Positions 1 through 64,000 of a stretch of DNA of 64,000 bases are shown here, piece by piece. The DNA is from Desulfobacteraceae bacterium Eth-SRB2 (GTDB lineage: Bacteria; Desulfobacterota; Desulfobacteria; Desulfobacterales; UBA11574): contig RPGQ01000002.1 in assembly GCA_004193595.1 (NCBI GenBank), positions 243,752 to 307,751 on the forward strand, given 5' to 3'. Position 1 is the stretch's first letter. Every line of letters starts with the position of its first letter. The notes under the pieces were generated by a model. The model saw only the letters and a list, made by a program, of their open reading frames with translations, made no database searches and was not told the DNA's origin. The translations under genes and the position numbers were made by a program.

Positions 1-748
1 AATGTTCGATCTGGGTGGTAACCCGTGATCGTTCAAGTCCTAAAACCTTGTTTACAAGATGATCTCCAAAGTCTGTCCAGTTGATTTCAGGATAGGCCAC
101 AACATGTGCATTGAAATTACCGGTTGCCCCACCGAATTTGGCGGAAAACGGGATGGTTTCCAATAGGTTTTTCTGTTTTTTCAGCCGTTCCACGAACACA
201 AAAAATTCTTTGCCCAGGCACGTAGGTGATGCGGGTTGGCCGTGAGTTCTTGCCAGCATGGGCACGTCTTTCCATTGATTGGCTTTTTCATTCAAGTTTT
301 CAATAACGTCATCTAAAACAGGTTGCAAAACATGGACCCATGCATCTTTTAATGAGCAGGGTATGGCGGTGTTGTTAATATCCTGGGACGTTAACCCAAA
401 ATGGATAAACTCTCTGAAGCGATGCAATCCAAATTCATCAAATTTTTCCTTTAGAAAATATTCAACCGCCTTGACGTCATGATTGGTAACCGCCTCGATA
501 TCTTTTACTTTGCAAGCGTCATCATGGGAAAACTCCTTATAAATACCTCTCAATGCTTCGAATATACTCTTGTCAATATCTGTCAATTGAGGAATCGGCA
601 AATTACATAATGCAATAAAATATTCCACCTCCACCAGCACCCGATATTTTATCAATGCGCCTTCAGAAAAGTAATGGGCAAGTTTCTCGGCAACTTTGCG
701 ATACCGGCCGTCAACAGGAGAAATCGCATTTAAAGATGAAAGTTTCAT
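1..748 (-). CDS. purB: Adenylosuccinate lyase, N-terminal part (runs off the window start)
   Basis: Reverse-strand translation from ATG at 748 reads MKLSSLNAISPVDGRYRKVAEKLAHYFSEGALIKYRVLVEVEYF...HFGLTSQDINNTAIP...ARTHGQPASPT, typical PurB. Absent from the ORF track because it is open at the window edge. Confidence 0.93.
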   Translation of the reverse strand, partial: MKLSSLNAISPVDGRYRKVAEKLAHYFSEGALIKYRVLVEVEYFIALCNLPIPQLTDIDKSIFEALRGIYKEFSHDDACKVKDIEAVTNHDVKAVEYFLKEKFDEFGLHRFREFIHFGLTSQDINNTAIPCSLKDAWVHVLQPVLDDVIENLNEKANQWKDVPMLARTHGQPASPTCLGKEFFVFVERLKKQKNLLETIPFSAKFGGATGNFNAHVVAYPEINWTDFGDHLVNKVLGLERSRVTTQIEH

Positions 749-784
749 GTTATTTTGCCCCCGATTTAGTGTTTTACGATTGTC

Positions 785-930
785 TAGTGTCCATCCATAA
801 ATGGTAGATTTTGGTTTTCGGCAAGGCCCGGGCGAGTTTTCAACCGCAGGCATAGCGCGCTATTTCGAGGATTGAAAACGAGCGAGAACCTCGCCGAGGG
901 CAAAAATAAGCCGTTTATGGATGGACACTA
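785..930. repeat. MITE-like palindromic element, family D copy 1 (TIR TAGTGTCCATCCATAAA)
   Basis: TAGTGTCCATCCATAAATGG...CCGTTTATGGATGGACACTA with internal CGCTATTTCGAGGATTGAAAACGAGCGAG. Second copy at 17963-18105. Confidence 0.85.
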
Positions 931-1275
931 TTTACGGTTTCATTAACATGTACTTTAATATGGGCATCGTGTCAACAAAACCGGTATACCCCTCAGGGTA
1001 AATGGATTTGATTTCGGTGCAGCGGAACGATGGCGTGTTTCTCTTGGAAACCGACTGACTGTTTGAAGGGCTTTAGCACGCGTTAGCCCAAGCCGAATGA
1101 AATGATAACTAAAAAAATCAATGAGATAATTTAGCGAAGGATTTTTCTTAATAACTGTGGCGCGGCTAGGGCTTACGGGTGCTTAAGCACAAGTTTCAGT
1201 CGGTTGGAAAGAGATACACGTCGTCGTGGAGCATCCTACGTGTATTGGGATCCAAATGCGTTTGCCCTGTTAGCC

Positions 1276-2760
1276 TCAGACCGGTTCTCTTTCAATGATG
1301 GGAAAAAACATGTTGACGGTGGTTCCCTTTCCCATTTCGCTATCCACCAAAATTGCACCATCATGATTCATTACAATACCCTGCACGACTGCTAATCCCA
1401 TTCCGGACCCCTTGCCAACTTCCATTGTCGTAAAATATGGGTCAAAAATACGGTCTTTGATTCTTGGATCAATTCCATGCCCCGTATCACTTACGCTTAG
1501 CTTTATGAATATACCCGGAAATAAATTATAGGATTGAGCGATTGATTCTTCCAATATTACGCGCTCCAAGCTGATTTCGAGAATACCGCCGGCTTTTTCC
1601 ATTGCGTGGACTGCATTGGTACAAAGGTTTATAATTACCTGATTGATTTGTGTGGGGTCGGCAAGGAATATCTCTGATTCTCTTGGGATATTGGATCGAA
1701 TATCGATGTTTGTAGGAATTGAATGTCGTAATAATGCCAAAGCTTCGATAATGATGGGATTGATTTTTACCGGTTTTCGATCATAATCTTCCTTACGAGC
1801 TAAACTAACAATCTGCTTCACCATATATTTTGCTCGCAGGACGGCTGTTTGAATCTCCTCAATATTATAATGAGCCGGGTTCCCCTCGGGGATATCATCC
1901 ATTGCCAGTTCCGTATTGCCAAGAATAATTGCGAGGATGTTATTAAAATCATGGGCAAGACCACCGGCTAAGGTTCTGATTGGCTCCATTTTATGCGCTT
2001 GTCTGAGTTGTTTTTCAAGTCGTTTGCGACGGGTAATATCTCGCCAAACCGATCTACCATATAGAACATTACCCTGCTCATTATTTACGGCGGATACATT
2101 CAGACTCACATCAATTTTGCTGCTATCTTTTCGCTGGAGTTGCAATTCTTCACCTTCTATTTTTCCGTTCTTCACAAACGCAGGAAACACATCTGCTTTT
2201 GCATATTTGGCACTTTCAGGGGTGTACATATCGAAAATTAGCCGACCAATGATTTCTTCTTTTGTGTAGCCCAATGCATCGACTAATGTTTGGTTACAAT
2301 TGAGAATGGTTGCTGTTTTCGCATCAACGAACACGTTCATATCGGGGGCGTTGTCATACAGATCACGATATTTTTCCTCGCTCTTGCGCAGATTCTCCTC
2401 TGCCTGCTTTTGTTCGGTGACTTCCAGTATGGTTTCAAATCCACCCACAATATCACCATTTTTATCACTGAAGGGATAGCCCCGAATGAACCAATACCTC
2501 CCATCAGGAGTAATCTTTTCTATTGCTTGAGGTTGGCATGTTTCCATGGCTTTCATGACCGGGCAATCCGGGCAGGGATCGCTGCGCTGTGCCCATATCT
2601 CATAACAATAGCACCCTATTATTTCTTCATACCTCATATGCGTTGATTCACAAGCAGACCCATTGGCCCATAGAATCTTCATTTCGGTGTCTTGATACAT
2701 AACAGGTTCTATCAGGCTGTTAAGAATTGTTTCTTTTTCCTTTTCCGAACTCTTGCGCTC
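1276..2760 (-). CDS. PAS-domain sensor histidine kinase (HisKA/HATPase); N-terminus lost in poor sequence above about 2760
   Basis: PAS/PAC segments, GGLAHDFNNILAIILGNTELA H-box, NLCTNAVHAM N-box, DTGHGI, GKGSGMGLAVVQGI. Frame stays open upstream of the first ATG (ERKSSEKEKETILNSLIEPVMYQD). Confidence 0.85.
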   Translation of the reverse strand, partial: ERKSSEKEKETILNSLIEPVMYQDTEMKILWANGSACESTHMRYEEIIGCYCYEIWAQRSDPCPDCPVMKAMETCQPQAIEKITPDGRYWFIRGYPFSDKNGDIVGGFETILEVTEQKQAEENLRKSEEKYRDLYDNAPDMNVFVDAKTATILNCNQTLVDALGYTKEEIIGRLIFDMYTPESAKYAKADVFPAFVKNGKIEGEELQLQRKDSSKIDVSLNVSAVNNEQGNVLYGRSVWRDITRRKRLEKQLRQAHKMEPIRTLAGGLAHDFNNILAIILGNTELAMDDIPEGNPAHYNIEEIQTAVLRAKYMVKQIVSLARKEDYDRKPVKINPIIIEALALLRHSIPTNIDIRSNIPRESEIFLADPTQINQVIINLCTNAVHAMEKAGGILEISLERVILEESIAQSYNLFPGIFIKLSVSDTGHGIDPRIKDRIFDPYFTTMEVGKGSGMGLAVVQGIVMNHDGAILVDSEMGKGTTVNMFFPIIEREPV

Positions 2761-3849
2761 GACACTTAGCGGCGGCCGTTCGCAGTCGTGCTTATTTTAC
2801 TTATCCTGTTTGACTATGAATTCCGGCGATGAAATCACTTCCTTGAAAGCAGGATGAATTTATTGCCGCGCCCTAACATCTGTAAGTATTAAGGTAGCTT
2901 CACCTGTCTTCAACTTTCCTTTTTTAAACAGAATTTCGAGAGTTACCTGAAGGTTTCTTCGAGGAAAAAAGCCGTTCCATCTGGCTCAATAGATAATAGC
3001 ATCCCCTCAAAAACACCATACCTTCCGAAATTTTACTCTCTGCAGTTGCCGAATAAAGATAACTTTAAATCGGCCTAAGCTGCTCGGGGATTGCTTTCAG
3101 GTCAGGAAATTTTCGCATCTGCGTATCACAAGGCCTTTCTCTATATTTGTAAAATGAAGGTCCTTAAGTTTTGATCGATTTCCCTTCTTTCATCCAAAAG
3201 CGAGCAATGACGGATCTTTGAGGAAAACATGGCAAAACCGGACATCAAAGCGTCACCTTATGAAATCTCCAGGAACGCCTTGACGAAAATCCGATTTTGT
3301 TCGAAATCGTCATGAAGGAGGCTTTGAATAGAGGCATCTGCATTAAGATGCTTTCGAACTTAGTATTGATTCTGACGCCGCAATCCCTCCTTTGCGCCAA
3401 TAATATCCTAAGGAGGTAAGATGTCAACTCAGCATAGCATGATTATCAATTATGTATCAATGAGGTTTGTTTTTTCTACGATAATCTCTTTTTTCATAGA
3501 AATTCTCGGTATTATTGAATTGTAGTGCAAAGTTTCCAAAACTGAACCCAACCGTCAATTTAATATCGTCTATGACGCAATGCGATGTTTAGAAATCAGG
3601 GACAGGGCTATGAAGGTTTCCGTTCAGTTGCATTCAGAGGTAATTCTTCTTTATGATTGACTGCACAGTTAAATGGTTGTTAGTCAAGACACCATCAAGA
3701 AAATAAAAGGAAAATAGATAGGGCAAGAGAATTCTACAACATGGCAGAAATAGCTATTTGTGCCAAAAGAAGTTTACGAAAATAAAATCTCTAAACACCT
3801 TGTTTTCAGGATAGATCATGCGAGCGGGAATTCCTGTGTCGACGCAGAG

Positions 3850-5706
3850 TTCGAGAAAAGGAAAAACGAATTCTTAACAGCCTGATAGGGCATATTGTGT
3901 ATCGAACACCGAAATATGAAGATTCTATGGGCCAATGCGGGTCTGTAGAATCAACGCATATATGGTATAGAAATAATGGGAGTGCTATTGTTATGAGATA
4001 TGGGCACAGCGCAGCAATCCATACTGGATGCCCAGTCATGAAAGCCATGGAAACATGCCAGCCTCAAACGATAGAAAGATTACTCCTGATCGGTATTAAC
4101 GGTTCATTCGATTCCTTCGGTAATAAAATGAGTGATATTGTGGGTGGATTTAAACCATACTTTGATCCGCGAACAAAGCAGGCAGGAGAATCTGCGCAAA
4201 GGCGAGGAAAAATATCGTGATCTGTATTGCTTGCCCCCGATATGAACGTGTTCGTTGATGCGAAAACAGCAACCGGTATTCTCGTTTAATAGCGGCAAAC
4301 ATTAGTAGTCATTTCATTGCATTGGGCTACACAAAGAAGAAATCATTGGTCGGCTAATTTTCGATGGCACCTAAAGAGGTGCCAAATATGCAAAGCAGAT
4401 GTGTTTCCTGCGTTTGGCGAAGAACGGAGAAAAATGAAGGTGAAAAGAATTGCACTCAGCGAAAGATAGCAGCAAAATTGATGTGGATCTGAAGATGTAT
4501 CGCCGTAAATAATGAGCAGGGTAATGTTCTATATGGTAGATCGGTTTGGCGAGATATTACCCGTCACCAAACGACTTGAAAACAACTCCAGACAAGCGCA
4601 TAAAATGGAGCCAATCAGAACCTTAGCCAGTGGTCTTGCCCATGATTTTAATAACATCCTCGCAATTGACTAAGCGGCAATACAGGAACTGGCAATTCCT
4701 CTAAACAATACTTTCCAAATATAAAAACCTTCATTATTAATTACAACATGTTGTGATAAAATTCATAATTTATCCACATGTGGTGGCAAATGAACTTATA
4801 ACGTGATGAGCGGGAATTGCTGCCCAGACAGTAACAAACTAAGTTAGCTATCAAATCCTTTTCAGGTATTTGGGAAAGGAAAAACCGCGCAGCTTACAGG
4901 TCACATAAATTGAAAGCAAATTGCCGACCCCCTCGATAATCGGAAGGAAATTATAAACTAGCTACCAATGCAAATTAAAATGGAAAGCGGCGGTATTCTC
5001 GAAATCGAAATTTGTAATATTGGAAAAGTCAATCGCTCAATCCTATAATTTATTTCGAGGTATATTCATAAAGCTAAAGCGTAAAGTATTTTTAAGGGCG
5101 TAGGAATTGATCAGAATCAAAAGACCGTATTTTTTTGACCTTATTACGACAATGGAATTGGCAGGGTCCGGAATGGGATTAGCAGCAGTCGGTGCAGGGT
5201 ATTGTAATGAATCATGATGAATTGCAATTTTAATTGGATAGCGAAATGGAAAGGAACCACAAATCGTATTTCCCCATCATTGAAAGAACCGGTCACTGGG
5301 GCTAACGGGCAAACGCATTTTGGATCCCGTAGGATGTCGACGACGTGTATCTGCTTATGACAGAAACTTATTGTAAGCACCCGTAAGCCCGCCATATACA
5401 GTTATTAAGAAAAATCCTTCGCTAAATTATCTCATTGATTTTTAGTTATCATTTCATTCGGCAGGCTAACTTGCTTCAAAGAAGCCCTTCAAACAGTCAG
5501 TCGGTTTCAAGAGAAATTGCCTTAATCCCGTTCCGCTGCACCAATCAAATCCATTTTACCTGAGGGTATGCCGGTTTTGTTGACGCGATGCCCATATTAA
5601 AAGTACGTATTATTAAAGTACGTAAATGATGTCCATCCATAAAACGGCGGCTTATTTTGCCCTCGGCAGTTCTCCGCTCGTTTTCAATCCTCGAAATAGC
5701 GCTATT
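3850..5706 (+). pseudogene. Indel-ridden inverted copy of about 850-2760 (histidine kinase plus half of element D)
   Basis: For example 3897-4220 translates to NGSAIV..CPVMKAMETCQPQTIER..DIVGGFKPYF, matching the kinase at 1276-2700, then breaks frame repeatedly. 5627-5706 is the reverse complement of about 847-930. Confidence 0.9.
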
Positions 5707-5709
5707 ATG

Positions 5710-5959
5710 CTTTTTATACTCATGGGCACCTTAATTGTAAATTTATACATTTTAAGGTACCATATCTTTAAAGGAATGTCCCGCTTTTTTTTAATTTTTA
5801 CATTTTTTTTCTGAAATCAGTTTGAACTTACAATACTTTTTATACTCATCGGCACCTTAATTGTAAATTTTTACATTTTAAGGTACCATATCTTTAAAAG
5901 AATGTCCCGCTTTTTTTCAAAATTTTATATTTTTTCTGAAATCAGTTTGAACTTACAAT
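5710..5959. repeat. Two tandem copies of a ~125-bp AT-rich unit
   Basis: CTTTTTATACTCATSGGCACCTTAATTGTAAATTTWTACATTTTAAGGTACCATATCTTTAAARGAATGTCCCGC... occurs at 5710 and again at 5835 with few differences. Confidence 0.9.
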
Positions 5960-6043
5960 TTTTTTAAGAAAAAATACACCCTTAATTGAGCCAAAACTAA
6001 ATGAGTTGCTAAGCCTAAAAGCTCAATCGGAAAAAACTATGGT

Positions 6044-8059
6044 TCATCGCAGGAAGTTCAAATTCTTCTCACATCGCAATATGGCCCAACCTCCGGGATC
6101 CGCCTTTGGGTCCCGCATGCCGGTTGTGTAATCTGTTGAATTACCCTCCAAAACGTTCTTCACCTTCTCTGACAACGCTGCGAGTTTAAATGGTTTTTGC
6201 ATAAAGGCTTGAGCACCCGCGTCCAAAATTTCTTGAGCAGGGCCGTCGAAGGTATAGGCGCTCGAGATGATCACCTTGAGGTTCCTGCGGGCTTTCATGA
6301 GAAGTTTATAAATCAGGTCGCCGCGCATATCGGGCAAATGAATATCCATGATGGCGAGGTCGATGTCTCCATCATAGGACCTGCCGACATTGACGCCCTC
6401 CGTTCCTGTCCCGGCGGTTAGAACGTGATAACCGAGCCTTTCCAATATGGTTCGGGTGACATCCATCACCGGCTCTTGATCCTCGATAATTAAAATAGTA
6501 CCTGTTCCCCTGGCAAGCTCGGTTTTTGGCTTTATTATTTCTTTTGGCTTGTCCTCAACGGCAGGCAAATAGATACGGACCACGGTCCCTTTGCACAATT
6601 GGGATTCAACCGAAATCCAGCCCCCATGGTTCTTGACAATGCCATACACGGCAGCCATTCCAAGCCCGCGACCCTGAAATTTTCTGGTGAAAAAGGGCTC
6701 AAATATCTTACGTTTTGTCTCTGCGTCCATCCCTTTTCCATTATCCTGAACCGTGAGGCAGCTGTAGCGCCCCGGCTTAAGACCAGGATTGTATTTCGCA
6801 ACCCCCTCGTCGATTTCTTTATTGCTGGTCCTTATGATGATCTGACCTTGACCTTCTATAGCCTCTGCCGCATTAATCACCACAGCCGAAAGCACCATAT
6901 GCATCTGGGTCATGTCCGCCTCTACGTTGAGAATATCGCCGGTAAGATTTATCTTAACACAGATAGCGGGAGCGATTTTGTGCTGAATCATGGACATCGT
7001 CTCTTCCACGAATTCACTTAAAGACATTTTTGTCGGCCAGTACCTTCCCCCTCGTGCATATGCCAACAACTGGTCTGTCAGGTGGACCATCCGTTGGGCG
7101 GCGTCGCTCATGGCTTCGACATACCGATCGATTCCTGCCATGTCGGGCAGGTCCATCTTAAGAAGTTCTATGTTTCCGGTAATGCCTGATAACGCGTTGT
7201 TGAAATCGTGTGCAATCCCGCCGGCCAAAGTAAAAATGCTTTCCATCCTTTGGGCTTGAAGTTCCTTTTTCTCTTCTTCCGCCAGCTTGCGTCGAGTGAT
7301 ATCTTGAATTTGAAGCAGATAACCACTGGCACAGCGGTCTGTTCCGCCTTCCATGGGAGTAATTACGATTTCAAAATAGCCCATCCCCGATCTGTCTCTT
7401 TCAAACCATTCAAGTTCATTGACCTTATCAAAGTCAAAGGGAGCTTCGTATCTTACCGTTTCTCCTTTAAGGAGTCTTGCCTTCAATTCAGGAGACGCAT
7501 TTTGCGCATCAATCAGTTTGAGACCTTTCATATGAACAAGGTCGGATACCCCAAAGATATCCATGCAAGATTTATTGGCCTCAACCAACAGGCCGTTTTG
7601 ATCGTAAACCGCAATACCGATAGGAGATTGTGAAAAAATCTCTCTGAATCTTCTCTGTGAACCTTGCAGCGACTCTTTAAGTTTCCATTCGCGAACCACC
7701 TTGCCAATCACGCTGGGTATCAGGGTAAAGAAATCTCCGGACTTTACCAAATAATCCCATGCTCCCAACTTCATGGCCTGAATCGCGAGGTTCTCATCTC
7801 CTTGGCCGGTAATTATAATGACCGGAATGTCCCTCTTTTCTTGATTCAAAGATTTTAAAAATTCGATGCCATTCATGCCGGGCAAAAGGTAATCAGCCAT
7901 AACAAGGTCCGGATTAATCTCATCGAGCCTTTGGAGACAACCGGCTGCCTCCTGAAAATAATGGATGGAAGCGTCCGGATAGGCCTTTATGATCGCCCGT
8001 TTCATGAGCTGATAGTGCGCCTCGTCATCTTCAATAATCACAAGCTTCAACTGTTCCAT
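6044..8059 (-). CDS. Hybrid histidine kinase: receiver - PAS - HisKA/HATPase - receiver
   Basis: MEQLKLVIIEDDEAHYQLMKRAI start; GGIAHDFNNALSGITGNIELLK; GRGLGMAAVYGIVKNHGG; C-terminal ILIIEDQEPVMDVTRTIL. Start is probably at 8059 rather than 8263. Confidence 0.88.
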   Translation of the reverse strand: MEQLKLVIIEDDEAHYQLMKRAIIKAYPDASIHYFQEAAGCLQRLDEINPDLVMADYLLPGMNGIEFLKSLNQEKRDIPVIIITGQGDENLAIQAMKLGAWDYLVKSGDFFTLIPSVIGKVVREWKLKESLQGSQRRFREIFSQSPIGIAVYDQNGLLVEANKSCMDIFGVSDLVHMKGLKLIDAQNASPELKARLLKGETVRYEAPFDFDKVNELEWFERDRSGMGYFEIVITPMEGGTDRCASGYLLQIQDITRRKLAEEEKKELQAQRMESIFTLAGGIAHDFNNALSGITGNIELLKMDLPDMAGIDRYVEAMSDAAQRMVHLTDQLLAYARGGRYWPTKMSLSEFVEETMSMIQHKIAPAICVKINLTGDILNVEADMTQMHMVLSAVVINAAEAIEGQGQIIIRTSNKEIDEGVAKYNPGLKPGRYSCLTVQDNGKGMDAETKRKIFEPFFTRKFQGRGLGMAAVYGIVKNHGGWISVESQLCKGTVVRIYLPAVEDKPKEIIKPKTELARGTGTILIIEDQEPVMDVTRTILERLGYHVLTAGTGTEGVNVGRSYDGDIDLAIMDIHLPDMRGDLIYKLLMKARRNLKVIISSAYTFDGPAQEILDAGAQAFMQKPFKLAALSEKVKNVLEGNSTDYTTGMRDPKADPGGWAILRCEKNLNFLR

Positions 8060-8519
8060 TTCGGTAATCCTTAGGGCGTTACTATTGAATCGATAAGAAT
8101 TCGCTTTTTGAAAACGAATTAAATTGAATCCAACTCTTTGAATTGATATTGAATTGAATTGATAAGAATTCCCTTTTCGAGAGCCAAATAAGGGAAAATT
8201 TAAGGTTGTGTGCCAAAACAGGCTGAATAGCAATATGCAGTAGGGCCGGATATCAAACAGCAATCATGCGGCGGCAACCGACCACCGGAGTTCTGTTAAC
8301 AGATACCGGCAGTATTGTCAAGACGGCATTTTTTTCTAACCGGTCTGAAATGTTGGAATTTTGGGCATAGTAAGCCTGATTGGCTGAGGGTGGTTTTTAA
8401 AAATAGACATCTGCGGGGTAATCCAGCGCGTCGAACACCTTGGTTTCCTTCCCGTCCTTTGATTTGTATCCCACCGGATCGGTTTCCCGGCGGTCTCTTA
8501 TTGTCTCCGGACCGGCTGC

Positions 8520-8660
8520 AAATGGATGGAAATCAAGACCGTTGGTAAACGCTGATGCCTTTCTATTGACAAACTGTGGCTCCGAAGCCCTTTTTTTAGG
8601 TGTCAGGTGTCAGGGGCCAGGTGTCAGGGGCCAGCGCCTCTGTTCATCATTCCTGACACC
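8520..8660. repeat. Dispersed repeat family C copy 1 (GGTGTCAGG iterated palindrome)
   Basis: GGATGGAAATCAAGACCGTTGGTAAACGCTGATGCCTTTCTATTGACAAAC...AGGTGTCAGGTGTCAGG...CCTGACACC; second copy at 54361-54493. Confidence 0.85.
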
Positions 8661-8724
8661 AAATAGCCATGGCAATCTTAGCAAACAACAGTCTTGATTT
8701 ACAGCCCCTCGGTCCTTTTCAACT

Positions 8725-9315
8725 TCAAACCCTATCCTTTTCTTTGGAATAATATTCCTGGTTGTCGTAAAACGTTCGGGGGATTTTATTTTGACTGTAT
8801 TCCGGCGTTTTAAGTTTGGAACACTCGAGGATCATCCAGATCTTGGACAGTCTATCCTGGCCGGTGACCCGCTGCCGGATTCTAAAAAATGGAAATTTCT
8901 CGGTTCTGTCCACGGCAATCCGGATATACAATAGCTCCAGGCAGTTTATCATGACGATAAAACCGATAATGGTGTTGAACCATATATAATCAGTGAGCGC
9001 TCCGGGTTGATAAAGGGGCGAAGATTGAAAAATGTAGCGGAAGGAATAGATCTGAAAAACCAGGTACGCCAGGCCAATGGTCAATAAAAGAATCCCGAGA
9101 AGCCCCTTGGCCTGATAGAACATTCGATCCCTGGATTCCAACTCGGAACAGATATCAATTCTTTCTTCTTCCGGTGGGATTTCTTTGCCGTATGCCACAA
9201 TCATCAACCATAACCGGTAGGCCCGTTCCCTTTCCCGGAAATACCCCCCGAAAAAAAAACTGAATATGCTCGTAAGGGCAGCGGAAGAAATCAAAAAAGC
9301 GGCTGGTTTATACAT
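8725..9315 (-). CDS. Hypothetical membrane protein
   Basis: 196-aa ORF with hydrophobic helices; no family recognised. Confidence 0.6.
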   Translation of the reverse strand: MYKPAAFLISSAALTSIFSFFFGGYFRERERAYRLWLMIVAYGKEIPPEEERIDICSELESRDRMFYQAKGLLGILLLTIGLAYLVFQIYSFRYIFQSSPLYQPGALTDYIWFNTIIGFIVMINCLELLYIRIAVDRTEKFPFFRIRQRVTGQDRLSKIWMILECSKLKTPEYSQNKIPRTFYDNQEYYSKEKDRV

Positions 9316-9344
9316 AAAACCCTCTCAAGTGGATATGAATCATA

Positions 9345-9600
9345 TAGGATGTCTGGGAAATTCTACAGTTTATTGAAAATACGGATATTTTTTAGGCTTA
9401 TATTTTTAACTCGGACATGGAAAAATGGAATGATGGAATACTGGAATGATGATTTAAAGAAGATGACATTCCTCTATTTAATTCCTGTCAAGAGGAATTT
9501 TACAATAACCCAGCTTTCCATTTTCCCAGAACCCAAGATTTTTACCCAGTGAAACTTTTTTCTATTTCACCGGGGCCGGTATTCCAATATTCCGACATTC
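9345..9600. repeat. Dispersed repeat family A copy 1 (TGGAAT iterated word)
   Basis: GGAAATTCTACAGTTTATTGAAAATA...TTTTTAACTCGG.CATGG then TGGAATGATGGAATACTGGAATGATG; distal side has TATTCCAATATTCCGACATTC. Confidence 0.7.
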
Positions 9601-9673
9601 TCCTGCTGCATAGCGGGATGAGCTAAGCGAACTAACTTGATTTAAAACCATGAACGTTCTTCAAAGTCAATCT

Positions 9674-10249
9674 TCAAATACGACCAAACTCAGCAAAATT
9701 AATAAGAACAATCCATGCTTTGGCATCGAATTTTAAAGATGTATCGTTACATAACCGTAACGCTTCCTTCCGGGACACAAAAATAACCTCGATATTCTCA
9801 GATCCTTCATTGCCGTCAGTTGAGGGGTCTCCATCACATTCAATATATACCATGGAAACGGATTCATCGGTCATTCCCGCGGATGAATATATGGAAGGGC
9901 CAATTTTTATGAAACGGGTGAGATCTAAACCGGTTTCCTCTTTTAACTCACGACGAGCTGCTTCCCGGACCGTTTCCCCTTCATCAATAAGTCCCGCCGG
10001 GAAACCGTATTCATAATCGGCTAACGGGACCCGGTATTCTTTGGTGATGACCATCTTTTTTTTAGATTTATGAAACGGAACCATGACCACCGCATCGGGT
10101 TTGGCAAAATCCCTGGTCACACATTTGGGTTCTTTTACTCTGGAAGCGACCTGCCAAATCTTATGCACATCATTTCTATCAACATAGGACACATTGAACA
10201 GGTTTAACCATTTGAGGTTCGTCAGTTTCTTTGAATCTATAATCTTCAC
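9674..10249 (-). CDS. NUDIX hydrolase
   Basis: Nudix box GLIDEGETVREAARRELKEETGLD. Confidence 0.92.
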   Translation of the reverse strand: MKIIDSKKLTNLKWLNLFNVSYVDRNDVHKIWQVASRVKEPKCVTRDFAKPDAVVMVPFHKSKKKMVITKEYRVPLADYEYGFPAGLIDEGETVREAARRELKEETGLDLTRFIKIGPSIYSSAGMTDESVSMVYIECDGDPSTDGNEGSENIEVIFVSRKEALRLCNDTSLKFDAKAWIVLINFAEFGRI

Positions 10250-10274
10250 TTGCTGTTCCTTTTGGGCTAATTGA

Positions 10275-10510
10275 ACGTCTCTGAAATTCTACAACTTCTT
10301 AAAAATACAGGTTTATTAATGGCAACCTGTTTATTTCATCGGATTGGAAGAATGGAATGTTGGAATATTGGGGATAAAAGCGGAAGTAAAACATTATAAT
10401 TGTAAAAAACTCCTTTCCTTCAACTTCGTTCAGGACAAGCTCACCCATTATTCCATTACTCCATTATTCCACTATTCCAATTGGGGCGAAGCCCCTGAGT
10501 TCTTTTTTCA
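10275..10510. repeat. Dispersed repeat family A copy 2
   Basis: GAATGGAATGTTGGAATATTGGGGATAAAAGCGGAAGTAAAACATTATAATTGTAAAAAACTCC...CCATTATTCCATTACTCCATTATTCCACTATTCCAATTGGGGCGAAGCCCC. Confidence 0.85.
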
Positions 10511-10517
10511 CAAGCCC

Positions 10518-11729
10518 TTACCTGCTGTCTGATAGTTTAAGAAAAAATAATAAAAAGAAACCCGCCATGATCAGCACCCCGGAAAAACTGATGCCCCAGG
10601 AAAAACAACCCTTGTCCGCCATAACCCCGATCATAGCAGGAACAACACCTCCCCCTAAAACAAAAGCCACGGGTATGGTTAACGATATGGTCATATTTCT
10701 GTTTTCCGGCGTACTTATTGTTGACAATGCCGCAAAGCCCGCGGGATAGAAGCATACCGCCAACAGGGGCTGAAGGAATACCATGCCTGCAATCCAGTGT
10801 GTCGGAACCATCCCTATCAGCACTGTAAGGATTCCGGTAACAAAAAATGCTCCAATCATAATGGGTTTCGGACCCAACCGATCGGTTGCCCATCCCCCTA
10901 AAAACGCCATCCCTAACGTGGAAATGCGGGAAGTTCCGACCAGACCGTTCGCCCAATCCAGACTCATGCCATGTTCGGTTACCAGGTATAAGGGGAGCAT
11001 ATTATAAATTCCCAATGTACTTGTAATGGCCAAACTGAATAGAGCAATCAAGATCCAGAAAGCGGGAATCCGGAAAATTTTCTTAATGGACGAAAAATTA
11101 GGAGCCTCTCCTAAGAAGTTCCCTCCTTTACCCAATTTGGAAAAGACAATTCCCATAATAACCGAAACCATTCCAACAAAAAATAAAATATTACGCCAGA
11201 CAAACCAGTGAAGAAGCATCTCGGCCAATAACGGTGTCAAAATAAAACTTAAATTCGGGGCAAGTTCATGAATCGCCACTGCTTTACCCCAGTGCCTGGG
11301 TTTAACCAGAGAGGTGACGGTTGTAATTCCCGATGGAAGATATATGCCTGCGGATATTCCAAGCACAAATACACAACATCGCATGGCAAAAAGACTTTTG
11401 CTAAAAGAAATTAATGAAAGCGCCACACCCACAGCGATTGCAGAAACAGCGATGGTTTTTCTATGGGTAATACGAGAAGATATGTGCCCGGACCCCAGAA
11501 GGGATATGAAGTACCCCATGGAAAGGAACAGAAAAAGCGAACCCGCATCACCATGGCTAAATCCCAACTCTCTTTCAATGGTAGGCAGTAACGGAGCTGC
11601 AATGATTCGGGCGGTAAAGTTTAACAAAAATATGGACGCGATGAGCAGGAGTGGACTGAGTTGGGTGCGAAACGTCTCACTGCCGATGGTATTGCCTTTG
11701 CCAACCTGAGGGGTCTCAACATCATTCAA
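10518..11729 (-). CDS. Major facilitator superfamily transporter
   Basis: 403 aa, multiple TM segments, MFS-type N-terminal half (LPTIERELGFSHGDAGSLF..GSGHISSRITHRKT). Confidence 0.85.
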   Translation of the reverse strand: MNDVETPQVGKGNTIGSETFRTQLSPLLLIASIFLLNFTARIIAAPLLPTIERELGFSHGDAGSLFLFLSMGYFISLLGSGHISSRITHRKTIAVSAIAVGVALSLISFSKSLFAMRCCVFVLGISAGIYLPSGITTVTSLVKPRHWGKAVAIHELAPNLSFILTPLLAEMLLHWFVWRNILFFVGMVSVIMGIVFSKLGKGGNFLGEAPNFSSIKKIFRIPAFWILIALFSLAITSTLGIYNMLPLYLVTEHGMSLDWANGLVGTSRISTLGMAFLGGWATDRLGPKPIMIGAFFVTGILTVLIGMVPTHWIAGMVFLQPLLAVCFYPAGFAALSTISTPENRNMTISLTIPVAFVLGGGVVPAMIGVMADKGCFSWGISFSGVLIMAGFFLLFFLKLSDSR

Positions 11730-11788
11730 AATTTATTTTTCCATCCCGGATTTTCCATCATTCGAGTTCGCCACAGAGGTTCCAACCC

Positions 11789-14053
11789 TTACGACGTGCT
11801 TTTAAAAATGTCCGCAAAGGGGTTGTTAAAGGGGGTGTTTTTTGTCTTGACTTTCTCTTCCCCGATCCGACGCTCCGGTTTTGTCCTTTGTTGTTTGCCG
11901 CGAATTTTCGGCTTTTCACCGGGATTGGATTTCATGGAGAGGCTGATCCGGTTTCTTTCCAGGTCAACATCAAGTACGGTGACCAGGACCTTTTGCTGAA
12001 CCTTTACGACTTGGGCGGGATCTTTGACAAACCTGTCCGACAATTCGCTGATATGAACAAGACCGTCCTGGTGAACCCCGATATCCACAAACGCCCCGAA
12101 AGCGGTAACATTGGTCACAATGCCCGGCAGCTTCTGGCCGGATTCCAGATCCTCAATTTTCTCGATGCCGCTGGCAAAGGCAAAGGATTCAAATTCATCC
12201 CGAGGATCACGCCCGGGTTTGGCCAGTTCTTCCATGATATCTTTCAGGGTGGGAATACCCACACGGTCCGTCACATATTTTGAAATGTCAATTTCACGCC
12301 GAAGTTGCGCATCATTCATCAGATCGGAAACCGTGCATCCCAGATCCTGGGCCATGGAAAGTACAATCCCATAGCTTTCCGGGTGCACGGCGCTTGCATC
12401 CAGCGGGTTAGCGCTGTTCTTTATCCTTAAAAACCCGCTGGATTGTTCGAAGGCCTTGGGCCCAAGACGGGGGACATTTCTTAAATCATCTCTGGAAGCA
12501 AATGCACCGTTTTCATCCCTGTATTGAACAATATTTTTTGCAAGCCCGGGACCAAGACCCGAAACATAGGTAAAAAGCTGTATGCTGGCCCGGTTGACGT
12601 CAACGCCCACACCATTAACACAGCTAATCACAACATCATCCAGGCCTTCCTTCAACCAAGACGGGTCCACATCATGCTGATACTGGCCCACGCCGATTGA
12701 CTTGGGATCTATTTTTACCAGTTCCGCCAGGGGGTCCATCAGCCGTCTGCCAATGGACACCGCGCCTCGTACGGTAAGATCATGGTCAGGGAACTCTTGG
12801 CGTGCCGTTTCCGAGGCAGAGTATATCGAAGCCCCGCTTTCATTAACCATCAATATCAGGATATTTTTTCCCGGATTCATCTGCTTCAAAAACGCCTCTG
12901 TCTCCCTGCCGGCGGTCCCGTTTCCCACGGCAATGGCTTCAATATCAAAGCGCTCGCATAAGGATTTTACCGTGTTCCCGGCGTTTTGGGCCTGTTTTTC
13001 AGACAGATGCGGATAAATGGTATCATTGTGGAGAAGTTTGCCCTGCCGGTCAAGGCAGACCACCTTGCATCCGGTTCTGAATCCGGGGTCAATGCCCATC
13101 ACCCGCCTGCCGCCAAGAGGGGGTGCCAGGAGCAACTGGCGCAGGTTGTCCGCAAATACCCTGATTGCTTTCGTATCCGCCCTTTCTTTTGTGGCAATAC
13201 GCAGTTCGGTTTCCATGGCCCGTGACAAAAGCCTTTTGTAGCTGTCGGTCACCGCCAGTTTTACCTGTTCCGAATCCAGGCCGTCTCCTTTGACAAACAG
13301 ACCTTCGAGAACCTTAACCGCCTCATTCTCGGGTGGGGCAAGGGTCAGATTTAATATATCTTCTTTTTCCCCCCGGCGCATGGCAAGGACCCGGTGGGAC
13401 GGCGCGGCGAACGCGGGTTCCTCCCAATCGAAATAATCCTTGTACTTGGTTCCGTCCTGTTCCATGCCGGATGCGACCCGGCTTTTTAAAACCGCCTTGC
13501 CGGTATACAAATTCCGCAGCACAACCCTTGCATGGGAGTCCTCGTTAATGATTTCAGCAATAATATGCCGTGCACCGGAAAGCGCATCTTCCACCGTGTC
13601 AACTTCCTTTTGAGGGTCGATAAATGCCGCGGCGGCTTCTGCCGGATCTATTCCCCTTTGTTCAAAAAGTTCCAGGGCAAGCGGTTCAAGCCCTTTTTCC
13701 CTGGCAACCGTGGCTTTGGTGCGGCGCTTGGGCCTAAACGGCAGGTAGATGTCTTCCAGAACGGAAAGCGTTTGGGCGGCCTGCACCCTCTCTTTCAGTT
13801 CATCGGTCAAATGGCCGTGTTTTTCGAGAGAGTTGAGAATGGTTTCCCTGCGGCCGTCAAGTTCCTCGATATATTTCAATCTGTCCCTGATGGAAGTTAC
13901 CGCAATTTCGTCAAGACTGCCCGTGACTTCCTTTCTGTAGCGTGCGATAAACGGAATGGTTGCGCCTTGTTCTAAAAGGGTTACCACGGCGTTTATCTGT
14001 ATTTCCTTAAAGCCGAGTTCTTTGGATAGAGTGGTGATCTGTTTATCGTTCAT
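11789..14053 (-). CDS. tex: Tex-family RNA-binding transcription accessory protein
   Basis: MNDKQITTLSKELGF..ARYRKEVTGSLDE..MGIDPGFRTGCKV..C-terminal S1 domain LPGIVTNVTAFGAFVDIGVHQDGLVHISELS. Start at 14053 is more likely than 14233. Confidence 0.95.
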   Translation of the reverse strand: MNDKQITTLSKELGFKEIQINAVVTLLEQGATIPFIARYRKEVTGSLDEIAVTSIRDRLKYIEELDGRRETILNSLEKHGHLTDELKERVQAAQTLSVLEDIYLPFRPKRRTKATVAREKGLEPLALELFEQRGIDPAEAAAAFIDPQKEVDTVEDALSGARHIIAEIINEDSHARVVLRNLYTGKAVLKSRVASGMEQDGTKYKDYFDWEEPAFAAPSHRVLAMRRGEKEDILNLTLAPPENEAVKVLEGLFVKGDGLDSEQVKLAVTDSYKRLLSRAMETELRIATKERADTKAIRVFADNLRQLLLAPPLGGRRVMGIDPGFRTGCKVVCLDRQGKLLHNDTIYPHLSEKQAQNAGNTVKSLCERFDIEAIAVGNGTAGRETEAFLKQMNPGKNILILMVNESGASIYSASETARQEFPDHDLTVRGAVSIGRRLMDPLAELVKIDPKSIGVGQYQHDVDPSWLKEGLDDVVISCVNGVGVDVNRASIQLFTYVSGLGPGLAKNIVQYRDENGAFASRDDLRNVPRLGPKAFEQSSGFLRIKNSANPLDASAVHPESYGIVLSMAQDLGCTVSDLMNDAQLRREIDISKYVTDRVGIPTLKDIMEELAKPGRDPRDEFESFAFASGIEKIEDLESGQKLPGIVTNVTAFGAFVDIGVHQDGLVHISELSDRFVKDPAQVVKVQQKVLVTVLDVDLERNRISLSMKSNPGEKPKIRGKQQRTKPERRIGEEKVKTKNTPFNNPFADIFKSTS

Positions 14054-14514
14054 TGGTCCTCGATTAGAATTCAGGGATTTTGCCCCGCCTGCCATTGCAA
14101 GCTCGCCCGCCGGCAGTGCAGAGCGAGGCGGCCAGGGGCACGAGCGGGCAGGCCCAATTGAAATAATAGCACCGGTGAAATAGAAAAAAGTTTCACCCCG
14201 GTACGATCTTACGGCCTGCCCCGGTACTTCCACGGGAACCTACCCCAGTACCATCTGCCGGAGCTACGGGGCAGGCGGAGCAGGCTCGGTAAAACTGATG
14301 GGTTTGATAACATAAACACGCTGCCATGAAAATACTTATGAATTTGACCCCGCTATCTCGGGATAGAATTTATGCAAGGCGTTAAACGAGTTTCCGGGAA
14401 GCCAAAAAAATTAATATAACCACCAGCACGTCGATTGCAAGGGTTGAAGGCGATTTTGTTTCTACAGCTCTTGAGCGATATGCTCGGCCTAAATCATAGC
14501 GCAATTACACAAAT

Positions 14515-14772
14515 TACATAATAAAAACCCTGGCCCAGAGGGTTCGGCTTTGCTTATCCCCAGAGGGGATTTAGTTTGCCGGCATTTAACGATTTACGGA
14601 GTACTGGAGTATTGGAGTGGTGGAGTAATGGAAGAAACCCCTTTTTTCATCGCTCTCAGAAAACAGATCCCTGGAGAAAATCTGAAAATTTAAAGCTCTT
14701 TTTTTTAAATCAACACTCCAATACTCCATTACTCCGGTTGATTTATACGGGCAGAGCCATAGAACTCTGACT
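14515..14772. repeat. Dispersed repeat family B copy 1 (TGGAGT iterated word)
   Basis: GGAGTACTGGAGTATTGGAGTGGTGGAGTAATGG...AACACTCCAATACTCCATTACTCCGGTTGATTTATACGGGCAGAGCCATAGAACTCTGA. Confidence 0.85.
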
Positions 14773-14946
14773 CCCGCAATGCGGGACAGGCTTGGCCCAA
14801 AGGACCAGGTTTTTCAGGACAAAATAAAAACTCGGCCCGGACGCGCCGGAAAAAATCATGAAAAAAGGGCAGACACCCCTCCCGAACGGTGGGATGACCT
14901 GCCCTGACAACGGCTTCAAAACTCATCCATTTACCGGCAATTGGCC

Positions 14947-15246
14947 CTATTTCAGCTGCAATCCTAAATTATATGTCTCGTATTCAACCAGGCCATCAAG
15001 CAATGATTCAAACTTAGTCTCATTTTCCGCTCTTACCTTACTTTTTTCCCATTGGTTCCAATCCTCTATTTTCTGCCACATGGATACCACCACCACATTA
15101 TTTCCATCCTCACATCCACTCAACGTTTCCGATGAAATGTAACCCGGCTGGTCCATGGCATTGTACCGGGCTTTGATAAAAAGTTTTGAGGCCTCATTAA
15201 GTTTACCGTCTTTTATTTTTCTTTTGATTAAAACTTTGACCGCCAT
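14947..15246 (-). CDS. Antibiotic biosynthesis monooxygenase (ABM)-domain protein
   Basis: MAVKVLIKRKIKDGKLNEASKLFIKARYNAMDQPGYISSETLSG...W.KIEDWNQWEKS; ferredoxin-like ABM pattern. Confidence 0.75.
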   Translation of the reverse strand: MAVKVLIKRKIKDGKLNEASKLFIKARYNAMDQPGYISSETLSGCEDGNNVVVVSMWQKIEDWNQWEKSKVRAENETKFESLLDGLVEYETYNLGLQLK

Positions 15247-15357
15247 AGTGACCTCCTTTCGTTACATCGGTGAATAATGGGAATTGCCGTAAGCCTTTTT
15301 TGAAAACAAAAAAGGCTATACTCTTTTTGATTTAAGCCGGTTAGCAAAAATTAACAT

Positions 15358-15846
15358 TTATGCAGCGGCTTCGGATACCTCAATCTGGCCTGAACCTCCG
15401 GTCATGGAAACCGCGGCTTGCGAGGAAGATGTAATCATTTTGTAGCTCCAAATCAAACGATTTCCGATTAACCCTGCCAGGCGTTTTATGAAAATGAGTC
15501 CATTCACCGGGTCTCCTTCAACAAGCTTTAGCAATGCTCTACTGTCAAATTTTTGAAGTATGGTTTCTTGCTGACATTCTCCCGATGCAGAATAAACATC
15601 CCGTTCGATCAGACTCGACCAGCCAAAAGCCTCTCCGGCACGATCCACGGTATAAACCATCTGCCCGGTCTCACCGATAGCCAGTTTAACCCGTCCTTTG
15701 ATAAGAATATAAAAATTGACTGCGGGATCTCCCTCGTGAAAGAGAAAGTCTCCTTTGTGATAAGATTCTTTTTCCCCAATATTCATAACTTCCTTCACGA
15801 AATCCCTTTTCATACCCCAAAAAAGATCTGATTGCTGGATATACAT
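15358..15846 (-). CDS. Cyclic-nucleotide-binding domain protein
   Basis: GDFLFHEGDPAVNFYILIKGRVKLAIGETGQMVYTVDRAGEAFGWSSLI; CRP/CNB fold. Confidence 0.82.
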   Translation of the reverse strand: MYIQQSDLFWGMKRDFVKEVMNIGEKESYHKGDFLFHEGDPAVNFYILIKGRVKLAIGETGQMVYTVDRAGEAFGWSSLIERDVYSASGECQQETILQKFDSRALLKLVEGDPVNGLIFIKRLAGLIGNRLIWSYKMITSSSQAAVSMTGGSGQIEVSEAAA

Positions 15847-15932
15847 GGCTCCCCCTTCCTCTCCGGATGACCACTGAACCGCCAAGAAAATACGGTGTAA
15901 ATCCCGTGGTTATCATAATAGAGTAAAAAATT

Positions 15933-16078
15933 AACTAGTTTCCATCCAGAAATGGCCCTTTTCCGCAATCTCTGCGTCAATCTGCGGAATTACTTGTTCC
16001 CGCCGCAGGGCGGGACGCGGTGTTCCTTGATTTCCTTGACCTTGCGAAAAATTGCTAATTTCTGCATTGGAAACTTAA
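15933..16078. repeat. MITE-like palindromic element, family K
   Basis: TAGTTTCCATCCAGAAATGG ... AATTTCTGCATTGGAAACTTAA imperfect TIRs; inner palindrome CCGCAATCTCTGCGTCAATCTGCGG. Confidence 0.6.
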
Positions 16079-16591
16079 TTTGTGCCCAATATAAATTTAT
16101 GGATGGGCACTAACTAAAAAATAAAAATGGATTAGGTGCCAATTCATAAAAAATTCCCCTAAAGAGGTGAAACACCGCCCCTTTAGGGCAGGATATGGGC
16201 ATTTTTAGGAAACCTATTTTCATAATCATCCTCAATGTCCAAAAGTTCGGATAATAATAAATAACGGTCAAAAGTTGCGGTTAATCAATCTTAACAGATC
16301 GAAAAGCAGAAAAATCGTTGTCAGATTCTGATCGATAATAAGCACAAATCATTCTATCAGAGCATGACGAATATGAGAGGGCGCCGAGTAAGAATACAAA
16401 ATGAAGGATAATCGTAACGTTGCATAAAACGCAGTGAACTATTCCAGAATGCAGTATGAGATTCTGTTATGTTATTTAATTTAATATCACAAAAGATAGG
16501 AGCCTGTCAAATTTTTATTAGAATTAAAGATTGATTAGTGACTTGGCTTTGATTATATTAAATTGTTTTATTTCAACCTAAACCATAAGGT

Positions 16592-16733
16592 GAGACCTTT
16601 GAAAAATGCTCAATTTTGTTTAAGGCCAAGGAAAATGAAAATTTTAACCACAGGAATACATTGAGTATTTTGAGGATTAAAATTTGAGTTTGACGCTGGA
16701 ATTGGGTAAAAGGGAGTGTTTTTCAAAGGTCTC
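16592..16733. repeat. MITE-like palindromic element, family E (TIR GAGACCTTTG/CAAAGGTCTC), simple copy
   Basis: GAGACCTTTGAAAAATGCTC...ATACATTGAGTATTTTGAGGATTAAAATTTGAG...TTTTTCAAAGGTCTC. Confidence 0.85.
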
Positions 16734-16743
16734 ATGATAACGC

Positions 16744-17544
16744 TTGATCCGAACTATGTTGACGTCAATTCTGTTTGACTTAGACAATACGCTGATTTTA
16801 TTTGACGAAGCCAGGTTTTTCCAGGAATATTTTCGCAGGATAGAAACCTTGTTTGCGGATCTCATGCCCGCGGATATTTTCCGGAAGCGACTAATAAGCG
16901 CAACCCAGGCACTATTGCAAAACAACGGTGAAATGACCAATGTCGAATACTTTTTAAAGGCCTTTAATGAACAATCTGCAAATCGGCGAGACAAACTATG
17001 GAACCGCTTTTTGTATTTTTACGAAACCGAATACGATAAAATTAAAGTAAAGGTAACGCTTCCGGATGATCTTCATGAAACTTTTGATAAAATTGTCCGG
17101 ACCGGTTTAAAGCTGGTGCTGGCCAGTAACCCCATCTTTCCTTTAAATGTTCAGATGAAACGCCTGGCCTGGGCCGGGTTGGATCATTTTCATTTCGATT
17201 TGGTGACCCATATTGAAAATATGTCGTTTTGTAAACCGCGGATAGAATATTACCTGGAAATCTGCCAAAAAATCCATGAACCTCCCGAAGCTTGCCTGAT
17301 GGTCGGTAACGACCCCATTAATGACATGATTGCGACCAGGGCCGGATTAAAAACCTATTTGACCGACGACAGCAAAGATTCTTGGCGAGTGACCTTAGAT
17401 GTGAGCGAAGATCTGCTAAAAGATCAAATCCTGGATATTCCGGAACCGGACTTTAAAGGCCCTTTGTCGGATGTGCGCCTCGTGGTTCAACGTTACTCTG
17501 AAAATCCATCCGTAATTACAAGGACAGACGTAACTTCTAAATAA
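16744..17544 (+). CDS. HAD-superfamily hydrolase
   Basis: LFDLDNTLILFDEARFF; LVLASNPIFP; CLMVGNDPINDMIATRAGLKTYL. Confidence 0.88.
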   Translation: MIRTMLTSILFDLDNTLILFDEARFFQEYFRRIETLFADLMPADIFRKRLISATQALLQNNGEMTNVEYFLKAFNEQSANRRDKLWNRFLYFYETEYDKIKVKVTLPDDLHETFDKIVRTGLKLVLASNPIFPLNVQMKRLAWAGLDHFHFDLVTHIENMSFCKPRIEYYLEICQKIHEPPEACLMVGNDPINDMIATRAGLKTYLTDDSKDSWRVTLDVSEDLLKDQILDIPEPDFKGPLSDVRLVVQRYSENPSVITRTDVTSK

Positions 17545-17728
17545 ATTGTGGGGCCAACTGGTGATAAAATATAACCAGTCTGGCTGTTTGAGCAGGTTAG
17601 TAAGTTTTAATAAAAAAACAGCGAGTTATAGAATTTGTCATATAAACGCATGATGGCGCCTTTAGGCATTGGGTATTCGGTGAGAAGTTGAAGACATTGA
17701 TGACAGCTTGAAATATTAGGAGAAAACC

Positions 17729-17965
17729 ATGGGCGATATAAGAATGACCGGAGAAATTCGGACGGACTACGATTGTGAAGTAGCGGGCCTTCCCGCGGAG
17801 AGATGGGGAGAAGCCGTATTTAAGGTTGACGATGAAGAAATTGTTCTAGAAATCAGCGTAGAGAAAGATGTTATTGTCGCGATAATGGCCGGTGACAATA
17901 GTGTCTGGAAGGGCACACTCGAGGGCCTTAAGAAGCTTCTACGGGGTGAAATAAAAGCCAGGTAG
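17729..17965 (+). CDS. Small conserved-looking protein (78 aa)
   Basis: ORF with upstream AGGAG; stop TAG is the first triplet of a family-D element. Confidence 0.6.
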   Translation: MGDIRMTGEIRTDYDCEVAGLPAERWGEAVFKVDDEEIVLEISVEKDVIVAIMAGDNSVWKGTLEGLKKLLRGEIKAR

Positions 17966-18105
17966 TGTCCATCCATAAATGGTAGATTTTGGTTTCCGGC
18001 AAGGCCCGAGCAAGTTTTCAACCGCAGGCATAGCGTGCTATTTCGAGGATTGAGAACGAGCGAGAACGCCGCCGGGGGCCGAAAGATGCCGTTTATGGAT
18101 GAGGC
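17963..18105. repeat. MITE-like element family D copy 2
   Basis: TAGTGTCCATCCATAAATGGTAGATTTTGGTTTCCGGCAAGGCCCGAGCAAG...GCCGTTTATGGATGAG. Confidence 0.85.
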
Positions 18106-18539
18106 AATAGGTAGCCTGGTGTACCATACCCTCCCGCTGAGGTGGGAAGGGTAAACGCCAGGCCGAGTTTTTCATGAGAGATATGGGTTCCTGTCGGGAA
18201 TAATCCCTATGGCATAGGATTTTCACCTATAAGAATGAGTCTTTTATCTTATGGACATATTTTATTAAATCATTAATATTTGAATAGAACTAAATGCCAC
18301 TCAGCTTCAACATTATGATTTAAACCATGTGACGACTTGGTCTTTACGAAGGTTATACTATAAAGAAAAAGGAGCTGGATGTGACATTTATTCAGCTTCT
18401 CGAATGTACGTGCATCTCAATGCAAAACTGCATTGTACAACGGCATTCAGGGAAGCTAACAGATAATAACGCCGGGTGTTCTCTTTGAAAAGAAAAGCCA
18501 TCCGGCGAATACAGGCAGACCAAAATGGGGTCTGCCTTT

Positions 18540-18827
18540 TTATTTTCCGTTTATCATGTCCTTCAACTTGCCGGAACATTTAAACGTAATAACTCTTCTT
18601 GGGGCTAACATCATAGCATCACCCGTAGCAGGATTTCTGCCTTTACGTTCCTTCTTTTCTCTTACACAGAATTTACCAAATCCGGAAACCAACACATCCT
18701 CACCGGATTCCAGTTCACTTTTTATGATCTCTAAACAGGTTTCTACGATTTCTGAGGATTTATTCTTGGTTAGACCGATCTTATTGTGAATGGATTCTAC
18801 GATTTGAGCTTTTGTTAGGGTCATGAT
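18540..18827 (-). CDS. HU/IHF-family DNA-binding protein
   Basis: MTLTKAQIVESIHNKIGLTKNKSSEIVETCLEIIKSELESGEDVLVSGFGKFCVREKKERKGRNPATGDAMMLAPRRVITFKCSGKLKDMING. Confidence 0.93.
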   Translation of the reverse strand: MMTLTKAQIVESIHNKIGLTKNKSSEIVETCLEIIKSELESGEDVLVSGFGKFCVREKKERKGRNPATGDAMMLAPRRVITFKCSGKLKDMINGK

Positions 18828-18843
18828 AAGGTCTCCTTTTTGT

Positions 18844-19215
18844 CTATAAAATCCAAGATAAAATTGCTGTTCCAAGTATTATGGCAAAAATGCCAAAAAA
18901 TCTATGGGTTTGATCGGATAATGAGTTAAGATACCAATCAGAGAATTTATCATAAAAGCCTTTAGGGTTTATGAAAATAAATAAACCTTTAGCCATACCT
19001 AAAAATCCGATTATTCTTATAAACCATGGATGACAAGTGGCTGATGCAGAAATTAAAAAGAGGATACCAAATATAAACGGTAGAATAGCTAGTATTTTAT
19101 AATATATTCCTTTAATGATGCTTTTCCCAACATTTCTGGTTTCGCGGGTATAAAGAATCGTACAACATCCAACAAAGATCCAGATCAAGCTAATTGCATA
19201 AAGAAACCATTTCAT
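18844..19215 (-). CDS. Small membrane protein, hypothetical
   Basis: 123 aa, four hydrophobic stretches. Confidence 0.6.
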   Translation of the reverse strand: MKWFLYAISLIWIFVGCCTILYTRETRNVGKSIIKGIYYKILAILPFIFGILFLISASATCHPWFIRIIGFLGMAKGLFIFINPKGFYDKFSDWYLNSLSDQTHRFFGIFAIILGTAILSWIL

Positions 19216-19535
19216 GTTCGAATTCCTTTTTCATATGAGATTAAACCTGAATTTTTCATAAACTCATATTAATTACGTAACTATAATATTCTCATCAATT
19301 TTCAGGCAAAAATTGATGCCGCAAAGTCAGCAAACAATACATGAAACTGTATATTCTCAATTCCGATGAGCTTTGTCAAGATTTTCTTAGGTACAAGATG
19401 CTGTATTTTTTAATATTCTTGACAGTTTTTTTGTTTGTGATATGGAAATCTCATAAATTGAAGCTTCCCGCATTGAGTCGCCGATGCGTCTTAACCGCTT
19501 TGGCGACAGCGTGGTGCGGGATATCAAAGCGGGGT

Positions 19536-20330
19536 TCAGATTTCGATAACCAGTCCAATGGGACAATGGTCTGAGCCAAAAATATCATTGTCGATAAAAA
19601 CCTCTTTAACCCAGCCGTTATCGATAATATCTTTTGTAACAAAAAAATAATCAATACGCCACCCTATGTTTCGCTCCCTTGCCTTGAATCGATAGGTCCA
19701 CCATGAATATTTTATGGCATCCGGATAAAAACATCTGTAGGTGTCCACATAGCCATTTTCAATAATCCTATCGAGCCAATCACGCTCGATTCTTAAAAAC
19801 CCGGATTTTTTTTCATTGGGTTTGGGATTTTTCAAATCAATCTCATTATGAGCTGTATTGTAATCTCCGGTAATGATAAGGCTTCGGCCCTGGTTTTTAT
19901 ATTCATCGGCATATTTGAAAAAATTTTCATAAAAATCGAGTTTGTACTGAAGCCGTTCCTCGCTCATTTGACCGTTAGGAAAATAAACGTTAAAAAATAT
20001 AAAATCATCAAAATCCATCTCGATAATCCGACCCTCGCTATCGAATTTCGGCTCACCAATATTGTAATTAATTCTCTTGGGCTCAATCCGGGTATAGGTG
20101 CAGACCCCACTGTATCCTTTTTTTACCGTGGCATGGGACCAGAATGATTTATAGCCGGAAATATTTTTCATCTCATCCGTAAGCTGTGAATCCTGAATCT
20201 TTGTTTCCTGAATGGCAAATATATCGGCATCCACCTGTTTGAATAATGTAAAAAAATCCTTTTTAATGGCCGCTCGAATGCCGTTCACATTCCAAGAAAT
20301 CAGTTTTATTTTCTTTTTCTTCGGCATATC
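19536..20330 (-). CDS. xth: Exodeoxyribonuclease III
   Basis: KLISWNVNGIRAAIKKDF..DIFAIQETKIQ..GYSGVCTYTRI..GDYNTAHNEIDL..WRIDYFFVT..SDHCPIGL. Confidence 0.93.
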   Translation of the reverse strand, partial: DMPKKKKIKLISWNVNGIRAAIKKDFFTLFKQVDADIFAIQETKIQDSQLTDEMKNISGYKSFWSHATVKKGYSGVCTYTRIEPKRINYNIGEPKFDSEGRIIEMDFDDFIFFNVYFPNGQMSEERLQYKLDFYENFFKYADEYKNQGRSLIITGDYNTAHNEIDLKNPKPNEKKSGFLRIERDWLDRIIENGYVDTYRCFYPDAIKYSWWTYRFKARERNIGWRIDYFFVTKDIIDNGWVKEVFIDNDIFGSDHCPIGLVIEI

Positions 20331-20362
20331 AGACTCTCCCACACGGCTGTCTGTTAGAGTAT

Positions 20363-20701
20363 GAGACCTTTGCAAAACGCCCCTTTTTGCTCAATTTCTG
20401 CGTCCCCGATAATCGGGATTTATCAACAGGCTCAAATTTTAATCCTCGAAATACTCAATGTATTCCTGCCTGCCCTGTGAAATGCGGAGCCTATTTCTCC
20501 GGGGTGGTTAAAATTATCGCCTTTCTTGAACTTAAACAAAAATTGATGCATTCGTAAAAAGTCTGGAATCCCCTTAAAGCGTCATTCCGGCGAAGGCCGG
20601 AATCCAGTTATTTCAATATGTTCTGGATGCCGGATCAGGTCCGGCATGACGAATTCGGACTTTTTACGAGACCATCAAAATTAACATTTTTCAAAGGTCT
20701 C
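20363..20701. repeat. Family E element copy 2, interrupted by family F element
   Basis: Outer TIR GAGACCTTTG (20363) / CAAAGGTCTC (20701). Confidence 0.85.
20553..20669. repeat. Family F palindromic element nested inside family E
   Basis: TCGTAAAAAGTC...GACTTTTTACGA TIRs; inner ATTCCGGCGAAGGCCGGAAT and GCCGGATCAGGTCCGGC. Confidence 0.85.
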
Positions 20702-20988
20702 AGTATTTCTCAGAAATATGTTCCGTGTACAGGGGTGTTAAACGAAAACCCTTAAAATTGCGATAAGTCACCGGCAAGGTGCTTTACAATGGCTTTACAA
20801 TACCCGAAAATGTGGGTTTTATCAAAGATGTTTTGATAAAATTATTTCGTGCAAAATTTTTGAGGAATTTTTTTAGAATTTTTTTAAAAAATATTTTGTT
20901 AATTGTGAATAACTTCTTCCGTGATTTTAAAATTCGATATCACAACTATTAAACCGACTTCAAAATACAAGATAGCAGATATTCAAAC
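20702..20988 (-). repeat. Family J dispersed intergenic repeat copy 1 (hairpin TTTTATCAAA-ACATC-TTTGATAAAA)
   Basis: GCACGAAATAATTTTATCAAAACATCTTTGATAAAACCCACATTTTCGGGTATTGTAAAGCCATTGTAAAG on minus strand; also at about 38610-38960 and degraded at 28845-29110. Confidence 0.85.
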
Positions 20989-20989
20989 C

Positions 20990-21211
20990 ATGCTTATCCG
21001 GTTGACACATACGTGCCCCTTGTCCCGTGTTCGGCCAGCGACGTAAGGGCGGTAGCGTCTTCGGCTCTCCTACTATCAGCCCGCAACCCGCAGCTTGTAG
21101 AGCATTTGGCGGACTGTCTCGTATCGGGTCAACCCAGATCTCGCACCACTATCGGTTGTGCGGGGTGGAAAACTACCTTTTCGAGTTATATGTGCCAACC
21201 GGATAAGCATG
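20990..21211. other. ~222-bp element closed by a 23-bp terminal stem; candidate structured RNA or palindromic mobile element
   Basis: CATGCTTATCCGGTTGACACATA (20990-21012) pairs with TATGTGCCAACCGGATAAGCATG (21189-21211), one mismatch; GC-rich interior. Confidence 0.6.
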
Positions 21212-21221
21212 ATTCAAACTT

Positions 21222-21256
21222 GAAAAGGCAGAGCCAAACGACCCTGCCTTTTTATC
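21222..21256 (-). terminator. Rho-independent terminator of the PKD gene
   Basis: AAAAGGCAGAGCCAAACGACCCTGCCTTTTT. Confidence 0.75.
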
Positions 21257-21289
21257 GGTATGTGAATAAGTGGAAATACTTTTTATCTA

Positions 21290-24200
21290 CTACTTCTTGG
21301 TATGGATAACGATTGAACCACCTCCGATCTCTTGGTCGAAGCCGTTGTCGTAGATTACGGTCTCTTCGGCGGTAACTTCGTCCTCCTCCCAGATTTTGAT
21401 TCGGAAGGTATCCGGTTCATCGTCACCAGCCCAGATCATGAACTTGTAATCCCCTGAGCCATTAATGGTGCCGGTACCCTTAAATTTGGCATAGTTGCTG
21501 CCGGTGACCAACAGCCAGTCATAGCTGCCACTGTGGAAGTTCAGGTCCGCCGTTTGAAACTGGAACTCTGTCTGGCCAGTCGGGACGTTGGCGCCCTTCT
21601 TGTATTTGGAAACAAATCCAAAGTTCGCCTTGCCTGTGAGTGTCGGAATTGGTATGTAAGCTCCTTCTGGCGAGTCGATCCAGCCGCCGCCGGTCACGAA
21701 GCCGGCGCTCGGGTCATAGATCACGGCGGAGGTGCACACTTCTTCTGAATCCACTGTGCCATCGTTAACAGTGAGGCAGACATTGTATATACCGGCTTCA
21801 GCGTAAGTGTTGCAGGGTGCCTCACCAGTGCCCGTGCTTAAGTCTCCGAAATCCCAGCTGTAGGTCAGTGAATCGCCATCCGGATCAGATGAGCCGGTTC
21901 CATCAAAGCAGCTCTCTAAGGGATTGACGTAGGGTCCATTGGGATCGGCTACGGGCGGCAGATTGGGACTGACTGTAACTGTTGTGCAGGTGATGTCTGT
22001 TTTGCCATAGCTGTCGATGACCTTCAAGCAGATGTCATAGACTTTACCAATTGGCGCATCCGACGGTACAAACAGATCGGCCTCACATCCAGTAGCATCG
22101 TCAAATTCACCGTCATTGTCTAAGTCCCAGGCACAGGTAATCACATCGTCGGGATCCGGATCATAGGAGCCGGTTCCATCCAGAGTAATCATGGAGCCAG
22201 GTGAGGCCAGATAAGGGCCGTTCGGATCGGACACCGGTGCGTGGTTGCCGATTTCAATTGTGGTGTAATCGATGTCTGAACAGGGTTCGATTGGTATATC
22301 GTTGACCACACTGGGAGCATCGGTGACTCTTAAACCAATAACCCCTGTGTAAGGTGCGGCCCAGGTCCATTGGGGATTTACACCCACTGCGTCGGAAGAC
22401 TCACCGAAGCAATCACTATCCTCTGTGCCGAACAACCCGTCGTTGTCCAGATCCCATTCATATTTATCAATTGGAGGATTATCCGGATCCCAAGAAGCCG
22501 AAGCATCCAAGGTAACCGGCGTATTAACCCAACCTATGTAAGGACCTCCGGCGAAGGCATGGGGACAGTGCGGTGGTGGATGAACATAGATTTCACATGG
22601 ATAGATGCTTGTCTGCGGTCCACCCAAATTGACAGGATTGTCATCGGTAACCCTTACAGATACCGGATGATATCCTTCTGTTGAGAATCCTCCAACAATA
22701 GTGGCAGTTCGTCCAGTGGCATCGTCAAATTGTCCGTCATTGTCCAAATCCCACTCGTAGCTGACGATGTGTCGGGTAATATCAGGATGGAATGAACATG
22801 AAGCGTCCAGATGGATGTCCTGGCCAAGATTATATTCTTGTTCGTCGCAATCGCAGATCACAGCCTCAGGCGGGATGATAGTCACACCTTTTAACAAGAT
22901 CAGAACTCGCCATCCAGTGCTAAAGGCATGAAAAACGGGGTTTGGACCCGGTACATCATCCCAACGACCATCGGTCTGTTGTGTACGAACAATATAATGG
23001 GCCAAACCTTCCCTTGATGCAGTGTCCGGAGAATAGTACCAGTCAAAGCTATTTAGTGTCTGACCCGTAATGGTACAATCATATTCTGTAATGTGGGTGA
23101 TGTCCGGCTCAGGTATACGCATCGCTTTCATGGTCCCATACATACCATAGCTATTGCCCAACAAACGCTGGTAATCCCAACCTCCTCCACTATCATTCCA
23201 GTGGCGGTAGAGGAATCCAATAGCACTTTGAACTTTAGGATCGGTTAAAGGGGTCCCCAAAAATTCATGGCAGATGATACCTGCCGCTGCCTTAGTACAG
23301 TTCGGCATATCTATATCCCACATGTAACCAAAGCCGCCATTGTTTGTGTCACAAAAGGTGTGATGGGTGTGGTCTAAGAAATAGATCAACTCATCGCGCA
23401 CGAACTGAGGCACTGTTGATCCCATGTTCTCTTCTGCGGCAATCATTCCTAAAGGTGGCCACTGGGTAGTTGACATGTCCGAATCTGAGAAATTAGCCCA
23501 ATAACGCCAGCCACCACGAAAGGTCCCGCTGTCAACCTGTCCCCAAGCAAAATAATCCACCATATCCTGTACGATCTCGGCATATGTTCTTTCATACACG
23601 CCGGGTCTGCCCACAGCAGCAACTTTGTTAGGTGCACCGCTACTAGCCAGTGTCACCATGCATATGCCACCGATATAGGTTTCCCGACTGTCATGGATTG
23701 GCGTACCATCTGCAGGCCAACCTTCCGAGTAATTGGTTACCAGTCCAATACCATTTCCATTCGTATCAGGATCTCTTGCAGTCTGATCAGAAATGTTCCA
23801 TGAATAAGTTCGGCGGAGTAAGACGTTTAAGCCTCGCTGCACGGTTTCCACGTAAGGATCACTATCGTAATCCATATTAGTCTTACTCCCATGCAACTGG
23901 AATGCGTCGATTGCAGCACCGACCACTGCCAATGGATGGTACACATTTAAATCCCAGTGGCCGTAAGGTTGTCCATAACCGTAACCAGGGGCACCACCAG
24001 CAGGGAAATTATCACGAATCATGTTTGTGTGAAGCCACCAAAGTCCCTCATCAATGGCCATATTGATGCGTACATCCAGATGATTGGGGACGCTCAAATC
24101 GGAACTCTCATAAATTCTGACCGGATATTGGTCTTGGGCCTCATTACCTGATCCATCCTTAACATGCAGTGTTGCAATGAATAGCCGACCTGCTAAACCT

Positions 24201-24478
24201 GTATAGGTGTGTTTGACGCCTAAGTTGTAGGAGTCTGTAATTAGTGTCCATAGCATTGCTGGACTGCCATCTCCAAAATCCCAATAATACTCCGTAGCCC
24301 CGCCTCTATCGATTCCCTTTAAGGTTGTTTCCGCGTCTCTATAGGTATAGTGAGCAATAGATGGGCTTGAAGGTTGCCATGGCACACAGATTGCCTGAGG
24401 TTGCGCTGATACCACACTGGCAAAGGCCAAAAGCACCATAGCGCAAAATACGACAGAAAGGTAAAACAACTTTTTCAT
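21290..24478 (-). CDS. Large secreted PKD-repeat protein with terpene-cyclase/prenyltransferase-like alpha-helical segment
   Basis: Signal peptide MKKLFYLSVVFCAMVLLAFASVVSA; repeated YEWDLDNDGxFDD/YSWDFGD PKD motifs. Confidence 0.85.
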   Translation of the reverse strand: MKKLFYLSVVFCAMVLLAFASVVSAQPQAICVPWQPSSPSIAHYTYRDAETTLKGIDRGGATEYYWDFGDGSPAMLWTLITDSYNLGVKHTYTGLAGRLFIATLHVKDGSGNEAQDQYPVRIYESSDLSVPNHLDVRINMAIDEGLWWLHTNMIRDNFPAGGAPGYGYGQPYGHWDLNVYHPLAVVGAAIDAFQLHGSKTNMDYDSDPYVETVQRGLNVLLRRTYSWNISDQTARDPDTNGNGIGLVTNYSEGWPADGTPIHDSRETYIGGICMVTLASSGAPNKVAAVGRPGVYERTYAEIVQDMVDYFAWGQVDSGTFRGGWRYWANFSDSDMSTTQWPPLGMIAAEENMGSTVPQFVRDELIYFLDHTHHTFCDTNNGGFGYMWDIDMPNCTKAAAGIICHEFLGTPLTDPKVQSAIGFLYRHWNDSGGGWDYQRLLGNSYGMYGTMKAMRIPEPDITHITEYDCTITGQTLNSFDWYYSPDTASREGLAHYIVRTQQTDGRWDDVPGPNPVFHAFSTGWRVLILLKGVTIIPPEAVICDCDEQEYNLGQDIHLDASCSFHPDITRHIVSYEWDLDNDGQFDDATGRTATIVGGFSTEGYHPVSVRVTDDNPVNLGGPQTSIYPCEIYVHPPPHCPHAFAGGPYIGWVNTPVTLDASASWDPDNPPIDKYEWDLDNDGLFGTEDSDCFGESSDAVGVNPQWTWAAPYTGVIGLRVTDAPSVVNDIPIEPCSDIDYTTIEIGNHAPVSDPNGPYLASPGSMITLDGTGSYDPDPDDVITCAWDLDNDGEFDDATGCEADLFVPSDAPIGKVYDICLKVIDSYGKTDITCTTVTVSPNLPPVADPNGPYVNPLESCFDGTGSSDPDGDSLTYSWDFGDLSTGTGEAPCNTYAEAGIYNVCLTVNDGTVDSEEVCTSAVIYDPSAGFVTGGGWIDSPEGAYIPIPTLTGKANFGFVSKYKKGANVPTGQTEFQFQTADLNFHSGSYDWLLVTGSNYAKFKGTGTINGSGDYKFMIWAGDDEPDTFRIKIWEEDEVTAEETVIYDNGFDQEIGGGSIVIHTKK

Positions 24479-25035
24479 ACATTCCCTCCTTTTCTTCTGT
24501 AAAGTTATCTATAAATGGAACGGGTAAGAAACAAAAATTCGTTACCTGGATTTGGCTTTTTAAAAAGATGAATATTTTCCTAACAGAACAAGACAGCGTT
24601 CTGTCAGGAGCAAGGCATGCACATTTTGAGTGGTTTTTCTATGGGGCGACCTCAGGAGAATCTCATGGTCCTTAAACCGGTCTGGGCCACAATTATACAT
24701 GTAACCCGAGCCGGAAAACCACAGCATTTAGTTTTGCCGGAAAAGTTTTAAAGTTATGCAACTTGAGTTTTGAAGGTTATGCAGGAGGGGCACGAATAGA
24801 AAATGTTCGTGTTAAAGTATATGGAGTTATGAAATCTTTGTATATGAAAACATTGGGAATAGCGCAGTCATTTGAAAAGGCTTGATAAGTATCCTGGGTT
24901 AGAAAAGTTTTATTATTATAGGGTATACCGTAATGCTTGATACTAATAATAGTTCTTGACAGGTTTTACACGGCTTCCAAATAAAGCTCCTCGCCCTGAC
25001 TCTCTAAGGCATGGATACCAACATACTCTTCTTGG

Positions 25036-26295
25036 CTATTCATTTTCATTTACATCAATTTCTCCATCCTCTTCCCAATATTTATTTTCTTCAGCTACCG
25101 TCTTTGCGATCAGTTTTTGGCATATTTTCGATGTGACCCGGGAAAAAGCCAAAGACAAATTATTGCGAAACTTTCGAAGCGTAAAATCACAATGTTTAGC
25201 CATATAATTTTTTACAACCCCCCAGCACATTTCAATAGGCTGAAGTTCAGGGTGGTATTGAGGTGTCCGTAAAATAGAATGTCCCTCTGCTTCTACTATT
25301 TTATCAATCTTGTACTCAGGTTTTGGTTCAAATAATTTGCACAGAACGTACAATTCAGCTTTCAGTAAATCTTCCCCCCATGGGATTCCTTTGTCATCCA
25401 ACCATTTGCGTAAATTTTCTTTGCGTGCGTTTGATTTAGGGAATGCGCTTTCTTCTGTGGTATTATGATAACTGGCATTGTCCATAATGATAATTGAATT
25501 TTCCGGGATATCAGGCAATAGCTGCTCTGTGAACCATTTAGAAAAGTTACCCCAATCCATTTGGCCATGGTAATCACCGGTTTTCTTTTTTGCTTCAAAA
25601 ATCAACTGGGCGTTGTTAACCCAGCCGTCAAGCGTGATTGCATTAACTACAATCAAGCGTTCACCCTTCCCGGCTGGCTTATTCACATCAGGACCATCCT
25701 CATCAAAATACCAAGTGAACTGGTTAGAGTGGTTTTTATTTATGAACGTTTCATCAAGGTAAACCTCAGGACGTACAAACGATCCATCCGGTTTCCTGTT
25801 CAAACGTTTCTGTCTAATATACTGTCTTCTCGCTAAAATTACATAATCCCGCTCTTTCAGGGCTGAACGTCGTTTCCCGGTTCCATAAGTGAAGCCCCAT
25901 CTATTCAATGTCCTCCATAGTGTTGTTGTGGGAAAATTGTAATCGGGGTTAATTTTTGCTAAATGTTTACGAACAAGATCAACTGACACATGCCGACCTT
26001 TCAGGTTCTGGGAACGTATATACTGCCGCACAACTGGCTGTAAGTTATGCGGAATCGCATATTCCGGCTTGCCTCGTGTTTTGGGTAAGCTGTCCGGAAC
26101 GTTTTGCTTGTTCTTATTATACTCGGCCATGATTCTTCTAACCGTAGCTTGGCCAATACCTAAACCCTTTGCTGTTTGTTCTATAGCCCACACGGCCTTG
26201 AGTTTCTTTTCACCTCTCTCAATATCATTAAATTGCTTTAAATTGATTACGAGTTGTTTCATACCTTGTGTGAATTCTTTACCTTGAAATGACAT
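25036..26295 (-). mobile_element. IS630-like (DDE) transposase, apparently intact, 419 aa
   Basis: N-terminal HTH; VYLDETFINKNHSNQFTWYF, SIIIMDNASYHNT, QYHPELQPIEMCWGVVKNYMA DDE signature. Confidence 0.88.
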
Positions 26296-27153
26296 TGCCG
26301 CAACCCCATATAAATTTTAGCAATAACTCTCATATCTTAAACAAAAATTATAGGCTATTGCAATAGAATTGTCAAGCAAGAAATATCAAGTCATATGGAA
26401 TATGCTATAACATATCCTCTGGCAAGCGAATCGAGATTGATTTGAGGGACGGTTTCAGTTTTGGAAATGAAGCTCTCTTTAACTTTTTTGAATCAAAATA
26501 ATCAAGGGCTCATTAAAGAAAATTTGTTCACATTCCCAGTTTTGGACCTGGTGTTTGAGCAAATTTTTATCTATGTTACCCTCATCCCATTGAAATCCGG
26601 TAAATTGTTCTAAATCATTTGTCATAATATATTATTGTATATTATTGCCATATACAATTCAAGTTTGATTTTGATGTCAAATCAACAGGAATGAAAATTA
26701 TTGGTATGTATGGGACCATGAAAGCGATGCGTATACCTGAGCCGGACATCACCCATTACAGAATATGATTGTACCATTACGGGTCAGACACTAAATAGCT
26801 TTGACTGGTACACTATTCTCTGAACACTGCATCAAAGGGAAGGTTTGGCCCATTATATTGTTCATTACCTGTAGACCGATGGTCGTTGGGATGATAATAC
26901 CGGTCCAAGCCGTTTTCATGCCTTTAGCACTGGATGGCGAGTTCTGATCTTTAAGGTGTGACTATCATCCCTTACAGAACAATGATCTGCGGTGACGGGC
27001 AGAATATAATCCTTGGCCAGGACATCCATCTGGACGCTTCATGTTCATTCCATCCTGATATTACCCGACACATCGTCAGCTACGAGTGTGGGATTTGGAC
27101 AATGACGGACAATTTGACGATGCCACTGGGTACGCCCCTAATATTATAAGATT

Positions 27154-27777
27154 CTATTCATCCATCAATGAATATCCATTTTCTGATGCTATTCGCTCTC
27201 CACGCCGAGCACTCATACTGACCGCAGGCTGCGAGATATTGAGCTTTGGAGCCAGGTCCGCCATCGTAAACCCCAACTCCCTGACCGCCCAGTAACACAA
27301 AAGACTTCTTGCTTTGACTTTTACCGGTTGCTTTCCGGGCTGAAATATTTCTTCCGGTTTAATGGAAAAAATCTCAGCCACCCGATCAGCGAGTTTATCT
27401 ATATCATAGCCTTGAGACTTTAGCTGGTATTTGCGTTCAAGAAACTCATCGGCAGCCTTTAAAACCCTCTCAACGAAATCAGAATCGCCAAGCACACGTT
27501 CATCACTTTTAAAGTGAATGTTTGCCCGCCGAAGAGACTTGATCACAGACCAGCCGCCGCTGCTTCGGATGAGTCCTCCTCCGGTGAGTTCGGGGCGCTT
27601 GCCATCCTGGATGCCTTTCTGAACAAATATTTTGTAACGGCGTCGCGCAGTTAATCTCTTTTTATCGAACAGTTTCAGAACATACGCATCATTTTGCCAC
27701 TCTTTTTTCTTTTTCCCCATGATAACGGCATGCCCGCAAAAAGGGTATTTGTCCAGTGCTTTTATGTCTGTAACCAC
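27154..27777 (-). pseudogene. C-terminal part of a REP-associated tyrosine transposase (RAYT/Y1_Tnp family)
   Basis: LDKYPFCGHAVIMGKKKKEWQNDAYVLKLF..GLIRSSGGWSVIKSLRRANIHFKSDERVLGDSDFVERVLKAADE; no N-terminal HUH portion. Inside a replaced segment of the degraded arm. Confidence 0.75.
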
Positions 27778-30700
27778 ACTGGGTAACGATATCGAATTTC
27801 AAAGACTCTTTGCCTTATCCCAACGATTCGGATTTATCTCGGCACGAGAATTAGCCTTGTTGGGCATTCCATATATAAATATAAGCCACTTTAAAAATGC
27901 AACAATACTACAGCTATTTTTCAAAAAAGCTATTTATACGATCACCTGTTTCTGTGATTTCTGGCTGGGATTTCGGAGACTTAAGCACGGGCACTGGTGA
28001 GGCACCCTGCAACGCACGCTTGAAGCCAGGCATATACAATGTCCTCACTGTTAACGGTTCATGCATAATTTTGTGACGGACTTTGGGGACGTCTATTGGA
28101 TTATAGCTTTCTCAATAATGTAATCATAGAAATGACATGGAACTATTTCTCAAAATCACATACGCCGCTTTCCTGATTTGGTTCTTCAGCTTCTTTATCG
28201 TTTTCCTGGGAAGCCACTTAAAAGAACTAATCGACAATTATCGGTTATGATATCTGTAATTCATTCATTTTATAAAAATTTCAATACACTGGCAAGCTGT
28301 ACGCTCTTAAAAAACACGATATTTATGAGATAATCTCAATAGATCGCAGAAAATGCAAGACCTGATGTAACAAATGGATATCTGAAAAATTGCTAATTAA
28401 ATGCTTTGAGATAGGTAGTTTTTACTGCAGAAAACGGCTGAACTGAGTGGGAGAGGACGAAGTTACCGCCGAAGAGACCGTAATCTACGACAACGAGCTA
28501 CCAAGAGATCGGGAGGTGGTTTCCAATCGTTATCCATACCAGAAAGTAGTAGATAAAAAGTATTTCACTTATTTCACATGCCCGATAAAAAGGCAGGGGT
28601 CGTTTGGCTCTGCCTTTCAAGACCCCAAATCGTGCTTATCAGGTTGGCTATAACTCCGAAAAGGTAGTTTTCCACCCACAACCGATAGTGGTGCTGAGAT
28701 CTGGGTTGACCCGATACAGAACAGTGCATAAATGCTCTAAGCTGCGGGTTGCGGGCTGATAGTAGGAGAGCCGAAGACGCTACCGCGCCCGTCGCTGGCC
28801 GAGCACGGGACAAGGGGCACGTATGTGTCAACCGGATAAGCATGGTTTGAATATCTGCTATCTTGTATTTTGAAGTGGTTTAATAGTTGTGATATCGAAT
28901 TTTAAAATCACGGAAGAAGTTATTCACAATTAACAAAATATTTTTAAAAATTCTGAAAATTCATAAAATTTTTGCACGAAATAATTTTATCAAAACATCT
29001 TTGATAAAACCACATTTTCGGGTATTGTAAAGCCATTAGTAAAGCACCTTGCCGGTGAGCTTATCGCAATTTTAAGGTTTCGTTTAACACCCTGTACACG
29101 GGTGTATTTCAGAAGGAAATGCTGAGACCTTTGAAAATGTTAATTTTGATGGATGTAAGTAAAAGGATCGAATTCTCGTCATTTTGGACCTGATCCGTCA
29201 GAACACTATTGAAGTAACTGGATTCCGGCCTTCGCCGGAATGACGCTTTAAAGGGAGTTCAGACTTTTACGGAAGCCATCAATTCCCTGTTTAAGTTCAG
29301 AAGGCGATAATTTTACCCCGGAGAAATGAGCTCCGCATTTCACAGGGCAGGCAGGAATACATTGAGTATTTCGAGGATTAAAATTTGAGCCTGTTGTTGA
29401 TAATCCAAATTATCGGGGACGCAGAAATTGAGCCAAAAGGGGCGTTTTACAAGGTCATTTATACTCAACAGACAGCCGTGTGGGAGAGTCTGATATACCG
29501 AAGAAAAAGAAAATAAAACTGATTTCTTGGAATATGAGCGGCATTCCGAGCGGCCATTAAAAGGATTTTTACATTATTCAAACGGGTGATATATTTGCCA
29601 TTCAGGAAACAAAATTCAGGATTCACAGCTTACGGATGAGATGAGAAAAATATTTCCGGCTATAAATCATTCTGGTTATGCACCACGGTAAAGGATACAG
29701 TGGGGTCTGCACCTATACCCGGATTGAGCTAAGAAAATTAATTACAATATTGGTGAGAGCCGAAATTCGATAGCGAGGGTCAGTTATCGAGGATGGATTT
29801 TTTGATGATTTTATATTTTTGGCATTTATTTTCTAACGGTCAAAATGAGCGAGAACGGCTTCAGTACAAACTCGATTTTTATAATTTTTTCAAATATGCC
29901 CGTGAATATCGAAACCAGGGCCGAAGCCTTATGTTACCGGAGATTACAATACAGCTCATAATGAGATTGATTTGAAAAAATCCCAAACCCAATGAAAAAA
30001 ATCCGGGTTTTAAGAATCGAGAGGCGTGATTGGCTCGATAGGATTATTGAAAATGGCTATGTGGACACCTCACAGATGTTTTTATCCGGATGCCATAAAA
30101 TATTCATGGTGGACCTATCGATTCAAGACAGGAGCAGGAAACATAGGGTGGCGTATTGATTATTTTTGTTACAAAGATATTATCGATAACGGCTACAGGT
30201 TAAAGGTTTTATCGACAATAGTATTATTTTGGCTCAGACCATTGTCCCATTGGACTGGTTATCGAAATCTGAACCCCGCTTTGATATCCCGCACCACGCT
30301 TTGTCGCCAAAGCGGATTGAACGCATCGACGACTCAATGCAGAGCTTCAATTTATGAGATTTCCATATCACAAACAAAAAACTGTCAAGAATATTAAAAA
30401 TACAGCATCTTGTACCTAGAAAATCTTGACCAAAGCTCATCGGAGATTGAGAATATACAGTTCATGTATTGTTTGCTGACTTTGCGGTAATTTTTGCCTG
30501 AAAATTAATGAGAATATTATAGTTACGTAATTAATATGAGTTTATAAGAAAAATTCAGGTTTAATCATATGAAAAGGAATTCGAACATGAAATGGTTTCT
30601 TTATGCAATTAGCAGTCTGGATCTTTTGTTGGATGTTGTACGATTCTTTATACCCGCGAAACCAGAAATGTTGGGAAAAGCATCATTAAAAGGGAATATA

Positions 30701-32640
30701 TTATAAAATGCGCTATTCTACCGTTTATATTTGGTATCCTCTTTTTAATTTCTGCATCAGCCACTTGTCATCCATGGTTTATAAGAATAATCAGTTTTTA
30801 GGTATGGCTAAAGGTTTTATTTATTTTCATAAACCCTAAAGGCTTATGATAAATTCTCTGATTGGTATCTTAACTCATTATCCGATCAAACCCATAGATT
30901 TTTGGCATTTTGCCATAATACTTGGAACAACAATTTTATCTTGGATTTATAGACAAAAAGGAGACCTTATCATGACCTAACAAAGCTCAAATCGTAGAAT
31001 CCATTCACAATAGATCGGTCTAACCAGAATAAATCCTCAGAAATCGTAGAAACCTGTTTAGAGATCATAAAAAGTGAACTGGAATCGGTGAGGATGTGTT
31101 GGTTTCGGATTTGGTAAATTCTGTGTAAAGAGAAAAGAAGGAACGTAAAGGCGAAATCTGCTACGGGTGATGCTATGATGTTAGCCCCAAGAAGAGTTAT
31201 TACACGTTTTAAATGTTTCCGGCAAGTTGAAGGACATATGATAAACGGAAAATAAAAAGGCAGACCCATTTTGGTCTGCCTGTATTCACCAGATGGCTTT
31301 TTCTTTCAAAGAGAACACCGGCGTTATTATCTGTTAGCTTCCCTGAATGCCGTTGTACAATGCAGTTTGCATTGAGATGCACGTACATTCGAAGCTGAAT
31401 AAATCACATCCAGCTCCTTTTCTTTATAGTATAACCTTCGTAAAGACCAAGTCGTCACATGGTTTAAATCATAATGTTGAAGCTGGTGGCATTTTAGTTC
31501 TGTCAAAATAACTAATGGATTTAATAAAATATGTCCATAGAAGACCAAGGCTCATTCTTATAGGTGAAAATCTATGCCATAGGGATTATTGACAGACATA
31601 TCTCTCATGAAAACTCTCAATTTTTGACATGTTTCTTCTTAATTACAGACACTAACATATTTATTGGATAGTTTTCTCGCGAAGCAATGAAAATCGAAGA
31701 TAGCGAGAAAATGCAATAACCGTGCACATTAAAAAGTTAAATTTCATCTTCAGCTATTTCATTTTTATCATATTTAAAAATTATCAACAATATTATTGTG
31801 TTTCACATCTTGAAGAAATATTAAAAAAATAGCCAAGCGGCTTTTGACGCCCATATGGCATGTTATACCGCTGCGGCATAACAACCCCATTTGAAAGGAG
31901 GAAATGTCATGGATGAATTTAAGCCCTAATTGATTGTCCTGATTTAGAACCAATTTCTTCATCGTCAGCTTTTAAATACCGGCTTCTCCCCATCTCTCCG
32001 CGGGAAGGCCCGCTACTTCACAATCGTAGTCCGTCCGAATTTCTCGGTCATTCTTATATCGCCCATGTTTTCTCTAATATTTCAAGCTGTCATCAATGTC
32101 TTCAACTCTCACCGAATACCCAATGCTTACAAAAGGCGCCATCATGCGTTTATATGACAAATTCTATAACTCGCTGTTTTATTAAAACTTACTAACCTGC
32201 TCAAACAGCCAGACTGGTTATATTTTATCACCAGTTGGCCCCTAATTTATTTACGAAGTACGTCTGTCGCGTAATTACGGATGGATTTTCAGAGTAACGT
32301 TGAACCACGAAGACGCACATCCGACAAAGGGCCTTTAAAGTCCGGTTCGGAATATCCAGGATTTGATCTTTTAGCAGATCTTCGCTCATCTAAGGTCACT
32401 CGCCAGAATCTTTGCTGTCGTCGGTCAAATGGGTTTTAATCCGGCCCTGGTCGCAATCATGTCATTAATGGGGTCGTTACCGACCATCAGGCAAGCTTCG
32501 GGAGGTTCATGGATTTTGGCGAATTTTCCAGGTAATATTCTATCGCGGTTTACAAAACGACATATTTTCAATATGGTCACCAAATCGAAATAAAATGATC
32601 CAAACTGGCCCAGGCCATCATGGATGAATTTAAGCCCTAA

Positions 32641-33141
32641 TTGATTGTCAGGGCCGGCAAAGGTGACAAAGATCGAGAAACCCTTCTGGCGACTCAAATT
32701 AAAGAAGATCTGAGCAATCATATCCGAAAGGCCTGGGTCTTGTATAATGAAGACCAGAAAAACAAAGTCCCTGGCGTTTATATGCCCCATGCCCTGGAAC
32801 GTAAATATGCCAATGCCGGAAAAGAATGGCACTGGCAGTGGGTGTTTGCTTCACAAAAATTGTCAGTCGATCCGAGATCCAAAACCATACGAAGACATCA
32901 TCTGCACCCGTCCAATCTGCAAAGGGCCATCAAGCGGGCAACAAAGCGAGGTAGTATCAGCAAAAGGATCACAGTGCACACGTTGAGACACAGCTTCGCC
33001 ACCCATCTTTTAGAAAGCGGCTATGATATCCGAACCGTCCAATAACTCCTGGGACATGCCAGTGTAAAAACTACGATGGTATACACTCATTTATCTCAAA
33101 TGAATTTAATGGGTGTAAAAAGTCCTCTTGACGCCATTTAA
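32641..33141 (+). pseudogene. Integron-integrase (IntI)-like tyrosine recombinase, catalytic half, with nonsense codon
   Basis: [56 protein letters not shown]...[40 protein letters not shown]; contains the IntI-specific insert; TAA where Glu is expected. Confidence 0.85.
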
Positions 33142-34917
33142 ACCGATCCAGATCGGTCGGGGTTCGGGATTATCCCGCCCGACTCTAATTCAAAACCGTA
33201 ACTTTCTGTTCAAATGCCCCCGCTGGTCCATTAAGAGCCTATTCAAAAAAGCGTTAAAAGAAAGACGCCCCTAAATTTCTAAGATTCATAAGGGTTGACA
33301 CGACCCCGCTAAGCAGTTGGCAGTTTTTAGGTGTCTTGGCGTGATCACACAAAATAGGTCAACCGGTGATATGTAATGGATCTAATAACTTTTTGGCTGG
33401 TTTGAAGATCTGTGCTATCTCCAACATTATCGATCAGAATCTGACAACGATTTTCTGCTTTTCGATCTGTTAAGATTGATTAACCGCAACTTTTGACCGT
33501 TATTTATTATTATCCGAACTTTTGGACATTGAGGATGATTATGAGAAATAGGTTTCCTAAAATATGCCCATATCCTGCCTAAAGGGGCGGTGTTTCACCT
33601 CTTTAGGGGGAATTTTTTATGAATTGGCACCTAATCCATTTTTATTTTTTAGTTAGTGCCCATCCATAAATTTATATTGGGCACAAATTAAGTTTCAATG
33701 CAGAAATTAGCAATTTTTCGCAAGGTCAAAGGAAATCAGGAACACCGCGTCCCGCCCTGCGGCGGGGATAAATAATTCCGCAGATTGACGCAGAGATTAC
33801 GGAAAAGAACCATTCTGGATGAAATAGTTAATTTTACTCACATTATGATAACTGCGGGATTTACCGTATTTTTCTTGGCAGTTCAGTGGTCATCGGAGGA
33901 AGGGGGCCATGTATATCCAGCAATCAGATCTTTTTTGGGGGTATGAAAAGAGGAGTTTCGTGAAGGAAGTTATGAATATTGGGGAAAAAGAAAGAATCTT
34001 ATCACAAAGGAGACTTTCTCTTTCTGAGGGAGATCCCGCAGTCAGATTTTATATTCTTATCAAAGGACGGGTTAAACTGGCTATCAGGGTGAGACCGGGC
34101 GGATGGTTTATACCGTGGATCGTGCCGGAGAGGCTTTTGGCTGGTCGAGTCTGATCAGGCAGGATGTTTATTCTGCATCGGGAGAATGTCAGCAGAAACC
34201 ATACTTTAAAGGGCCGGATCGATTCTGAAAATCAGGAAGAGAGGCTATATCGACTTATAGATCATACAACCCCAGGTCAATCCCGCTCCTAAACAGATGA
34301 GTGGACATACTCTAATATGGTTTAGATCTTGCTTGGAAAGCTTCAATCAAAGACCTGTGATTTACTGCTATAGATCAAAGCTCGTCATAGTTTTTGAGAC
34401 ATTGTGTTTTTGAATATCATAAGGGTAAACTCTTTTTGAGGGGTTTGCCTTTTTTTGCATTTTTATAGGAAATACGATATATGAACTTTAAATTGAAGTG
34501 CTTGGACCTGCGTTTTTGGCAAGTTATCCCCAGAATCCATGATCCACTTTTAATGAAAAAGATTCGGTGATGATGCTGGTTCCGAATCTTCATTTTTAGG
34601 CGATTCACGATTGATGCAAGGAATCAAGCATTTTCACCTTTAGGGTTCCGCCACAATATCTTGAAAATCTGCATTGATCTATTTCCCCGAAACAAACCCG
34701 AGAGCTAACATTATACCTTTTCTGCAACAGGTATTTTAAGCTATTAAATTCACTCTTGCTTTTTATTTGAAAATTAGCTAAATTTAATTATACAGGAAAG
34801 CCTATTTCTCCAGTTGCCACCTCTAATTTCTAAAGTCTCTTTAAATAGGTTGATGTAATCATCGCCCATTTTTTAGTCAACATAAAAAATGTTTTTTAAA
34901 CACCGTAAGTTTCTGTT

Positions 34918-35385
34918 ATGTTTATCAGAAGTAATTTTGCTGAGCGCAGGAAGTATAATCGCTTCAAGGTAGCTGAAGGAGCTTTTGCTAAATTTCATAA
35001 GCCTCGTCTTTTTAAATTAATCAAACCCCGTATTGTCAAATCCGCTCCGATTATCGATATAAGTTTAGAAGGGCTTGCCTTTCAATATACAGATCGTACC
35101 ATGTGGTCACCCAATTTCAATGAATTATCTATTTCAAAGGCTGCTGTTGATGTAAAAATTGACAATGTACCCTTTAAAACCATTTCAGATTTCTTAGCAT
35201 CCAGATTTTCAGACTCTACGTTAATCAGAAGATGTGGCGTCAAATTTGGGAAATTGACACCATCTGAAAAACTGAAAGAAGTGGCTTATAAATATAATAC
35301 TTTGTTTGCTCCATCCACTACACCTGAGAATCATGTGCAATTTATACTTTTGCTTTGGTTTTACGAAATAATGGAGATGCCTTAA
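34918..35385 (+). CDS. PilZ-domain-like protein; C-terminus probably frameshifted
   Basis: RSNFAERRKYNRFKVAEGAFAKF...APIIDISLEGLAFQY..RRCGVKFGKLTPSEK. Another frame continues YTFALVLRNNGDALICPDAEEQRGLFGNVRERSMKEIAQRVCIE. Confidence 0.7.
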   Translation: MFIRSNFAERRKYNRFKVAEGAFAKFHKPRLFKLIKPRIVKSAPIIDISLEGLAFQYTDRTMWSPNFNELSISKAAVDVKIDNVPFKTISDFLASRFSDSTLIRRCGVKFGKLTPSEKLKEVAYKYNTLFAPSTTPENHVQFILLLWFYEIMEMP

Positions 35386-35540
35386 TATGCCCTGATGCAG
35401 AGGAACAAAGAGGCTTATTTGGAAATGTGCGTGAACGTTCAATGAAAGAGATTGCACAGAGAGTATGCATAGAATAAGAGTTGTTAAGCTTGGTTACTGT
35501 CATATGATGCAGAATATATACAAGGATTTGGAGGATAGCA

Positions 35541-36308
35541 ATGAAGAATAGATATTCAAGAAAAAGTATTTTATGTTCGGAGAAATATTATGGAAGAGGG
35601 TTTCATAGTCCTGGTGGTTATGAAGTGTTGGATCTTTTATTTAAAACATTAGAATTAGATAACATAGAAAATGTATTAGAAGTTGGTAGTGGATTAGGAG
35701 CAGCTACCCATTATTTTAATAAGTATTTTGGTGCTCAGGTGATAGGTTTAGATTTATCACGAGATATGGTAGATATTTGTAAAAAACGACAGACATCAGA
35801 TGAATCTAAGAAAGTTGAATTTATTCAAGGTGATTTACGTTTTACAGAATTTAACAAAAACCATTTTGATTTAATATGGATTCGAGAAACATTATTGTAT
35901 ATTCCTGAAAATGAAAGAAAAAAAGTATGGAATAATTTTTACTCTTTCTTAAAACCAGGGGGAACTTTAGCAATTATAGAGTGGTGTAGAGAACGAGAAT
36001 CTGTACCTGATGAGGTTATTGAATATAGGAAAACTTCTAATCATCACGATCAATATCCGCATGAGTTATTATCAGACTTGGGAAATTCTGGTTTTACTAT
36101 TTTCTTGTTGAAGGATTTGACGAATTTATATGTTCAAAATTTAAAAGATGGTTTGAACATATTACAAGAAATGGAAAATGAATTTAAGAAGGATTTCACA
36201 GTAGAAGAATTTAAAGCATTAGTAGAAAGAGTTGAATTGAAAATTAGAGCGTTTACTAGACGAGATTTTATAATGACTCTAGTAAAAGCAAAGAAATACA
36301 ATAATTAA
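35541..36308 (+). CDS. SAM-dependent methyltransferase (class I)
   Basis: VLEVGSGLGAATHYFNKYFGAQVIGLDLS; FIQGDLRFTEF; LKPGGTLAIIEW. Confidence 0.9.
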   Translation: MKNRYSRKSILCSEKYYGRGFHSPGGYEVLDLLFKTLELDNIENVLEVGSGLGAATHYFNKYFGAQVIGLDLSRDMVDICKKRQTSDESKKVEFIQGDLRFTEFNKNHFDLIWIRETLLYIPENERKKVWNNFYSFLKPGGTLAIIEWCRERESVPDEVIEYRKTSNHHDQYPHELLSDLGNSGFTIFLLKDLTNLYVQNLKDGLNILQEMENEFKKDFTVEEFKALVERVELKIRAFTRRDFIMTLVKAKKYNN

Positions 36309-37165
36309 AAGGTTGATAATTAAATTACGCACGTAGAAAATATGCCAATATATGAGTTTAAATGTTCAAAATGCGATGAATTTTCAAAGGGATAAGAATT
36401 CGCTTTTTGAGAGCGGATCAAGCAAAAAAACCAAGGTTGATAGGGTTGTGTGACGACTGGGGATAAGTAACAATATATTGTGCCGCAACTGATGCGGTAC
36501 CAAGCCCCAACCGGCTCCATTCAACAAAGACCCAAATACAGAATGAAGATCGTAATGTCAACCCGGCAATTAGCTTATGTAACGAGTATCTCACTTGAGC
36601 AGATCCTCATCTTCGGGCCTGGAATTAAGTCAGAAAATCCCATACCTATCGGCAGCTCTTACATAGACTCGATGCTTAATTCCTGCTTTGAATCGTGAAC
36701 CCAGACCATCACTTGAAGGGTATTGATTGGGTTAAGAAATCATCTATCCGAAACCATTGATAACTGCTATAAAACACACGTATCATATCCAAAATTCGTA
36801 TGATATCATTTTTCAATAAGGGCAAATCCATTTCACAGGGTTTGCCTTTTTGATTTTATTGATATATGTAATGAACAAGAATTGATTTCAGGTTGTTGTT
36901 CTGGCAAGTTATTTAAAAATCTATCAATACAGTTAAATGTGCGGCTAACGTATTAATAATTATAAGCGTTTCACTATATTTTTAGGTCGTATAATAATAG
37001 TTATGCTCTTGTACAAGAAGCCCAGTTTAAGTCGATATTGTAGTATAAAGTATTGCTTTGCGGTCGGGTTTATGAAAGGCATGTGGGAGCTATCCGGGTT
37101 ATAGGCGTCCCGGCAGAATTTAATAGCGTTCAATATGCTTGATGTCATAATTTTGAAGGAAAATT

Positions 37166-38569
37166 TTGATGGATGTATCTGCAAAACAACTTGTTGCCTT
37201 GTTTAAAGAAACAATAAACTTTCCACAACCAAACACACTAGAAGGAAGTGTAGAAAGCGCAAGAAATTACTATAAAATGATTCGGCAATTTGCTACTATG
37301 GGTAATATATATCAGTACTTGATACCAGAAGAATATGATGTTTTATCCATTTTGGAACTTGCAGATTTTATTTTAAATTTGAAGTTTGAAGAATTTCAAA
37401 AGATAGCGAATAACTTACCATTCATACTGGATGGGTTTATTCTGAAAGATAAGACAACATCCTATCCAGAAGCAGATGTTGACCCTTCATGGGAGCCTAC
37501 TATAGCTATGCTTTCTAAAAATCTCCCGGATGAAATAGACCTGACCGACAGCAGTCAGGATAATCTATTTTTTGAAGCAGCCACTGACTTATTGAACAAA
37601 TACCCAGAGACTTCTGCTCTTCAAAATCTTGACAGATGGATAACTTCCCGTCCAGAGAAGTATAAAAATGCAATGCTTCTGGTTTCAAAGCAAGCTCTTT
37701 CCAAAATGTATGTGAAGCAAATAGATTATCCTCTACATGTATCACTGGTACTCGCCATGTATAATGAGCACAATCGGATTCTTCCAAAAAGCAGTGATAA
37801 CCCCAATGGTGAAGATTTTGTCCGACGTAAGATAAAAAAAATGGAGTGGCTATTGAAAGATTCGCCTCTTAATTTCAACATGATTCTTGTTGATGATGGC
37901 TGTCCAAAACAGAGTGGGAAAAAAGCACAGGAAATTATTGAAAAAGAAGGATACAAAAATGTAAAGGTACTTTATCTTGACGATGGCATCAAAAGACAGT
38001 CAGTGGTTATTAAAGGATTAAAATCCACAAGTGACAGCCGAAAAGGAGGATCTATTCAATATGGTATGTGGCAAGCATTGGAAAATTATTCCGAAGGTGA
38101 TAAGCCGCATATAGTTGTCTTTACAGATGCTGATATGGCAACACCTGTTAATGAAATTGGACTTTTATTGGGAAAACAAGACGATAAAACCATGCTTACT
38201 ATTGCGTCACGCTATGACGCTGGGAGTATTTGTCGCGGTCCATGGGGGAAGAACGGAGAAGTTCAAGGGTTGACTGAGTTCGATCGTCGAATGGTCGGCT
38301 TGCGGGGACTTGTGTTTTCAAAACTGTTTCCGCAAACAGGGAAAATCACAGATACTCAATGTGGTCTCAAGGCTTTTAATTCAAAACTTTTAAGACAAAT
38401 ACTTTTGAAAACCAAGGTAAGGACATTCTCATTTGATATCGAATTGTTGGTGCTTGCAGCATCTACCGATACAGCCATAGCTATTGCTCCAATTTACTGG
38501 CATGACAGCTTTGCCGAATCCAGTTTTTGGGCAAATGCAACTGAGAAAACAAATGATGATGATAGTTAG
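37166..38569 (+). CDS. GT2-like glycosyltransferase; 3' end likely truncated at repeat J
   Basis: HVSLVLAMYNEHNRI..NMILVDDGCPKQSG..HIVVFTDADMATP..TDTQCGLKAF. Confidence 0.8.
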   Translation: MMDVSAKQLVALFKETINFPQPNTLEGSVESARNYYKMIRQFATMGNIYQYLIPEEYDVLSILELADFILNLKFEEFQKIANNLPFILDGFILKDKTTSYPEADVDPSWEPTIAMLSKNLPDEIDLTDSSQDNLFFEAATDLLNKYPETSALQNLDRWITSRPEKYKNAMLLVSKQALSKMYVKQIDYPLHVSLVLAMYNEHNRILPKSSDNPNGEDFVRRKIKKMEWLLKDSPLNFNMILVDDGCPKQSGKKAQEIIEKEGYKNVKVLYLDDGIKRQSVVIKGLKSTSDSRKGGSIQYGMWQALENYSEGDKPHIVVFTDADMATPVNEIGLLLGKQDDKTMLTIASRYDAGSICRGPWGKNGEVQGLTEFDRRMVGLRGLVFSKLFPQTGKITDTQCGLKAFNSKLLRQILLKTKVRTFSFDIELLVLAASTDTAIAIAPIYWHDSFAESSFWANATEKTNDDDS

Positions 38570-38609
38570 TAGTTTCCCCTGCTGTATTCTTCCAGTAATC
38601 CACACTGTT

Positions 38610-38965
38610 GATATCTGCAATTTATTTTGAAATTTGAAGTCGGTTTTTTGGTTGTGATATCCTTTTTCATCAGTGCCCGTTGGCACCATAAATAATCCAC
38701 TAAACTTGGCACAAAAAATTGATAAATAAATTTTTAAATCTTAAGATTGAGGAGAAAAATCAAAAAATTTTACTTTTTTTTAAAAAAAATCATCCGCAAA
38801 AAAACATTTTTTCAAAAAAGTTTTGCACGAAATAATTTTATCAAAACATCTTTGATAAAACCCACATTTCGGGTATTGTAAACCCATTGTAAATCTTTTG
38901 TCGGCATTTTTGCCGGTAAGTTATAACAATTTTGGGCCTTCAGTTTTAACACCCCTATACAGAAC
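38610..38965 (+). repeat. Family J dispersed repeat copy 3
   Basis: GCACGAAATAATTTTATCAAAACATCTTTGATAAAACCCACATTTCGGGTATTGTAAACCCATTGTAAA...AACACCCCTATACA, matching minus strand of 20702-20870. Confidence 0.85.
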
Positions 38966-39003
38966 GGGAGGATTTGAAACAGCTTCTAAAAGAGGAGAAT
39001 AAA

Positions 39004-39603
39004 ATGGACAAGGAATCAAATCTTTCAGAAACATTGAAAGATGAAAAACCCGTAAGTACGGCTCACCGCCATAGAGGAAAAACATCAGAAAGTTTCCTAA
39101 ACAAAGACATAATACTAAAAGAGCTGGATATCCTTCCGGGTCAAACAATCCTTGATGCCGGCTGTGGAAACGGCTACATGGCAAAGGAATTCTCGAAAAT
39201 ACTCAACAATACGGGAAAGGTCTATGCCCTGGATCCTGACACAGAGGCAATAAAAACGCTCAAACAAAAAACAAAAGGAACGAATATAGAACCCATAGAA
39301 GCAGATATAACCCAAACAACGCCCATAGAAGGATTATCAATAGACCTGATCTATCTCTCAACAGTACTCCATGGCTTTTCAGAGGACCAAATAACCAACT
39401 TTTTATTAGAAGCAAAGCGTCTACTAAAACCAAAGGCTCGTTTGGCAATTATAGAAATACAAAAACAAGACACTCCCTTCGGACCTCCTCTAGATATAAG
39501 GTTTTCACCTGAAGAGTTAAAAGAGATAATAAATCTAACACCTAAAACCTTGGTAGAAGTAGGACAATATTTTTATATGCAGATTTTTGAAAACATTGAG
39601 TAG
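39004..39603 (+). CDS. Class I SAM-dependent methyltransferase
   Basis: ILPGQTILDAGCGNGYMAKEFSKIL..KVYALDPD..EADITQTTPIE..LLKPKARLAIIEIQK. Start at 39004 preferred. Confidence 0.9.
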   Translation: MDKESNLSETLKDEKPVSTAHRHRGKTSESFLNKDIILKELDILPGQTILDAGCGNGYMAKEFSKILNNTGKVYALDPDTEAIKTLKQKTKGTNIEPIEADITQTTPIEGLSIDLIYLSTVLHGFSEDQITNFLLEAKRLLKPKARLAIIEIQKQDTPFGPPLDIRFSPEELKEIINLTPKTLVEVGQYFYMQIFENIE

Positions 39604-39691
39604 TGTCTATCCATAAAACTCCAATTCTTGTTAACAAATCTTGAATTGTGAATAATTATTGACTCAAATAAATATTTTCTGTATTTTTAAG

Positions 39692-40495
39692 GTGATGAAT
39701 ACATTAGGCAACCCGTATAAAGAAATGGGGACCACGTGCACAACGAGGCCCATCGCAAAAAAAAAGGTGGTTTGGAAGCGGTTCGAATCGGAGCCCTTTG
39801 AAGAGGGAAGGTTCCAGGCCAAGGTTCTCTCCCGAAGGTTCATTAATTCTGCGGCCACGGTTTTCCGGAAGGCCTACCCGGAAGTTTACGGTTCCCCGCA
39901 CGAGTTCGTGCTCATGCCGGAAAAATACGAGGAGCTTATTGCTCTCGACGAAAGCTGGGAAGAAGATAGCCGGAGGAAGGTGTATTGCATGCCCGTGGTG
40001 GTAGAACTCGAAACCGACAAGGTGGTCTCGGCAACCATGCTCACAAAGGTCGAAAAGAACCTCCAGGTTGAGTTCACTTTTGCAGCCACCCTTCCCGATT
40101 ATCGACTTAAGAAAATCATGCAGAACTTGAGGGCGATCACCTGGAAGGTTGCCCTGTCCTCAGGGGCGGAATACTTCACCACCTTCCTGGAGACCTGGCA
40201 CGACATCTCCCAAAAGTGGTGCATTAAGGACGGCTGGCGGGTGGCAGGAATTTTCCCGGGAAACTTCGTTCGATGGAAAAAACCGGACCAGGAGTACCGG
40301 GGCTGCACCGTCCACTGCTACCGCTATGTCCGTAACGGTGAGGACTTCGCTACCATGCCCGAGGAATGGAGCATCGCCCCGGAGTTCAGTGAACTCTGGG
40401 AAGTACTGGAACGGATAAACAAGAAAATTGGCGGGAAAGGGGATGTTCCATCATGGCTGGAAGAGTATGATCCAGGGTTCCTGAAAGACTTCTAA
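39692..40495 (+). CDS. Hypothetical protein, possibly GNAT-like fold
   Basis: Long ORF (278 aa including upstream extension). Confidence 0.6.
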   Translation: MMNTLGNPYKEMGTTCTTRPIAKKKVVWKRFESEPFEEGRFQAKVLSRRFINSAATVFRKAYPEVYGSPHEFVLMPEKYEELIALDESWEEDSRRKVYCMPVVVELETDKVVSATMLTKVEKNLQVEFTFAATLPDYRLKKIMQNLRAITWKVALSSGAEYFTTFLETWHDISQKWCIKDGWRVAGIFPGNFVRWKKPDQEYRGCTVHCYRYVRNGEDFATMPEEWSIAPEFSELWEVLERINKKIGGKGDVPSWLEEYDPGFLKDF

Positions 40496-40569
40496 GCAAT
40501 AGGGAACAGTCGTGCAGATTAGGACCAATAACAGCGGATGAATTGTGTTTTCTTGATCATAGAAATTAG

Positions 40570-40803
40570 GTAACCGTTCACAGGTTCAGGGTTCAACGTT
40601 CAGGGTTAAGGACAAAGAAGGCATTGAAGATCCGAAGGTCCTCGTTACAAACGTTCATTTTCCCAAGTAATTGCCAACTTGGCTTCAAATTTTGGATTAG
40701 GCCTGACGAAATTGACGTTTTTCTCGTAAATACGCATCCCAAATGCAGTCCGGGAACGAGAATGGAACCTTGAACCCCTGAACCTTTGAACCCGTGAACG
40801 CCT
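40570..40803. repeat. Palindromic element family L (GGTTCA iterated word)
   Basis: GTAACCGTTCACAGGTTCAGGGTTCAACGTTCAGGGTTAAGG ... CCTTGAACCCCTGAACCTTTGAACCCGTGAACGCCTAC. Confidence 0.85.
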
Positions 40804-40842
40804 ACGAAATTAGATATTAATATTAACTAAAGGAGGTTTCCC

Positions 40843-41175
40843 ATGTCAGAGCAAAAAATACCCAGTAAGCATTACCACAAACTATCCGAGCTTTTCCCCG
40901 AGGCTATTTCCGCTCTGGAGAATCTCGGTTCAACCATTCGACGTGTGGGTCCTATAGATGAGAAAACAATAAATCTAATTCAACTTGCAGCAGCTGCCGC
41001 AATCCAATCAGAAGGTTCGGTTCATTCTCATACTCGTAGAGCACTTCAAGCGGGGGTCACAAAAGAAGAAATCTATCATGCCCTCATACTCCTTGTTTCA
41101 ATCCTTGGATTTCCCAGGGTCTCAGCTGCAATCTCCTGGAGCCGGGATGTCATGGATAAAGAAGATAGGAAATAG
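40843..41175 (+). CDS. Carboxymuconolactone decarboxylase / AhpD-like protein
   Basis: IDEKTINLIQLAAAAAIQSEGSVHSHTRRALQAGVTKEEIYHALILLVSILGFPRVSAA. Confidence 0.88.
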   Translation: MSEQKIPSKHYHKLSELFPEAISALENLGSTIRRVGPIDEKTINLIQLAAAAAIQSEGSVHSHTRRALQAGVTKEEIYHALILLVSILGFPRVSAAISWSRDVMDKEDRK

Positions 41176-41314
41176 AGCGGTTAACCAACCGGATGCAGAT
41201 TATGGGTAAAACTCGCGCCGAACAGGCTCGGTTGTGCAAACCAAAGCCTCAAGATTTGAAAACGGTTTATTCCTATTTAGTACCTGGATTTTGCGAAATT
41301 CAGGCAGTAAATTG

Positions 41315-41800
41315 TTAAACCGCAATCAATTGATCTATCTCTTTTCGTACTGCTGAATAATATGTTTTCCATAAAAGCATTTTAGGCGTACGAAATTCTT
41401 TAAAATCAGGGTTAAGGTAGTCCTCATCTTCGAGCGCCATTTCAGTACCCGTGTTGTCGTAAAACAAAATGCCCGGCGTCTTATCTAGACCAAAGTCAGA
41501 TGCCAGCTTTGTTGCTGTTGCTTTATCCGGTTTTCCGTTTTCAACAACTTTAACCCGGGTAAATGCAATATTGTTTGTATAATCAGATGAAATGTATTTA
41601 AATAATGTTGCCACGCGTTGTGAAGATTCATCATTGTTCGAGTAAAAAAATACAACCAGTGGCTTTTTTCGCCCGCGAACGATACTCCAATAGTTTTCAA
41701 GGTTGATATCTACAACCGACGAGTTTTCCAGGATTTTTTCTACGCTTAACTTGGATAGGCGTCGGATTTCCGCCATATCGATCTTTGGATTAGTCTTCAC
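41315..41800 (-). CDS. Thioredoxin-fold protein lacking CXXC
   Basis: KPLVVFFYSNNDESSQRVATLF...FTRVKV..FGLDKTPGILFYDNTG. Confidence 0.65.
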   Translation of the reverse strand: MKTNPKIDMAEIRRLSKLSVEKILENSSVVDINLENYWSIVRGRKKPLVVFFYSNNDESSQRVATLFKYISSDYTNNIAFTRVKVVENGKPDKATATKLASDFGLDKTPGILFYDNTGTEMALEDEDYLNPDFKEFRTPKMLLWKTYYSAVRKEIDQLIAV

Positions 41801-42037
41801 AGAAAAGCTCCGAATTGCGCGGAAAACAAAAGCTGAAAAAATAAATTTCTTTAATCATCTTTGATCCTTTCAATAATGAGCATAAAATAGAGTGGTCGGG
41901 CTAATCGCCGTAGTGAATTACAACTCATTGCCGTCACAAAATCAAGTTTTTTTGTTTTCACTGCATTTGCTGTCAATCTAAATTTGAATGAATCAAATAT
42001 TTTTCCCATTTTGTTTACGATTATTTAGGGTTAAGCC

Positions 42038-42655
42038 TTATATGAATCCTAACAACCTAAAACCGTCACAAAAAAGAATAACTGCCAACGCACATAAGGC
42101 CATGCCAAGAAAACGCATGGTATAAATGTAGACATTGCCGGTTAAAAACGATCGGGACTTGCCGACGACTAAAGCGATCACGATTTTTGATCCAACAAGC
42201 AAGGCATAAAAACTGCCGATGAACGCAAGAGGGGCAAAAATGCCTTGGTTCATTGCTTTGGTTACTGTGGGCGCCCCAACACTAAACCAAAACAGATAAG
42301 GATGAGGGTTTAGGGCATTTACTATTATTCCTTTTGTCAAGGAGTTGGGTCTCATCCCTTGCAAGTTCAGTTCAACTCCTTTCGTACGTATACTTTGGAA
42401 ACCCAAATATAGGACAAAAAATCCACCCGCACATGAAATAACGCCTAATACCTTATGGAAACCGGATAACTTTACCAATATGAACAAAGTAAAAATGATA
42501 ATTGGCAAGTCGGTAATAATTGGAGCAAGCGCGACTTTAACCCCCGCTTTTATATCGTGTTGAAGCGTTTCAGAAATTACAAGCGTAAGAAGTGGTCCCG
42601 GGGCAAAACCTGCGGACAGGCCTAATATAAATCCTATACCTAAGAAATTTAACAT
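42038..42655 (-). CDS. LysE-family exporter
   Basis: GLSAGFAPGPLLTLVISETLQHDIKAGVKVALAPIITD; NALNPHPYLFWFSVGAP. Confidence 0.9.
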   Translation of the reverse strand: MLNFLGIGFILGLSAGFAPGPLLTLVISETLQHDIKAGVKVALAPIITDLPIIIFTLFILVKLSGFHKVLGVISCAGGFFVLYLGFQSIRTKGVELNLQGMRPNSLTKGIIVNALNPHPYLFWFSVGAPTVTKAMNQGIFAPLAFIGSFYALLVGSKIVIALVVGKSRSFLTGNVYIYTMRFLGMALCALAVILFCDGFRLLGFI

Positions 42656-43512
42656 TATTGATTATCTTCCTCTAACATAATCGTTTTTATTCATCGGGTA
42701 TGCCTTCGGTTTTCGCGAATCCTTATGCATCAAGATCTCAGCACATCTCTTCGCAAAAAATCGCTCAACTTAGGTTGCACCAAGGTTCGCCTCTCAGCAG
42801 CAGATTTTGGATGATCTTCGCCTTTGACAATATATCATTAAAATATTATGGATGTTAACCTTTATCATAGCCAAAGGATGAATTAAATCTCTAATTACAG
42901 CCCCTGAGCCCTCCGAAAAAACCACCGAATTCATAACAGTTGACCCTGCTGATGACCCTTGCAAGAAAAACTGTTCCTCTTATGTCTTTTCCCTATGTCG
43001 TTACCTACCCTATTCTTTCCTGAGATTCTTTCCTGAGATAAATATTTCATTTAACACTCTCCAAGTGCATTGATCGATATCAAGACAGGGAAAAGGTGCG
43101 GTGCGGTCTTTTCCAGAAAGTGAAACGTCAGCAATATATTTGTAATACCTAATATAAATAAAATAACTATATATTTATTTAGATTTTTATCCCTTTATGG
43201 TATAGATATTTTAATTATTTTAGTTTTTATAATTTTTATCTTGACATTCTTTTTTTAGCAGGTATACTGATTGTAACAATTTATAAAAAGCGGGCTTTTT
43301 TTCGGCCGTCGCGATTTTCTCTCTGAAGTTTTGGGAAATATGTTGAATGGGATATTTTTTCCTCTCACACGCTGAACATCAGAGCCGAAACATCACTTGC
43401 CTGATGTAGGCTTAATCCTGAAAAACCCCGTTTCCTTTTCCGGGGCCTTTCACTTTTAACAGAACCAGACCGTCGTTTATGAAGTTATTTAAAGGTTCAA
43501 GGAGGATAGGAT

Positions 43513-44085
43513 ATGGATGATACATTTACCGTTTTCAAAGCGAGCAAGCATTGTAAAGTTTCTTCAAGAACTATCATCAACTGGATAGAAGCCGGCCATA
43601 TAAATGCATACAAGACGGTTGGCGGGCATCGGCGAATAAAAAGGACGGATCTGGAGGAATTCATGAAAAAGCAGGGAATCCCAATTCCGATCGAAGAGAT
43701 GAAAGATGAAAGAAAAAGGATCCTTGTCGTGGATGACGATCCTATTATTGTGGAAACAATTGTTCAGGCCCTTGAAGAGGATGAATACGATTACGATGTG
43801 ATTTCCGCTTCCGACGGGTTTGAGGCAGGACTCCAGGTCAATCACTTTCACCCCCATCTGATGATTCTGGATATAATGATGCCCGATATCAAAGGAAACG
43901 AAGTTTGCCGGAAAGTCAAGTCAAATGAGCTCACCCGGGATACAAAAATTGTAGTTTTGTCCGCTTATCTGGACGAGGAAAAATTTAAGGAAATGAAGGC
44001 CCATGGCGCCGATGTCTGCTTTTCCAAACCTTTGCCGCTCCCTCAACTGAAGGAGGAAGTTGCCCGGTTACTGGAGCTCAAATAG
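43513..44085 (+). CDS. Excisionase/MerR-type HTH fused to a response-regulator receiver
   Basis: TVFKASKHCKVSSRTIINWIEAGHINAYKTVGGHRRIKRTDLEEFM + ILVVDDDPIIVETIVQAL..LMILDIMMPDIKGNEVCRKVK. Confidence 0.9.
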   Translation: MDDTFTVFKASKHCKVSSRTIINWIEAGHINAYKTVGGHRRIKRTDLEEFMKKQGIPIPIEEMKDERKRILVVDDDPIIVETIVQALEEDEYDYDVISASDGFEAGLQVNHFHPHLMILDIMMPDIKGNEVCRKVKSNELTRDTKIVVLSAYLDEEKFKEMKAHGADVCFSKPLPLPQLKEEVARLLELK

Positions 44086-44124
44086 TGGCCCGAGTTCTCG
44101 GACCGCCATGAAAGGAGGCAAACT

Positions 44125-45003
44125 GTGAAACTTAAAGACGCACTGACAAGAAAGAAATTTGTTATTACTTCCGAAATCCAGGCACCCATGAAGGATGATA
44201 ATCCTGAAAACCTGGTTGAGGATCTGAAACGAATAAAAGGGCGCGTGGACGGTGTATCTGTAATGGAAGTGGAGCTTGAAGGGATTGTGGGAGACAGCAT
44301 TAAAACATGTGAAATCCTTCAGAATAACAGGTTTAACGCCATTTACCAGACCACAACCCGCGATAAAAATCGCATTCAGCTTCAAAAGGACCTTACAAAT
44401 GCCCATGAGACCGGCGTTGAAAATCTCCTTGTCTTTACAGAAGATTATCGAATCACCGGTGACAGCCTTCAAGAGACCATGTTCTTTCATGTGGATTCAG
44501 GTAAGCTGGCATCGGTACTCGATCATATAAAGGGAGGTCATTCCATTGATGGTAATACATTGGCTTCAAACATCGAATTTGTCCTCGGATCGGGCGTGGA
44601 GACCCCCTGGGGTAAAAATGTTCCGAAAAAGGGCATGCAGGAGATGGAAACCATGGGAAATATGGGGACCCAATATTTTCTCACGACTCCCATTTTCGAC
44701 CTCGATCAGTTTGAAAGGTTTATCAAGCAGGTGAAACCCTTTCAGATACCCGTAATCGCAGAAGTGATGATCTTAAGAACCGCCGGAATGGCCAGGTTCA
44801 TCAACCGTCACTTCAAATCAGGGCTGGTACCTGACGGGGTCATTAAGAAACTGTCGGGGTCTTGGGACTTGGAAAGGGCAAGCATTGATCTTTTTGCCGA
44901 TACGGTAAAGGGCCTGAAGGATCTTTGCCAGGGGGTTCACATCATTACATTCGGAGGAGTGGACAAACTGAAACTGTACATGGATGCAGCCAAGCTTAAA
45001 TAG
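44125..45003 (+). CDS. metF: Methylenetetrahydrofolate reductase family protein (first copy)
   Basis: KKFVITSEIQAPMKDDNPENLVEDLKRIKGRVDGVSVMEVE..YQTTTRDKNRIQLQKDL..GVENLLVFTEDY; MTHFR fold. Confidence 0.82.
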   Translation: MKLKDALTRKKFVITSEIQAPMKDDNPENLVEDLKRIKGRVDGVSVMEVELEGIVGDSIKTCEILQNNRFNAIYQTTTRDKNRIQLQKDLTNAHETGVENLLVFTEDYRITGDSLQETMFFHVDSGKLASVLDHIKGGHSIDGNTLASNIEFVLGSGVETPWGKNVPKKGMQEMETMGNMGTQYFLTTPIFDLDQFERFIKQVKPFQIPVIAEVMILRTAGMARFINRHFKSGLVPDGVIKKLSGSWDLERASIDLFADTVKGLKDLCQGVHIITFGGVDKLKLYMDAAKLK

Positions 45004-45249
45004 TTTCGATCGAGAAATCCGCTTGCTAAAATAGTTGACAGTACCACATTGTGGTGATAAGATTGTGTATGCCACCAGACAAAAAATGTATGCCGATTAA
45101 TAGTTGAATTTTCCGTTCCGATATTGAAACTCCTCCTGCAACTTCAGGCATAATTTCTTTGTACGGCTGACACCAGACCGCTATACATTTCGGTCGCAGT
45201 TTTTGTAGTGCATCAAAGCTCGGTAATTGTAAACCGTATCATTAAACGT

Positions 45250-45465
45250 CTCGGAAATTCTACAATTTATTGAAAATAAAGCTCTTTTTTAGAATTATAT
45301 TTTTAACTCGGTCATGGAATAATGGAATATTGGAATGCCGGAATATTGGGGATAAAAGCGGAAATAAACCATTTTAATTGTAAAAAACTCCTTCAAACCC
45401 ATCATTCCATTACTCCATCATTCCATTATTCCAATTGGGGCAAAGCCCCTAAATTTTCCTTCAAA
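45250..45465. repeat. Dispersed repeat family A copy 3
   Basis: GGAAATTCTACAATTTATTGAAAATA..TGGAATAATGGAATATTGGAATGCCGGAATATTGGGGATAAAAGCGG...CATTCCATTACTCCATCATTCCATTATTCCAATTGGGGCAAAGCCCC. Confidence 0.88.
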
Positions 45466-45524
45466 CAGTACATTAAAGTTCCGAAGTGCAGTTATCAGCG
45501 TCAGCAATAAAGGAGGTCAATGAG

Positions 45525-46811
45525 ATGACATCACCGATCGAATTGGATGAACTATATTGTGATTTTAAGGAGAGTGTTCAGGCAAGTATTCCCGAGGCCA
45601 ATCTGGATTTGTGCCTGACCTGCGGGGCTTGCACGGGAGGATGCCCCGCATCGGAGCTATTGGACATGGATCCGAGGAAGCTTGTGAGAATGGTGTTGCT
45701 GGGGATGGATGATGAAGTCAGGAAAACACCATGGGCATGGGTATGTACCATGTGTGCCAGGTGTTTCAAAGCATGCCCGATGAAAATCAATATTCCAAAA
45801 CTTGTCTATAGTGTGAGAAGATCATGGCCCAGGGACAAAGCTCCCAAAGGTATCAGAGGGTCCTGCGATCAGCATATCCGGGCGGGAAATGCCATGGGGG
45901 TTCCTTCCAAGGACTTTATATGGGTCGTGGAGGATGTTGCCGAAGAGATACAGGAAAACGATCCCAAGTTCAAGGATCTTAAGGTCACTGTAGACCGGAA
46001 GGGAGCCCACCTCGTCATTAATCAGAATTCGCGCGAACCGGTGACGGAGCCGGACGAGTTGGGACCGTTATGGAAGATACTTCACATGGTTGAAGCCGAT
46101 TGGACCTACCCGTCGGTCATGTGGGCAGGGGAAAATTACTGCCTGTTTCTTGCCGATGAGGAGGGATGGAAGTATATTCTTGAAGAGTTCGTCTACCATA
46201 TCGACAACAACCTTGGTGCAAAGGTTGTTGTCAATACCGAATGAGGGCATTCATTCTTTGCAATCCTGGAAGGATTGAAAAAATTCAATATACCTCACAA
46301 CTTCGAATTTACAAGTATCATCACCCTGTATGCACAGTGGATAAGAGAAGGAAAACTGAAGGTAAATTCCGACTGGAACAGGGACCTTAAAATTAAATTC
46401 ACCCTACAGGACCCCTGTAACATCGTCAGAAAAACCTGGGGAGAACTGATGGCCGACGATCTGCGGTTTGTGATTAAAACAATTGTCGGAGAGGAAAATT
46501 TTGTGGACATGATCCCCTGCGGAACGAACAATTTCTGCTGCGGCGGCGGCGGCGGTGCATTGCAGGCGGGACTGCCCGAACAGCGGCGGGCATACGGCAA
46601 GGTTAAATTTGACCAGATCATAAAAACAGGGGCAAATTATGTGTTCGCGCCATGCCACAACTGCCATGGTCAGATGGAAGATATCGGTGAATTTTACGGC
46701 GGCAATTACCATGTCGTACATATTTGGACCATAATGTGCCTGGCCATGGGGGTGTTGGGGGAAAACGAAAGGGCTTACCTCGGGCCGGACCTTGCAAAGG
46801 TCGGGCTTTAG
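45525..46811 (+). CDS. HdrC-HdrB-like fused Fe-S / CCG-domain protein, predicted selenoprotein (UGA at 46242-46244 = Sec)
   Basis: CLTCGACTGGCPAS + CTMCARCFKACPMKINIP, then VVVNTE(UGA)GHSFFAILEGLKKFN...CCGGGGG...CHNCHGQ in one frame; AGGAGG RBS before ATG 45525. Confidence 0.85.
46261..46277 (+). promoter_or_regulatory. Candidate bacterial SECIS hairpin for the hdrCB-like gene
   Basis: CAATCC-TGGAA-GGATTG, 17-33 nt after the UGA. Confidence 0.7.
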
Positions 46812-46971
46812 GGTTCACGAAGAAATAAGTTCGCAATCTTTAGGCGTTGAAGCGCCCGGCCGGCAAGGCGCGAAAGCGCAGGAATATCTGGATATTCCGA
46901 GTTTTCGCAACGCAGCCAGGCGGGATGCATCGGCGCATAAAATGTGAAGTTATTTCTGAGTGAGCCCTTAG
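46807..46971. repeat. MITE-like element family H copy 1
   Basis: TTTAGGGTTCACGAAGAAATAAGTTCGCA ... TGTGAAGTTATTTCTGAGTGAGCCCTTA. Confidence 0.8.
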
Positions 46972-47044
46972 CCGGCTGTTTGCCGATGAATATCCCATAC
47001 CGGAGAATATAGCAGAGAGCTTCCGGGCAAAGGAGGACGTAATA

Positions 47045-50000
47045 ATGTCAAAACAAGCCATAGGTTCTGTTCTGGTCGTTGGAGGCGGAATTGCGGGAAT
47101 CCAGGCATCTTTGGACCTGGCTGATTCAGGCTACCTCGTCTATCTGGTTGAAAAAAATTCGGCCATCGGTGGCGTCATGTCACAATTGGACAAAACTTTT
47201 CCAACCAATGACTGTTCCATGTGCATCATATCACCAAAACTGGTCGAGGTCGGCCGGCATCTTAACATTGAGTTACTAACCTTGTCAGAAGTGCAAAGCA
47301 TCTCCGGGGAACAAGGAAATTTTGAAATCAAACTCACGCAGCATCCCCGATATGTTGACGTGGATAAATGCATTGCCTGTGGTATTTGTGCTGAAAAGTG
47401 CCCTAAAAAAGTCTTAAATGAATACGACGCCGGTCTTGGCAAACGCAAGTCTATCTATCTGAAATACGCACAGGCGGTCCCATTAAAGTACGCTATTGAT
47501 GAAAATTGTATCTATTTTAAAAAGGGGAAATGCAAAGCCTGTGAGAAATTCTGCCCTTCCGATGCAATTAATTTTGATGACAAACAAAAAGAGTTAACTA
47601 TAAATGCAGGTGCGATACTTATAGCTCCCGGCAGTGCTGTGTATGATCCTTCCGTATATGATACTTATGGCTACAAACAATCTCCCAATATAGTCACAAG
47701 CCTGGAATTTGAGCGAATACTTGCTGCAACGGGACCTTTTGCCGGTGATTTAGTCAGGCCTTCGGACAAAAAGGCACCGGCCAAAATAGCCTGGTTGCAA
47801 TGTGTAGGGTCAAGGGACATAAATACCTGTGACAACAGCTACTGTTCGTCGGTCTGCTGCATGTATGCCAATAAACAGGCGGTGATAGCCAAAGAGCACT
47901 GTGACGATCCTTTGGACACCGCGATTTTTTTCATGGACCTGCGAACCTATGGTAAGGATTTTGACAAGTATAATCTGAGGGCTCAGGAAGACCATGGCGT
48001 CCGTTTTATCCGATCGAGGATCCACTCGGTTTTCCCTGATGATGATGACAAGCTCCGTATCGTATATGCTACTGAATCAGGAAAAAGAGCAGAGGAGAGA
48101 TTTGACATGGTTGTCCTTTCCGTGGGGCTTTCTCCGGGTAAAGATGTGGCGGGGCTTGCTGAAAAGATGGGGGTGGAACTTAACAACCACGGATTTGCCA
48201 GAACAAGCTGCCTTTCTCCGGTAAGCACCAACAGGGAAGGCATTTTCGTTTGCGGAACTTTTCAAGAGCCAAAGGATATACCGCATACGGTAATGGAGGC
48301 TTCCGCCTCTGCGGCAGCCGCAACCGGCAACCTTTCCCATGCCAGGTGGTCTCTTACCCGCGTAAAGGAAATGCCCCCCGAAGAGAATGTGACCGGACAG
48401 AAACCGAGGATTGGCGTATTCGTGTGTAACTGTGGAATCAATATCGGCGGAGTGGCGGACGTCCCGGCAATACGGGATTATGCCAGGGATCTGACCCATG
48501 TGATCCATGTGGAGGATAATCTGTTTACATGCTCCCAGGACAATCAGGACCACATCAAGCAAATAATACGGGAAAAAGGTATCAACAGGGTGGTTGTGGC
48601 GTCATGCTCACCGCGCACCCACGAGCCGTTGTTTCAAGAAACTATCCGTGATGCCGGCTTGAACAAATACCTTTTTGAAATGGCCAATATTCGGGACCAC
48701 AACACCTGGGTTCACATGGACAATCCGGAAAAAGCCACCGAAAAGGCCAAGGATTTGGTTCGCATGGCGGTTGCCAAGGCAGCTTATAGTGAACCGCTCC
48801 ATCAGGTCTCTTTAAAGATAAGCAAAGCCGCCCTTGTAATCGGCGGCGGAGTCTCGGGCATGGAAGCCGCCGTTGGAATCGCAGACCAGGGGCGCCCGGT
48901 TTACCTGGTGGAAAAATCCATAGAACTTGGGGGAAACGCCAAGTTTCTCGGGACGACATGGCAGGGAGAACAGATCGGACCCTATCTTGAAGATCTTGTG
49001 AACCGTGTGAAAAATCACCCCGACATCGAGCTGTTCATGCAGACAAAGGTAACCGGGACCACAGGAACCATGGGTAATTTTTCCACAACACTCACCTCTC
49101 TGAACGGAGAGGGCAAGGAAATTAAAATCGATCACGCGGTAACCGTCCTTGCCACAGGGGGAAGAGAGAAAGTCCCGGAGCAATATCTTTATGGGGAGCA
49201 TCCCCATGTGATGACCCAGCTGGACATGGACCGAGCGTTTAGTGAAAGCGATGAACGACTTTCAGGGACAAAAAGCGTTGTTTTTATTCAGTGTGTAGGA
49301 TCCAGAATACCCGAAAGGCCATACTGCAGCAAAATTTGCTGCACACACAGTCTGAAAAGCGCCCTGCTCCTTAAAAATAAGAATCCGAAAATGAAGGTTT
49401 ACATTGTCTACAGAGATATCCGTTCCTACGGATTCAGAGAAGAGCTGTATGTACAGGCAAGGGAGGCCGGAGTGATATTTATCCGCTACAATCTGAAGAA
49501 TTTGCCCAAGGTTGAATCCCTGGAAGACGATCATCTTTCGGTGACGGTTACGGATCATGTTCTCGGCATGCCGGTACGTCTTAAGCCGGATCTTCTGGTA
49601 CTTGCATCCGGGATTGTACCCAACGCCAACACGGCATTGTTTGAATTTTTCAAGGTTCCGGTAAACAGTGAGGGATTCCTAATTGAAGCTCACGCGAAAC
49701 TCCGTCCCGTGGATTTTTCATCAGAGGGAATCTTTTTGGCCGGCCTTGCGCATTATCCCAAACCCATAGAAGAAAGTATCGCCCAGGCAAAGGCTGCCGC
49801 CTCAAGGGCGATGACCATTCTTGCAAAGGAAGAGATCATGGTGGGTGGCGTTGTCGCATCAGTTGAGGACGCAAGATGTGCCGCCTGTCTCACCTGTGTC
49901 AGAACGTGCCCATACGGAATACCCAAAATCAATGAAGATTCCCATGCGGTTATTGATTCGGCGGAATGTCACGGCTGCGGAATGTGTGTGTCTGAATGCC

Positions 50001-50083
50001 CTGGAAAGGCAATATCACTACAGCATTTCACCGACGAACAGCTTTTGGCAAAAACAAGCGCACTTTTTACTTCCGGAGGATAA
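47045..50083 (+). CDS. hdrA: Heterodisulfide reductase subunit A-like flavoprotein
   Basis: VLVVGGGIAGIQASLDLADSGYLVYLVEKNSAIGGVMSQLDKTFPTNDCS; multiple CxxCxxCxxxC clusters; second FAD domain ALVIGGGVSGMEAAVGIADQG. Confidence 0.93.
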   Translation: MSKQAIGSVLVVGGGIAGIQASLDLADSGYLVYLVEKNSAIGGVMSQLDKTFPTNDCSMCIISPKLVEVGRHLNIELLTLSEVQSISGEQGNFEIKLTQHPRYVDVDKCIACGICAEKCPKKVLNEYDAGLGKRKSIYLKYAQAVPLKYAIDENCIYFKKGKCKACEKFCPSDAINFDDKQKELTINAGAILIAPGSAVYDPSVYDTYGYKQSPNIVTSLEFERILAATGPFAGDLVRPSDKKAPAKIAWLQCVGSRDINTCDNSYCSSVCCMYANKQAVIAKEHCDDPLDTAIFFMDLRTYGKDFDKYNLRAQEDHGVRFIRSRIHSVFPDDDDKLRIVYATESGKRAEERFDMVVLSVGLSPGKDVAGLAEKMGVELNNHGFARTSCLSPVSTNREGIFVCGTFQEPKDIPHTVMEASASAAAATGNLSHARWSLTRVKEMPPEENVTGQKPRIGVFVCNCGINIGGVADVPAIRDYARDLTHVIHVEDNLFTCSQDNQDHIKQIIREKGINRVVVASCSPRTHEPLFQETIRDAGLNKYLFEMANIRDHNTWVHMDNPEKATEKAKDLVRMAVAKAAYSEPLHQVSLKISKAALVIGGGVSGMEAAVGIADQGRPVYLVEKSIELGGNAKFLGTTWQGEQIGPYLEDLVNRVKNHPDIELFMQTKVTGTTGTMGNFSTTLTSLNGEGKEIKIDHAVTVLATGGREKVPEQYLYGEHPHVMTQLDMDRAFSESDERLSGTKSVVFIQCVGSRIPERPYCSKICCTHSLKSALLLKNKNPKMKVYIVYRDIRSYGFREELYVQAREAGVIFIRYNLKNLPKVESLEDDHLSVTVTDHVLGMPVRLKPDLLVLASGIVPNANTALFEFFKVPVNSEGFLIEAHAKLRPVDFSSEGIFLAGLAHYPKPIEESIAQAKAAASRAMTILAKEEIMVGGVVASVEDARCAACLTCVRTCPYGIPKINEDSHAVIDSAECHGCGMCVSECPGKAISLQHFTDEQLLAKTSALFTSGG

Positions 50084-50086
50084 AAA

Positions 50087-50521
50087 ATGAACGAAACATT
50101 TGAACCACAGATTGTTGCTTACTGTTGCAATTACTGTGCTTATGCAGCCGCGGATCTGGCGGGTTCCATGCGCCTTTCCTATCCTTCCAACGTCAAGGTG
50201 ATTCAGGTACCCTGCACCGGTCGAGTGGACATTCTTTATCTCCTGAGGGCCATAGAGGATGGCGCCGACGGAATTTATGTGGCCGGGTGACTGGAAGGAG
50301 AATGCCATTTCCTGGAAGGAAATGTTAAAACAAGAAAAAAAGTGGAATATGTTCAAAGAATTCTGGAAGAGCTGGGTATTGAACCGGCCCGGGTAAGGAT
50401 GTTCAACCTCTCCTCGGCCATGGGACTACGGTTTGCCGAAATTGCCAGAGAAATGACCAGGGAAATTAGAGAGCTCGGACCGAGTCCGGTTCAACCCTAT
50501 CCAAAAGCAGCTCAAAATTAA
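50087..50521 (+). CDS. mvhD: MvhD-like (methyl-viologen-reducing hydrogenase delta) subunit, predicted selenoprotein (UGA at 50288-50290 = Sec)
   Basis: PQIVAYCCNYCAYAAADLAGSMRLSYPSNVKVIQVPCTGRVDILYLLRAIEDGADGIYVAG(UGA)LEGECHFLEGNVKTRKKVEYVQRILEELGIEPARVRMFNLSSAMG in one frame; canonical MvhD has AGCxxGDCHYxxGN here. Confidence 0.9.
50306..50324 (+). promoter_or_regulatory. Candidate bacterial SECIS hairpin for mvhD
   Basis: CATTTCC-TGGAA-GGAAATG, 16-34 nt after the UGA; same CC-TGGAA-GG apex as 46261-46277. Confidence 0.75.
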
Positions 50522-50549
50522 CGACACAACCAACCACAAGAGGTGAACC

Positions 50550-51218
50550 ATGATAGTCGCAGATCGAAAATCTCTGGATGAGATACAGGAGATGATAAAA
50601 GATTACAAAAAAATTCTTCTGGTAGGGTGCAAGGGCTGTGTGACCGTCTGTAATGTCGGCGGGATGAAGGAGGTGCAGGTTCTATCTTCTATCCTGAAAA
50701 TTGCACGAAAGAAGGAGGGCAGAGAACTGCAGGTAGAGGAGAGAACCATAGAGCGTCAGTGCGATTTTGAATATGTGGAACAGCTCAGGGCCGACTGTGA
50801 CAGGTTTGACGCCATCCTGTCTATGGCCTGCGGAGTGGGACCCCAGTTCCTTGCGGAAGCCTTCCCATCACAAAAAATTTATCCCGCACTCGATACGAAA
50901 TTTTTCGGAGGTGCGGTGCAGCACGGGATCTGGGAGGAGCGCTGTGCAGGATGCGGCACGTGCGTAATACATTTTTATGACAGTTTGTGCCCCATTGCCC
51001 GGTGTGCCAAGAGCCTGCAGCATGGGCCCTGCGGCGGAAGCGCAAACGGCAAATGCGAGATTTCAGAAGACGTCGATTGTATCTGGGACATCATTGTCAG
51101 AAAAAAAATGGAACAAGAGCGCCTGGAGGACCTTAGAACCTACAGGGCCTTCAAAGACTGGCGCTCGGCACGAGACGGCGGCCCCAGAAAAAGTATAAGG
51201 GAGGAATTGGTGCAATGA
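50550..51218 (+). CDS. metV: MetV-like zinc/Cys-rich methylenetetrahydrofolate reductase partner
   Basis: ILLVGCKGCVTVCNVGGMKEV..ERTIERQCDFEYVEQL..MACGVGPQFLAE..CPIARCAKSLQHGPCGGSANGKCEI. Confidence 0.88.
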   Translation: MIVADRKSLDEIQEMIKDYKKILLVGCKGCVTVCNVGGMKEVQVLSSILKIARKKEGRELQVEERTIERQCDFEYVEQLRADCDRFDAILSMACGVGPQFLAEAFPSQKIYPALDTKFFGGAVQHGIWEERCAGCGTCVIHFYDSLCPIARCAKSLQHGPCGGSANGKCEISEDVDCIWDIIVRKKMEQERLEDLRTYRAFKDWRSARDGGPRKSIREELVQ

Positions 51219-52156
51219 GCGATAACGGATTGAAATCGGGAAGTAATCTGGAAAAGATTTTAAAGGCAGGTCATTTTGCTTTTACAGGTGAATGCGGTCC
51301 GCCCAAGGGAGCTAATGTAGAGCATTTGAAGGAAAAGTTCGAGCATCTTAGAGGCATTGTCGATGCCGTAAACATAACCGATAACCAGACCGCCGTTGTG
51401 AGGATGTCCAGTACTGCGGCGTCGGCAATCATGGTTGCCCAAGGTCTTGAACCCAATTTTCAGATGGTTTGCAGGGATCGGAACCGCCTGGCTATAATGG
51501 CGGATATTCTGGGAGCATACTCTCTGGGTATCCGTAACATGCTGTGTCTTTCAGGTGACCACCAGCAATTCGGCAACCATCCTGAAGCAAAAAACGTCTT
51601 CGATATAGATTCCATGCAGCTCATCGCCCTGGTCAAGATGATGCGGGATGAGGGCACGTTTATGAACGGCGAAGATATTGATGTTCCGCCGAAACTTTTC
51701 ATCGGCGCGGCCAGCAACCCGTTTGCCGATCCTTATGAATTCCGGATTTACAGGCTTGCCAACAAGATAGACGCGGGAGCTGATTTTATCCAGACCCAGT
51801 GTATCTATAACATGGAAAGGTTCAGGGACTTTATGAAAAGGGCTGTGGATATGGGGCTGGCGGAGAAAGCATACATCCTTGCCGGTGTAACTCCCATGAA
51901 ATCGACACGCATGGCACAGTATATGGCTAAAAAGGTCCCCGGGATAGATGTGCCCGAATCCCTTATCAAGCGTCTGAAGGGGGCCGTCAACGGAAAACAG
52001 GCTGAAGAGGGGATCAGATTTGCCATTGAACAGATCGAGGAGTTCAAAGAGATGGAGGGGCTTGCCGGAGTTCATCTCATGGCCATTGAATGGGAGCACA
52101 AGGTACCGGAAATCGCTGAAAGGGCCAACATGTTACCCCGTCCCAAGATTGATTAA
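51215..52156 (+). CDS. metF: Methylenetetrahydrofolate reductase (second copy), ATGA-coupled to metV
   Basis: AGHFAFTGECGPPKGANVEHLKEKFEHLRGIVDAVNITDNQTAVVRMSS..VCRDRNRLAIMADILGAYSLGIRNMLCLSGDH. Confidence 0.92.
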   Translation: MSDNGLKSGSNLEKILKAGHFAFTGECGPPKGANVEHLKEKFEHLRGIVDAVNITDNQTAVVRMSSTAASAIMVAQGLEPNFQMVCRDRNRLAIMADILGAYSLGIRNMLCLSGDHQQFGNHPEAKNVFDIDSMQLIALVKMMRDEGTFMNGEDIDVPPKLFIGAASNPFADPYEFRIYRLANKIDAGADFIQTQCIYNMERFRDFMKRAVDMGLAEKAYILAGVTPMKSTRMAQYMAKKVPGIDVPESLIKRLKGAVNGKQAEEGIRFAIEQIEEFKEMEGLAGVHLMAIEWEHKVPEIAERANMLPRPKID

Positions 52157-52157
52157 G

Positions 52158-52302
52158 TAGTGCCTGAACGAAAACTGTCTTTTTCGCCAATATCTGCGTC
52201 AGACTCAAATTTTAATCCTCGAAATACTCAATGTATGTCTGTGGTTAAAATTTTCGTCTTCCTTGATCTTAACGAAAAATCCTAGTTTTCGTTCGGCCAC
52301 TA
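52158..52302. repeat. MITE-like palindromic element family G
   Basis: TAGTGCCTGAACGAAAACT ... AGTTTTCGTTCGGCCACTA; core TCAAATTTTAATCCTCGAAATACTCAATGTA shared with family E. Confidence 0.8.
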
Positions 52303-52379
52303 AGTAATGGAACGCTGGTGTACCGAACCGGTAACTGCCGTGAGTCTCCATTTTCCATATTTTTAAAAGTGAGGAACGA

Positions 52380-54218
52380 ATGTATAAAGCTAAAGCCCAT
52401 GGATTGACCGATGTGCTCAATACCCTTGAAGACGGCATATATGTTATCAACAACGATTACATCGTCGAATTCATGAACAAAGCCATGGTCAAAGTATTCG
52501 GAAACGGTACAGGGAAAAAATGCCATCGGGTGATTAACAGGAGCGATGAAATCTGTCCCTGGTGCAGGGCCGACGACGTGTTTGAAAAGGGTGAAACAAC
52601 ACATGAAGAGCTCCACCTGGCAGCTATAGGAAAGACCTATGATCTGCTGGAGCTTCCGCTTAGGAACATGGACGGTTCAACATCCAAGCTCAGTATATAT
52701 CGTGACATTACCTCGAGCAAAGATCAGGAAAAGAAGCTGAGGGCATCGGAGCAAAACTACCGGAGGCTGTTTGAGAACGTTGCAGTAGGAGTGTACATAA
52801 GCAGCAAAAAAGGTAGATTCCTGAATGCAAACCGGGCGCTTCTGGATATGCTGGGTTATGAGGACAAGGCGAAATTTCTCGGTATCGATATAGAGCAGGA
52901 CCTGTACGTAAAGCCGGAAGACAGAAAAAAATTCCAGGAGATGATAGAGCGTCACGGCAGTGTAATAGACTACGAAGTGGATTTCAAGCGCAAGAACGGC
53001 ACCCCGATTCCGGTTCTTATTACCGCGAATGTTCGAATGAGCCAGACGAGAAACATCCTGGGCTACGAGGGAATTTGTGTTGATCAGTCCCAACGGAAGC
53101 AGATGGAAAAAAAGTTGAGGGAAGCCCACGATTTTATGGACAATACCATCCAGAGCTCACCCAATGCAATCATGTGTACGGATATGCAGGGAAATATCAT
53201 CATGTGGAATCACGGGGCCGAGGAAACACTCGGCTACAGGGCTTCGGATGTTATCGGAAAAATGAACGTTGTTGGAAACCTCTACACCGCCAGTATAGCC
53301 AGGAATGTGATGAAAATGATGAGAAGCGACCAATACGGCGGCAAGGGTAAGCTGCGATCCTGCCCCATGACATTCAAGCGTAATGACGGTCGGGAGGTGG
53401 AGGGTAACCTTTCCGCCAGTATCATCTATGACGATCAGGGAAACGAGATAGCATCCGTTGGCTTTTTTGTGGATCTCGGTGAAATGCTGGAAATGAACAG
53501 GAAACTAAAACAGACCCAAGAGCAGTTGCTGCAGTCTGAAAAGCTTGCAGCCATGGGACGCCTGACATCACAGATTGCACACGAACTGAACAATCCGCTT
53601 TATGGAATAATGAACACCCTGGAGCTGATGAAGACGGAAATTTCGCCCGATAATAAGCGAAGAAAGCTGCTGGACATGTCGCTTTCCGAGACGGAACGGC
53701 TGGCCGACATGCTTAAAAAGATGCTCTCTTTTTCAAAACCGGACCAGGAGCAGCGATCCCCGGCAAATCTGAATACAATCATAGACGAGATTCTTCTTCT
53801 TCATAGGAAGCAGTTTTGGGAAAACACAATAAAGATAGAAGCCACATTCGATGAAGCGTTAGATCTGGTATATGCTTCAAAAAACCAGCTTCGCCAGGTT
53901 TTCCTGAATATGATCTCAAATGCTAAAAATGCAATGCCGGATGGCGGCACCCTGACGGTTACAACCGCCAGTGATACTGATCATGTCAGGGTACTCATCT
54001 CCGATACCGGATGCGGCATAAAGGAAAAGCATCTTGATATAATTTTTGAAACATTTTTTACAACAAAAACCGATAGTGTAAAAGGGGTGGGGCTGGGCCT
54101 TTCCGTATGCTACGGATTCATCAAGGATCATGGCGGAGACATACTTGTGGAAAGTGAACCGGGCCAAGGCACCACCTTTACCATTATCCTGCCGGTTTAC
54201 AGGAAAACTTCAGATTGA
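52380..54218 (+). CDS. Multi-PAS sensor histidine kinase
   Basis: Three PAS segments; AAMGRLTSQIAHELNNPLYGIMNTLELMK; DTGCGIKEKHLDIIFETFFTTK; GVGLGLSVCYGFIKDHGG. Confidence 0.93.
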   Translation: MYKAKAHGLTDVLNTLEDGIYVINNDYIVEFMNKAMVKVFGNGTGKKCHRVINRSDEICPWCRADDVFEKGETTHEELHLAAIGKTYDLLELPLRNMDGSTSKLSIYRDITSSKDQEKKLRASEQNYRRLFENVAVGVYISSKKGRFLNANRALLDMLGYEDKAKFLGIDIEQDLYVKPEDRKKFQEMIERHGSVIDYEVDFKRKNGTPIPVLITANVRMSQTRNILGYEGICVDQSQRKQMEKKLREAHDFMDNTIQSSPNAIMCTDMQGNIIMWNHGAEETLGYRASDVIGKMNVVGNLYTASIARNVMKMMRSDQYGGKGKLRSCPMTFKRNDGREVEGNLSASIIYDDQGNEIASVGFFVDLGEMLEMNRKLKQTQEQLLQSEKLAAMGRLTSQIAHELNNPLYGIMNTLELMKTEISPDNKRRKLLDMSLSETERLADMLKKMLSFSKPDQEQRSPANLNTIIDEILLLHRKQFWENTIKIEATFDEALDLVYASKNQLRQVFLNMISNAKNAMPDGGTLTVTTASDTDHVRVLISDTGCGIKEKHLDIIFETFFTTKTDSVKGVGLGLSVCYGFIKDHGGDILVESEPGQGTTFTIILPVYRKTSD

Positions 54219-54360
54219 GAAATAACAATATTTCCCCTTAGGCAGACCTTTGACAGGGAGGGCGGACCGGCGGCGTAACGAAAAAAGAAAAGCATAAAAA
54301 GAAATTCGAGTGGTCCTGTCAAAAAACCTGAAGAAATGAACCCATCATTCCATTACACCA

Positions 54361-54493
54361 GGATGGAAATCAAGACCGTTGGTAAACGCTGATGCCTTTC
54401 TATTGACAAACCGTGGCTCCGAAGCCCTTTTTTCAGGTGTCAGGTGTCAGGTGTCAGGAATGATGAACAGAGGCGCTGGAACCTGACACCAGG
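54361..54493. repeat. Dispersed repeat family C copy 2 (loop inverted relative to copy 1)
   Basis: GGATGGAAATCAAGACCGTTGGTAAACGCTGATGCC...AGGTGTCAGGTGTCAGGTGTCAGGAATGATGAACAGAGGCGCTGGAACCTGACACC. Confidence 0.88.
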
Positions 54494-54504
54494 CATACGG
54501 GAAG

Positions 54505-54760
54505 GAATAAAAATCCGGGTCCAGAGGGCCCGGCTTTGATTATCCCCAGAGGGGATTAAGTTTGCCTGCAATTAACGATTTACGGAATACTGGAGTATTG
54601 GAGTGGTGGAGTAATGGAAGAAACCCCTTTTTTTATCGCTCTCAGAAAACAGATCCCTGGAGAAGATCTGAAAGTTTAAAGCTCTTTTTTTTAAATCAAC
54701 ACTCCAATACTCCAGCACTCCGGTTGATTTATACGGGCAGAGCCATAGAACTCTGATCTG
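54505..54760. repeat. Dispersed repeat family B copy 2
   Basis: Near identical to 14515-14772 (GGAATACTGGAGTATTGGAGTGGTGGAGTAATGGAAGAAACCCC...ACTCCAATACTCCAGCACTCCGGTTGATTTATACGGGCAGAGCC). Confidence 0.9.
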
Positions 54761-54784
54761 GCCCTAAGGACCAGGTTTTTTAGA

Positions 54785-54880
54785 ACCCAATAAAAATGAT
54801 TGCAGAAGAACCGGTTTTTACTGCTGACCGTGGATTTGTCAGAAGGACAGGTATCCATTTCCTATCAAAAAATGCAGCCT
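54785..54880 (+). pseudogene. Remnant of the B12-binding protein gene at 57451-57939
   Basis: KIKMIAEEPVFTADRGFVRRTGIHFLSKNAA* versus TKIIAGGPVFMADREFARRTGIHFVAKNVAHF. Confidence 0.8.
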
Positions 54881-55790
54881 AACTTATCCTGTCGGTTATT
54901 TGCAGGATGGTTTTTGAGAATTCTTTTTTAAACCGCTCATTCTCGGTGTTTGAAAACTCATCGAATTTTACAATTTCCAATTCCTTCATCACATTTAAAA
55001 GTTCAAGTATGGCTCTTTCCGCAAGATCATGGGTTTGAGTCGCCCTCAGATCCTTGTCTTCGGTCTTTTGGATCGATGAAACGGCATCTTTAAATTGACC
55101 ATCAGGATCGCTGATGCGTTTCAGCAGTATCTCAGAAATAAGAGTAAAAAGAGCGTCGATTCTATCACTTTTTATCAGTGTCGGGCTGTGGAAAAAAGAA
55201 AAGTCTTCGTGCACACGAACCGTGCCTTTACCGAGATTCAGTATTTTTTCGAACCAGTTCATCGTGTATTTCTTATATTCATCCTGGCTCCATTTACCCT
55301 TTTCCCAAATATGTGCCCTGATGGCTTGTGTCAGATAGGTGAGACAGTCCTCTTGGGTATCATAGTCATAGGTTCCCAATAATGCTCCTGACTCAAAAAT
55401 ATCTATTCCCGGCTTTTTTGCATGCTCTGATATTTCAGCACATAAAATTCTTGGATCTTTTTCAGGTCTGATGATCAGAATTTTATAGGATGGTTTTCCC
55501 TCGTCAATCCGTTGAAGTTCGTCTGCAGATTCAGGGGGGGTAATGGGTCCGGCAATAGATGGCGGCAAAAACGCCGCCGTAAGGTTGGGACTCAGGTCAA
55601 CGACTTCCAGGGCGGCCTCGAAGACAGAAACGTCATCCTTTTCCAGAGACTGAACCGGAATCAGTTTACCGGGTTTCATATAGGGTGAAAAAAGATTCAG
55701 TATTGCCTCAAGCGCTCCTTGCCAGTGGGCGCTTCTGGGATCTTTTTTTTCGTCAATCCACTGTTTAACTTTTTGAGATATCTCGTCCAT
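54879..55790 (-). CDS. Hypothetical protein (about 300 aa)
   Basis: Long ORF, no family recognised. Confidence 0.6.
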   Translation of the reverse strand: MDEISQKVKQWIDEKKDPRSAHWQGALEAILNLFSPYMKPGKLIPVQSLEKDDVSVFEAALEVVDLSPNLTAAFLPPSIAGPITPPESADELQRIDEGKPSYKILIIRPEKDPRILCAEISEHAKKPGIDIFESGALLGTYDYDTQEDCLTYLTQAIRAHIWEKGKWSQDEYKKYTMNWFEKILNLGKGTVRVHEDFSFFHSPTLIKSDRIDALFTLISEILLKRISDPDGQFKDAVSSIQKTEDKDLRATQTHDLAERAILELLNVMKELEIVKFDEFSNTENERFKKEFSKTILQITDRIS

Positions 55791-55990
55791 CAAACGTTCC
55801 TCTTTTCTAATACGCAGTGTTTAAAAGACAGTCGTAAAAAACAGCCGATAACCCGCGCCTAATTGTAAAATTTAAAAACCACATCAAATCAGATGTTCAG
55901 TGTTCCTTTTTTAATATATTGCCTGCTAGTTTTGCAATCATTTTAATTTATTTTCCTCAGAATTTAGGTATATCGTTATAATTTTAGGCC

Positions 55991-56192
55991 TTTAGGGTTC
56001 GCGCAAAAATAACTTCGCAGAATTGGCGCTCAGATTTGGTTCAGATTTGGCTGATCCGAGAGAGCAAAACCACAGGAATAGCGAGCTATTTCGCGGCCAA
56101 TTTTATAAGATCGGGTGCGAGTGAGGTATCAGCCAAAGATGGGCTGAAGCTGAGATGTAAAAATGTGAAGTTATTTTTGCGCGAGCCCTTAA
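55991..56192. repeat. MITE-like element family H copy 2
   Basis: TTTAGGGTTCGCGCAAAAATAACTTCGCAG ... ATGTGAAGTTATTTTTGCGCGAGCCCTTAA. Confidence 0.88.
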
Positions 56193-57262
56193 GTTACAGA
56201 CATAAATTTTTCCGACACGGCGGATGTCAGTTCATAGATCCTTTGCGCCTCTTTAACAGACAAAAGACCGGTACCGCAAGAAGGAGTGATCATGCTTTGC
56301 CGCAAGATAATTCGCTGATCTAAGCCGCTACCAACCAGTTCTGACAAAAGCTGATTCAAACGATTAAAAAGCGTGTCTGCTCCTTCTGCAAAAGGGTCGT
56401 CCAGAGTGGGAACAATGCCCCAGGCCATTACGCCGCCGCGCTCAATAAAATCCTTAATCTGAGATGTATAGGCAAAGAGAGAATCTCCGTATCGATAGGC
56501 ATCCAGACTCATAATTTGCAGTTCTGATTCAAAAAGCAACGACCAATCAACAGAATCGCAGGAATGCACTCCCACCATGGCATTCTCGGAAAGAACACCA
56601 CGGAAAATGGTATTTAAGTCTTCAATGATCATGTCTCTTCTCAGTGTAAGATGATGCATGGAGCCATATGCCCTGATGGCAGGATCATCTACAAAAATAA
56701 TTGCCTGCCTCCCGAATTGTGACAAGGCGGCTGCCTGACAATTCGCGTTCAGGGCCAGCGTCCTGACTATGACATCACGCAACTCATCCTGGTAATAGGC
56801 AATCCGGCCCTTATCGTCTTTTAACTGCAAACCGGCGGACAGCGGACCGACTATTTGTCCTTTCAAAAATTTAACGTCGTCGGCTCTTATGTTTTGCACA
56901 TTTTCCAGGAACGCATGAAATCCTCCGGCCGCATGTTTGGGAGGAACAAATTTTTCCAAGGCGACAGAGTCACCCTCTTCAGCAGAGAGGCAGATTGTGT
57001 AAAAATCGGTAAGGCGATGCGGCCAGCTCTGTTGACTCATATCAAAAAAATACGTATGGTTTTTCGCCACCAGCAGGCCGGCTTCCACAAGGGGTTGGAG
57101 GAACTGAAATACAAAATGTTCTTCCATTCCCCGACGCGGCATCTGCGGCCAGTGGGGAATGGCAGGAAAGTATCTCCTAATGAGCTTTATGGCCTGACCT
57201 GGATCGGTAAACGGAAGACTGCCAATGCCGGTGGCAAGTCCGCCTGGATTAAATCCTAACAA
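56189..57262 (-). CDS. UROD/MetE-like methyltransferase-fold protein
   Basis: ATGIGSLPFTDPGQAIKLIRRYFPAIPHWPQMPRRG..GVHSCDSVDWSLLFESELQIMSLDAYRYGDSL..GTGLLS. Confidence 0.8.
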   Translation of the reverse strand: MLGFNPGGLATGIGSLPFTDPGQAIKLIRRYFPAIPHWPQMPRRGMEEHFVFQFLQPLVEAGLLVAKNHTYFFDMSQQSWPHRLTDFYTICLSAEEGDSVALEKFVPPKHAAGGFHAFLENVQNIRADDVKFLKGQIVGPLSAGLQLKDDKGRIAYYQDELRDVIVRTLALNANCQAAALSQFGRQAIIFVDDPAIRAYGSMHHLTLRRDMIIEDLNTIFRGVLSENAMVGVHSCDSVDWSLLFESELQIMSLDAYRYGDSLFAYTSQIKDFIERGGVMAWGIVPTLDDPFAEGADTLFNRLNQLLSELVGSGLDQRIILRQSMITPSCGTGLLSVKEAQRIYELTSAVSEKFMSVT

Positions 57263-57450
57263 TTTTTGCTCGCTTTCTTCATAACCAGAACAACCTTATT
57301 TTTTTTAGGCGGTGGATTTTGAATGGTTTTCACCTTTGACAATGTTTCATTACCGTATTATATATTTTCAATTTTTAACCTGAATCTTGTATGATTAGGG
57401 TGAATTAAATTTCTGATTACAAAAAACAGTTATGGGGAAAACTGGAGGAA

Positions 57451-57939
57451 TTGTCAAGAAAATGGCAATCAAAAGGGTTGCCTTCCAGGTCAGGGCTTGA
57501 AAAAGCAGCCGGAGATTTGCGTGAATGGAAAGTGAAAACAGGTGTTTCAGGGTTGTGGGACAACCCCCCGTTGATGATTACGGCAAGCCTTGACGATGGC
57601 CTGGGCCATGGACTCGAAGTTATTCGGATGTTTTCCGAAACAGCGGGTCTTGAAATCATTGAACTCGGCCTGCTTTTGACGCCGGATAAAATCATAACCG
57701 CATGTAAAAAAAATGAACCTGATTTATTAGGATTAACCGTACTCCAGTTTGATTCAGAGGAAAACATTTTAATGATAAGCAGAAACCTTTCGTCAAAAAC
57801 AAAAATAATTGCAGGGGGACCGGTTTTTATGGCAGACCGTGAATTTGCCCGGCGGACAGGTATCCATTTCGTAGCAAAGAATGTAGCCCATTTTATCCGG
57901 TTTCTGCTTGAGTTTGAAAAAAGTAACAAACAATCATGA
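57451..57939 (+). CDS. Cobalamin (B12)-binding domain protein
   Basis: MITASLDDGLGHGLEVIRMFSETAGLEIIELGLLLTPDKIITACKKNEPDLLGLTVLQFDSEENI..IIAGGPVF; B12-binding Rossmann fold, DGLGH in place of DxHxxG. Confidence 0.7.
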   Translation: MSRKWQSKGLPSRSGLEKAAGDLREWKVKTGVSGLWDNPPLMITASLDDGLGHGLEVIRMFSETAGLEIIELGLLLTPDKIITACKKNEPDLLGLTVLQFDSEENILMISRNLSSKTKIIAGGPVFMADREFARRTGIHFVAKNVAHFIRFLLEFEKSNKQS

Positions 57940-58176
57940 ATGACGCAAGGAAACAGTAAAGAGGCGCTGTTAAACCTTTGCCCTGTGGCTGGAAATTTTC
58001 CGGCAGATGCAAGATTATACCATAAAATAGGTCAGGCAAAGGACCCCGACACCCCCGGCATCCTAAAAGACATAAGAATAAATATCCGGGATAAAATTAA
58101 GAATTCTTCCGTGTATAATGCAAAAGAATTTGCAGCACTCATGGAACATGAATTTTGTAAAATTATTGGACGTTAG
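57940..58176 (+). CDS. Small conserved-looking protein downstream of the B12-binding gene
   Basis: 78-aa ORF immediately following. Confidence 0.5.
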   Translation: MTQGNSKEALLNLCPVAGNFPADARLYHKIGQAKDPDTPGILKDIRINIRDKIKNSSVYNAKEFAALMEHEFCKIIGR

Positions 58177-58328
58177 GATAAAATCCAATTTAGGCGGATG
58201 TTCTCTGTAATCTTTCAGTGATCCAAATTTTGATAATTGATTGCCGGGGCACTCCAAGACGCTTTGGTTCGTCAATAGTTTTTGCTGGGATTACAATTCG
58301 GTCGGGATAATCCCATAACTCATTGAAT

Positions 58329-59630
58329 TCAAATCAGCTTTCCAATTTTTTCTATTTGCTTCTCGATATCCTTTTTGAAATAATGGTCATGGGTAAGCGG
58401 CAATGCCTTTTTATACATTTCAAGAGCGGCGGGATATTGCTTTTGCTCCGTTTTCAGTTGGGCATAGGTATACCATACCTTAAAGGAGTCGTTGTCCATG
58501 GCCAGCGCCTTGGAAAGATAAAAATCCGAGAGATCGAGTCGTTTGACGGTTAAGCAAAATTCTCCCAGTCTGAAAAACACTTCTTCCTCGCTTCCTAAAA
58601 TCGAGAGAAGTTTGGTAATCTCTGCATTGTATTCCAACGTCCGGCCGGCCGATTTGTATCCCGCCGTGGCTATGATATGCGGCATGGGGTGATCCGGAAA
58701 CGTTTCTACGGCTTTTTTGGCCAGACTTAATGTGCCTTGTACCCGCCCCTCCTTCATCAGTTGTGCGGCCTGCGCCACTTCATTTTCCAGGGGAAGCAAT
58801 CGGTAATCGATATTGTCTCCGTTTACAATCACATGAATAAAGTGATTGAATGCCCCATCTTCCAGGATCCCGGCCAGCGGCGCGCCGGAGCCTCCGGCAA
58901 TGATCTGGCCCAAGCCGCCAACAACCGAAAAGTTATAAACATGCACGTGCCCGACGAATACCATATCAACATTGTACTGTTTGAATAGACCGGCAAGCTC
59001 ATCCCGTTTTTCCGGATATTTGTTCAACGAATCCTTCAGATGTTTTATCTTCGGATATAAGGGCCTGTGTAGCGTGACAAAAATATGTTTACCCTCAGCC
59101 CGTTTCAAATCCCCTTTCAGCCACTCCAGTTGTTTGCCCGTGATTTGCGACGTTTCATTCTCAAGTTCACTGCACAGAACGATAAAATGACAGTTCTTTT
59201 CATCAACCGAATAATAAAGCGTTCCGGTCTCCTTGTTTTTATATCGTTTAGCAAATGCTTCCCGGGCAAATTCCGTGTAACCGGAATGATTTCCCATCGT
59301 AATGTACAAGGGAATATTCTTTTCCCGTATCGGCTCCGTGGCTTTTTCGAAATCGTCGAATTCCTCCCTCGCCTTGTCTTGTGAATACGCATCATAACCC
59401 AAAACAAGATCGCCGGTGTTAAGTATCAGGACAGGGTCGAGTTCGACGGCCTTTTCAACCACCTTGTGGTATATGTACGGCTGTTCCGGTCGAAACACAT
59501 TTGCCGGCCGGTTATCCCCCATAACGACAAAATTCAAAGTCTGTTCTTCATGGTGCTTAGCAGTGGGAATAGTGCCACAGCCAAACAAAAAAACCAACAA
59601 AACGCATACACCCAAAAATTTTCTTTTCAT
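58329..59630 (-). CDS. Metallophosphoesterase lipoprotein with C-terminal TPRs
   Basis: Lipobox LLVFLFGCGTI; VVMGDNRP, NTGDLVLGYD, GNHSG, FVGHVHVYN motifs; TPR-like C-terminus. Confidence 0.9.
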   Translation of the reverse strand: MKRKFLGVCVLLVFLFGCGTIPTAKHHEEQTLNFVVMGDNRPANVFRPEQPYIYHKVVEKAVELDPVLILNTGDLVLGYDAYSQDKAREEFDDFEKATEPIREKNIPLYITMGNHSGYTEFAREAFAKRYKNKETGTLYYSVDEKNCHFIVLCSELENETSQITGKQLEWLKGDLKRAEGKHIFVTLHRPLYPKIKHLKDSLNKYPEKRDELAGLFKQYNVDMVFVGHVHVYNFSVVGGLGQIIAGGSGAPLAGILEDGAFNHFIHVIVNGDNIDYRLLPLENEVAQAAQLMKEGRVQGTLSLAKKAVETFPDHPMPHIIATAGYKSAGRTLEYNAEITKLLSILGSEEEVFFRLGEFCLTVKRLDLSDFYLSKALAMDNDSFKVWYTYAQLKTEQKQYPAALEMYKKALPLTHDHYFKKDIEKQIEKIGKLI

Positions 59631-59946
59631 GCCTTTTCCTCCTCACTTTCAGGATTCAACGTTGTTTTGAATCGGCTCAGGTCAATCTGATGTACCTCCA
59701 AAAACACACAGGAAGGCCTCAATTGCTCGCACTTCTCGCCTGACGAAAAGGAACGGCAGGCACGTTGATATGTGCTTTGACTCCAGGGGCCTCTATACGG
59801 GCTTTTCTTGGCATAGGATTTCTATAGTTCAATCACAACCAGTTGTCAACCAATATTCCAATGGACGTCCCCAATATTCTAATGATGGAGCATGATCAAC
59901 GGTCCGTTTTCGCTGAAAAGCTAAGGCACGACAAGGAGGTGGCATC

Positions 59947-60309
59947 ATGCTCCATCGGTATTGCATTCAGTTTCTTGCATACTGTGAGTTGGCCGATTTC
60001 TCGGTGCGTTCCGTCCAGGCTTTAACCATCCGGCTGAATGAATTAGCAAACTTTCTAAAAATACAGAGAATTCGGTCTGTTAAAAAGGTTCGCTATCGGC
60101 ATCTAATCGATTTTGCATCCGACTACAATGCCCCCTCAATTCATGTCACAAAATCCCGGGTCCGGACCCTAAGACAATTTTACCATTTTTTGACGCTTCA
60201 CCGGATCATACCTGAAAATATCGCCACCGGTATACCCTATCCAAAAATTGAAAAAACGGTGCCAGAGTTTCTCACACAAGAGGAATCCTCCATAGGCGGA
60301 CAAGTATAA
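59947..60309 (+). pseudogene. N-terminal (SAM-like) fragment of a tyrosine recombinase
   Basis: CIQFLAYCELADFSVRSVQALTIRLNELANFLK..RVRTLRQFYHFLTLHRIIPENIATGIPYPKIEKTVPEFLTQEE then stops; no catalytic domain. Confidence 0.75.
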
Positions 60310-60744
60310 GCTTTTAATTCACCACTTATAGTGCGTCACAAATGAATTGATACCTAAATATCTGAATTATTGTGCGTCCATCTTTATATCTGTTGTCCAA
60401 AATTCATCCTCAATTTTTCTTACTTTTTTAATAATTTTTTCGCATGTTGAAGCGGTGACTTTATAAGACAATTTCCTATCTCGAAAAAATTTTGAAGGAA
60501 GAGCTTCTTCCATATCAAACGGAAATGTTCGAAATGTATGGTTCAATTTATTTACCTTCATACAAAAAGGGATTTCTTCAAGATAGAATTGATTTTTAAA
60601 ATTATAACAAAACAATTAACCCGACTTGCGAGCACGCGTATTTTCTTGATGTATATTCAGGTACATACAACGCTCAAAGTTGGTAGCCAACTATTTGGCA
60701 AGCGGGTTATCTCGGTCGTTAGCCAAAAAGCACGAGGCATCTAT

Positions 60745-61481
60745 ATGAATGCGGACAAAAAAATTATCAGTAGACTAGTGGAGTTGATCGAGCGTGGGCT
60801 TGAGATTGAGAAAACAAAAGAAGTACCACCTCCTAATTGTATTGGCTTTGACTCGACAGTTGATTCTCAAGCGGCCAATCAATGGCACGCCAGCGCGAAG
60901 AACATCTTGGCAAAGGCATTTAGCAGAGATAGTGAGCATTTTAAATTATTCGAGGAGTGCTGCAAAGATGGAGTAACTTTTTCACCATTGCATGAAGGTA
61001 TTGGCATCCTGAATGCTGCCAAGGAAGATTTTGAACATGGGTATATACAAGATGTACGAAATCTTGTTGCTGCTGAAATGTTCAGTGACCTGTTAGATCA
61101 GGCCTCTGAATTACTGGAGGCTGGTTACCACGGACCAGCTGCAGTTCTTTCAGGAGCTGTTCTTGAAGACAATCTTCAAAAAATTTGCGAAATAAAAGAT
61201 ATTGAATTACCGCAAAGCCAAAATTAGATTTCATGAACGCTCAATTGGCTAAGGTTGGTGTGTTCAATAAGTTGACCCAAAAACGAATCACAGCGATTGC
61301 TGATGTTCGGAATTCGGCTGCACATGGTAAATGGGACCAGTTCAAACCAGAAGACGTCGAGGATATGATCAGATGGATAACTGGTTTTATCGAAACACAT
61401 TTAGCTAACCAAGGCTTGCACGGGATCGCGGCAAAGGGCGCCGCTTCCCGTGAAGCCCGCCGTTGTGCTCACAAAATATAA
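60745..61481 (+). CDS. DUF4145/HEPN-like protein (integron cassette), one frameshift near 61215
   Basis: MNADKKIISRLVELIERGLEIEKTKE..GYHGPAAVLSGAVLEDNLQKICEIKDIELP | KPKLDFMNAQLAKVGVFNKLTQKRITAIADVRNSAAHGKWDQF. Confidence 0.7.
61403..61468 (+). repeat. attC-like site 1
   Basis: AGCTAAC ... GGCTTgCACGGGAtcGCGGC-loop-GCCGCTTCCCGTGAAGCC ... GTTGTGC; stem with extrahelical base. Confidence 0.7.
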
Positions 61482-61487
61482 CAAGAG

Positions 61488-62387
61488 ATGAAAAATAAAA
61501 ACACACCCAAAAGACATCATTTTGTGCCAAGATGGTATTTAGAATTATTTGTTAATCCAACAGATGGTTTTCTGGAATTATTCGATAAAAGTCAAAAAAA
61601 ATGGAGACGCCAAAAACCGAATAAAGTAATGGTAATAAACAACTATTATCGTCAACTTTGGGCACCAGAAGGCACAGATGTGAATATAATTGAAATCCTA
61701 CTCGGTAGCAAAATCGAACCCCAAGCAAAAAATGCTTTTGATAAAATTTTCAATCAAGAACAACTAAACACTGAAGATGTTGGTGCCTTAATAGCTTTTA
61801 TAGAAATTCAACGATTAAGGGTCCCTCGTGAAGCAAAAAAAGCGAATCAATTAACAGAAGCACTCATGCTAAAATATATACATGAACACCCTGACTTTAA
61901 GGATATCTCAATAATTTTTAAAACACTTCCTATTAAAATCGAAATCCTTGACCCTGTAAGATTTGAGTATATGAAAACCGTCATAGGTATTTTTTCTTCA
62001 ATCATACCTCATATGCTTTGGGAAATTGTTACTTCTGAATTTGGAAGCTCCTTTTTAACAACGGATTCTCCGGTTACATTATATAATTCGGCATTTCTGC
62101 CGCCTTTTGAACCTGGAATCAAGCATGCTGGCACACAGGTTATTTTCCCGTTATCTCCTAAAAAGTTACTTATTTTAGCTCACCCCCGTTATGCTTATGA
62201 CAAAACTGTAGATCCTCAAGAACATGTAGACTATAAACACGAAAACTCAAAAAAAATTCAAGTATTATCTGGTAGAGAATTACCTATTGAAGGAGTTAAA
62301 AAAATAAACTGGATGATGTTGCAACTTTCAGACAAACATATTGTAGCGAGCGACAAAAAAACTATCGAAGAGGCATTGGCAACATAG
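61488..62387 (+). CDS. DUF4238-like protein (integron cassette)
   Basis: MKNKNTPKRHHFVPRWYLELFVNPTDGFLELFDK; FIEIQRLRVPR; SFLTTDSPV; FPLSPKKLLILA. Confidence 0.85.
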   Translation: MKNKNTPKRHHFVPRWYLELFVNPTDGFLELFDKSQKKWRRQKPNKVMVINNYYRQLWAPEGTDVNIIEILLGSKIEPQAKNAFDKIFNQEQLNTEDVGALIAFIEIQRLRVPREAKKANQLTEALMLKYIHEHPDFKDISIIFKTLPIKIEILDPVRFEYMKTVIGIFSSIIPHMLWEIVTSEFGSSFLTTDSPVTLYNSAFLPPFEPGIKHAGTQVIFPLSPKKLLILAHPRYAYDKTVDPQEHVDYKHENSKKIQVLSGRELPIEGVKKINWMMLQLSDKHIVASDKKTIEEALAT

Positions 62388-62443
62388 CACAACAAGGCTA
62401 ATTCAGCCGACGCAAAAAACCGCGCGGTGATTAGCGGTTATTC
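62387..62443 (+). repeat. attC-like site 2
   Basis: GCACAAC-AAGG-CTAATtCAgCCGaCGC-AAAAAACC-GCGCGGTGATTAG-CG-GTTATTC. Confidence 0.7.
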
Positions 62444-62460
62444 GGTCACAGAGATAAAAT

Positions 62461-62796
62461 ATGGCAGAATACGGTGAATGGAATCGCAAAGGGGCAACTC
62501 TCAGTGATGTAACGGCGAATAAGGAATATGGAGTTGACCGGGACTTCATTGTGAAGGGCATACAAACCGGTAAACTTGAATACCGAGAAGGGGTGATATG
62601 GGGAAATCCATATCTCAGGCTTTTGAGAAGTCAGCTTGAGAAGTACATCGCCGAAGAGCTTGGCCATGGCCCTTTGTCGAACGTCAAGAAACAGACAGAG
62701 CTTAGAAAGATCAAAAAAGAAATCGCCAATTTAAAAAAGAGACTGAATGAACTTCAGGCCCGAAAAATGGAACTTGAGAAACAGATAATGAAATAG
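62461..62796 (+). CDS. Hypothetical cassette protein (111 aa, coiled-coil C-terminus)
   Basis: ORF starts 18 nt after attC-like site 2. Confidence 0.65.
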   Translation: MAEYGEWNRKGATLSDVTANKEYGVDRDFIVKGIQTGKLEYREGVIWGNPYLRLLRSQLEKYIAEELGHGPLSNVKKQTELRKIKKEIANLKKRLNELQARKMELEKQIMK

Positions 62797-62952
62797 GAGA
62801 CCGAACAAGGCGCTTGAGAGGGCCTGGGCAAAGCCGTCCGTTTTTGAAAGGCAGTATTTAATCAACAGGCTATGTTTTTATCGTAGTTTTTCGCTTATCG
62901 TTGCCCAGCCCCTCAGCTTAATCGAACCCATTAAATAAGGAGCCAATACGCA

Positions 62953-63342
62953 ATGAAGTCAAGGATTACACGCATCACACTTGGTGTTGCTGATATGTTA
63001 AGAGCGATACAATTCTATAATGAAGGCCTTGGATTTTCACTTTCCGAAGTAAATGAATATTCAGCAACTTTCCATATGGAAGGAGTAGTTCTTGCATTAG
63101 TCCCATGGGATATACTTACTAATGATGCTGATGTAAACAATGAGGGTGAAGGGTTTGATGGTTTTGTATTGTCACACTATGTTAATTCGAGTGACGAAGT
63201 TCACGAAATACTTAGAAATGCAGAGCCTGCTGGAGCTTATGTAACCAAGCGTGCAACGAAAAAACGCGATGGAGGTTACTCAGGATATTTTTCGGATATG
63301 GACGGTTATGTTTGGGAGGTAGCCTATTATCCCAATGCATAG
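62953..63342 (+). CDS. VOC/glyoxalase-family protein (integron cassette)
   Basis: ITRITLGVADMLRAIQFYNEGLGFSLSE...YSGYFSDMDGYVWEVAYYPNA. Confidence 0.92.
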   Translation: MKSRITRITLGVADMLRAIQFYNEGLGFSLSEVNEYSATFHMEGVVLALVPWDILTNDADVNNEGEGFDGFVLSHYVNSSDEVHEILRNAEPAGAYVTKRATKKRDGGYSGYFSDMDGYVWEVAYYPNA

Positions 63343-63361
63343 AATTTATATATAATTCCTG

Positions 63362-63443
63362 GTATAACAAGTCTAATTCAGCCGACGCAAAAAGCAGCGC
63401 GGCTGATTAGCGGCGAACCCCGCAGTAAGATGCAAAGTTAGGC
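63362..63443 (+). repeat. attC-like site 3
   Basis: GTATAAC-AAGT-CTAATtCAGCCGaCGC-AAAAAGCA-GCGCGGCTGATTAG-...-GTTAGGC; arms pair perfectly apart from two extrahelical bases. Confidence 0.8.
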
Positions 63444-64000
63444 GCAATTAGATTGGCGTTTTCTGATAAACATGACGATAAGAAATTATTTTAAACAGTC
63501 TGCATTAATACTTCGGCATTTCAAGAAAAAAAAATTATTATCAATAAAAATAGTAGAAGAAAATTAAAAATACTCTGCTTCTTTAGAAAACGGTTAACGA
63601 TAAAAAAAAAAAAATATTAGTAGACAGAGAAAGGGAAGTCCTATATCCACCCGTCTCAAGACAGTATCCGTAAAGCAATGGAAAAACTTCCAAGTATTAA
63701 ACTTGTCAAAGAACTGATACGAAATGGAGAACTTAATTTGCGATTCCAAAAACCGTTTAGACCTAAAAGAGAGTAGCATCCTTTCTCTGTCTACTAATAT
63801 TTGTTTTATCGTTAACCGTTTTCTAAAACGGAAAGGGGAAGTATTTTTAATTTTCTTCTTCTATTTTTATTGATAATAATTTTTTCTTGAAATGCCCGAA
63901 GTATTAATGCAGACTGTTAAAAAATAATTTCTTATCGTCATGTTTCATCAGAAAACGCCAATCTAATTGCGCCTAACTTTGCATCTTACTGCGGGGTTCG
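63411..64000. repeat. Inverted repeat (arms about 63411-63633 and 63778-64000, spacer about 144 nt)
   Basis: CGAACCCCGCAGTAAGATGCAAAGTTAGGCGCAATTAGATTGGCG... reappears reverse-complemented at the window end. Confidence 0.92.

Follow-up and report, generated by a model that had tools for sequence, protein, structure and literature searches.

Selenoproteins of the Fe-S oxidoreductase-like (GlpC) type, in which selenocysteine (Sec) stands in a UGH motif, have been described in Syntrophobacter fumaroxidans, Desulfotalea psychrophila and Desulfovibrio vulgaris (PMC1794560) and are listed again in PMC9312934; in 2026 the family was listed as 'Fe-S oxidoreductase-like protein, PTHR43551, UGH' (PMC13188914). 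HdrD4 of Desulfobacterium autotrophicum HRM2 was named a selenoprotein in 2009 (PMC2702500), and a MetFV-HdrABC-MvhD complex has been purified from Moorella thermoacetica (PMC5861303). Here we describe a gene cluster of Desulfobacteraceae bacterium Eth-SRB2, analysed within a stretch of 64,000 nucleotides (hereafter the window) in which the genes, UGA codons and hairpins given below lie on the + strand. The gene at 45525-46811, which motifs, Pfam matches and a fold model identify as encoding an HdrD/GlpC-like Fe-S oxidoreductase, is a member of the established 'Fe-S oxidoreductase-like (GlpC)' selenoprotein family with its UGH motif, and we regard it as highly probable that the locus as a whole is explained by a Sec-containing protein with its SECIS element, acting in a presumed complex of the MetFV-Hdr-MvhD type.

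The gene forms a single frame, preceded by an AAGGAGG site and running from the ATG at 45525 to a TAG at 46809-46811, that is interrupted solely by a TGA at 46242-46244. When this TGA is translated as Sec, the product has 428 residues including U240, within the motif TE-U-GH. Standard gene calling yields two ORFs of 252 and 178 amino acids, the second with a TTG start, as had been foreseen by an earlier sequence-only reading, which had also placed the in-frame UGA at exactly these coordinates and had the frame continue beyond it with CCGGGGG and CHNCH motifs, both of which are intact. Treating the gene as one unit thus corrects its two-piece automatic annotation. The N-terminal half of the product is a dicluster 4Fe-4S ferredoxin (C30, C33, C36, C40; C74, C77, C80, C84) and the C-terminal half carries a CCG motif (C298, C338-C339 in CCGGGGG, C377-C380 in CHNCH), and Pfam models for both halves score above their gathering scores (Fer4_8, 34.5 bits; CCG, a single domain, 35.0 bits). 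Only one CCG stretch is present (residues 293-384): the two complete CCG motifs of HdrB/HdrD-type proteins were not found, the second alone being complete (C298, C338, C339, C377, C380), and C206 and U240 are all that is left of the degenerate first. The second motif is invariant across 46 aligned sequences. The sequence-only reading had called the protein 'HdrCB-like' and had placed the Sec at a conserved Cys of CCG-domain proteins. The former is here to be taken as nearest to proteins of the HmcF/TmcB/DsrK type, with scores under every equivalog cut-off; the latter holds for the Cys column, which however sits in the degenerate first CCG half.

To establish which residue homologues carry at this position, we searched 192 genomes of the same class and read residue 240 from the fetched loci. 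Among the matches listed, every one had either a single TGA or no stop. Two overlapping sets of loci (60 TGA, 18 TGC and 3 TGT codons in the first; 69 TGA, 14 TGC and 4 TGT in the second) together comprise 134 distinct proteins, 102 with Sec (TGA) and 32 with Cys (TGC/TGT) at column 240, and neither TAA, TAG nor any other residue was seen there among these 134; the flanking residues E239, G241 and H242 are invariant. Cys homologues were thus found at the UGA column, as the sequence-only reading had required. On a tree, Sec and Cys interchange at least 7 times, 6 of these changes being forced by well-supported branches, and conversion between the two states has therefore occurred repeatedly. 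The genome of the window itself encodes three paralogues (61, 60 and 36% identity), and in each of them column 240 is TGA. The TmcB of a further genome, G170 (27% identical; 748.8 bits against a cut-off of 735), has Cys in the Sec column (GECGHAF), and the same genome encodes three homologues at 57-58% identity, two with TGA and one with Cys. One distant homologue (38% identical, genome G157) carries, in addition to the TGA at column 240, another TGA close to its C-terminus (query column 409), which may be its true stop.

These data bear on whether the TGA at 46242-46244 could be a true stop or a pseudogene mutation, with the downstream frame a relic or a separate gene. Such a reading agrees with the two ORFs given by the standard tables, the second from TTG, but it is hard to reconcile with the strong constraint on both halves (including the invariant second CCG motif in 46 sequences), with a column that is never TAA or TAG and coincides with a conserved Cys, and with a TGA that persists in 102 distinct proteins, to ~35% identity; we consider it exceedingly improbable. 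The same codon occurs in two independent assemblies (L021, 94% identity; L105, 93%) and in homologues from cultured Desulfatitalea, Desulfamplus, Desulfocicer and Desulfospira, and is thus not an assembly error. A pseudogene or a sequencing error at the TGA was ruled out by the codon column and the independent assemblies.

The genome has the means to insert Sec: selA (606.7 bits), selB (383.6 bits) and selD (379.7 bits) are present, as the earlier reading had asked of its genome, together with two tRNA-Sec (selC) genes with anticodon TCA (L015 1497-1594 and L016 81-171). The two tRNA-Sec genes differ, and the second may be either genuine or a contaminant (estimated contamination, 2.6%). The selD gene has an in-frame TGA near its N-terminus (L018 1501-1560), which makes selenophosphate synthetase another selenoprotein, of a kind already known. 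Across the class, selB scored above its cut-off in 26 of 28 sampled genomes and was not found at that level in G157 and G082, though both carry TGA genes; G157 is a badly fragmented assembly whose selB-like match is partial and lies close to the end of a contig. All genomes checked in which the Cys form was the best match also have a Sec paralogue. A changed genetic code, or a general readthrough independent of selenium, would likewise yield one product, with Trp, Gly or Cys at residue 240. We reject the changed code because tRNA-Sec and SelB are present and homologues have Cys, never Trp or Gly, at the column. Readthrough fares no better given selA, selB, selD, tRNA-Sec(UCA) and a SECIS hairpin that follows TGA genes only, and the two variants taken together are very improbable.

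The hairpin in question, with stem CAATCC/GGATTG and loop UGGAA, lies at 46261-46277; it starts 16 nt past the TGA and spans 17-33 nt downstream, where the sequence-only reading had reported it. In bacterial SECIS elements a G usually occupies one of the first two loop positions, a rule that the loops here, UGGAA or GGGCC-like, follow. In 50 distinct TGA sequences, 98.7% of the pair cells of the hairpin are paired, a value reached by 0 of 500 shuffles, whereas versions of the hairpin slid along the same sequences are only 12-46% paired; a compensatory change from A-U to G-C in the stem is seen in 19 of the 50. In marked contrast, 20 Cys homologues retain 52.5% of the pairs, which is not above shuffled sequences. 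The second set of loci gave the same picture, all six pairs being present in 65 of 69 TGA genes and in 2 of 18 Cys genes. Since pairing is conserved in TGA genes and lost in Cys genes, the hairpin is maintained where Sec is required and given up where there is no such requirement. Throughout the window, 22 of 2477 TGA triplets (0.9%) are followed by a hairpin with a stem of 7 bp or more, a G near the loop start and SECIS spacing, and these include the TGAs at 46242 and at 50288, the latter in mvhD. Folding of the single sequence was uninformative (z -1.2, not significant; the 48-nt minimum is a different structure) and is therefore not counted as evidence, so that the comparative data carry the case; an Rfam scan of the window gave 0 matches at the gathering threshold. 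We conclude from these sequence comparisons that the predicted hairpin is a bacterial SECIS, conserved downstream of the UGA only in Sec genes. Overall, none of the three checks that the sequence-only reading had named as able to refute it did so, and the codon column, the Sec machinery and the covarying SECIS support its proposal: that the UGA at 46242-46244 specifies Sec is near certain, and that Sec would be inserted there to give one selenoprotein of 428 residues is predicted with very high confidence. Decoding would proceed through SelB with Sec-tRNA(Sec) acting on the downstream hairpin.

To place the protein and its Sec structurally, we compared it with curated families and solved folds. 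NCBIfam models rank HmcF first (176.5 bits against a cut-off of 750), followed by TmcB (159/735) and DsrK (113.7/400), all far under their equivalog cut-offs. The predicted fold has a mean pLDDT of 87.6, and its best solved matches in Foldseek are mycobacterial EtfD (9ojn, E 3e-10) and methanogen HdrB (5odc_B, E 5e-5), the C-terminal cysteines of HdrB aligning one-to-one with C298, C338, C339, C377 and C380. In EtfD, Cys581 and Cys584 ligate a linear cluster and His583 ligates a noncubane cluster (PMC13083937). HMMER places U-G-H on EtfD Cys581-Pro-His583, in agreement with the fold, which would set the Sec and the invariant His by the remaining noncubane cluster. The match is weak (E = 0.011), and a shift in register of three residues would move Sec240 to EtfD Cys584 (HdrB Cys81), and the register is therefore indicative, not established. 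We lean towards Sec240 lying directly at the noncubane site, and entertain more tentatively that it takes part in bond-breaking disulfide chemistry instead of serving a pure electron relay.

The gene is the first of a cluster on one strand, in the order hdrD(Sec)-hdrA-mvhD(Sec)-metV-metF. The hdrA gene (47045-50083; HdrA2, 964 bits) encodes a subunit of 1012 amino acids of the FAD/Fe-S electron-bifurcating type and has no in-frame TGA. It is followed by mvhD/frhD (50087-50521), metV (50550-51218; methylene-tetrahydrofolate reductase C-terminal domain protein, PF12225) and metF (51215-52156; methylene-tetrahydrofolate reductase, PF02219). Upstream lie genes for a MerR-type HTH and response-regulator receiver protein (43513-44085) and for a second MTHFR-fold protein (44125-45003), both kept with the cluster in relatives, and a PAS-histidine kinase gene (52380-54218) adjoins the cluster, its orthologue being near the cluster in 3 of 5 relatives. 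The same order of the five genes is found in the relatives L055, L056 and L057, and hdrD-hdrA is retained in L053 and L054, where mvhD, metV and metF are absent from the stretch fetched. Within the genome itself, the paralogue clusters L050 and L051 contain metF, metV, hdrA and mvhD. The third, L052, has hdrA-mvhD, and neither metF nor metV was found there, so the UGH family is not tied to one partner.

The mvhD gene is a second selenoprotein gene of the cluster and was not part of the earlier reading. FlpD matches it over its full length (166 bits) with the TGA at 50288-50290 read through as Sec (VAG-U-LEGECH), and the TGA is also present in five close orthologues (L190-L194). A SECIS-type hairpin, CATTTCC-TGGAA-GGAAATG, follows at 50306-50324, with a loop identical to that of the hdrD-like gene. 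In the window gene and L190-L194, Sec is at column 68 and Cys at column 17; in the orthologues that are ~70% identical (L055, L056, L057), the two are exchanged, with Sec at 17 (CCQY-U) and Cys at 68. In mvhD, Sec thus occupies either of two conserved cysteine positions.

Several further features of these clusters were observed. The gap of 233 bp between the hdrD-like gene and hdrA holds a repeat of ~160 bp (46812-46972), of which the genome has 13 further near full-length copies (77-85% identical), one of them ~1 kb downstream of a paralogous TGA gene on contig C55; by eye its ends resemble imperfect inverted repeats, so it may be a MITE-like element. AT-rich short repeats of the type TGGAATAATGGAATATTGGAAT precede the gene at 45300-45440 and are followed by the complementary type ATTCCATTATTCCA. 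In relatives the HdrA homologue is interrupted by a stretch of ~450 amino acids that the window HdrA is without and that looks GltD/NfnB-like by eye in L055; L053, L054 and L057 show an HdrA gap of similar size. This insert of the relatives resembles the HdrL fusions of D. autotrophicum, and the lineage of the window may use another electron donor. In the L050 cluster, which also has metV and metF, four genes contain an in-frame TGA: a pair of mvhD genes, an hdrA gene and the gene of hdrD/glpC-like type.

With respect to function, linked metF, metV, hdrA and mvhD were found together with HdrC and HdrB functions, the latter two as one fusion gene, and it is most likely that the predicted selenoprotein replaces HdrB and HdrC in a MetFV-Hdr-MvhD methylene-tetrahydrofolate reductase complex. 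In the mechanism we propose, an HdrC-like dicluster ferredoxin half is fused to an HdrB-like one, in which a single CCG motif is complete and would bind one noncubane [4Fe-4S] cluster, while Sec240 stands in for the conserved Cys of the degenerate motif. The partners of the protein in the complex would be HdrA, the second selenoprotein MvhD, MetV and MetF, and electrons would pass between methylene/methyl-tetrahydrofolate on one side and nicotinamide, ferredoxin or thiol/disulfide partners on the other, in the setting of a reversible Wood-Ljungdahl pathway. At the noncubane cluster, Sec would offer a faster selenolate of lower pKa, as a cluster ligand or as a nucleophile on a disulfide substrate. 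That a MetFV-coupled complex contains the selenoprotein appears probable from gene linkage, which is no proof of one complex. Alternatively, the Sec protein could be a general electron relay of the HmcF/TmcB kind and not an HdrBC part of a MetFV complex: HmcF and TmcB are the best curated models, the first CCG half has degenerated, the top structural match, EtfD, has been characterized as an electron wire without catalytic function (PMC13083937), and the L052 paralogue cluster is without metF and metV. On the other hand, the linkage to metV-metF recurs in the genome's own paralogue clusters and in relatives, the HmcF and TmcB scores (176/750 and 159/735) are far under their cut-offs, and no gene for a quinone- or cytochrome-type membrane subunit was found in the 45525-52156 cluster. 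We therefore rate the general relay as a credible but clearly less probable alternative to the MetFV-coupled complex. A doubly selenium-dependent bifurcating or confurcating variant of MetFV-Hdr in sulfate-reducing-type bacteria, with one Sec by a noncubane [4Fe-4S] cluster and another in MvhD, is a tentative extension of the MetFV-coupled reading. The occurrence of Sec and Cys isoforms within one genome would let selenium and sulfur be compared directly beside a noncubane cluster.

Compared with described systems, the window protein shares its HdrC-like and HdrB-like domains, and its cluster the MetF, MetV, HdrA and MvhD genes, with the Moorella MetFV-HdrABC-MvhD complex; unlike in Moorella, HdrB and HdrC are fused, one CCG motif is degenerate and the fusion protein contains Sec. 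The dicluster ferredoxin plus CCG architecture is also that of HmcF, TmcB and DsrK of sulfate reducers and of mycobacterial EtfD (PDB 9OJN), and the Sec column of TmcB is occupied by Cys (GECGH), but the window protein is without a membrane anchor and scores far under the equivalog cut-offs. The HdrB of methanogens (PDB 5ODC) matches it cysteine by cysteine in the second CCG half, and differs in that both its CCG motifs are complete and it binds two noncubane clusters, where the window protein has one complete motif. HdrD4 of D. autotrophicum HRM2 is likewise an HdrCB-type soluble fusion protein with Sec. The closest likeness is to the GlpC UGH selenoprotein, with which the window gene has in common a single Sec in U-G-H in place of a conserved Cys (U240-G241-H242), a dicluster ferredoxin joined to a CCG domain, hdrA and frhD/mvhD as neighbours, the bacterial group and the existence of Cys homologues. 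The published operons run on into frhG-frhA (hydrogenase), whereas the window cluster runs on into metV-metF, and, unlike in those operons, the window HdrA is not a selenoprotein. The interaction of the UGH protein with FrhA/FrhD was still called unclear in a 2026 review (PMC13188914), and because of this the protein gains a testable role from its link to metV-metF, which replaces the hydrogenase link described initially. The UGH selenoprotein is no rarity, being present, often in several copies, in most genomes sampled from one sulfate-reducing-type order. The family has been in the literature since about 2005-2006, and the window gene is a sound new example and not a discovery; our analysis adds a new member, covariation support for the SECIS, counts of the Sec and Cys forms and, as far as a non-exhaustive search of the open-licence literature shows, the metV-metF context.
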